Shown here: one piece after another, positions 1-27,623 of the stretch | Numbering within the stretch: position 1 is the stretch's first letter | Layout of the letters: every line of letters starts with the position of its first letter | DNA from: a virus | Direction: 5' to 3' (one strand) | IMG/VR virus record: IMGVR_UViG_3300032213_001125 | Coordinates: 1 to 27,623 of that record | Length of the DNA stretch: 27,623 nucleotides | Program-made: the position numbers and the translations under genes | The notes under the pieces: model-generated | What the model was told of the DNA's origin: nothing | The model's database searches: none | What the model saw: the letters and a program-made list of their open reading frames with translations, nothing else

Positions 1-122
1 GGAGCCTTGAGCTTGCTGCCGGTCGCCTTGTTATACTTGGCGCGTCCTTTAGCCGTGAGGCCACCGCCCTTCTTCACCGAGAGCTTTTCACCACGCCCAA
101 CGGAAAGAGAGGGACCAGCCAT
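1..122 (-). CDS. Small basic conserved phage protein, 3' part outside window
   Basis: Only the first 40 codons are inside the window; the gene runs off the left edge. The start ATG at 122-120 overlaps the stop of the upstream gene by one base (TAATG), so translation is probably coupled. The visible N-terminus is MAGPSLSVGRGEKLSVKKGG, followed by a Lys/Gly-rich segment with the motif LTAKGRAKYN. From memory this matches a small phage protein family annotated as DUF6321 (full members are roughly 90 aa), which has no established function. The family assignment rests on pattern recognition and not on a search. The basic composition could suit nucleic-acid or virion association, but that is inference. 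Confidence 0.75.
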   Translation of the reverse strand, partial: MAGPSLSVGRGEKLSVKKGGGLTAKGRAKYNKATGSKLKA

Positions 123-268
123 TAGCTCCTCGCAGTCTTTTTAGATTGACGGAAAGCCTTAGCAGTCGGCGCACCCTTGCTACCAGGCTTACGCATCCGC
201 TCTCCGCTGCCAGCCTTGATGCGAGCGCGTTTGGCGTTGATGTTGTCGTACAAGCCTTTTTTAGCCAT
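122..268 (-). CDS. 48-aa basic conserved phage protein
   Basis: This is a complete small ORF that starts at the ATG at 268-266, which overlaps the previous stop codon as TAATG, and ends with TAA at 124-122. The product starts MAKKGLYDNINAKRARI and contains GSGERMRKPGSKGAPTAKAF, so it is rich in Lys, Arg and Gly. Short proteins of this style (MAKKGLY.NI..KR.RI..GS.E.MR.PG) recur in many phage genomes with no known function. Gapless packing between two genes, with one-base overlaps on both sides, supports it being real. No membrane segment or catalytic motif is visible. It may be a nucleic-acid-binding or minor virion protein, but nothing in the sequence proves this. Confidence 0.75.
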   Translation of the reverse strand: MAKKGLYDNINAKRARIKAGSGERMRKPGSKGAPTAKAFRQSKKTARS

Positions 269-621
269 TACACACCTTCACCGGGAGTAAAGAAACACTC
301 AGATGCAGCAGTGCCAATGAAGGCGATGTACATCGTTGTGTTTGCGCTGAATTGATAAGGTATTGTGTATACCTTGGTCGAAGCAGGAACGGACACCAAA
401 GAGTATTGCGGAGTTCCATTTCCCGGTATGGATGCCGTCACATTAGCCAGATGGCTAACTGTAAAATACACAGGCTGTCCAACGGTGCCGGTCGGCTGAT
501 GATTAGCCACCAAAAGCTGATTGCACGGACTATCAGCCGTTATGGAAATTGTCTGACTGGCAGTTGTAACATTTGCCCTGTAGGTCTTTCCCTGCGCTTG
601 AAAGGCGATGTTATTACCCAC
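268..621 (-). CDS. 117-aa Thr/Ser/Ala-rich beta-type protein, GTG start
   Basis: I chose the GTG at 621-619 as the start. It has a GGAG ribosome binding site 7 nt upstream and overlaps the end of the preceding gene by only 8 nt. The ATG at 678 lacks that spacing and would force a 65-nt overlap. The product begins MGNNIAFQAQGKTYRANVTT and alternates polar and hydrophobic residues, as expected for a beta-sandwich virion or adhesion protein. Two cysteines are present, in DSPCNQLL and in the C-terminal SECFFTPGEG. Its position among small genes downstream of the structural block suggests a minor virion component. The function is unknown. Confidence 0.65.
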   Translation of the reverse strand: MGNNIAFQAQGKTYRANVTTASQTISITADSPCNQLLVANHQPTGTVGQPVYFTVSHLANVTASIPGNGTPQYSLVSVPASTKVYTIPYQFSANTTMYIAFIGTAASECFFTPGEGV

Positions 622-829
622 GGTTGTTCTCCGGCTTGCTGGTCGGGCTATTTTTATAGTCACCCTTGTTTGGGCCATAGCACCACATGGACTGATAGCC
701 ACCAGCCGGGGCAACGCCAGGTTGGAAGTAGCCGCCACCGCGACCAAGCGTGTTCTTGATCGTCTGCGGCTTGATGGCGCGAGCGCCCATCGCAGGAACA
801 TTAAGGTTCGTGTTGTTGCTGTCCTTCAC
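614..829 (-). CDS. 71-aa conserved-looking small protein, GTG start
   Basis: The start is a GTG at 829-827 preceded by GGAGAA with a 6-nt gap, a clear ribosome binding site. The gene overlaps the end of the holin-like gene by 29 nt in another frame, which is more than the usual 1 to 4 nt in this module. The product begins MKDSNNTNLNVPAMG and contains KPQTIKNTLGRGGGYFQPG followed by a Gly/Tyr/Trp-rich stretch; the C-terminus is polar. No known domain is recognised. The longer reading of this frame that begins at 874 has an implausible N-terminus and no ribosome binding site, so I discarded it. Confidence 0.6.
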   Translation of the reverse strand: MKDSNNTNLNVPAMGARAIKPQTIKNTLGRGGGYFQPGVAPAGGYQSMWCYGPNKGDYKNSPTSKPENNRG

Positions 830-1025
830 GGCGCTTCTCCTTGATGACCGAAGGTACGAACACCAGTATAGCAAACCCGGCAGCTATGAGTAGGCGTTCT
901 TGAGTAGGGTTGTACATTGCCCAGCATGATAGCCCGAATGTCATCATTAGCGAGATGAGGGTCAGGATACGGTCGGCCAATGTATTGAGTGCCATACGAA
1001 TGACGGCAAGAACAGTCGCGTCCAC
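801..1025 (-). CDS. Holin-like two-helix membrane protein
   Basis: The 74-aa product has two predicted membrane segments. The first is around residues 20-38 (ILTLISLMMTFGLSCWAMY) and the second around 45-61 (LLIAAGFAILVFVPSVI). A short loop separates them and the C-terminal tail is highly charged (KEKRREGQQQHEP). Size, two-helix layout and charged tail fit a class II holin, the small inner-membrane protein that forms lesions at the time of lysis. The start is GTG at 1025-1023 with GGGGAG upstream. No endolysin gene lies in the window, so the lysis role is inferred from topology and from its place at the end of the late module. Another small membrane protein cannot be excluded. Confidence 0.55.
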   Translation of the reverse strand: MDATVLAVIRMALNTLADRILTLISLMMTFGLSCWAMYNPTQERLLIAAGFAILVFVPSVIKEKRREGQQQHEP

Positions 1026-1051
1026 AGATATATACTCCCCGGTTGACGCGG

Positions 1052-1252
1052 CTATTCTGCATCATCATCTATCACAAATCCAGAGCCATACTGGTCATCA
1101 TTGATTTTTAACCTTATTTTCTCAAGGTTAATCGCTCTATCAATGACCTTCAGGCGTACTTCAATGTCTTCAAGGTTCTCAGAAGCCTTGAGCAATTCTG
1201 AAACTGCCTTGAGAAGATCGGGGTTTAACCCTTTGTCTTTGTTGCGGCTCAA
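1052..1252 (-). CDS. 66-aa charged alpha-helical protein, TTG start
   Basis: The start is a TTG at 1252-1250 that overlaps the preceding stop as TTGA. It has GGAAGG 7 nt upstream, which supports this unusual start. The product is almost entirely helical and charged, with heptad-like Leu/Ile spacing ([20 protein letters not shown]) and an acidic C-terminal end (VIDDDAE). In T7-like gene order a small terminase subunit lies next to the holin, so such a role is conceivable, but no DNA-binding motif is visible. I treat it as an unknown small coiled-coil protein. Confidence 0.6.
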
Positions 1253-1389
1253 CGGTCTGCCTTCCGCTTAGCTTTGCGAGCAACCGAATAGGCAATCGCC
1301 GCAGCCTGCTTGGGCGGGCGTCCACGCTTGATCTCGCGAGCGATGTTTTTGCCAATGGTCTTTTTTGAGAAACCTTGCTTCAAGGGCAT
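1249..1389 (-). CDS. 46-aa Lys/Arg-rich conserved phage protein
   Basis: The ATG at 1389-1387 overlaps the stop of the large upstream gene as TGATG, and the stop overlaps the next start as TTGA. The product reads [20 protein letters not shown], then [19 protein letters not shown], then a basic tail. This MPLK.G.S.KTI..NI...I..G.P.KQA.AIA pattern is widespread as a small phage ORF of unknown function. It is probably nucleic-acid or virion associated because of its strong positive charge, but that is inference. The tight coupling on both sides and the family-like pattern make it a confident gene despite its length. Confidence 0.75.
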
Positions 1390-3692
1390 CACTGTTCTCC
1401 CATCATAGACATTGGGGCGGTCACGGCGCGAGGCGCTGCATACTGGCGCACAAACTGATTGACCACATTCTGCATCATGGTCAGCCGAGCCGGTTCGCTT
1501 GCATACTTTGTGATCTCATCAAGCTGTCTGGAAAGGCCATCGATTGCAGCCTTGGGTATGCCAATCTCAGGCAATGCCAAAGCAGGAGCAATGTCGTCCT
1601 TAAACTTCTTGACGGCATTCTTCGGGTTTTTGCCCGCAGCTTCAGCAATAGCCTCGCGCGTAGCCAAGAGAATGTCTCTACGGCCTTGCGGTGTACGAGC
1701 CACAGCTTGAGCAACAGATTTCCATTCGGCAGGGCTACCGCTCATAATAAGCTGTTTGATCCTAGCGACAGGGAACTTGTCTCCCATAATGTCGCTGGCT
1801 TGCTTTTCAGCCTGGGCGGTAATTGCCGGAACCTTCTTGCCAAGCACAGAGATTGTTTCTCTGCCGCGCTCAGAAGCAGCCTCAATGCCTTTCAGGTTTC
1901 TGACATAGGCTTGTATCTGGTTCCGCAAGTTAGCCAAAGACGGGTGGCTCAGCATATCCTTGTTGCGAGCAATAATGTCTTCAGCCTGCTTTGCACCTTT
2001 GCCGCTAATCGAAGATGCAATGTAATCACGCGCCAAGGCTTCAACTTCCTTGACGTTGTTGTTTGACAGGCGCAACAAATCATCGACGCCAGTGCGGCTA
2101 CCAAAGGCTTGCGTCACAAGCAACTTGGGATCGGTCTTGAAGCGTGTGGGATCTTCAAAGTCGATGCCCGCATACTTCTTGCCAGCCTTGCCAGCAAAAG
2201 GTTCAAGCGCACGGCTTCCCTGTTCGTAAACCGTCTGCATCTTCTTGAAAGGTTCACCAATGAATTCTTCCTGAACTTTGCTGACCTTGCCATAAAGGTC
2301 TTTCGCATTTGCTGCGCTGAGAGCTTCATAGCCGGTAACGGGCTCACCGAACTTAGCGCTTTGACCAAGCCGACGCCTAAAATCGTCAATGGCCTCATAG
2401 GCGGTCGGGAACTCGCGCTCATAAAATGTGACATTGCTTGAAGGGTCGGTGCGTTTAATCACACGCAATCCTTGTGACTCCAGTCGATCTGCAAGAGCCT
2501 TTGCTTCTGGCTTGTCTGAAGTGCCAATTGAAACACGACGATTGCGAATAGCATTCAAAGCACCTTCATACGCAGAAACAACACCGCGTTCAGTTGCTGT
2601 TGCCATAGGCTGTTCAAGACCAACACGACCAGCCAAAGTTTTTTCTTGCAAAAACTTAGTAAGGTCTTGATAGGCTTTGGTACCTTCGATGAATTGCCCA
2701 GCTTGCTGTTTTTGTGCAGCAATTTGATTAACTTCAGTGCGGGCAGCGTCATACGCCGTACCACGAAGGTTTTCAAAATCTTCTTGTGATTTTACAACAA
2801 GACGCCGAGCGCGTTCGCCCAAGTCAGTAGGCGTAGCGCTCACATTACCGACAGACGCAAGTTCGCTTTCAGCAACGGCTTGACGCTGTGAAATACCTCT
2901 TTCAAGGCGCGGAGCGGCACGTTCAAGGCGTGTTGCTTTTTGTGAAGCGCGAGCCTGAACGTCATTAGCTAGCTTTTGCATTTCTGTGTAAATGCGTTTT
3001 GCCGCTTCGCCTTCAGGTGCTTGCCCACGCAAACCATCAAGAAGGTCAGCAACTCGTCTGCGCTCAGCGTCAGTGAGTTCCTTAGCCGTCAATGCTTCAG
3101 GCTGAAGGAAAGCACGTTTAGCCAAGTCCAGAGCCATATTGCCCCAACGCGAGCCGGTGCGTGTCACGCCACCAATAGTGGTAGGAACAACAACGCCACC
3201 AGCAATACGAGCCGCTTCGGCAGGCAAGCCAGGGAAGCCAGCCATCTCTGTAACCTGACCAGCAGCCTCGCCAAGAGTGCCGCCAGCAGCACCGAGAGCC
3301 GCAGGAGCTACGCGAGAACGAGCAACGGGTGCTTTTCCAAGGCGAGTGCCAAAGGCTTCCATGCCTCTGCCGCCAGCCTCAAGGAACCGTCCGACACCAC
3401 GCGCAGGAGGGAAAGGAAGAGCTTGCAAACCACGGCCAGTCGCAGCGGCACCGCGACCAATGCCTTTTGTTACTTCAGGAGTGAACGCACCAGTGACGCC
3501 ACCAGCCGCAGCCGCGCCACCAAGTTCTCCAAAACCTATGTCCGAACGAGGACCGGGGCCACCAGGCAAGGCAGGACCGGGAAGCGGAGGACTTGGTGCA
3601 TAGCTTTTGGACGGATCGAACGGGTCAACGATACCCTCAAAAGGGTCAACGATCTGCGTTTGTTGCGGTTCGAAGGGATCGACAATAGCCAT
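1389..3692 (-). CDS. Large virion protein, candidate internal/ejection protein (767 aa)
   Basis: This is the longest protein of the window. The N-terminus carries three copies of IVDPF followed by Glu or Asp (residues 3-7, 14-18, 21-25), then a Pro/Gly-rich linker. A Gly/Ala-rich segment with possible membrane-interacting stretches covers roughly residues 55-185. From about residue 195 the rest is largely helical and charged (for example [12 protein letters not shown], then long Glu/Lys/Arg/Ala helices), ending in a Met/Ala-rich tail. Large, helical, partly amphipathic proteins at the end of a podovirus structural block are typically ejected into the cell with the DNA, as T7 gp14-16 are. No lytic transglycosylase motif is seen. 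It is the last of several consecutive candidate ejection genes, and coupled on both sides. Confidence 0.6.
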
Positions 3693-5065
3693 TACTGCGT
3701 TCCGTATCTCTGGCGATAAAACTCTGTCAATTGCTCATCGCTGACGTTTGGATTGACTGTTTTTGCTCTTTGCAAGAACTCATCCAAAGTCGGACGCGCA
3801 GGCGCTCTAGCCGCAGGAGCTTGACCTTGCTCTGCTTCAAATTTTCCAGTGAAGGTAGGATAAGCGCGACGATAGTTGTTCAAGTCGCTTGAAAACTTAT
3901 CCTTCAACACCTTGAACTTAATGCGAAGGGTTGACGCAGGATCACCTGGTTGAGGAACCACATTGTAGTTTCTCATCGCTTCGCCGCCGGTCACTGCCTT
4001 ACCAGAGATGTCAAGGTAGTAAGCATTGCGAATTGCATTGCTCAAAATCATGAACTCTCTGACATCTTCAGGTATTCTAGCACCAAGCAATTGAGCGCCA
4101 ATCTTCCCGCCTTCTTCAGACGCGAACATTTGCCAACGATATTGGTCAATCTTCTTCGCAGCCGCCGGGTCTTCAAGACGCTTCAAAAGTCCATCGACAT
4201 CCTTGACGTAGTTCTCAAGGCCGATAATGGACTTCTGTGTTGCAACGCTAGGCGTAGGTTCACGCGCACTACTCGCCGCTCTCCTAGCAGGAGCTTCAGC
4301 CGGAGGAGTATCGCCTTGCACAGGAGGGCCAGCCAATTGCACACCACGTTGAGTAGGTGCGGCTTGAGTCGTCATGCGACCAATGCTTTCGCTGATCGTT
4401 TCGATCTGCTTGTCAGCCTTGTCACTTGCTTCGGCATACATATTAGACGTTGCTTGCAGACCTTGGGTTTTAACAGCCGAAGCCAAGGTTGTAGCGCCAG
4501 CCGCGTTCAGGTCAGCAATAACCCTGTTCGTTGCACCTTGAATGTCTTGCGGCGCTGACTTCATTGCGCGAGCAAAGGCTTCTTTGATCTGGTTTTTGTT
4601 AATCTGCCACTGCTTGTAGCTTTGCTCGAACTCCATTTTGGCGCGAGCAAAAGCGTCTCTGTTTCCTTGCTGATAGCCCGACATCATGCCAGCCATAGCG
4701 TTCATGGCACCTGTAGCACTGGTCAGACCTTTGCTGCCAGCCATAGTTCCCATGACCATCATCAAAGCACCGAGAGAACCCAACTGTGTGAAACTCTCTT
4801 TGGGAGCCTCGAACTGAGGTGCAGGAGTTGCAAGTTTAGGTTCATATTCAGCGCGTATGTCTTGATAACGTTGTTGCAAAGCAGCGCCCCTAGCAGCGGC
4901 AACAGGCTTCTCACGGCGAGGCGCAGGAGTTTCTGGTGCAGGAGAAGGCTGTTCGGCAGTCACTTCCGCAACCTCTACTGGCCGCTCACGGCGAGGACGC
5001 TCAAGCATCTCAGTGCTGTCACCAAGGATGTTAGGGGTGCTTTCAAAACCCACAACTCTTGCCAT
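3692..5065 (-). CDS. Virion structural protein, candidate internal virion protein (457 aa)
   Basis: The N-terminal 75 residues are Pro/Glu/Arg-rich and probably disordered. A Gly/Ala/Met-rich stretch follows around residues 95-135 (SLGALMMVMGTMAGSKG) that could contact a membrane. The rest is a helical body with coiled-coil-like parts (for example RAKMEFEQSYKQWQINKNQI), a second disordered Ala/Pro linker and a helical C-terminus. There is no enzymatic motif. Size, composition and location between two other candidate internal virion proteins suggest a component packaged inside the capsid or ejected. Its stop overlaps the next start as TAATG. The function is inferred from context only. Confidence 0.55.
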   Translation of the reverse strand: MARVVGFESTPNILGDSTEMLERPRRERPVEVAEVTAEQPSPAPETPAPRREKPVAAARGAALQQRYQDIRAEYEPKLATPAPQFEAPKESFTQLGSLGALMMVMGTMAGSKGLTSATGAMNAMAGMMSGYQQGNRDAFARAKMEFEQSYKQWQINKNQIKEAFARAMKSAPQDIQGATNRVIADLNAAGATTLASAVKTQGLQATSNMYAEASDKADKQIETISESIGRMTTQAAPTQRGVQLAGPPVQGDTPPAEAPARRAASSAREPTPSVATQKSIIGLENYVKDVDGLLKRLEDPAAAKKIDQYRWQMFASEEGGKIGAQLLGARIPEDVREFMILSNAIRNAYYLDISGKAVTGGEAMRNYNVVPQPGDPASTLRIKFKVLKDKFSSDLNNYRRAYPTFTGKFEAEQGQAPAARAPARPTLDEFLQRAKTVNPNVSDEQLTEFYRQRYGTQ

Positions 5066-5067
5066 CG

Positions 5068-6171
5068 TCAGCCCCCAATGAAGCGGGCGAGTTGCCCATA
5101 AAGATTAGCCATAGCCTGATTTGCTTGACCCTCAAGTTGCAACCTAGTGCCAAGCGCAGACGTTGTACCCTGCAATTGCTGGTTGATTGCCTGAGACATC
5201 AATGTATTGCCAGGGCCGAGGAGTTGCAGAGCCGCAGTCTGTTGAGCCTGCAAAGCAGCGAGCCTTGCACGGTTAGCAGCTTCCGCACTTTGAATTGCGC
5301 CAACGCCACCCGTCCTAGCAGCCTGTTGGGCAAGCTGAGCGCGAGCCACTTCGAACTGTTGCAGACGAGCCGGGTCCAAGACGCCCTGTTGAGCCTGTCC
5401 GAGAGCCGCAGCGCCAGCCGTTGTAAGTGGTGCAGCAAGAGCGCGAGTGTCTCCAGCGGCGCGTTCGTAAGCAGCTCTAATCTGGTCAGACACAGCACCA
5501 GCCTGTCTGCCGGCACGTTGAGCTTGAGACGCGCTTAACAAAGCACCACCAAGCCCTAACCCCAATCTACCCACGCCCCCCTGACCAAACAGGGTAGACA
5601 AGAAGGATTTTTCTTGGGGCGGGACACGTATTCCTGTGTCTATAATTCTTTTATAGAGTTCGGAACGATCTTCCTCTTCCGGCGTTGGAACCTCTTCTTC
5701 GGTCGGCACTACAGCCTGGTCGGGTGGGTAAAAACCTGGGTCTCTAGCGCCACCACCGCCCGCAAATTGCGTTTCAACAGCCCCAACCGCAGGCAAATCT
5801 GCCGCTGTAAAACCCCCTTCATAAGAGGGCGTATAGTCGCCAAAACTACCATAATCGCCGTAATCGCCCGTCACAGGCGGCGAATAATCGTAATTTCCGT
5901 AATAATCGTAAAAGCCTGCATCCCCAGCGCCGGGATCGTAGCCGCCAACGTCATAGCCACCGAAGTCATAGCTGTCTTCGAACTCAAGCAATCCCGTCTG
6001 AGGATTGCGAGTGCCGCTGCCGCCCCTAGCCTTGAGCATGGCTGCTTCGCGAGGCGTGATGTGAGCCAAGATCGTGTCGTTACCACGCCCCATGCGCTGT
6101 AGCTTTAATGCAACAGATTTGGCGTCCGTGGAGCCGAGAACATCAGAGCTTTGTTTCATTGCCTTACGCAT
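5068..6171 (-). CDS. Virion-associated protein with Tyr/Gly/Asp-rich segment (367 aa)
   Basis: I set the start at the ATG 6171-6169, which has GAGG six bases upstream; an in-frame TTG at 6186 is the alternative. The N-terminal 55 residues are basic and helical. A low-complexity region of repeated Tyr, Gly and Asp follows at about residues 66-120. Next comes an acidic Pro/Glu linker (VPTEEEVPTPEEEDRSELY). The C-terminal half is Ala/Gln-rich and helical (QAQRAGRQAGAVSDQIRAAY onwards), in the style of phage internal core proteins. The function is unknown. Its position suggests a minor virion or ejection protein, and the low-complexity region makes a flexible, assembly-driving role possible. Confidence 0.55.
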   Translation of the reverse strand: MRKAMKQSSDVLGSTDAKSVALKLQRMGRGNDTILAHITPREAAMLKARGGSGTRNPQTGLLEFEDSYDFGGYDVGGYDPGAGDAGFYDYYGNYDYSPPVTGDYGDYGSFGDYTPSYEGGFTAADLPAVGAVETQFAGGGGARDPGFYPPDQAVVPTEEEVPTPEEEDRSELYKRIIDTGIRVPPQEKSFLSTLFGQGGVGRLGLGLGGALLSASQAQRAGRQAGAVSDQIRAAYERAAGDTRALAAPLTTAGAAALGQAQQGVLDPARLQQFEVARAQLAQQAARTGGVGAIQSAEAANRARLAALQAQQTAALQLLGPGNTLMSQAINQQLQGTTSALGTRLQLEGQANQAMANLYGQLARFIGG

Positions 6172-6982
6172 TGTCTTCCTCGCCAATGTTCCTCAAGGAC
6201 GCAGTGTTCCAGACATTTCTTCTAGGCTTGTCGCTTTCGCCAGCGCCGAAGACTGTTGATCCTGGCGCATAACCTATACCACCACCACCGAGATTTAGGC
6301 CACCACCGCCAAGGGTAGCAGCCGTTCTGGGTTGCAGGGCTTCAGACAAAACAGGCGATAGAGGAGCGCCAGTTCTTGCGCCTTCACCTCTTGCCGAAGC
6401 ACCTCTGGGTGTGAACTCTGGTTCATCGCGGAAAGCAGCCTGCAAGCCTGTTCGGATAGTGCCGCCAAGCAAAGCACTTTCTGTCCTACCCAAGCCGAGC
6501 CCTTCACTCAGGCCAGCCGTTAAACCACCGGCAGCACCTCTGATTGCGCCAGCTTTCAATGCTTCACCAAACGGTGCGCCAGCCGTCAAAGCGCCAGCCG
6601 TACCACCAGCAAATTCACCGACGCCTGATGCCACGCCGCGACCGAGAGCCGTTGAACCTAAAATCTCTGGCTTGGCTGGTATCTGAGGCCCAAACTCGCC
6701 AACCGGCCCTTGAGCGCCAAGAGCGCCACCAACAGCACTTGTCACGCCACCAGCCACACCACCGCTGACAGCGCCAATCAAAGCACCTTTGCCAATGTCA
6801 TTGCCCGTAACGGCAGCCGTCAAAGCCCCGGTTCCAGTGCCAATAATAGCGCCACCTACCACGCTCGCCACAGTGGTCGATGCCGTAATTCCAACCGTAG
6901 CCAAAGCAGCCGTACCCACAGAAGCGGCTGTGACACCTACGGATGAAAGGGCTACTGCGGCTACGATGGGTATGGCGGGCAT
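6164..6982 (-). CDS. Gly/Ala-rich, glycine-zipper type virion protein (272 aa)
   Basis: The first 95 residues are almost only Ala, Gly, Val, Ser and Thr, with glycine-zipper spacing (VVGGAIIGTGTGALTAAV, GALIGAVSGGVAGGV). These are segments able to insert in or pass through a membrane. A second Gly/Ala block lies around residues 115-185, and the C-terminal third is polar with a Gly-rich stretch. Proteins of this design in phages are often ejected proteins that form a conduit across the inner membrane. The start ATG at 6982 overlaps the previous stop as TAATG, and the end overlaps the next gene by 8 nt. The ejection role is inferred; an ordinary core protein is the alternative. Confidence 0.55.
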   Translation of the reverse strand: MPAIPIVAAVALSSVGVTAASVGTAALATVGITASTTVASVVGGAIIGTGTGALTAAVTGNDIGKGALIGAVSGGVAGGVTSAVGGALGAQGPVGEFGPQIPAKPEILGSTALGRGVASGVGEFAGGTAGALTAGAPFGEALKAGAIRGAAGGLTAGLSEGLGLGRTESALLGGTIRTGLQAAFRDEPEFTPRGASARGEGARTGAPLSPVLSEALQPRTAATLGGGGLNLGGGGIGYAPGSTVFGAGESDKPRRNVWNTASLRNIGEEDNA

Positions 6983-7431
6983 TAGATGTCCACTTCGAAT
7001 TTGTAAGCGGGGACGGCCTTATCGCCCATCACTTGCTGTGATTGCGTGACTTTAACAGGCAAGCCCGTTTGCTCAGCAATTCTAACAAAAGCAGGCGAGG
7101 TCGCATAGGTTGTCGCCTTCTTGTAACCCATCTGCCGCAACGAATTTAGACCAGCCTGATAGCGCTGGACGAGGACTTGCGGGCTTTCGATGGTGAAGGT
7201 GTGAAACTCGACAGTACCGGGCTGTTGGGGATTTGGCTTCAACATGAAGACGGTATTACCAATTTGAAGCAATTGCACCATTTTGGTTTGTATCATGTAG
7301 CCAAGGGTTTGCATGAAGCGGTTCATGTCTTGGTTTGGCGCTTCACGCTGAGTGCTTTGCTGAATGATTTCAGCCGACGAGACTTGCCGCTGACTGCCGC
7401 CTTTGCCGGTTGAAGTGAGAGGTTCGACCAT
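6982..7431 (-). CDS. Conserved-looking phage protein, probable virion component (149 aa)
   Basis: The start ATG overlaps the upstream stop as TGATG, and its own stop overlaps the next start as TAATG. The N-terminal 30 residues are polar and probably flexible. The middle carries a helix (MNRFMQTLGYMIQTKMVQLL) followed by a beta strand pair (NTVFMLKPNPQQPGTVEFHT). The second half has alternating helix and strand segments (VQRYQAGLNSLRQMGYKKAT, then a strand-rich C-terminus). The fold looks like a small globular alpha/beta protein. I do not recognise a family name. The context is the front of the candidate ejection-protein genes, so it is either a minor virion protein or an assembly factor. Confidence 0.6.
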   Translation of the reverse strand: MVEPLTSTGKGGSQRQVSSAEIIQQSTQREAPNQDMNRFMQTLGYMIQTKMVQLLQIGNTVFMLKPNPQQPGTVEFHTFTIESPQVLVQRYQAGLNSLRQMGYKKATTYATSPAFVRIAEQTGLPVKVTQSQQVMGDKAVPAYKFEVDI

Positions 7432-7772
7432 CAGGTAAGCCCTAGTGCGTTAGCGATTTGCTCATGTGCGAAAACATGCTGAGCCAACCATTCGTAGAAA
7501 TCATCTTCCTTGCGAAAGTCAGCGTCAAGCATGTTGAACGGATTGGATAGCCCTAGTTGTGCCGCGTAGAACTGGTGTTCAACTTGGTGTGCCAGTAGCC
7601 AATCGTCTAGGTTGTTGGGGTCAGCATCGAATAGAGGATATGCTGGGGCTGCAATGCCTACGTCAAACAGCGTGTCACGGAACAATTGATGCTGCGTCGA
7701 GTTCTCAAACAGGAAAACCTGGAGACCCTCTACGTCACCAAACTGAACAATGGACAGCGCATCGTAGTTCAA
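7431..7772 (-). CDS. 113-aa acidic protein, TTG start
   Basis: The reading frame opens with a TTG (7772-7770) that overlaps the preceding stop as TTGA and has AAAGG 7 nt upstream. The product is acidic and rich in aromatic residues and His (HQVEHQFYAAQLGL, FYEWLAQHVFAHEQIANALG). It looks like a compact helical protein. Similar short proteins occur next to internal virion proteins in other podoviruses, as far as I recall, without known function. No metal-binding or catalytic arrangement is clear, although the several His residues are notable. Confidence 0.6.
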   Translation of the reverse strand: MNYDALSIVQFGDVEGLQVFLFENSTQHQLFRDTLFDVGIAAPAYPLFDADPNNLDDWLLAHQVEHQFYAAQLGLSNPFNMLDADFRKEDDFYEWLAQHVFAHEQIANALGLT

Positions 7773-7999
7773 CGATCAGCCTTTCTATCTAGCTTTTCGA
7801 AGATTTGCTTCAGGATGTCTTTTACTTCTTTGATGTCTGCGCGGTAATCATCCTTGCTGACATAATTGATATGCACTTCGTTTTGGAAGTCGCGCATGTC
7901 AGATTGAAGCTCTTTGATAGCGTCCCAAATGACTTTCAGCACCCAGCCAACGACTGCGCCAAAACCACCCGTCAGCATATTGATAACGTCTTGGGACAT
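7769..7999 (-). CDS. Small membrane protein with coiled-coil tail, holin-like
   Basis: I prefer the ATG at 7999-7997; an in-frame GTG at 8005 is possible, and neither has a strong ribosome binding site. The 76-aa product has one hydrophobic segment at about residues 8-25 (MLTGGFGAVVGWVLKVIW). A charged, helical C-terminal part follows with coiled-coil spacing and the pattern VSKDDYRADIKEVKDILKQI, ending in LDRKADR. The one-helix plus coiled-coil layout resembles small phage membrane proteins of the XhlA/holin-associated type and other small proteins found near tail genes. A role in lysis or membrane association is therefore possible but unproven. Confidence 0.6.
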   Translation of the reverse strand: MSQDVINMLTGGFGAVVGWVLKVIWDAIKELQSDMRDFQNEVHINYVSKDDYRADIKEVKDILKQIFEKLDRKADR

Positions 8000-8001
8000 T
8001 C

Positions 8002-8991
8002 TCACACCGCGTAATAAGGTATCTTTTTATTCACGCCACCAATTTGCACGATGATGTAGCCCTCTGGCACAAGCGGCAGGCTCGATGTTGCGAAAGTTGC
8101 GTTAGCGTTTGTCGTACCCGTCAGGTTCAAACTAGCCGTAGTCACGGAACCAGACGAGATAATCACATTATCAACTGTCAAATTTCCGACAGTCGAAGTT
8201 GTGCCGCCAAGTGTGAGCGTCGTGTTGCCAAGCGTCAGTGTGCTGTTAGCCAGCCCCGAATTTGGAATGGTCGCATTTATCTGCGACGGCGCGATTGAGA
8301 TCGTCGTGTTCGACGCTGCTGTAAGACGCCCCTGCGCGTCAACCGTGAAACTTCCGACGGCACTTGCATTGCCATAAACTCCTGCGGCTACAGTCGTATT
8401 AGCAAGATTAAGGGTGACATTTCCTGTCAGTGCGCCGCCACCAGACAGTCCCGTTCCAGCAAGGACATAGGTCGTATTAGGAACAATGCCCGATACTTGC
8501 CCTGCCGTGATCTGGATCGTCGCATTAGAGGCCGCAGTCAGCCGCCCTTGAGCATCGACCGTAAACGTGCCGACAGTTGATTGGTTACCGTAAGTGCCTG
8601 CCGCTACTGCCGTATTTGCCATCGCAATGCTGACATTGGCCGTGAGCTGACCGCCACCTGTCAAGCCTGTACCTGTCAAAATATTGACAGTGTTAGAGAC
8701 GGCACCGACATTTGCAGCGGTTAAAACGACAGCCCCAACCTGACCGTTGACCGAGGTCACGACATCCGTGTTGTCGATCTTCTCCCAGACGGTGCCATTA
8801 AACACCGCCCAATCACCAATCTTCCAATCAGTGATGCCATCTAGGTTGGTCGAGCCAGAGACGTTAACGACATAATAATAGCCAGTAACACCCACACCGG
8901 ACTGAAGGAACGGCGAGTTGGTGTTAGCGTTCCAAGTCCCCTGATACCGGAGACTTCCAACGGCTGCGAGCGCACTGGCTACCTTGAGCAT
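8002..8991 (-). CDS. Tail fibre-type protein with duplicated 72-residue repeat
   Basis: The 329-aa product carries the signatures of phage fibre shafts. One is a WKIGDWAVFNGTVWEKID segment at residues 56-73; another is SVNGQVGAVVLTAANVGA near residues 80-97. Two copies follow of a 57-residue unit at about residues 105-161 and 177-233, each with GTGL.GGG.LTGNV, AAG.YGN and TVDAQGRLTAASN. The C-terminus ends in a small globular strand-rich domain (EGYIIVQIGGVNKKIPYY). AGGTGAT precedes the ATG, an adequate ribosome binding site. It probably forms an elongated trimeric fibre or its distal part and takes part in host recognition. It lies four genes after the nozzle gene. Confidence 0.7.
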   Translation of the reverse strand: MLKVASALAAVGSLRYQGTWNANTNSPFLQSGVGVTGYYYVVNVSGSTNLDGITDWKIGDWAVFNGTVWEKIDNTDVVTSVNGQVGAVVLTAANVGAVSNTVNILTGTGLTGGGQLTANVSIAMANTAVAAGTYGNQSTVGTFTVDAQGRLTAASNATIQITAGQVSGIVPNTTYVLAGTGLSGGGALTGNVTLNLANTTVAAGVYGNASAVGSFTVDAQGRLTAASNTTISIAPSQINATIPNSGLANSTLTLGNTTLTLGGTTSTVGNLTVDNVIISSGSVTTASLNLTGTTNANATFATSSLPLVPEGYIIVQIGGVNKKIPYYAV

Positions 8992-8999
8992 TTATCACC

Positions 9000-9344
9000 T
9001 CAGAGGCCGTCACCTGGCACAATGTACAGAGTAGCCGTGCTGGCAGATGTAATGGCCGTAAAATAGGCATTCGGCACAAACGTAATCACTTCATCCGTAG
9101 CGGGCAGGATGTAGAGAGTGCGTGTGCTGTTAGCCCCGCCACCCGTAGGAATGACGCAATTGGCCGTCGCATCTGTGGCTGAAGCGGCAAAAGACAGCCA
9201 AGCACCAACCGTCGTGGACGAGTTGATGATGCGGTACTGATTGCCACCCAGCGTCACAGAAGAACACTGCACGGGCGTGGGCGCACTTGTAGCAGCCGTC
9301 AAAACGACTGTATTGCCTGTAACGGTAAAAGCATTAACGCCCAT
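9000..9344 (-). CDS. Small virion structural protein (114 aa)
   Basis: The product is strand-rich, with many Thr, Ala, Ser and Val residues, and begins MGVNAFTVTGNTVVLTAATS. It also contains the phrases GGNQYRIINSSTTVGAWLSF and TRTLYILPATDEVITF. This pattern (a strand, an 'APTPVQC' turn, then 'YRI.N' and a late 'T.L.I.PG.GL') is common in small phage proteins located among tail fibre genes. It may be a small beta-barrel decorating the virion or fibre. The start ATG is at 9344-9342. No enzymatic motif is visible, so function beyond 'structural' is not supported. Confidence 0.6.
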   Translation of the reverse strand: MGVNAFTVTGNTVVLTAATSAPTPVQCSSVTLGGNQYRIINSSTTVGAWLSFAASATDATANCVIPTGGGANSTRTLYILPATDEVITFVPNAYFTAITSASTATLYIVPGDGL

Positions 9345-9353
9345 GACAGCCTC

Positions 9354-9677
9354 TTAGTTGAGAGCGGCGAAAGGAGGCACCATCGGAACAATCGGAGGAT
9401 TGTTGAGCAGAGCAATCTGATTTGCGAGCTTCTGGTTGATCTCAGTCATGTCGAGCTTGTCAGAGCAAGCCGCAATGCACCAATCAGCCGTCAACGAAGC
9501 GTAAGGCTTGAAGTCAGACGGGTTCGGTGCATCAAGAGCAGCCGTGCCGTAGCAGCCGCAAGAGACTTTGCCATCGGTTGCGTCATATCGCCAATGGATT
9601 GTCTTCACAACGTCGGTCAGGCCGTCTTCAGCCTTGGCAACGTCAAACTGCGGGAAGGACCATGTGTAGGTTGTCAT
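9354..9677 (-). CDS. Conserved small phage protein, DUF7936-like (107 aa)
   Basis: The product begins MTTYTWSFPQFDVAKAEDGL followed by TDVVKTIHWRYDATDG, a pattern I associate with a small phage family annotated as DUF7936. It ends in a helix (MTEINQKLANQIALL) and a Pro-rich tail (NPPIVPMVPPF). Four cysteines are present, in CGCYG and in WCIAAC. The start overlaps the stop of the fibre gene as TAATG. Its fixed place next to a fibre gene suggests a fibre-associated or chaperone role, but this is inference; the family has no established function. Confidence 0.65.
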   Translation of the reverse strand: MTTYTWSFPQFDVAKAEDGLTDVVKTIHWRYDATDGKVSCGCYGTAALDAPNPSDFKPYASLTADWCIAACSDKLDMTEINQKLANQIALLNNPPIVPMVPPFAALN

Positions 9678-11071
9678 TATGCTTTCTCCAATGTTGCAAT
9701 ACGCGCTTTCGCGGCGTCAAGTTCGGCTTTGAGTTCTTGGATAGCGGCGACAAGGTGGACCACGATCTTGCTGTAGTCTACGCCCTGATGACGGGGGTTG
9801 CCGTCCTCATCTACCGCGTCCTTTTCGCCTGTGACGGCGTGTGGAATGACTTCTTGCAATTCGTGTGCAATGAAACCTTCGCCATCGCTGTTGTCTGCGT
9901 TCCATTTGTAGGTAACAGGTTTCAGAGCAGAGACAGTTGCCAAGCCTGTAGTCACGGGCTGAACATCGTATTTCAGTCGGTAGTCCGACAAAGTTGAGTA
10001 AGTTGTGGCAGAGCCGTTTGTGCTAATACTTCCTACAGTTCCGTTTGGATTGTAGAAAATGCCGACATATGAAGTAGTTGTTACGCCACTACGGCTGTGC
10101 ATTTCGTAATTGTTAGTAGCTTTATAAAACGATGCACCGTTGTTACCAGAATTAGATGGATCAGCCGTTACACCAAACAGAAAATTACCGCTGGTGTCGA
10201 TGCGGGCGCGTTCGGCGTTGTTGGTCCCAAAAGTAAGGCCAAAGTTACCTTCAACCATGTTAACGATGTTGTTGCCATCCCAAAACCCAAGATAAGCAAT
10301 TCGCGTTCCCGATGAGTTAAAAACACCAGTGAAACCGCTATTTGTGGTCGTTCCACCATTTGCGACAAAGTTGTTAAATGCGTTGGTAGTTGTATTTTGT
10401 TTTAGGCTGCCCGCCGCGATATTTCCACTGACATCAAGTTTCTCAGTAGGCGAACTCGTCCCAATCCCGACATTCCCGGAGGCGTTGATACGCATGCGCT
10501 CGGTGGCAGAAGCAGTATTTGCAAAAGTAATTATGCCCGTGTTTTCAGTTGTAATGCGCCCTTGCTCACCACTTGTTGCGTTGCCCATGAACAAATATGA
10601 GGCATTTGTGCCGCTGCCACGCGCATAGAAAGAACCAAAACCAGCCGTGCCAGTGGAATACAAAATGTTGTTTGCAGACGATACTTCCAACCTACCCGCT
10701 GGCGAAGCCGTGCCAATTCCAACATTCTGAGACGTATCAATAGTCATGGCAGTCGTCGTGCCATTGCTCTGGAACGTCAGGTTTCCGTCAGCGCGAACCG
10801 TAGCCGAATTGGTCGTCGTGGCATTAACAGTCGTGATATTCCCAGTCGTGGCCGTAACGGTCGAGAAGCGCCCCGTAGAAGAGGTCGTGGCACCAATCGT
10901 CGTGCCGTCAATCGTACCGCCAGTGATAACCACGTTAGACAGGGCATTCGTGCCATTGCCAATGCCGTTGATGCCGTCTCGAAGAGTAGTTAGGTCACTA
11001 TCAAGATTGGCAAGCGGGATAGCCGCCGTCGCATTAGCGAACGTATAGGGGAGAGAGATCGGCAAAGGCAT
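9677..11071 (-). CDS. Tail fibre/spike with C-terminal S74 intramolecular chaperone
   Basis: The N-terminal part is a low-complexity, Thr/Asn/Gly-rich shaft. Two head-type repeats of the form NVGIGT.SP...L.V occur at about residues 116-130 and 200-214. The C-terminal ~105 residues match the peptidase S74 intramolecular chaperone domain. They contain TLSDYRLKYDV with Ser362 and Lys367 forming the catalytic dyad, then GEGFIAHELQEVIPHAV and a terminal helix that starts VVHLVAAIQELKAEL. In this family the chaperone trimerises, guides beta-helix folding and then cuts itself off just before the serine, leaving the mature fibre. The gene overlaps its neighbours by one base on both sides, and probably encodes the host-binding fibre. 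Confidence 0.88.
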   Translation of the reverse strand: MPLPISLPYTFANATAAIPLANLDSDLTTLRDGINGIGNGTNALSNVVITGGTIDGTTIGATTSSTGRFSTVTATTGNITTVNATTTNSATVRADGNLTFQSNGTTTAMTIDTSQNVGIGTASPAGRLEVSSANNILYSTGTAGFGSFYARGSGTNASYLFMGNATSGEQGRITTENTGIITFANTASATERMRINASGNVGIGTSSPTEKLDVSGNIAAGSLKQNTTTNAFNNFVANGGTTTNSGFTGVFNSSGTRIAYLGFWDGNNIVNMVEGNFGLTFGTNNAERARIDTSGNFLFGVTADPSNSGNNGASFYKATNNYEMHSRSGVTTTSYVGIFYNPNGTVGSISTNGSATTYSTLSDYRLKYDVQPVTTGLATVSALKPVTYKWNADNSDGEGFIAHELQEVIPHAVTGEKDAVDEDGNPRHQGVDYSKIVVHLVAAIQELKAELDAAKARIATLEKA

Positions 11072-13287
11072 TAGAACCTCACTCTAAGTTCATGTTCGGT
11101 TTCGAACGTGTTGTAGGTCATTCCAGGTGATGTGGATGTTACTGTAAGACCAAGATATTTGCCATATTGCTGAGCATCGCTCTTATACAGCACATAGCCA
11201 TTACTGTAGGTCCACGGGATCGTTTGCAGCGCGTTGTTCTGCCAAGGTATCGTAGAACCAAGGTTGTTGTACCAAGTGACAAAGTTGGTCAGTGAGTATA
11301 CAGGGCTTGTATTGCTTTCACTGTCCACAGTCACATTAAGCGTACCGCCCAGCGTCAGCGTCGCCTCAATCCCAAACTTGAGCGCCTGCTTGGTACGGAT
11401 CGTATCGCCCAAGGGCCACAAAGCCGTGCTGAGATTGGTGCTAATGTTTGAAGTGCTGTTTGAATACAGCCGAGCCAGATTTGTACCATTGGTCGAGTAC
11501 ATAAAGACGCCGCCAGCCGTTGCCACAGAGGACACCAACTTGGTCGTACCTTGGCTACTCAAGAACCATTTCTTGTCGAAAAAGACAGCCTGAACAGGCC
11601 GGAGACCTGTATCTGGATCGTTGTAATAGAAGTTGAATGCCGCGCAGAGAATGTTGTTCAACAAGACCTGACCACCCGATACCGGATAGGTAAAGTCGAT
11701 GTTAGGAAAGATGCCGTCCAAAGCATCAGACAGCTTGCTCGTCGTGGCACCAACTAGCGCATAAACCCCGTAGTCGTTCAAAAACAGAAGCGACCGAAAG
11801 TACGGGAAGATCGTATTGATGCGCCGAGAACCCACAGAAGCCGACACGTTCGTATTCGTGAACAAGGTCGAACCCGTACTGGTCACTCGAACGTCTGAGA
11901 ACACGTTGATGCTGTTCTCGCCAAACACGTACAAGAAGTTGTTGGCTGAGATGATAGCGTCAATCGTGCTGTGTAGCGTGTCATCAGACAGGTTGATATT
12001 GCCTGCCGAGACGCTGGTAAAATCGTTGTAAGTGCCTGCCGCTGAATAGAAAACAGTTCTGCCTTGAGCAACCCACAAACGCCCTTGGAATGTTGCAAGG
12101 TCTACGTTTGGGTCAATCGAAGCAAAAGCCAAAGCCGCAGCGCCGTTGCCTCCACCACCGCTAAAAGCAACAGTCGGATTGCTGGTGTAGTTATTGCCTG
12201 GATTTGTCACTACGACCTGAGTAACTACGCCACCGTTAACGATAGCCGTCGCCGCAGCGTTACTGCCCCCGCCGCCGGAAATAGTGACGTTAGGCGCAGT
12301 TGCATAGCCAGAGCCGCCATTTGTTACGACTATGCCGACAGTTCCTTTTCTGAAAGTCAGCAAGCCAGCAACAGCCGTCGCATTCGCACCACCACCACCT
12401 GAAATGGTGACAGTCGGAGCCGAGGTATAGCCGCTGCCAGCTTCAGTGATCGTAATGGCCGTGACAGAGCCAGAACCGAGCTTGGCCGTCGCTGCCGCAC
12501 TAGCGCCGCCACCACCAGTAATCGTGACATTAGGCACCGCCGTATAAGCAGAGCCAGGATTGGTCACGCTGATAACGACTACATTACCGCTCTGAATGGT
12601 CGCAACGGCTTGAGCCTGAACACCAAACTGGCTGGTAGGAGGTTCAATCGTAATTGTCGGCACAGACGTATAGCCAGAGCCGACGTTCGTAATTTCGACG
12701 CCAGTAATAGTGCCAGCCGCATTAGAGATCGAAGCAATAGCTTGTGCTTGCAAGCCATTTGCCTCGTTTGGCGCACTAATTGTCACTTGCGGAACACTGG
12801 TGTAGCCCGTGCCGCCATTGGTAATGCCGAGAGAGCCAACCGAGCCAATGCTCAAAAGGTTTGTGCCGTCCCATGAATAAAGCCCGTTGTTCGGGTCTAA
12901 GATCATGGTGCGGTCGTTCTTCCATTGCTTAGCGCGAACGCCAGAAGCAGAGAACTTGCCAACCGCAGACACGTTACCAAAAGTACCAGCGTCTATATTG
13001 TAGTATTGAGATTGACCGTTATCTTCAAACCCAAGAATGTAATCATCATTGTTCAGGTTGACGCTGGTGAACTGATTGACATTGTTGGAGAAAGTAACCG
13101 CGTTGCCGCTAATCGTTACATTGCTAAAGTTCGGAATGACTTTGATGTTACCGCTGCCAATAGGCTGCAAGTTCTCAAGCCAAGCAAACTCGTCTTCGCC
13201 AATAGCCGTGCGATTAGCTCTAGTGTTAATACCCCTGAAGGTCTTAACAACCGTGTAATTCTTTTTCTGTTCAGGTGATGCTGCCAT
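11071..13287 (-). CDS. Tail nozzle/tubular protein B-like, with six inserted repeats
   Basis: The 738-aa length, the position directly after the adaptor gene and the opening (VVKTFRGINTRANRTAIG, EFAWLENLQPIGSG) fit the large nozzle proteins of short-tailed phages (T7 gp12 type). The body from residue 390 has propeller-like strands (FQGRLWVAQGRTVFYSA, FLNDYGVYALVGA, FFDKKWFLSS). Residues 153-390 hold six consecutive repeats of about 40 residues with the core I.VTN.GSGYTS.P.VTISGGGG, inserted between the N-terminal part and the propeller. The insert probably decorates the outside of the tail. The start ATG lies just 3 nt after the adaptor stop. The nozzle identity is inferred from synteny and length. 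Confidence 0.7.
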   Translation of the reverse strand: MAASPEQKKNYTVVKTFRGINTRANRTAIGEDEFAWLENLQPIGSGNIKVIPNFSNVTISGNAVTFSNNVNQFTSVNLNNDDYILGFEDNGQSQYYNIDAGTFGNVSAVGKFSASGVRAKQWKNDRTMILDPNNGLYSWDGTNLLSIGSVGSLGITNGGTGYTSVPQVTISAPNEANGLQAQAIASISNAAGTITGVEITNVGSGYTSVPTITIEPPTSQFGVQAQAVATIQSGNVVVISVTNPGSAYTAVPNVTITGGGGASAAATAKLGSGSVTAITITEAGSGYTSAPTVTISGGGGANATAVAGLLTFRKGTVGIVVTNGGSGYATAPNVTISGGGGSNAAATAIVNGGVVTQVVVTNPGNNYTSNPTVAFSGGGGNGAAALAFASIDPNVDLATFQGRLWVAQGRTVFYSAAGTYNDFTSVSAGNINLSDDTLHSTIDAIISANNFLYVFGENSINVFSDVRVTSTGSTLFTNTNVSASVGSRRINTIFPYFRSLLFLNDYGVYALVGATTSKLSDALDGIFPNIDFTYPVSGGQVLLNNILCAAFNFYYNDPDTGLRPVQAVFFDKKWFLSSQGTTKLVSSVATAGGVFMYSTNGTNLARLYSNSTSNISTNLSTALWPLGDTIRTKQALKFGIEATLTLGGTLNVTVDSESNTSPVYSLTNFVTWYNNLGSTIPWQNNALQTIPWTYSNGYVLYKSDAQQYGKYLGLTVTSTSPGMTYNTFETEHELRVRF
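12118..12831 (-). repeat. Six in-frame protein repeats coding for about 40 residues each
   Basis: The coding sequence for residues 153-390 of the nozzle-like protein contains six tandem units of 36 to 44 codons. Each has a strand, then N.GSGYTS.P, a strand ending in TISGGGG or a variant, and an Ala/Thr-rich strand. Units 1 and 2 replace the GGGG with longer SAPNEAN-type and EPPTSQF-type loops. Units 3 to 5 are the most similar. The DNA is diverged enough that it is not a perfect tandem repeat. Confidence 0.85.
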
Positions 13288-13290
13288 GAC

Positions 13291-13926
13291 TTAGTACGGC
13301 CTTGAATAAGGGTCCGGCATACGTCGTGTGAACGTAGACGCAATAAGGTTCTGCGTCTGTTGCATATATTGCTGACGGAAGATTTCAGCCTCGCCATAGC
13401 TCTGTTCTTTGAACTTGGCCTGGTATGCCGCGTAGTAAGGAACAGGTGTGGTCCAAAGTTCTGGCAACTCATCGACATCAGACAGGCTGACCAAATCGAC
13501 TGGGTTTACGACCGTGTCGAGTTCGATGACATAAGTCTCGTCAGGCACAGGGCCGACATAGAACTTGCGAGTGCCATAAAGCGAAAAGGCAACCGGCTGG
13601 CCTGTATAGTTCTGCCAGAACCGAAGTTGAGCGTTGAACTGCGTCCAAGGCAGATAACGCATAGGGATGCGCGTATTGCCCCAATTTACGTTGATGGTCA
13701 AAATGTCCATCGTGCGCTCGCCATCTGGCAAGCTGCTAAAGTCATAAGCCTCTTGATTGAGAACGACCGCGCTGATCTGAACTTTACGATTGCATCCCGT
13801 GTCGCGCGTGATCCGCTTGCGAGCTACATTGATGTCGTAGGTCAACTCTTGGTCTGTCCAAAAGTTTGCATTGGCGTCATGCAGGATGCGCCGCGTCACA
13901 GTCAGGTAATCTTGCAATGTTGTCAC
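13291..13926 (-). CDS. Head-tail adaptor / tail tubular protein A-like (211 aa)
   Basis: The product begins MTTLQDYLTVTRRILHDANA and continues with WTDQELTYDINVARKRITRD. This is a helical start typical of podovirus adaptor proteins (T7 gp11, P22 gp4 type) that sit between portal and nozzle. The middle has strands with FYVGPVPDETYVIEL, and the C-terminus is helical and Gln/Arg-rich. A length of about 210 aa and a location immediately before the nozzle gene support the call. The start is GTG at 13926-13924 with only a weak upstream purine stretch, so the precise start is less sure. Function is assigned from context and general pattern, not from a search. Confidence 0.7.
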   Translation of the reverse strand: MTTLQDYLTVTRRILHDANANFWTDQELTYDINVARKRITRDTGCNRKVQISAVVLNQEAYDFSSLPDGERTMDILTINVNWGNTRIPMRYLPWTQFNAQLRFWQNYTGQPVAFSLYGTRKFYVGPVPDETYVIELDTVVNPVDLVSLSDVDELPELWTTPVPYYAAYQAKFKEQSYGEAEIFRQQYMQQTQNLIASTFTRRMPDPYSRPY

Positions 13927-13931
13927 GTTGT

Positions 13932-14017
13932 TACCACATCCTTTGAAACTTTCCCCCTCCCTACCGCGACGCAGGGAGGGGTACTCATCCTACCACCGGG
14001 GATGTAGTGATGTGGTA
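13932..14017 (-). terminator. Nested hairpins between capsid and tail genes, possible terminator or processing site
   Basis: An inner perfect 9-bp stem (13954-13962 with 13973-13981, C/T-rich against A/G-rich arm, 10-nt loop) sits inside an outer perfect 9-bp stem (13932-13940 with 14009-14017). A 7-bp alternative stem (13990-13996 with 14012-14018) competes with the outer one. No T-run follows on either strand, so it is not a classical rho-independent terminator. It fills the only sizeable gap (111 nt) between the capsid-side and tail-side genes, where T7-like phages often have a partial terminator. Confidence 0.5.
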
Positions 14018-14037
14018 GCTCGAAAACACGAACAACC

Positions 14038-14484
14038 TTAGAACGTCACCACATCGCCATAAACGGAGATGAACGCCTGTGCATTAGCAACATTCGCCGT
14101 GACATTTACGAACAGCGTGTTCGCAGTGTAGAGGGTCTTAGCTGTATCAGTGTTCAGCGTAAGGTCTACAAAGCTAGTCGTGTTCGTCAGGTTGGTGAGC
14201 GTTGTCGTGTTGGCGACAAGGTTCGCACCATCGCTGGTCGTGCCAACCGTCACGTTAGCCGTAGCTGCGCTGGGAGCAGAACCCCCAGCACTATTCGACA
14301 GATTGTACACGGTGATCTGACGGATGATGTATTCCGTCGTACCACCTGTGCCACCACCGAGAATAGGCAAAGCCACTACCGCATTGCCGGTAGCACTCAG
14401 ACGAAACGGGCTCGTAATGTAAGCGAGACGCTTACGACCGAAGCCGTCCTGTGTTTCTGCACCTACGCGGTTTGGGTTAGCCAT
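14038..14484 (-). CDS. Virion structural protein, candidate decoration protein (148 aa)
   Basis: The product opens with a polar segment (NPNRVGAETQDGFGRKRLAY) and continues as a Thr/Asn/Ala/Val-rich strand protein (EYIIRQITVYNLSN, VDLTLNTDTAKTLYTANTL). The composition is that of small beta-sandwich phage proteins. It lies two genes after the major capsid gene and just before the adaptor, a usual place for capsid decoration or head-completion proteins. The ribosome binding site GGAGG is 6 nt from the ATG, which suggests strong expression as expected for a major virion component. The decoration role is inference. Confidence 0.55.
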   Translation of the reverse strand: MANPNRVGAETQDGFGRKRLAYITSPFRLSATGNAVVALPILGGGTGGTTEYIIRQITVYNLSNSAGGSAPSAATANVTVGTTSDGANLVANTTTLTNLTNTTSFVDLTLNTDTAKTLYTANTLFVNVTANVANAQAFISVYGDVVTF

Positions 14485-14495
14485 GACTGACCTCC

Positions 14496-14855
14496 TTACG
14501 CGGTTGCGTACGAGGACTGCGTAGCCGCCTGACCGCCGTTGACGGTGTAGAGGTTTACAGTCTGGGTGCCTGTCGTGGCATTGGCGCGCACGTTATAGCC
14601 GTCCGAGAACAGAGTGCCGCCGACATTGGCTGCAATCAGCGTGGACCAGCTATTGTTGTTCGAACCAATGTTCAGTTCGATGGTGACGTTAGCTGTGGGC
14701 GGGTACAGATACAAACCAGCCGGAATGTACTGCGAGCTACCCATAGCCGTGGCATTGCCAGCACCAACCGAAGACACCGTGACCGTCTGAAGATAGGCCG
14801 AAGGCGTGTTCGTGTTCGTATTGGCGACGAGGATTTTATTGAGAGCAAGTGCCAT
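14496..14855 (-). CDS. Virion structural protein, candidate decoration protein (119 aa)
   Basis: This small strand-rich protein begins MALALNKILVANTNTNTPSA and contains QYIPAGLYLYPPTANVTIEL and NLYTVNGGQAATQSSY. It is low in charge and rich in Asn, Thr, Ala and Val. It follows the major capsid gene at a distance of 12 nt with a good AAGGAG ribosome binding site, so it is probably produced in quantity. A small capsid-cementing or head protein would fit. Its style resembles the neighbour at 14038-14484, so the two could be related or act together, but the similarity is only in composition. Confidence 0.55.
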   Translation of the reverse strand: MALALNKILVANTNTNTPSAYLQTVTVSSVGAGNATAMGSSQYIPAGLYLYPPTANVTIELNIGSNNNSWSTLIAANVGGTLFSDGYNVRANATTGTQTVNLYTVNGGQAATQSSYATA

Positions 14856-14867
14856 TGGGCTTTCTCC

Positions 14868-15878
14868 TTACAGCGACAGGGAGTTGTAGCCCGTGACCTT
14901 CGTCATGGCCTTCGGCTTGGTGTTGACGAGTTCTGCAATCGTCAGAACAGCGCCGACATAGCCAATCTGCCAGTTCGGAAGGGTGCTTTCAAAGCCCGTG
15001 AAGACGAACTGACCCTGTTCATGAATGTACAGGCTCATGTAGTTCGAGTTCAGGAGGTACAGAGTACCTTCAGGGCAATACGGGTCTGGGTAAATCGGAA
15101 CACCAGCAACCATGAGAGCGCGGAACGCAGCCTGTGGGCCGTTTGCGTCGCCATCAAAGCCCGAACCAGGCGTGATGACATACTGTTCCTGACCGACATA
15201 ATCCTGTGCGAGGAGCGTCCAAGTACCGAAGCCGCAGACGCCATAGGTCGGCACTTCTGCCGAGTTCTTGACGGTGCCGCTGATGTACTGAAGGACGTTC
15301 TGACGGGTCGGGTTAACCGAGCCAGCCGCATACTGAGTGGATTTCCACCAAGTAGAGGTCGTGCGGTTGATGTTGCCATAGGTCGGCACAGACACGCCAT
15401 TGTCAACAGCGGCGGGCAGACCCGTGAACTGTTGAGAGTTGGTCGTGTTGTTGTACAGCGAATAGGCCATCGCATCCATCATCACGTTGGTCGCATCGTT
15501 CATGCGAGCCTCAATGAGCGGGATGATTGCGTGATCCTGCTGAACAGCGCCTTCCATGCCGAGGAACGGCACAGGGGCAATCATGAGCTTCAGGTTGAAC
15601 TCAGCATTGTAAGAACCCTGCTGGACTGACGGCTGAGAGAACGAGCCGCTGTAATCAGACCACTGAGCGTTTACAAACTGGGCACCCTGAACAGGAACCG
15701 TGACGGACGAGACACCGCCCGTTGCGGTCTGCGAGTTGGCAATCAACGCAGCCATAAGCGGGGTGGAGTTGTAAATCTGCACCACCATCTTAGGAATGAA
15801 CGCACGACGCGTAACGTACGTAAGTTCATTGTACTGCGAAGTGCCAGATGCGGGGACAATACCACCACCGATAGGCAT
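14868..15878 (-). CDS. Major capsid protein
   Basis: The 336-aa product fits a podovirus major capsid protein. It has an N-terminal arm with YVTRRAFIPKMVVQIYNSTP, an extended loop region rich in Gln/Ser/Gly (VPVQGAQFVNAQW) and a long central helix (IIPLIEARMNDATNVMMDAM). Then come a conserved-looking TGLPAAVDNG...YGNINRTTSTWW block and a C-terminal strand-rich half that includes LYLLNSNYMSLYIHEQGQF. Such architecture is typical of HK97-fold coat proteins, which build the icosahedral shell. The upstream gene is a scaffold-like protein and the downstream genes are small virion proteins, the expected order. A clear AAGAGG ribosome binding site precedes the ATG. There is no sign of an N-terminal protease domain. 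Confidence 0.85.
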   Translation of the reverse strand: MPIGGGIVPASGTSQYNELTYVTRRAFIPKMVVQIYNSTPLMAALIANSQTATGGVSSVTVPVQGAQFVNAQWSDYSGSFSQPSVQQGSYNAEFNLKLMIAPVPFLGMEGAVQQDHAIIPLIEARMNDATNVMMDAMAYSLYNNTTNSQQFTGLPAAVDNGVSVPTYGNINRTTSTWWKSTQYAAGSVNPTRQNVLQYISGTVKNSAEVPTYGVCGFGTWTLLAQDYVGQEQYVITPGSGFDGDANGPQAAFRALMVAGVPIYPDPYCPEGTLYLLNSNYMSLYIHEQGQFVFTGFESTLPNWQIGYVGAVLTIAELVNTKPKAMTKVTGYNSLSL

Positions 15879-15916
15879 TTCTTACCTCTTACTGTTTACA
15901 TCCCCACCTAAACTTA

Positions 15917-16459
15917 TCAAAAACCAATCGGACGCGGGTTTTTCCGCAAGTCATTCAAGGCTTTTGACGCTTCATCACGCGCTGCTGCTGCTGGGTTTTT
16001 CCAGTATTTTGACAGCGTATCGCGAGCTGTCTCGTCCATGACATTTGCCTTGAACGTAGCGACTGAAGTCGGCCTTGCGGCTTGGTTCATCCACTCAAAA
16101 TAATCAGCGGCGGTTTCGTGATTTTGAATGCCCTTTTCGAGCATGATCTTTTCAATGGCAGCAACGTCATCATCTGAACGCGCTTTGCCCTTGGAAATAA
16201 GAGCGCGACGGCGGCGTTCGAGTTCTTCGACCGCTTCCTTTTCGCGCAATTTTGCTTCGAGCCGGTCGAGCTTTTCGTCTCTTTCGGCTAAACGCTGATC
16301 GACTTGTTCCTCAATTTCGAGGCTGTCGATGGTCATGTTCGGACGAACTTGCTTGGCGAGCTTCAATACCGATTTACGGGTATTGGGGTTCTCTGCCAAC
16401 TCTCGCATGAGAGCGGCCAGTTCGTCGCGGGCTTCAGGTGACAAGTCTTCTAACGACAT
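15917..16459 (-). CDS. Scaffolding-like coiled-coil protein (180 aa)
   Basis: The protein is strongly charged and helical, with a long coiled-coil candidate at about residues 45-90 (EIEEQVDQRLAERDEKLDRL onwards). A C-terminal helix with Lys/Arg/Asn follows. Capsid scaffolding proteins, which guide shell assembly and then leave, are short-lived helical rods with basic C-termini and lie immediately upstream of the major capsid gene; this gene fits on both counts. No protease motif is seen. At 180 aa it is shorter than the ~300-aa scaffolds of T7-like phages. The assignment is from context and composition. Confidence 0.65.
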   Translation of the reverse strand: MSLEDLSPEARDELAALMRELAENPNTRKSVLKLAKQVRPNMTIDSLEIEEQVDQRLAERDEKLDRLEAKLREKEAVEELERRRRALISKGKARSDDDVAAIEKIMLEKGIQNHETAADYFEWMNQAARPTSVATFKANVMDETARDTLSKYWKNPAAAARDEASKALNDLRKNPRPIGF

Positions 16460-16479
16460 CTTGCATCCCCTATGTCGGT

Positions 16480-16665
16480 TTAGATTACTTTAGCGCCATC
16501 ACCCGGCGGCTTAATCGTCAGGCCGTTCTTGGTGCCGATTTTCTTCGGGCTATCAAGACCACCCATACGGTTATAGCGCGGCGTGTTGATAACGCGGCCA
16601 TTGTTCTGTTGGTCGGTAGTCGGGTTACGGGGCTGTTGAGCGCCGCGAGGCTTAAAAAGGTCCAT
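16480..16665 (-). CDS. 61-aa basic polar protein of unknown function
   Basis: The short product begins MDLFKPRGAQQPRNPTTDQQ and is rich in Asn, Pro, Gly and Lys with no hydrophobic core, so it is probably disordered alone. An AAGGA ribosome binding site lies about 8 nt before the ATG, and the gene fits tightly between its neighbours (11 nt and 20 nt gaps). Because it sits between portal-side and scaffold genes, a small head-assembly or virion-associated peptide is possible. I do not recognise a family. Confidence 0.55.
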   Translation of the reverse strand: MDLFKPRGAQQPRNPTTDQQNNGRVINTPRYNRMGGLDSPKKIGTKNGLTIKPPGDGAKVI

Positions 16666-16676
16666 TTTCAGTTTCC

Positions 16677-17201
16677 TTACATGGGCATTGGAGGAGCGCC
16701 CGCGCCACCAGGAGGCGGCGGGACAGGTGCGCCGGGAGCGGCACCGGGTGGCATTGCACCACCGGCAGGGGACATCAGGCCAAGATTGGGAGGAGCCTGT
16801 TCCATCATACGCGAGGCGGGAGTGCCGCCCCCAGCTTGGGGAAGATTTTGGAGGAGCTGAAGGATTTCAGCGTTTTGAAGCTCGCCTACGCGCTGCTTCT
16901 TGGGACCGAGGAGGCCGGTCAAGGAATTGAGAATTGAGAGGAGCTTCTTGCCTTCGGGAGAGGCTGATCCTACTGCCGGGAGGGCTTGCTCGATCAAATC
17001 CAGCGCCATGCTGATGTTGATGAGCGCGGCTTCCTTCTGACCGGCTTTAGGTTCAGGCGTTCCCATAGGAGAAGCCATCGGCGGGGTCGGAGGCGGGGGA
17101 GGAGCTTCACCAGGCAAAGCGGTTGCGCCACCGGGCGCGGGTTCGCCAGCGGGTGCGCCAGCGCCAGCCATCAATGCCATGAGTTCCTGTTCTTTAGCCA
17201 T
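16677..17201 (-). CDS. Pro/Gly/Ala-rich head-region protein (174 aa)
   Basis: I start at the second of two adjacent ATGs (17201-17199), because GAGGGG lies at better spacing from it; the ATG at 17204 is equally in frame. Residues 10-45 and 130-174 are Pro/Gly/Ala-rich, low-complexity and probably disordered. The central part (about residues 50-115) is a helical core with EAALINISMALDLIEQALPA and LLSILNSLTGLLGPKKQRV. The arrangement of a helical centre with flexible arms is seen in phage proteins between portal and scaffold genes, and a head-assembly role is plausible. No catalytic motif is present. Confidence 0.6.
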   Translation of the reverse strand: MAKEQELMALMAGAGAPAGEPAPGGATALPGEAPPPPPTPPMASPMGTPEPKAGQKEAALINISMALDLIEQALPAVGSASPEGKKLLSILNSLTGLLGPKKQRVGELQNAEILQLLQNLPQAGGGTPASRMMEQAPPNLGLMSPAGGAMPPGAAPGAPVPPPPGGAGAPPMPM

Positions 17202-17250
17202 CATCAACCCCTCGTTGGGCCTACGTTGGATACAGCCCAAAAGAATTGTC

Positions 17251-17281
17251 AAGGGGGAGTATTTTTAGCTCCGTCCCCCTT
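17251..17281 (-). terminator. Hairpin upstream of the Pro/Gly-rich gene
   Basis: An 8-bp perfect inverted repeat (17251-17258 with 17274-17281, AAGGGGGA type arms) has a 15-nt A-rich loop. Read on the minus strand it is followed by GACAATTCTTTTGG, with no clean T-run, so termination strength is doubtful. It may act as a partial terminator or RNA-stability element in the 117-nt gap before the gene at 16677-17201. Confidence 0.4.
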
Positions 17282-17294
17282 AGCAGAGCAGCGC

Positions 17295-17313
17295 AAACGG
17301 GACTAACCCGTTT
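17295..17313 (-). terminator. Short perfect hairpin after tiny basic ORF
   Basis: A 7-bp perfect stem (AAACGGG at 17295-17301 with CCCGTTT at 17307-17313) has a 5-nt loop and begins 5 nt after the stop of the ORF at 17319-17354. On the minus strand the 3' arm ends in TTT and is then followed by GCGC, so it is at best a weak terminator. Together with the hairpin at 17251-17281 it makes a double structure separating the tiny-ORF segment from the head genes. Confidence 0.4.
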
Positions 17314-17318
17314 ATTAG

Positions 17319-17354
17319 TTAGCGCTTGGTCTTGCGGGACTTACGACGAGCCAT
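17319..17354 (-). CDS. Tiny 11-aa Arg/Lys-rich peptide ORF
   Basis: The ORF reads MARRKSRKTKR and stops with TAA. It is normally far too short to call, but AGGAG lies 8 nt upstream of the ATG and seven of the eleven residues are Arg or Lys. A second tiny basic ORF lies 49 nt upstream. It could be a real nucleic-acid or polymerase-binding micropeptide. Alternatively, it could be a remnant, or a chance ORF next to a purine-rich stretch. No functional family is claimed. Confidence 0.45.
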   Translation of the reverse strand: MARRKSRKTKR

Positions 17355-17403
17355 CGTGGTCACTCCTGTGTTAGAGCCAAACATCCCCAAACTTTTAGGC
17401 AAG

Positions 17404-17451
17404 TTACTTACGCTTGCCGCCGCGACGAGCGCGCTTCATCTTCTTGTACAT
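17404..17451 (-). CDS. Tiny 15-aa Arg/Lys-rich peptide ORF
   Basis: The ORF reads MYKKMKRARRGGKRK. Its ATG overlaps the stop of the 54-aa gene as TGATG, the same coupling style as the proven genes nearby, and GGAG lies 6 nt upstream. Nine of fifteen residues are Lys or Arg. The combination of stop/start coupling and ribosome binding site makes chance less likely, but only expression data could settle it. A role in binding DNA or RNA is a guess from charge. Confidence 0.5.
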   Translation of the reverse strand: MYKKMKRARRGGKRK

Positions 17452-17615
17452 CAGGTTCTCCTGTCTCTCCGCATACTACTGGCCGCAGGACGTTCCTGCC
17501 GCACATTTGTGATGCGGTAATCAAGAGTAGCCGGTCTATTGGATTGAGACAAGGTCGAGGCTTCGTAGCGAGGTTGGTCGCCCGTTTTGATCTGGGTAGC
17601 GCCTTCTCTAGCCAT
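17451..17615 (-). CDS. 54-aa basic polar protein after portal
   Basis: The ATG at 17615-17613 overlaps the portal stop as TAATG, so it is probably translated by coupling to the portal. The product begins MAREGATQIKTGDQPRYEAS, is polar and Arg-rich, and ends in RRDRRT. No hydrophobic core is visible, which suggests a flexible or partner-dependent peptide. Its location after the portal and ahead of two tiny basic ORFs gives a series of three basic small ORFs. Function unknown. Confidence 0.6.
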   Translation of the reverse strand: MAREGATQIKTGDQPRYEASTLSQSNRPATLDYRITNVRQERPAASSMRRDRRT

Positions 17616-19216
17616 TAACCCGCCTTTTTAGCTGGCATAGGGGTCACAGAAGCCCCTTGCTGGGGTGCCTTCTTTAACCGTTCTTTGAGCAACTGTTTCA
17701 TGGGCGGGTCGAGCAAGTCAAGTAGGCTTTCTTTATCAATGGCTTGCGCCTTGAACAACTCGAATGCCAGAGAGCGAAGGTCTTCCATAAAGATAGGGCT
17801 GTTCGAGTGAGCGTCCACTTTAACCACATAGTCTTTCGTGAACTGTTCAGCTATGAACTTCATGCCTTCGCTGTCTTTGAAATACGTAGTGTCGTATGCC
17901 TGCATGAGCTTGAGATAAAGCGTTGCGAGCTTTTCGAGACTGTCTTCGACAATAAGTGCTTTCTTTTTGGCGCGAGATGAACCAAGACGCGCAAGCTGAG
18001 AAGCGTGACCAGCGGAGCGCACACCTTGTTCGCCGCGTCCCTGCAACACGTTGCCAATACCGGATGCTTCTTCGAACATCAGATCGATCTGCCGCAGGCT
18101 TTCGTACAAATCTTGCGGAATGTTCGGAGCTAAACGATCTACCTTCGCGTTCGGCATGTCGGTCGCCATCAGGCCACCAGCGCGATTAAGTGCGAAGTTC
18201 TTTTCGTCAAGGATGCCGGTAAAGCCCATCAAGGCTGTTGGCGGGCTGACTTGTTTAGAAAGCAAATCGAGGATTTCGTACATCCTGCGATTACGCATGT
18301 CTTGCAGATAAATCAGCTTTTGAACTTCTGACTGTCCCCAATAGTAATCGTACAACGGAGACGGGGTTATCTGCACAAACGGCAATTCTCCTTTGAGGAA
18401 GATGTCGCCATTCGGACGGTCGTAAATGATAACGTCAGGCGATGCGCGAGTGACAATCAGGTAATCGTCAAGGTCATCATCCCAAACGTAAAGTTCTGTC
18501 ATTTCAATAGTGTCTTCAGCAACATTGGCTTTGTACCGATTGTATCCGTACAGGTCCATGTTGACCGTACCCATCATTGTCGGATCAGACTGCGACAAGA
18601 TAATTCGGTCAATGCCTTCAGGAATTTGTTGTTTCGTGTAGACCGCAGAGGTTACACGCTTCACGATGTCATCGCGTTTCGGATGCGAATAAAGCCGTGA
18701 ATACAGATCGGCCTTCGTCATGTAGTAAGTCATGGTGAAAGCTTGCTGACGATCTGTGTAAGGCGTGTCTTCACGCAACACACCGCAGCATCCTGGTTCT
18801 ACCATGTACGGGAAGATTTCGCCGTTTTGAACAATCAACTTGACGTAAGTTGTGTTGTAAACAAGCGACCAATTGAGCGCTTGAGAAAACACCTGATCGG
18901 CATTTGTCTCGTTCCACTTGTCGTTAAGCGCTTGAGTGAGAACCGGAACTTTCCGTTGCTCAAATTCATTCACCGCCGCGCCAAGGCTGATGTTGAACCT
19001 TGTAGTCTCAGCGGAGTACAAAAAAGAAGTGATTTGATCGATGTGCGCGTATATCTTGTTGAACTGCGCGGGCGCGTCTTCAGGTCCAGAACCAAAGAGG
19101 TAATACGACCTGAGAGAAACGTAGTCGGCCTGCCGCTCAGCCTGCGACACCTGGCACTTTTCAATGAGGTCCAGAAAAAATATCTCGCGTTCGAGCGGGG
19201 TTTTCGGGATTTTCAT
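17615..19216 (-). CDS. Portal protein (head-tail connector)
   Basis: At 533 aa the product has the size of T7-type portals. It has a helical N-terminal region (REIFFLDLIEKCQVSQAERQ) and an alternating strand/helix wing region. A central block LPFVQITPSPLYDYYWGQSE leads into helix LIYLQDMRNRRMYEIL. The C-terminal clip/crown region has the GIGNVLQGRGEQGVRSAGH segment and a long helix (KKKALIVEDSLEKLATLYL). The portal is the dodecameric ring through which DNA is packaged and ejected. It lies three genes downstream of the large terminase and is ATGA-coupled to the upstream zinc-ribbon gene. The C-terminal tail is Pro/Lys/Ala-rich. Confidence 0.85.
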   Translation of the reverse strand: MKIPKTPLEREIFFLDLIEKCQVSQAERQADYVSLRSYYLFGSGPEDAPAQFNKIYAHIDQITSFLYSAETTRFNISLGAAVNEFEQRKVPVLTQALNDKWNETNADQVFSQALNWSLVYNTTYVKLIVQNGEIFPYMVEPGCCGVLREDTPYTDRQQAFTMTYYMTKADLYSRLYSHPKRDDIVKRVTSAVYTKQQIPEGIDRIILSQSDPTMMGTVNMDLYGYNRYKANVAEDTIEMTELYVWDDDLDDYLIVTRASPDVIIYDRPNGDIFLKGELPFVQITPSPLYDYYWGQSEVQKLIYLQDMRNRRMYEILDLLSKQVSPPTALMGFTGILDEKNFALNRAGGLMATDMPNAKVDRLAPNIPQDLYESLRQIDLMFEEASGIGNVLQGRGEQGVRSAGHASQLARLGSSRAKKKALIVEDSLEKLATLYLKLMQAYDTTYFKDSEGMKFIAEQFTKDYVVKVDAHSNSPIFMEDLRSLAFELFKAQAIDKESLLDLLDPPMKQLLKERLKKAPQQGASVTPMPAKKAG

Positions 19217-19680
19217 TTAGCGTCTTTCAAGGTCAGGTTTTGCGGGTCACGCGCAACCGGAATGGCTTTCGGGCCACTCACATTACCCATATCCTTTGGA
19301 TTAAATCCAGTGGCCTCGCCCTTGACTGATCTGGGTCCACCGCCGCCCAACAGGCTTTGCAGGCTGTAATTGCCAGCATTACCCCACATGACGGCATCTC
19401 CAGCGCGAGGCTGACGCGGCTCTTCGACCTTTGGACCGCCGCCGTGACGATAGGTTCCGGCTTGGCTTTCGCCTTCCTTAACCGACTTGATGTTCGTCAT
19501 CTTATAGTCAGCCGCCAATTGTTTGAGCGTGGCATCAGCTTTCTTCGTGCGCCCGGTCTTGATGGAGAACGGTTTAATAAAGACTTGCTTGGCCTCCGCG
19601 CCGCACTCAGGGCAGGCCGGATCATCCCAAGCGTCGAAGTAACCATGTTCTTTGCACTGATAGCTTTTGATTACAGGCAT
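19213..19680 (-). CDS. Zinc-ribbon protein of the packaging region (155 aa)
   Basis: The start ATG at 19680-19678 forms TGATG with the upstream stop; a GTG three bases earlier is unlikely. The N-terminus has a zinc-ribbon-like set, C8-x2-H11 and C22-x2-C25 (VIKSYQCKEHGYFDAWDD, then PACPECG), similar in style to FmdB-type regulatory ribbons. The rest is basic and Gly/Pro-rich, with GTYRHGGGPKVEEPRQPRAG and a polar tail, probably flexible. Because it sits between terminase and portal genes, it is likely involved in head assembly, packaging or late regulation, but none of these is shown by the sequence. Confidence 0.65.
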   Translation of the reverse strand: MPVIKSYQCKEHGYFDAWDDPACPECGAEAKQVFIKPFSIKTGRTKKADATLKQLAADYKMTNIKSVKEGESQAGTYRHGGGPKVEEPRQPRAGDAVMWGNAGNYSLQSLLGGGGPRSVKGEATGFNPKDMGNVSGPKAIPVARDPQNLTLKDAK

Positions 19681-20075
19681 CACTTTTTCCCCAATGTTTC
19701 CTGCAAAGTTGGCCGTGAATAGTCGCCGCGATTGATTGGACCCACTTCAAGCTGCACCTTGCCATCGCGCATAACAAGTTTACCGCCCTTGATAAGGCGA
19801 GGCTTCGGCGTGTTGTTGTAGATCAATTCGCGCTTTTGATTGCTGTAATAAACCAAAGTCACGTCGCCGTTTTCTATGCGCTCAAGTGCTTTGCTGAGCC
19901 GCATCTGCACCGTTTCGGTCAATGGTTTGGCTTTATCTACAAAAATCTGACGCAGATATTGTTCGGTGAAGCCAGCAAGCTCACCAAGATAAGACCAAGA
20001 GATGATGCGCTTCTCATCGTTCGCGAAGCGTTCCATCCGCGCATAGAGTTCGGCTTTTGTCATTGGTTTCTTCAT
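19680..20075 (-). CDS. Helix-turn-helix DNA-binding protein next to terminase (131 aa)
   Basis: Residues about 24-65 look like a lambda-repressor-like helix-turn-helix: SWSYLGELAGFTEQYLRQIF, then VDKAKPLTETVQMRLSKALE. A strand-rich second part (DVTLVYYSNQKRELIYNN) and a Lys/Arg-rich tail follow. The ATG overlaps the terminase stop as ATGA. Two readings are possible: a small terminase subunit, which recognises packaging sites and is usually coded beside the large subunit, or a transcription regulator of the late module. Its place after the large subunit is unusual for a small terminase, and oligomerisation features are not clear. Confidence 0.6.
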   Translation of the reverse strand: MKKPMTKAELYARMERFANDEKRIISWSYLGELAGFTEQYLRQIFVDKAKPLTETVQMRLSKALERIENGDVTLVYYSNQKRELIYNNTPKPRLIKGGKLVMRDGKVQLEVGPINRGDYSRPTLQETLGKK

Positions 20076-21841
20076 TGTCCGTACATCCCAATCTTTTTGA
20101 GATAGTCAGAGACGTTACGGCCAACCGACAATTGTTCTGAAGTATATTCTTCTTGATCTTCACTGACTTTGCGAGTAATGCGCCTTGCAATGAGTTGCGG
20201 CTGCACCTGTTCGGCAAAAGCGGCTGCGGCCAAACCTGTTGCCATAACACGATCATCTTTAGACCGTCCCGGCGCGGAAATAGTTCCACCTTCGCGGCGA
20301 ATGGTTTTCATTTCTTCAACAAGGTCCATGCTGCGAACCTTCATCATCTCGCGCTCAAAGTAATCTTTGAAGTAAGCAAGCATACGTTCTTTCGAGCCGT
20401 GGCTTGTCACCCAACCGATAGAGTTCGTAACGCCGCCAAGATTGTCGTTCTTGCGCCAGAGATAGTTCTGCATAGAAGACAGGACATTCATCAGGTCTTT
20501 TTGCTGGCGAGATTGTTCTGGTGGCATTGCCGCAGCCTGACGCCGCAAGTTCTTCAGTTCTTGCAAGACCGCTTGGCCTGGGCCATTAACTTCCAGATTG
20601 AGAGTAGAGTTCTTATACGCACCAGCCAAGTGAGCGATAACCCATGCGAACTGGTAAGTGTTAAGTTCACTCGTAGCAAACTCGGCAACCTGGTCAAGTC
20701 CGTCCGCATAACAACGAAAGACTTGGATGCAGAACCTATCAGCCCAGTCCGAAGAACCGTATGCCGGGTCTGCTCCGATAACATAGAACGCCGTGTCAAT
20801 TGGCTCCTCCCAGATTTTCAACGTGGCAAGTCGTTCTGAAGATTTGACAACTTCAGTATCAACGAAATTATGTCCCATCACATAACGATAGCAATCGGGC
20901 GAGAGCTTTTTGATTTCCTTCGCAGCGTCAGTGCAGCGCGAGTTTGAAAAGAAACTCGTTCCGGTCATCACGAAAGCATAGTCTTCCGTGGGCGGGAACT
21001 CCTGATACATGAGCGCGTCATCTTTGATGCCTTCGTGCATCTTCCAACGCCACCAAGCCATCTGGCGCGAGTTGATCTCAACGCCATAGAGCTTCTTGAT
21101 GTCTTTGACCCATTCCTTTTCTTCGGGCGTGAGCTTGCCGTCCCAATAGACTTTGTAGACAGGCGTCTCGGCTCCAACAGAATAAAGTTCGTTGCGCCAC
21201 CAGCCGCAGAAGATTGCTCGTTGCGTACGCGCCCGTTTGGCCGTGACATACATATCGTGGAACATGTTGAAGCCGCGCGCGGTGCTTTCGAACATATAAA
21301 GCCGGTTTGGATTAGTCTCAGCGAGTGAGGCGAGGAGGGACGCCAACCCTTCCTCATCGCCCCACGAACTCGTCTCCGTCCCGTGGAGATAAGTAATCGC
21401 CTTACCGCGACCAAGCGAACCCTTAGCGCGTAGGCCAGCCACCTGATAGAAAAGCCGCGAGCGGTTCTTCAGAGATAGCTGGTTACGGTTATGGGCAACC
21501 GCCGGGATTTTGTACTCACGCGGCAAACCATCCATGTACATCGCCAGCGTCGTCCTGAACATGTCACGGTTTTCTTCCGTGTCTGTGGTCAGAGTGCCTT
21601 GCAAGCCTTGATGCACAAAGTGCCAATAGAGGTCGAGCGCGAGGCTGATTGTTGTGATGCCAAGCTGACGCCCCTTCAGGATGACAAAGAAGTGGATGTC
21701 TTCCTGTAGACCCTTGTTGATTTCTTCCATGACATAGGTCTGCGTCCCCAAGAGCGTGTCCATGCGCTTGAGGCCGTGTTCCTTAGTCTCAATCCTAAGC
21801 TGAGAGCAAAAGTGGTAGAACTGTTTAAGGTTAAACTTCAT
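20072..21841 (-). CDS. terL: Terminase large subunit (packaging ATPase/nuclease)
   Basis: I start at the ATG 21841-21839, which overlaps the upstream stop as ATGA; a GTG at 21847 would add two residues. The ATPase half has a Walker A-type segment KGRQLGITT at residues 56-64 and a probable Walker B/catalytic region ITYLHGTETSSWGD with Glu156. A coupling motif FESTARGF lies near 184-191. The nuclease half has IGADPAYGSSDWAD with Asp358, LNLEVNGPG with Glu417 and the SKDDRVMA segment with Asp529/Asp530, the acidic metal-binding set of the RNase H-like fold. The enzyme docks on the portal, pumps DNA with ATP and cuts concatemers. The 589-aa length matches T7-like terminases (about 586 aa). Confidence 0.92.
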   Translation of the reverse strand: MKFNLKQFYHFCSQLRIETKEHGLKRMDTLLGTQTYVMEEINKGLQEDIHFFVILKGRQLGITTISLALDLYWHFVHQGLQGTLTTDTEENRDMFRTTLAMYMDGLPREYKIPAVAHNRNQLSLKNRSRLFYQVAGLRAKGSLGRGKAITYLHGTETSSWGDEEGLASLLASLAETNPNRLYMFESTARGFNMFHDMYVTAKRARTQRAIFCGWWRNELYSVGAETPVYKVYWDGKLTPEEKEWVKDIKKLYGVEINSRQMAWWRWKMHEGIKDDALMYQEFPPTEDYAFVMTGTSFFSNSRCTDAAKEIKKLSPDCYRYVMGHNFVDTEVVKSSERLATLKIWEEPIDTAFYVIGADPAYGSSDWADRFCIQVFRCYADGLDQVAEFATSELNTYQFAWVIAHLAGAYKNSTLNLEVNGPGQAVLQELKNLRRQAAAMPPEQSRQQKDLMNVLSSMQNYLWRKNDNLGGVTNSIGWVTSHGSKERMLAYFKDYFEREMMKVRSMDLVEEMKTIRREGGTISAPGRSKDDRVMATGLAAAAFAEQVQPQLIARRITRKVSEDQEEYTSEQLSVGRNVSDYLKKIGMYGQ

Positions 21842-22035
21842 GTCCACTCATGCTCTTCAAAAGAGAGAACTGCCTCGGCAAATTCGGCAATGTCTTCATG
21901 TGTCGCATAGACATCGACCAAAGTCACAACACCGCGCAAGCCATTCCTCAAACGATTGATCTCTTTGATTGCTTCCGCAATGTCGGGATCAGGAACGAAG
22001 GCATGTCTGGCTTCAAGCTGTTCAAGGATGTTCAT
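21838..22035 (-). CDS. 65-aa acidic helical protein before terminase
   Basis: The short protein starts MNILEQLEARHAFVPDPDIA and continues as charged helices (EAIKEINRLRNGLRGVVTLV), with an acidic C-terminus (FAEAVLSFEEHEWT). It is ATGA-coupled to the terminase gene and starts only 2 nt after the radical SAM stop. A small terminase subunit is one possibility from position, but no DNA-binding motif is visible and the protein is acidic. Function unknown. Confidence 0.65.
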   Translation of the reverse strand: MNILEQLEARHAFVPDPDIAEAIKEINRLRNGLRGVVTLVDVYATHEDIAEFAEAVLSFEEHEWT

Positions 22036-22037
22036 GC

Positions 22038-22940
22038 CTATTGCCCGCTGTTGTAGAGGGTCACGCGCTTATCAACTTCCTGTTTGCTCTTTGCGTCAAG
22101 CAAGACGATCTTCCGCTTTTCATGCGTGGCAGATTTTGTCGCCAGGTCGGCATTGCTTTCCGTATAGGTGTCAACGTCATCTGTATCGATAGACGGTTTG
22201 AGCTTGGCAGGCACTCCGCAGCCGGGGCAGAAGCGCTTAATCTGGTCTCCAAACTCGGTGATGTGCTTTTGCCACCAGCCTTCAGTCACGGGCAGGCCAT
22301 GGTCCTGATTGCGGGCAAGGTCAAAGCTCGCTGCAACCTCGCAAAAATAGGCCCGAAGCTCGCCCTTGTTCTGGACAATGGACGCAGACCATTCCTTGTT
22401 GATGTCGCAATTGGCAATCTTGTTCCACATCTCTGCCTCTGGGTAGAGGTCTTTGACTGCGGTCAGCAAAGGCGAGTGCTGGGAATTGCCGCCATAGAAC
22501 CAAGACAGGCCACCGCTGGCCGTCACAGTCTTATGCAGATCGAGCAAATTGGCTTCAGCCCGCGCCTGACCGTGGCTATTGAGGTTAAACGTGCCAAAGG
22601 TTTCCTCAATAATGGCGCGGTGTTTGAAGTAATTGTTCGTCCAAAGGCCGCGCTGCAACTTATTCGGCACTTCTTCCTCAAAGATGCGGCAAAGGGTTTC
22701 AAACTCTTTGTGCATACAAGGATTGCCGCCAATCATGGCGATAACGCCGAAATAGCCCTTCAGGCTCTTCAAAGCCTTGCGAAAGTTATCAGGCGTCATC
22801 TCCCAGAAGGCATCCTGGTTTTCCAAGAGCCTTGTGCAGTTGGAACAAGCCAGATCACACTTGTTGGTCACATCAATACAGATGATGTGCATGTTGCGAG
22901 GCCCGCGCATACGGGCAATAGCGTTCTCAACGTGGTTCAT
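22038..22940 (-). CDS. Radical SAM protein with auxiliary cysteine cluster
   Basis: The N-terminal part has the radical SAM cluster motif C28-x3-C32-x2-C35 (DVTNKCDLACSNCTRL), which binds a [4Fe-4S] cluster and cleaves S-adenosylmethionine. GGNP at residues 71-74 stands where radical SAM enzymes usually have GGEP. The C-terminal part has Cys178, Cys200, Cys238 and Cys241 (RFCPGCG), a spacing that resembles a SPASM/twitch-type auxiliary iron-sulfur cluster. Enzymes with such clusters modify peptides, sugars or RNA, but the substrate here cannot be named. The gene is ATGA-coupled to the glycosyltransferase, and together they precede the terminase. Radical SAM genes are uncommon in phage packaging modules. 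Confidence 0.8.
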   Translation of the reverse strand: MNHVENAIARMRGPRNMHIICIDVTNKCDLACSNCTRLLENQDAFWEMTPDNFRKALKSLKGYFGVIAMIGGNPCMHKEFETLCRIFEEEVPNKLQRGLWTNNYFKHRAIIEETFGTFNLNSHGQARAEANLLDLHKTVTASGGLSWFYGGNSQHSPLLTAVKDLYPEAEMWNKIANCDINKEWSASIVQNKGELRAYFCEVAASFDLARNQDHGLPVTEGWWQKHITEFGDQIKRFCPGCGVPAKLKPSIDTDDVDTYTESNADLATKSATHEKRKIVLLDAKSKQEVDKRVTLYNSGQ

Positions 22941-23620
22941 GTTCTAGCCTTTGCCCAAGGAAAGCCATCGGGAAACTGTGCCTGCGCCTTGATGTTCCCC
23001 TCAAAGAAGAACGCCCTCAAGTCACGTTTGGCATTAAGCCGGTAATTCAGGCTGTAGAGGCCATTGCAGGCGCTCTCTAACTTATTCTGCGTCAAAGCCT
23101 GGTACACGAACCTGTCACCAATCATGAGGTCGCCGGTTGTCTTGTACCACAGGGGCGCTATCTGAGCCGCAATGTTGCGCTCCATCAGATAACAATTGAG
23201 ATCAATAAAGCCGCTATGATGCCCCAGACTTTCGAAGTTATCGTGGGCAAAAAAAGAGCCATCGACGTTCCTGATAGAACGCAAAGAATACGCATACGGT
23301 TTATCACCCTTGGCCTCCACCAGGCTTGCCACATGATTGGGCTCAAACCAGTTGTCGTCATCAACCCAGCAAATCAGGTCTTCCTGCACCAGATAGGCCG
23401 AAGCAGCGACAATACCGCCGTTCATCATCCCGCCGCCGCCCGTCTTCACAGGCAAGAAGCAAAGCTCAACGCCCTCAAGGTCAGCAGGCTTTACCGCCAA
23501 ATCAGCATCATCAACAAACACATAATGCCGACACGGATAGGTCTGCCGACGCACACTATCCAAAGTCTGCAATAACTCTTTGCGCCCAGTGGTCGCGGTC
23601 ACTACGGCTACACTCTTCAT
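22937..23620 (-). CDS. Glycosyltransferase family 2-like protein (GT-A fold)
   Basis: The N-terminus MKSVAVVTATTGRKELLQTL, then DSVRRQTYPCRHYVFVDDAD, is typical of GT2 nucleotide-sugar-binding domains. WVDDDNWF (Asp87-Asp88-Asp89) supplies the DxD-type metal/nucleotide site. A later GDRFVYQAL segment recalls the acceptor/catalytic region of this family. The length of 227 aa is a minimal catalytic domain with no membrane helix, so it should be cytoplasmic. It probably transfers a sugar from a nucleotide donor to an unknown acceptor (DNA, virion protein, host surface sugar or a peptide). The ATGA coupling with the radical SAM gene suggests that both act on a common product. Confidence 0.8.
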   Translation of the reverse strand: MKSVAVVTATTGRKELLQTLDSVRRQTYPCRHYVFVDDADLAVKPADLEGVELCFLPVKTGGGGMMNGGIVAASAYLVQEDLICWVDDDNWFEPNHVASLVEAKGDKPYAYSLRSIRNVDGSFFAHDNFESLGHHSGFIDLNCYLMERNIAAQIAPLWYKTTGDLMIGDRFVYQALTQNKLESACNGLYSLNYRLNAKRDLRAFFFEGNIKAQAQFPDGFPWAKART

Positions 23621-23628
23621 GACACCCC

Positions 23629-23844
23629 CTACCAGATTATAACCAAGTCATCTTGCCACTCAGCGACACCATCGCAGGCAATGTTCCACTTCTTCTCGGA
23701 ACCAGCCCAACTCTCTTCCGAATAACAAGTCGTCAAGATGCGAACACCAGCCGCCAGACGCTCCTCACCATCCTCAATCACCCGCCAAACCAAATGATCC
23801 GCAGGCCCAGCCTTGGTGTTAAACCTGATCTGATAGTGCTTCAC
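23629..23844 (-). CDS. 71-aa small phage protein, GTG start
   Basis: The start is set at the GTG 23844-23842, just outside the tRNA gene. The frame upstream of it runs into the tRNA, which rules out the longer 81-aa version. A weak GGGGA lies four bases upstream. The product contains HLVWRVIEDGEERLAAGVRI and WAGSEKKWNIACDGVAEW. This strand-rich pattern (RFNTK..., WRV.EDG.E.L..GV.I, KWNI.C.G.A.W) I associate with small proteins of tailed phages, but I cannot name the family. It starts 16 nt after the tRNA 3' end on the same strand, so it is probably cotranscribed with it. Confidence 0.6.
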   Translation of the reverse strand: MKHYQIRFNTKAGPADHLVWRVIEDGEERLAAGVRILTTCYSEESWAGSEKKWNIACDGVAEWQDDLVIIW

Positions 23845-23859
23845 GAAAGTCCCCAAGGT

Positions 23860-23936
23860 TGGTTGCGGAGGCAAGATTTGAACTTGCGGCCTTCTGGTTA
23901 TGAGCCAGACGAGCTACCGGGCTGCTCCACTCCGCG
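23860..23936 (-). tRNA. Initiator tRNA-Met (CAU), CCA encoded
   Basis: The complete 77-nt cloverleaf can be drawn. The acceptor arm CGCGGAG pairs with CTCCGCA and has the C1-A72 mismatch typical of bacterial initiator tRNA. The D arm has GAGC/GCTC with the A11-U24 pair also typical of initiators. The anticodon loop is CTCATAA (anticodon CAU), and the T arm GCAAG/CTTGC has loop TTCAAAT. The 3' CCA is encoded. Most of the sequence matches bacterial tRNA-fMet. The anticodon stem has G30-C40 and G31-C39 but U29-A41 in place of the G29-C41 of the classical three G-C pairs. It would deliver formyl-methionine to the ribosomal P site at start codons. Confidence 0.95.
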
Positions 23937-23947
23937 CCAGTGAACCT

Positions 23948-23978
23948 AACTACAATCAAACAACACCCGATTGTAGTT
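23948..23978 (-). terminator. Perfect 10-bp hairpin between the first late gene and the tRNA
   Basis: The arms AACTACAATC (23948-23957) and GATTGTAGTT (23969-23978) pair perfectly around an 11-nt loop. On the minus strand the structure follows the end of the 74-aa gene by 18 nt and ends 11 nt before the tRNA 5' end. No T-run follows, so instead of a terminator it may be a processing signal for tRNA 5' maturation or an RNA stabiliser. Confidence 0.5.
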
Positions 23979-23996
23979 TCAGCCCCAAAACTTCAA

Positions 23997-24221
23997 TCAC
24001 TCAGTGCGCCAAACCCGAACGCCACCCTCAACACGCCGAGCAACAAACTTCTTCCCCAGACGCTTGCCGTAATTGTACGCCGTCGAGTGCATCCGCTTCG
24101 GACCAGCCATGTCCTCAAGCGCTACAAAGAAACTCTCCCCCACTTCCATCGTCTTAAACGGGTACTTCCCAGACACCGGACGCGGCGCAGGCATCTCGTA
24201 TCCCCTATCAACTTGGTACAT
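23997..24221 (-). CDS. Small DUF7303-like protein, first gene of the late module (74 aa)
   Basis: A perfect AGGAGG ribosome binding site lies 5 nt before the ATG at 24221-24219. The product has a GKYPFKTMEVGESFFVALED segment, followed by STAYNYGKRLGKKFVARRVE and a strand ending VRVWRTE. This KYPF..M.VGESFFV pattern I associate with a small phage/prophage family annotated as DUF7303; the name is from memory. The basic middle helix could contact nucleic acid. It opens the minus-strand module facing the divergent control region and could be an early product made from that promoter region. Confidence 0.7.
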   Translation of the reverse strand: MYQVDRGYEMPAPRPVSGKYPFKTMEVGESFFVALEDMAGPKRMHSTAYNYGKRLGKKFVARRVEGGVRVWRTE

Positions 24222-24363
24222 GAAATCCTCCTGTTAACTAACACCACATTAACATCATTTATTTGAACAGCAAATTTTTTTTGGGGAAGGACGGCATGTG
24301 GGTGCCACCCCCTAGGCCCCCCCGTGGACCACCGACGTGGGCAGATGCAAGCCCTGATGCTGG

Positions 24364-24396
24364 CCTTACCATGCCCTTGCCATGCCCTAGCCATGT
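24364..24396 (+). repeat. Three 11-bp tandem repeats
   Basis: The units CCTTACCATGC, CCTTGCCATGC and CCTAGCCATGT follow each other directly; the second differs from the first by one base and the third from the second by two. The spacing of about one helical turn would place protein contacts on the same face of the DNA. They could be iteron-type or regulator binding sites, and they end against the palindrome at 24394-24403. Confidence 0.75.
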
Positions 24397-24403
24397 CATG
24401 ACA
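24394..24403. promoter_or_regulatory. Perfect 10-bp palindrome TGTCATGACA
   Basis: TGTCATGACA is a perfect inverted repeat without spacer that overlaps the last of the three 11-bp repeats by three bases. A dimeric regulator could bind here. No functional data can be read from the sequence. Confidence 0.4.
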
Positions 24404-24605
24404 AGCACTTTCGCGCCAAAAACAGTGCCAAAAAAGGTAAACCGTCCCAATGACCAGACCCCTGTCAAAATATTGACGCGCGGGCGGTGCCCCTTCCCTG
24501 AATTAGTTTATTTTTGAACGATCTTATTGGATAACTAATAGACCCATATTGGTGAATAGACTTAGCTTTAGGTTATATCATATCTTTACAACAATCATAT
24601 ATATG

Positions 24606-24639
24606 GTAGTATTACTACATAAGCTAATAACTAGCTTAT
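24606..24639. promoter_or_regulatory. Two adjacent dyads upstream of the ardC-like gene
   Basis: GTAGT-ATT-ACTAC (24606-24618) is directly followed by ATAAGCTA-ATAAC-TAGCTTAT (24619-24639), an 8-bp perfect inverted repeat with a 5-nt centre. They lie 38 to 71 nt before the ATG at 24677, between the promoter candidate and the start. They fit operator sites or RNA hairpins in the leader. Confidence 0.5.
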
Positions 24640-24676
24640 ACCAAAAACATATAGATATATAGCAAGGGATAAGCCA

Positions 24677-25534
24677 ATGCGGAATATTCACAAAGAGATC
24701 AGCGACAAGATCGTTGCTGCAATGGAGCAGGGCACCTTGCCTTGGATCAAGCCTTGGTCAGGTATGGGCGGGTCTGGAATGCCGCGCAATGCTATCACGC
24801 GCCGCGCATATTCCGGTTGCAACGTCACATTGCTTTGGCTCGCTGGTGAGGCTGGTGGTTACATCAGCAATCGGTGGCTCACCTACAAACAAGCGCAAGA
24901 GGCCGGTGGCAACGTCAAGAAAGGCGAAAAAGCCACTATGGTGGTTTACGCATCCACCTTTGACAAAAAGAACGACCAGGGCGAGATCGAGCGCATTCCG
25001 TTTCTCAAAGCCTTTTCGGTCTTTGCCTTGGAACAATGCGAAGGCTTGGATCACCTAATCGAAAAGCCCAAGGCGCTTAACCCTGACCAGCGCGACGCTG
25101 AAACAGATGCTTTTCTGACATCCACCAGCGCTGATATCCGGCATGGCGAGGGCAGGGCATATTATCAGCATTCAGACGATTTTATTATGCTGCCACCGTT
25201 TGAAGCATTCAAATCCGGCACCGGATACTATGAAACAGCGCTGCATGAATTGGTGCACTGGTCAGGGCACGGAAAGCGCTGCAATCGTCAATTTGGCAAG
25301 CGCTTTGGTGATCGCGCCTATGCAGCAGAAGAATTGGTTGCGGAATTGGGCGCCGCATTTATGTGCGCTGAATTTGGCTACGATGCTGTAACGCAACATG
25401 CAGCCTACATTCAGAATTGGATCAAAATGATTAAAGACGATCCGAAAGCCTTTGTCACAGCATCAAGCAAGGCGAGCCAAGCAGTCGAATATCTCAGGGG
25501 GCTTGCAATCGAAGACCAAGCCTTAGCAGCCTGA
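24677..25534 (+). CDS. ArdC-like antirestriction protein (285 aa)
   Basis: The N-terminal domain (residues 1-125) matches the ArdC/TraC-type ssDNA-binding domain: IHKEISDKIVAAMEQGTLPW, IKPWSG, then RAYSGCNVTLLWLAG, KQAQEAGGNVKKGEKAT and VFALEQCEGL. The C-terminal domain is a zinc-metallopeptidase-like domain with HELVHWSGH (His190, Glu191, His194) and EELVAELGAAF with Glu219 as probable third ligand. ArdC proteins, best known from conjugative plasmids, protect incoming DNA against host restriction. As first gene of the plus-strand module behind the control region, it would be made early, which suits that role. AAGGGAT precedes the ATG. Whether it is active here cannot be told. Confidence 0.85.
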   Translation: MRNIHKEISDKIVAAMEQGTLPWIKPWSGMGGSGMPRNAITRRAYSGCNVTLLWLAGEAGGYISNRWLTYKQAQEAGGNVKKGEKATMVVYASTFDKKNDQGEIERIPFLKAFSVFALEQCEGLDHLIEKPKALNPDQRDAETDAFLTSTSADIRHGEGRAYYQHSDDFIMLPPFEAFKSGTGYYETALHELVHWSGHGKRCNRQFGKRFGDRAYAAEELVAELGAAFMCAEFGYDAVTQHAAYIQNWIKMIKDDPKAFVTASSKASQAVEYLRGLAIEDQALAA

Positions 25535-25543
25535 CAATAACAA

Positions 25544-25570
25544 AGGGGCTTGACATATAATCGAGCCCCT
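25544..25570 (+). terminator. Hairpin with TATAAT in the loop after the ardC-like gene
   Basis: AGGGGCT (25544-25550) pairs with AGCCCCT (25564-25570) around a 13-nt loop that contains TATAAT. There is no T-run after it. It may reduce readthrough from the ardC-like gene or protect its message. The TATAAT could instead be a -10 element for the small genes that follow, but no matching -35 box is seen at proper distance. Confidence 0.4.
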
Positions 25571-25610
25571 CACATACTACAGACAACCACAACAAACATA
25601 GGATAAGCAA

Positions 25611-25814
25611 ATGTTCAAATTCGAAAAGAAAACAGGCCAAGGCGAGCCAGATTTTTGGTCTCTGCGTGTAACCAAGTGGTTTGGTTTGAAAATCCAATCT
25701 TGGGATACGAAAGATAACAGAGGCATTTGCTTTTTTGTTTGGTATCCAAAAAGCAAAACACGCCTTGGCTATGCGAGCGCATGGTTGCCGCTGAATATAA
25801 TCAAAACCAACTAA
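25611..25814 (+). CDS. 67-aa aromatic-rich basic protein
   Basis: The product is short, basic and rich in Trp, Phe and Lys (MFKFEKKTGQGEPDFWSLRV, then WFGLKIQSW and FVWYPKSKTRLGYASAWLP). It looks like a small globular beta protein. AGGATAAGCAAATG surrounds its start, a leader shared with two other genes of the module. No family is recognised. As part of the early-type module, a host-takeover or anti-defence role is conceivable but only by position. Confidence 0.6.
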   Translation: MFKFEKKTGQGEPDFWSLRVTKWFGLKIQSWDTKDNRGICFFVWYPKSKTRLGYASAWLPLNIIKTN

Positions 25815-25830
25815 TCGAAGGGATAAGCAA

Positions 25831-26109
25831 ATGAAAATCAAATCGATCTCTGACTTTCGTGCAGCCATTCGCAATGGCGCTTATGCCTGGCCCGGAGGCT
25901 ATCCCTGCTATTTCGTCACCAGTGATGGCGAAGCGCTTTCCTTCGAAGCAGCAAAGCAGGAGCGGCGCAACATAATCGATAGCATTGCCAATCATTTAAA
26001 CGATGGATGGCGCGTCGTAGGTGTCGACATCAATTGGGAAGATGGCGAACTAACTTGTGTGCATACGGGCAAGCGCATCGAAAGCGCTTATGCGGAGGAG
26101 GAGGCATAA
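25831..26109 (+). CDS. 92-aa phage/plasmid-type small protein
   Basis: The product begins MKIKSISDFRAAIRNGAYAW followed by PGGYPCYFVTSDGEALSFEA, then a helix AKQERRNIIDSIANHL and a strand pair with WRVVGVDINWEDGELTCVHT. The W.VVGVDINWEDGEL.C.HTG end is a pattern common to small accessory phage and plasmid proteins. The start is preceded by AAGGGATAAGCAA as for neighbouring genes. It ends 1 nt before the next tiny ORF. Function unknown. Confidence 0.7.
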   Translation: MKIKSISDFRAAIRNGAYAWPGGYPCYFVTSDGEALSFEAAKQERRNIIDSIANHLNDGWRVVGVDINWEDGELTCVHTGKRIESAYAEEEA

Positions 26110-26110
26110 C

Positions 26111-26203
26111 ATGACGCAATCTCAAATAGATAGCTTCGCCTTTTATGGTTGCATCGCGCTTGTGATCGCATCAACGGCTCTAATCGGTTATATGGGGGGT
26201 TAA
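26111..26203 (+). CDS. 30-aa single-helix membrane peptide
   Basis: The ORF reads MTQSQIDSFAFYGCIALVIA and ends STALIGYMGG. Residues about 9-28 form one hydrophobic helix long enough to span a membrane. A GGAGG ribosome binding site lies 6 nt before the ATG, and the ORF fills the gap between its neighbours with spacers of one base each, so I regard it as real despite its size. It could be a small inner-membrane effector (superinfection or host modulation), but this is inference from topology. Confidence 0.6.
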   Translation: MTQSQIDSFAFYGCIALVIASTALIGYMGG

Positions 26204-26204
26204 C

Positions 26205-26456
26205 ATGGATCTGACTGAAGCAATGCTCGAAGGCTGGAACGCATCAGATCCGCAGATCGACAATCCCTATTTGTGGTCAAGCCCGTCCTGGCTGGCATTC
26301 AATGCTGGTGCAGCCTTTTACAAATTGGGGACTAGCAAACCCGTCAAATGCAAAGCCAGTAGGGGATACACCTTGCGGGTTTTCTCAGCCGCAAACGAAT
26401 GGATCGCGACCCCAGGGCGCAATCTTGATGGCTGGTCTTTTAATCGGAGGGGATAA
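26205..26456 (+). CDS. 83-aa small protein of the early module
   Basis: The product begins MDLTEAMLEGWNASDPQIDN and contains PYLWSSPSWLAFNAGAAFYK, then GYTLRVFSAANEWIATPG. A helical start is followed by Trp/Phe-rich segments, which resembles small accessory proteins with a GW.AS.....NPY...S..W.AW..G.A.Y pattern of phage genomes. A GGGGGG stretch lies 5 nt upstream as ribosome binding site. It follows the tiny membrane peptide with one base between. Function unknown. Confidence 0.65.
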   Translation: MDLTEAMLEGWNASDPQIDNPYLWSSPSWLAFNAGAAFYKLGTSKPVKCKASRGYTLRVFSAANEWIATPGRNLDGWSFNRRG

Positions 26457-26457
26457 C

Positions 26458-26841
26458 ATGCAAACCATCGAAGATCACCTTGGACAAATCGCAACCACCT
26501 ACTCAGCCCAGCGCGACAAATACAAATCGATACCCGGTCTATACACTCGCGCCGCAGTGATCGCATCGCAGACATTGGGCCGCCAGATCAGTGAGCATGA
26601 GATTGCTCTGATCGAGATGGCAATAACGCAAGCGCAGATCGCGCTCGATCCATCTGATCAGAGTTCCTACGCCCGTTTGGCAGTGATCGCGTCCATCGCA
26701 TCAAAATATGCAAACGCACCGCCGAAAGATAATTACGGGTTAGCAAACAAGGCTGACCTGATCAGCGAACTAGAAGAGATCGCCAGCGCTAAGGCAATGG
26801 CTCAGAAGTTAGGGCCAGCTAGCCCTGACACGCCCGGCTGA
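26458..26841 (+). CDS. DUF6378-like helical protein, last gene of the plus module (127 aa)
   Basis: The reading frame is open from 26302, but I place the start at the ATG 26458-26460. That ATG is one base after the previous stop and has GGAGGGG about 6 nt upstream; the part before it overlaps the preceding gene. The product is almost fully helical and starts MQTIEDHLGQIATTYSAQRD. Its core HEIALIEMAITQAQIALDPS, then DQSSYARLAVIASIASKYA, resembles the phage family DUF6378 (a helical pattern with 'ma..K.aR......D.w.D..gY.ala'). The family assignment is from memory and moderate. A hairpin CCCGG-CTGA-CCGGG covers its stop codon. Confidence 0.65.
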   Translation: MQTIEDHLGQIATTYSAQRDKYKSIPGLYTRAAVIASQTLGRQISEHEIALIEMAITQAQIALDPSDQSSYARLAVIASIASKYANAPPKDNYGLANKADLISELEEIASAKAMAQKLGPASPDTPG

Positions 26842-26863
26842 CCGGGTGGCTTATCCTGACTTG

Positions 26864-26891
26864 AGGGGGGCTCTAGGGCTCCCCTTTTTTT
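26864..26891 (+). terminator. Rho-independent terminator of the plus-strand module
   Basis: A G/C-rich stem (AGGGGGGCT against GGCTCCCCT with G-T wobbles, loop of about 4 nt) is directly followed by seven T residues (26885-26891). An outer 6-bp repeat CCTGAC/GTCAGG (26855-26860 and 26892-26897) encloses the whole. This is the clearest terminator of the window; it ends the plus-strand genes before the converging minus-strand gene at 26918. Confidence 0.9.
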
Positions 26892-26917
26892 GTCAGGCTA
26901 CTACCCTACCAGACTGA

Positions 26918-27436
26918 TCAGAGATCGCCGTCCTTGGGCTTCCTAATCAATTTACGGGCACGTTCAGATAGTGTGGGAGGAGTTTCGGGGCCGCGTTTCT
27001 CCAGATCGGCAAGCCAGGCTTGTGCTTTCGCCTTGATCTGATCGGCTGTCGGCTGGTCGTGTCTGATCGGCACCCCGCCTAGTTCGTGCCGCAGCTTCTT
27101 GAACAGTTCGTTGATGCGCATCCGATTGACCGCCTCGCGCTGTGGCTCCGGTTTAGGGGCTGGCCGGTAAATGCCTCGCGTGAAGGTGGGATCATACTGA
27201 TCGGGGAACAGTGTCGGGACAGTGTAGGTGCCGCCGGTCCGCATCTGATGGCGTAGAAACGCAGCCTTGTTGCCCATCTTCTTCGACAGGAAATAGCGTT
27301 CCCATTCGTCAGCCGGATGTCCTGGCTTGAGTTGCAGACCCAGCTTGTCAGGGTCTTTCGCCCTGCCCTTCATAAACGACAGTGCCGACTTATCCCATTC
27401 CGGCATCTCGACTTCTGGCTTGTTCTTAGTTTGCAT
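26918..27436 (-). CDS. Unknown basic protein converging on the terminator (172 aa)
   Basis: The start is placed at the ATG 27436-27434, which has GGAGG 7 nt upstream; the longer frame to 27472 overlaps the previous gene by 47 nt. The product starts MQTKNKPEVEMPEWDKSALS and is charged, Pro-rich and mostly helical. It contains WERYFLSKKMGNKAAFLRHQ, then MRTGGTYTVPTLFPDQYDP, and ends in a Lys/Arg-rich tail. The gene overlaps the end of the replication-type gene by 11 nt, so the two are probably cotranscribed. The context suggests a role in replication, such as helicase loading, but I do not recognise a domain. Confidence 0.6.
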   Translation of the reverse strand: MQTKNKPEVEMPEWDKSALSFMKGRAKDPDKLGLQLKPGHPADEWERYFLSKKMGNKAAFLRHQMRTGGTYTVPTLFPDQYDPTFTRGIYRPAPKPEPQREAVNRMRINELFKKLRHELGGVPIRHDQPTADQIKAKAQAWLADLEKRGPETPPTLSERARKLIRKPKDGDL

Positions 27437-27623
27437 TGCTAGTCCTCCGGTGAAGGTCTTGAAGATACGCAATACGCTTACGCTCCTGTTCCTCGAACTC
27501 CTCCTCGCTCAGCCGCACCGGCATGTTCGGGAGTTCGTCCTCCCAGCGCTTGCCGTTCAACCAGCTAGCCGGGTGAGGGATAAATTGCTTGTCCTCGTTC
27601 CAGACTGATCGCTCGACAGCCGA
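27426..27623 (-). CDS. C-terminal end of a phage replication-type protein, partial
   Basis: Only the last 65 residues are in the window; the 5' part lies beyond the right edge. They contain KQFIPHPASWLNGKRWEDE followed by an acidic/basic helix (RLSEEEFEEQERKRIAYL) and end at TAA 27428-27426. The F.IP.P..WLN...W.DE signature is characteristic of the C-terminal segments of many phage replication initiators and DnaD/O-type helicase-loader proteins. The call is thus well founded as a type, but the N-terminal DNA-binding part cannot be seen. The frame was assigned by me from the edge and has no internal stop. Confidence 0.7.
   Translation of the reverse strand, partial: SAVERSVWNEDKQFIPHPASWLNGKRWEDELPNMPVRLSEEEFEEQERKRIAYLQDLHRRTSNAN

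Follow-up and report, generated by a model that had tools for sequence, protein, structure and literature searches.

A twitch-type radical-SAM enzyme of uncultured phages, paired with or fused to glycosyltransferases, that probably acts on a sugar

We describe a family of radical-SAM proteins from uncultured phages. Nearly all of its members come with a glycosyltransferase, either encoded next to them or fused, and they therefore probably finish an unusual sugar for the phage particle or its DNA. The window, i.e., the whole stretch of DNA analysed, is 27,623 nt long and comprises positions 1 to 27,623 of the IMG/VR virus record IMGVR_UViG_3300032213_001125. The gene under study (rSAM, Table 1) is predicted to encode a twitch-type radical-SAM enzyme, an assignment well supported by the structural model, the fold matches and the conservation of its residues. 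According to our reading of the whole, to which we give a probability of about 0.55, this enzyme would perform an oxygen-independent oxidation of a sugar together with its partner glycosyltransferase, as part of a cassette that decorates the virion. An earlier reading of the DNA made without database searches (hereafter, the sequence-only reading) had considered an enzyme possibly of a new kind; the kind turned out to be known, and what is new is its use by phages, the fusions and the cassette.

Table 1. Features of the window referred to in the text.
Feature	Position	Strand	Evidence
Radical-SAM/twitch enzyme (rSAM), 300 aa	22038..22940	-	ORF, motif, conservation, Pfam, model, fold matches
Radical-SAM cluster motif C28-x3-C32-x2-C35	22836..22859	-	Invariant in 77/77 rows
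GGNP, residues 71-74, replacing GGEP	22719..22730	-	N73 in 79/79 rows
Predicted auxiliary-cluster (twitch) part with C178, C200, C238, C241	22218..22409	-	Model secondary structure, conservation, topology as in the available passages of PMC6231123
Antisense ORF over rSAM, 358 aa	21969-23045	+	Stops in relatives
Partner glycosyltransferase, GT2 family, 227 aa	22937..23620	-	Pfam Glycos_transf_2 2e-10, alignment, model
ORF between rSAM and terminase, 65 aa, no family	21838..22035	-	ORF list, family searches
Large terminase subunit, marks cassette slot	20072..21847	-	PHROG terminase 1e-12, relatives
ArdC-type antirestriction protein	24677-25534	+	PF08401 + PF18818
tRNA-Met (CAT), between glycosyltransferase and ArdC-like gene	23860-23936	-	

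The reading frame and the cysteine set described in the sequence-only reading were confirmed, the coding strand being the minus strand. IMG/VR, scanned twice, yielded 72 relatives of rSAM with 53-81% identity, so that the viral loci number 73 with the window included, and the addition of 8 loci of cellular assemblies brought the rSAM alignment to 81 rows. In this alignment, C28, C32 and C35 are fixed in every row having a residue there, and the auxiliary cysteines are kept nearly throughout (C178 in 78/78 rows, C200 in 76/78, C238 and C241 in 78/79 each); most of the exceptions come from L044, where the frame is broken, and in L038 the C200 is replaced. The GGNP found in place of the usual GGEP, which had also been pointed out before, is fixed across the relatives, and C21, C75 and C84, which the sequence-only reading did not name, are likewise nearly invariant. 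The Pfam Radical_SAM profile matched residues 24-91 with an E of 1.5e-5 and 25.6 bits, i.e., under the curated cut-off of 29.5, thus indicating a divergent family whose place in the radical-SAM superfamily is based jointly on the CxxxCxxC motif, its conservation and the radical-SAM fold. The minus-strand frame is under purifying selection, with dN 0.032 and dS 0.60 between L005 and L008, the dS being saturated or nearly saturated in the remaining pairs compared. A coding role of the antisense ORF was rejected because of stops in 8/8 relatives tested; among the 9 sequences compared, this antisense stretch is stop-free in the window alone.

The fold search proposed in the sequence-only reading was then informative as to the enzyme class. 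The AlphaFold2 model of rSAM, built with 29 sequences (pLDDT 88.6, pTM 0.88), had SpeY as the top PDB match (Foldseek 3e-9; VIA Z 17.3, 258 residues aligned, rmsd 3.5) and BtrN as the second (Z 12.6, 209 aligned, rmsd 4.0), whereas all other PDB entries, of which SuiB, BlsE, ChlB and anSME came next, stayed at Z ≤10.8. A family profile of 32 members compared with the PDB sequences also placed BtrN (E 0.007) among the two best matches, level with 7tol, an archaeal lipid synthase (E 0.006). The identity of rSAM to SpeY and BtrN amounts to only 11-17%, so that the shared fold need not mean a shared reaction. In the model, a beta-hairpin (186-191/194-198) lies between C178 and C200, the latter just behind it, and C238 and C241 end the helix 227-240. 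The available passages of PMC6231123 define the twitch domain by the same topology, with a Cys before and after a beta-hairpin and then a Cys pair after the helix alpha2', and state that BtrN supplies four cysteines to a fully ligated auxiliary cluster. By its positions and predicted secondary structure, rSAM thus has the cysteines of one auxiliary cluster of the twitch type, the cluster itself being predicted. The window protein has no Cys beyond C241 and gave no match to the SPASM Pfam at E ≤ 0.1; a SPASM enzyme was rejected, as the further cysteines of the seven-cysteine motif (CX2CX5CX3C-gap-C) are absent. Orthology to QueE, an objection foreseen in the sequence-only reading, was looked for and not found (17.8 of 206 bits with TIGR03365, 13.9 of 260 with TIGR03963). 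The MoaA profiles of NCBIfam (18.9 bits for a cut-off of 284, 20.1 for one of 231) and NrdG, with a family score far under the cut-off, were rejected too.

The survey of homologues and gene neighbourhoods showed the linkage of rSAM to glycosyltransferases. In the window, the GT2 gene overlaps the start of rSAM by 4 bases; D87-N90 (DDDN) of its product is invariant in its alignment, and its model (pLDDT 89.4) matches GT-A-type glycosyltransferases with Z up to 22.1. When a glycosyltransferase was counted as a partner if fused to rSAM or located ≤1.5 kb from it, a recognised one was present in 68/73 viral loci: GT2 in 52, a fused GT47 in 11, a fused GT2 in 2, and a weaker call alone in 3 (L068-L070, a PHROG match of 1e-6 and an Anp1 match under the cut-off). 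The remaining 5/73 loci are cut at the gene, starting 0-54 bases upstream of the rSAM match. The gene order is variable, either GT2-rSAM or rSAM-GT2. Left out before these neighbourhood and fusion counts were L048, which is the window again, and the weak L057 and L058. The 220-aa protein downstream of a GT47 fusion (L035:8891-9550), tentatively labelled "GT9like", had no Pfam, NCBIfam or PHROG match; the label was rejected, and the protein counts for nothing in the 68/73. After clustering at 90%, where 76/81 rows were kept and L044 (internal stop) and domain matches of <225 residues were dropped, a glycosyltransferase accompanied rSAM in 29/30 viral representatives.

The best 80 of 595 large-terminase relatives, taken regardless of rSAM, served as a control. 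The terminase slot held rSAM in 6 of them, with a glycosyltransferase in 6/6, while among those lacking rSAM whose upstream sequence extends over ≥0.9 kb a glycosyltransferase was recognised in 19/59. The 80 loci collected with the GT2 profile had rSAM in 52 cases and lacked it in 28. The counts indicate that the glycosyltransferase occurs without rSAM, whereas rSAM occurs without a glycosyltransferase in no viral locus having flanks.

The fused domains are Exostosin_GT47 (6.8e-26), GT2 (2.8e-27 and 2.7e-27) and FkbM (9e-6, under the cut-off). The GT47 fusions are found in phages, those with GT2 in bacteria and two viral contigs, and those with an FkbM-like methyltransferase in bacteria; in a midpoint-rooted tree of 38 sequences, each of the three fusion types groups on its own (support 0.998 for GT47, 0.955 for GT2 and 0.925 for FkbM-like). 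That such fusions with glycan enzymes recur is the best clue that rSAM acts on their product. The partner glycosyltransferases belong to several families (GT2, GT47 and a PHROG-only type), so the donor and the acceptor may differ. The GT2 or FkbM-like methyltransferase domain is C-terminal to rSAM in L053, L055, L056, L081/L082 and L050-L052, which come from bacterial assemblies (some alphaproteobacterial) except for the viral contigs L081/L082.

As to the substrate, the sequence-only reading had named DNA, RNA, a virion peptide or a sugar. A UDP-glucuronate decarboxylase (UDP-xylose synthase) gene lies upstream of GT2 in many phages and is found nearby in 19/73 loci, its identity being clear from a phmmer match of 3.7e-110 to the solved enzyme 4gll vs. 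about 1e-37 for other sugar epimerases. A Methyltransf_24 (O-methyltransferase-like) gene is present in 14/73 loci, in one case with an additional match to the sugar O-methyltransferase TylF. In the cassette of the window, neither a decarboxylase nor a methyltransferase was recognised. Taken together with the GT47 and GT2 fusions and the GT2 neighbours, these genes single out the sugar from the original list, and we believe with good confidence that rSAM acts on a sugar. The partner genes already narrow down which sugar it may be.

In the mechanism we propose, the N-terminal [4Fe-4S] cluster bound by C28, C32 and C35 would cleave SAM to yield a 5'-deoxyadenosyl radical, and the latter would abstract a hydrogen from a sugar C-H neighbouring a hydroxyl. 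The auxiliary cluster bound by C178, C200, C238 and C241 would take the second electron, so that the alcohol would become a ketone, which is the type of reaction of BtrN and SpeY; for BtrN, this role of the auxiliary cluster in alcohol oxidation is considered probable in the available passages of PMC9012708. rSAM would oxidise the sugar that its partner glycosyltransferase handles. For many relatives, the probable candidate is a pentose delivered by the phage UDP-glucuronate decarboxylase and sometimes O-methylated afterwards. Our prediction is firmest for the reaction, less firm for the sugar and least firm for the carrier. A more detailed version, where a phage twitch dehydrogenase (fused to GT47 in one lineage) makes a keto-sugar from an already transferred pentose or hexose on particles or DNA, is put forward as tentative and, in all its details, rather doubtful.

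Dehydrogenation is, by a narrow balance, the reaction we expect, in preference to epimerisation, dehydration or another radical reaction. That rSAM is a sugar epimerase, a dehydratase or some other radical enzyme is the best-surviving alternative and has perhaps one chance in three: BlsE, DesII, MoaA and EpeE, all with other chemistry, match the model with Z 8-10, and the nearly invariant C21, C75 and C84 outside the clusters could serve an epimerase as hydrogen donors. The matches to SpeY and BtrN are, however, clearly higher, and the presence of four auxiliary cysteines points to a cluster that is fully ligated and accepts electrons, like that described for BtrN in the available passages of PMC9012708 and PMC6231123, which argues for the dehydrogenase.

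The location of the cassette bears on the carrier of the sugar. The sequence-only reading placed rSAM directly upstream of the terminase genes; the position is right, but not the word "directly", since a 65-aa ORF lies between. The region before the large terminase (20072-23620 in the window, compared with the best 80 of 595 TerL relatives) is a swap site that holds glycosyltransferases, epimerases, DpdA, MT-A70, a 2OG-Fe(II) oxygenase or methyltransferases, or else has no recognised gene. One variant, L165:1542-3211, combines GT2 with a nucleotide-sugar epimerase (PF01370, 1e-40) and has no rSAM. In L096, L097 and L099, a glycosyltransferase-like gene and then DpdA (PF23859, 1.5e-40) stand directly before TerL (e.g., L097:810-2131), a combination that might yield glycosylated deazaguanine DNA; six further relatives have a glycosyltransferase of this type without DpdA.

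We regard the cassette as a putative phage glycan-tailoring module. A virion structural protein would be its most likely target, ahead of DNA and of a glycan on the host surface; even for the virion protein, our expectation falls somewhat short of even odds. In the GT47-fusion clade, the cassette comes after the cement-like and major-head genes, and the rSAM loci have phage glycosyltransferases with sugar-tailoring genes near structural genes, as in a virion-glycosylation cassette, the glycan itself being predicted.

DNA is a serious rival carrier because the pre-terminase slot is taken by DpdA or MT-A70 in relatives. The glycosyltransferase and rSAM would then act on phage DNA before packaging and leave a sugar, oxidised or modified in another way, on a base, thereby blocking restriction, to which we assign about one chance in four. 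A large-terminase gene is near the cassette in 51/73 loci; in the best 80 of 595 relatives, the slot contains DpdA in 3 cases, each beside a glycosyltransferase, a 2OG-Fe(II) oxygenase in 3, MT-A70 in 1 and a weak D12-like gene in 1; and the window itself has the ArdC-like antirestriction gene. On the other hand, the gene-family searches in the rSAM records, which covered 23 of the 73 viral loci, mostly longer contigs with many fragments among them, found the thymidylate-synthase/hydroxymethylase family in 0/23. DpdA was also found in 0/23, a weak zero in that the positive control matched no control genome, and Tet_JBP, with a positive control that likewise matched no control genome, in 1/23, about 18 kb from rSAM. 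The position of the GT47-fusion clade in the head-gene block and the fusion of bacterial chromosomal relatives to GT2 or FkbM-like domains also speak against DNA. In the phage contig L089 (the record of L042), a Tet_JBP-like gene (5e-25) and a GT47-rSAM fusion occur together, far from each other.

Less probable again is a conversion of the host surface, by which the cassette would alter LPS or capsule during infection and exclude other phages. It agrees with L054, a Pelagibacteraceae single cell where rSAM adjoins sugar-nucleotide-like genes (judged by eye), and with the available passages of PMC7029224, which propose O-chain modification by pelagimyophage glycosyltransferases and mention radical-SAM cassettes in the pelagimyophage host-recognition island; yet most phage copies reside in the packaging or head block, and an unsystematic look at the short flanks noticed no membrane translocase or lysogeny gene. 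Finally, a RiPP-type twitch/SPASM enzyme modifying a virion peptide is very improbable: the twitch/SPASM proteins SuiB, SkfB and anSME do have the common fold (Z 9-11), but 300 aa would leave no space for an extra N-terminal peptide-binding domain, the SPASM Pfam gave no match, and the partner genes are sugar enzymes.

The family appears to be one of uncultured phages. tblastn gave no match to rSAM in 50,697 records of cultured phages (E ≤ 0.01) or in 72,556 plasmid records (E ≤ 1e-5), two collections that may lack the window's close relatives. The best viral predicted-structure match in BFVD (8e-6, 12% identity) indicates that no close member is listed there. Among cellular assemblies rSAM is rare: genome_contigs contained 8 relatives, one of them a phage contig, two further matches being set aside as weak (28% identity, E 6e-5 and 2e-4), and the class of G002 had rSAM in 2/385 genomes, both already among the relatives found. 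In the 8 genomes checked, rSAM is present in one copy. We found no description of the rSAM-glycosyltransferase gene pair in the open-access literature. A conserved phage family paired with or fused to glycosyltransferases, in a slot common with DNA-modification genes, predicts that virions or phage DNA undergo a new chemistry and supplies a short list of genes for testing it. Should the more detailed version of our reading hold, phages would use radical chemistry that needs no oxygen for the last step in making sugars of their own particles or DNA. The result would be a glycan with a carbonyl group, possibly methylated as well, and useful, e.g., against restriction. We know of no such glycan on any virion or phage DNA.

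One of the closest known systems is virion glycosylation in mycobacteriophages. In Che8, Corndog and Myrna, phage glycosyltransferases modify capsid and tail-tube proteins, and in cluster O an O-methyltransferase gene lies near the glycosyltransferases, according to the available parts of PMC11600133 and PMC12363180. Phage glycosyltransferases, and in part of the cases an O-methyltransferase or O-methyltransferase-like gene, are common to these phages and the rSAM cassettes, although the hosts differ and the accounts, as far as available, mention no radical-SAM enzyme (the term "radical SAM" occurs 0 times in the available part of PMC12363180). The likeness to QueE (7-carboxy-7-deazaguanine synthase) is confined to the radical-SAM motif region, and the window rSAM differs by its four additional cluster cysteines. 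A few antibiotic pathways are known to include sugar dehydrogenases of the radical-SAM type. SpeY (PDB 7wzv, 7wzx and 7x0b), a twitch radical-SAM dehydrogenase by its PDB title, is of like size (about 300 aa) and has a common fold with rSAM over 255-259 residues (Z 16.7-17.3, rmsd 3.5-3.7), but the identity is only 11-15%, and SpeY belongs to an antibiotic pathway, that of spectinomycin; to our knowledge, it is neither phage-borne nor fused to a glycosyltransferase. BtrN (4m7t), the 2-deoxy-scyllo-inosamine dehydrogenase, differs in its substrate, a free small aminocyclitol, in its shorter length (246 aa in 4m7t) and in a YGEP-like motif instead of GGNP. Nevertheless, besides the common fold and the weak sequence match, BtrN has the four auxiliary-cluster cysteines in the same order around a hairpin and a helix as the rSAM of the window.

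Follow-up and report, generated by a model that had tools for sequence, protein, structure and literature searches.

Why would a phage carry a gene for the tRNA that starts translation, and is the tRNA encoded here in fact of that kind? The reasons for which phages carry tRNAs are still debated. In the window, by which we mean the whole 27,623-nt stretch of DNA analysed here, from a freshwater-type phage, ARAGORN calls a sole tRNA, a tRNA-Met(CAU) on the minus strand, with the following parts.

23860 to 23936, minus strand: initiator-type tRNA-Met(CAU), 77 nt, with encoded CCA at 23862-23860 (ARAGORN, RF00005, initiator versus elongator models, fold)
23893 to 23909, minus strand: anticodon arm UCUGG-CUCAUAA-CCAGA, with anticodon CAU at 23902-23900 and the variant pair U29 (23907) : A41 (23895) (sequence, comparison with host and viral tRNAs)
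23930 to 23936, minus strand: 5' strand of the acceptor stem, CGCGGAG, with C1 (23936) opposite A72 (23864), unpaired, a formylation-type end (sequence, fold)
23864 to 23870, minus strand: 3' strand of the acceptor stem, CUCCGCA, with A72 at 23864 (sequence)

This gene matches the Rfam tRNA model (RF00005) at 63.4 bits, above the gathering score (29), and chance origin is no serious alternative for a match of this strength. Read 5' to 3', the molecule is CGCGGAG-UG-GAGC-AGCCCGGUA-GCUC-G-UCUGG-CUCAUAA-CCAGA-AGGCC-GCAAG-UUCAAAU-CUUGC-CUCCGCA-A-CCA, a complete cloverleaf with CAU in the canonical anticodon loop CUCAUAA, an A11:U24 pair, and CCA encoded in the gene. It also has the formylation determinants, namely the lack of a Watson-Crick pair at 1:72 (here C1xA72), G2:C71 and C3:G70 (PMC7949028). 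The minimum-energy fold predicted for it is likewise a cloverleaf with 1:72 open; the fold z-score of the tRNA by itself, -1.5, carries no information. In a simple test with covariance models built from 10 host initiators and from 16 CAU elongators, the window tRNA scored 101.3 bits with the initiator model and 70.9 bits with the elongator model, while control elongators scored 64.9 and 97.5 bits, respectively, so that the window tRNA is clearly of the initiator type. An elongator identity is ruled out by these scores together with A11:U24 and C1xA72. The preliminary description, which had read the gene as a complete 77-nt CAU tRNA with C1xA72, A11:U24 and encoded CCA, and as an initiator rather than an elongator, is thus borne out on both points.

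Three G-C pairs in the anticodon stem, at 29:41, 30:40 and 31:39 (3GC), are taught as a near-universal mark of initiator tRNAs. They are also held to be such a mark in the literature (PMC7949028, PMC11497404). The stem of the window tRNA, U29-G30-G31 / C39-C40-A41, has G-C at 30:40 and 31:39 and U-A at 29:41, where it departs from the strict E. coli form. The hallmarks named in the preliminary description (CAU, C1xA72, A11:U24, CCA) are therefore all there, but the set is incomplete, as this break in the 3GC stem had been overlooked. Since most of the sampled alphaproteobacterial host initiators also fail strict 3GC, having A-U at this position, we class the window tRNA as an initiator-type variant and not as a canonical 3GC initiator. 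It resembles bacterial tRNAfMet (E. coli metZWV and metY, and the alphaproteobacterial form) in CAU, C1xA72, G2:C71, C3:G70, A11:U24, G30:C40, G31:C39 and the encoded CCA, and differs at 29:41, where it has U-A, while E. coli and Gammaproteobacteria have G-C and most sampled Alphaproteobacteria have A-U. The nearest initiator found, an alphaproteobacterial-type copy (L284), is 92% identical, and the six substitutions between the two all fall within three compensated pairs, 6:67, 29:41 and 52:62, the pattern left by selection for an intact tRNA. Judged by its sequence, the window tRNA is very likely of initiator type and functional.

The bacterial baseline for the 29:41 pair was taken from a scan with one pattern in which positions 29 and 41 were left free. 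In 289 genomes of Alphaproteobacteria, 124 of them without a match to the pattern, the matches listed have A29:U41 with two exceptions, a G-C and a U-A; in the gammaproteobacterial class (185 genomes), the listed matches have G29:C41 save two A-U and one U-A, and the U-A exceptions in both scans are the centre genomes, picked for that feature. A search for the exact U29:A41 pattern gave 64 finds in 84,980 bacterial and archaeal genomes, many of them in Patescibacteria; in seven patescibacterial genomes, the pair is found in what is apparently the sole initiator tRNA. Twelve proteobacterial genomes with U29:A41 were checked, and ten of these also have a host-type copy, the U-A copy standing alone in a Brevundimonas MAG (L414) and a Micavibrio MAG (L409). 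In ten genomes, L414 among them, the U-A copy adjoins phage-type genes, for example those for a terminase, portal, tape measure protein, primase or helicase loader; the copy in L422 has nearby only a PHROG without known function, and that in L409 looks chromosomal.

In viruses, initiator-like tRNAs are a known kind: similar sequence is found in 220 GenBank phage records and in many IMG/VR matches. The earlier statement that initiator tRNAs are rare phage cargo is not supported. The IMG/VR scan used a pattern in which the anticodon stem was left free, and a copy was counted as internal if no contig end lay within 400 nt of it; there are at least 81 distinct internal copies among the matches listed. 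Within these 81, the 29:41 pair is A-U in 40, G-C in 22 and U-A in 19, and so is Watson-Crick throughout; 30:40 is G-C in 79, and 31:39 is G-C in 59, C-G in 15 and other in 7. The 1:72 position is not always mismatched, as U1:A72 is found in 17 and a strong G-C pair in one of the 48 copies with encoded CCA among the matches listed. Sixteen of the 99 viral copies listed lie within 400 nt of a contig end and mostly have A29:U41, and these end copies probably are host genes that border prophages. Five viral, prophage-like contigs, and others similar to them, have a complete alphaproteobacterial-type initiator tRNA less than 400 nt from an end, which suggests that prophages of Alphaproteobacteria integrate at the initiator tRNA gene.

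Among named phages, U29:A41 is found in Caulobacter phages CcrSC, CcrColossus and BL57, Rhodobacter phage RcXuper, Sinorhizobium phage phiLM21, Xanthomonas phage Elanor and a spring myovirus. A stem unlike the usual host form is in this way shared by unrelated phages. A29:U41 is combined with C31:G39 in one Rhizobium and one Agrobacterium phage and occurs in other named phages, including those of Mycobacterium and Gordonia; one Erythrobacter phage has C29:G41, with C11:G24 in the D stem; and 3GC is intact in the remaining named phages checked, where the GenBank records of Aeromonas AP1 and Pseudomonas Y6 may represent host contamination. The window tRNA is like the tRNA-fMet or tRNA-Met genes of CcrSC, CcrColossus, phiLM21, RcXuper, mycobacteriophages and Elanor in being phage-borne and of the initiator type, and several of these share U29:A41 with it. 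However, several of the known genes belong to tRNA arrays of large phages, whereas the window tRNA stands alone in a genome that is small, possibly not complete, and from another family. A 735-kb phage (LR756501) has three tandem initiator-type CAU tRNAs within 300 bases, with anticodon stems that differ from each other.

Within the minus-strand late block, the tRNA comes second, near the 5' end, and lies between two phage genes, as previously described. Its surroundings are as follows.

23997 to 24221, minus strand: first gene of the late block, 74 aa, upstream of the tRNA, with weak DUF7303/PHROG matches
23942 to 23985, minus strand: strong hairpin with a 13-bp core (23978-23948), between the 74-aa gene and the 5' end of the tRNA; fold z-score -2.7
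23629 to 23844, minus strand: ORF of 71 aa directly downstream of the tRNA, with a GTG start and a GGGGA-like Shine-Dalgarno sequence
20072 to 21847, minus strand: terminase large subunit (TerL), which anchors the tRNA locus in relatives; the tRNA lies about 2 kb upstream here

A family search with the 71-aa ORF gave no match. The hairpin, to which 3 of 200 shuffled sequences folded equally well, is followed by no terminator-like T run, and is possibly a processing or punctuation element. PADLOC gave no match among the neighbours. Between the tRNA region and the terminase (22038-23620, minus strand), a radical-SAM-like protein and a family-2 glycosyltransferase are encoded by genes that overlap by a few bases; the pair is also present in the relatives L201, L202, L240 and L140/L203, at about 66-74% DNA identity, and possibly modifies the virion or host surface. 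In the divergent plus-strand block, there is an ArdC-type anti-restriction protein with ArdcN and zincin-like domains (24677-25534).

Relatives of the phage were fetched by the major capsid protein (MCP) or TerL, irrespective of tRNA content. On 16 distinct contigs of theirs there are 19 CAU tRNAs, which all have A11:U24 and either C1xA72 or A1xA72; not one has GGG/CCC in the anticodon stem, which is either UGG/CCA or AGC/GCU, and in nine contigs the anticodon loop is UUCAUAC in place of CUCAUAA. In this family, the gene lies 14-2959 nt upstream of TerL and usually adjoins tRNA-Arg(ACG), which is seen in at least seven relatives. Some relatives add tRNA-Trp(CCA) or tRNA-Gly(UCC), so the recurrent tRNA set is very small. 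Related phages thus do carry the initiator tRNA, which is found in 9 of the 42 relatives with at least 2.4 kb of sequence upstream of TerL, and the two nearest relatives (94-95% TerL identity) are without it. Such carriage marks the gene as accessory cargo at a conserved place. The search for isolated close relatives found none, only two genomes from spring metagenomes, both tRNA-less. When the MCP was searched against the 289 alphaproteobacterial and 185 gammaproteobacterial genomes, only distant matches were found, the best (48% identity) in a Nitrosomonadales MAG; a phage-like contig of this MAG bears an initiator tRNA with U29:A41, the feature for which the MAG had been picked, and, the matches being distant, we assign no host to the phage.

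The tRNA had also been proposed to aid the GTG and TTG starts of the phage, but the start codons of aligned orthologues show no association of this kind: they are ATG 65, GTG 1 and TTG 0 in the tRNA-carrying relatives and ATG 562, GTG 9 and TTG 11 in the remaining ones, in a comparison where TerL, p15917 and p19213 are largely uninformative, their first codon being unaligned. GUG and UUG are, moreover, readable by any CAU initiator. Codon compensation was rejected as well, as initiation at AUG poses no rare-codon problem and the tRNA-Arg(ACG) that accompanies the initiator in relatives normally is a major host isoacceptor. A TTG 'start' at 23874 is an artefact that falls within the tRNA itself.

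In two relatives of the phage, L207 and L209, the initiator tRNAs have no differences outside the anticodon arm and nine inside it; the downstream flanks are 94.6% identical, and the neighbouring tRNA-Arg genes are identical. We compared 69 viral 77-mers for divergence confined to one region (at least 6 differences within it and at most 2 elsewhere), and found six such pairs for the anticodon arm, which are not independent, as they are mostly between related phages, and none for the acceptor, D, or variable and T regions. The swapped arm is UCUGG-UUCAUAC-CCAGA, and its loop is also present on CAU elongators of other viral contigs. In a literature search of limited scope, we found no description of the exchange of arms, nor of phage copies so often lacking G-C at 29:41.

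Variation in phage initiators falls chiefly in the anticodon arm; G30:C40, CAU, a weak or unpaired 1:72 and A11:U24 are retained. The acceptor end governs formylation and factor recognition, and in the small subunit A1339 grips the 30:40 pair and G1338 the 29:41 pair (PMC11497404); as the acceptor-end features and 30:40 are kept by the phages, these tRNAs should still initiate. In the E. coli 3GC mutant (U29:A41/C30:G40/A31:U39; PMC10486304), the same U-A is found at 29:41, but the window tRNA, unlike the mutant, keeps 30:40 and 31:39 and should be much less impaired. VapC toxins cleave tRNAfMet within the anticodon stem-loop, and one that was tested leaves elongator tRNA-Met intact (PMC8522696). 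Changes in the anticodon loop are frequent in phage tRNAs and are predicted to stop such cuts, and phages are reported generally to avoid encoding tRNA-fMet where VapC-LT2 targets it (PMC10264068). An arm-altered replacement initiator would fit both the cleavage of tRNAfMet in this arm and the proposed escape of phage tRNAs from nucleases.

We consequently favor, with a probability of roughly 0.45, a reading in which the gene encodes a functional, formylatable substitute initiator, whose arm has been diversified, plausibly for escape from VapC-like nucleases. The gene would yield a methionylated, formylatable tRNA, expressed with the late block and standing in for the host initiator; VapC-type nucleases that cut the anticodon arm would destroy the host tRNA during infection, and the arm-altered phage copy would survive them, so that initiation could continue. 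That the phage raises or replaces the initiator pool, as the preliminary description had it, is possible, and we regard use as a substitute, rather than another role, as probable. Selection of the arm change by nuclease evasion is a more tentative step, for which the odds are somewhat short of even. The window tRNA is like the evader tRNAs proposed for phages (PMC10264068, PMC11555353), which face anticodon nucleases or other tRNA-targeting defences, in that its anticodon arm is probably unlike the host's; yet the published evasion changes lie in the loop (PMC10264068), whereas here the initiator stem varies and the loop changes only in relatives. The window arm apparently departs from the host form at 29:41 only, its loop being canonical, while in relatives the whole arm or the loop differs, so the case for evasion is stronger for the family than for this gene by itself. 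The reported avoidance of tRNA-fMet by phages where VapC-LT2 targets it counts against the favored reading, as do the A-U pair of most sampled Alphaproteobacteria, since 29:41 may simply tolerate drift, and carriage by a minority of relatives, with absence from the two nearest.

The main rival to evasion is a matter of dosage, in which an extra initiator gene raises late initiation capacity and the 29:41 change is neutral, as that pair need only be Watson-Crick. The position of the tRNA in the late block, the Watson-Crick pairs at 29:41 in 81 of 81 viral copies with 30:40 retained in nearly all of them (among the matches listed), and the A29:U41 of alphaproteobacterial hosts themselves are all in agreement with it, as is the description of A1339 touching the bases of 30:40 and of G1338 touching, at 29:41, the 2'-OH of residue 41 (PMC11497404). 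Dosage, however, leaves unexplained the swaps of whole arms between otherwise identical tRNA bodies, and also why 29:41 is near-fixed in each host class and variable in phages of the same groups, among the matches listed; we consider it rather unlikely.

Another possibility is specialised initiation, where the small subunit would hold the anticodon stem less firmly and start-codon choice or factor need would thereby shift toward phage mRNAs. A swap at 30:40 in E. coli tRNAfMet lowers discrimination against CUG in vitro (PMC11497404), and the E. coli 3GC mutant, with U29:A41 and two more changes, initiates under a shortage of normal initiator or of formylation (PMC7949028, PMC10486304). But phages preserve 30:40, for which the codon effect is known, and GTG and TTG starts are not in excess in tRNA-carrying relatives, which makes this account improbable. 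No more credit is due to mimicry of a host whose own initiator has U29:A41 and of which the phage carries a copy: such hosts apparently exist, to judge by single-match Patescibacteria genomes with U29:A41 as the only matching copy and by the Micavibrio MAG, yet the same pair is found in phages of Caulobacter, Rhodobacter, Sinorhizobium and Xanthomonas, whereas A-U or G-C stands at 29:41 in the Alpha- and Gammaproteobacteria sampled (among the matches listed), and the body of the window tRNA is closest to an alphaproteobacterial-type initiator. Finally, a non-translational remnant, either an attachment-site copy or punctuation for transcript processing, is very improbable despite the copies near contig ends (16 of 99 among the matches listed) and the hairpin before the gene, since the window copy is complete, carries its own CCA and shows compensated changes. 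It sits upstream of TerL, like its counterparts in relatives, and inside the gene map rather than at a genome end, with no integrase among the proteins scanned (part of the window ORFs).

Phage initiators amount to a natural mutant series, in which 29:41 and partly 31:39 are dispensable and 30:40 is not. On a broader and rather doubtful view, phages of many bacterial groups may be in an arms race over initiation, in which the body and 30:40 are kept fixed for formylation and the ribosome, and the arm is swapped as a cassette against host nucleases that target the host's own initiator. Every phage protein needs an initiator, and the exchange of arms on identical tRNA bodies provides a direct and cheap test of nuclease evasion.
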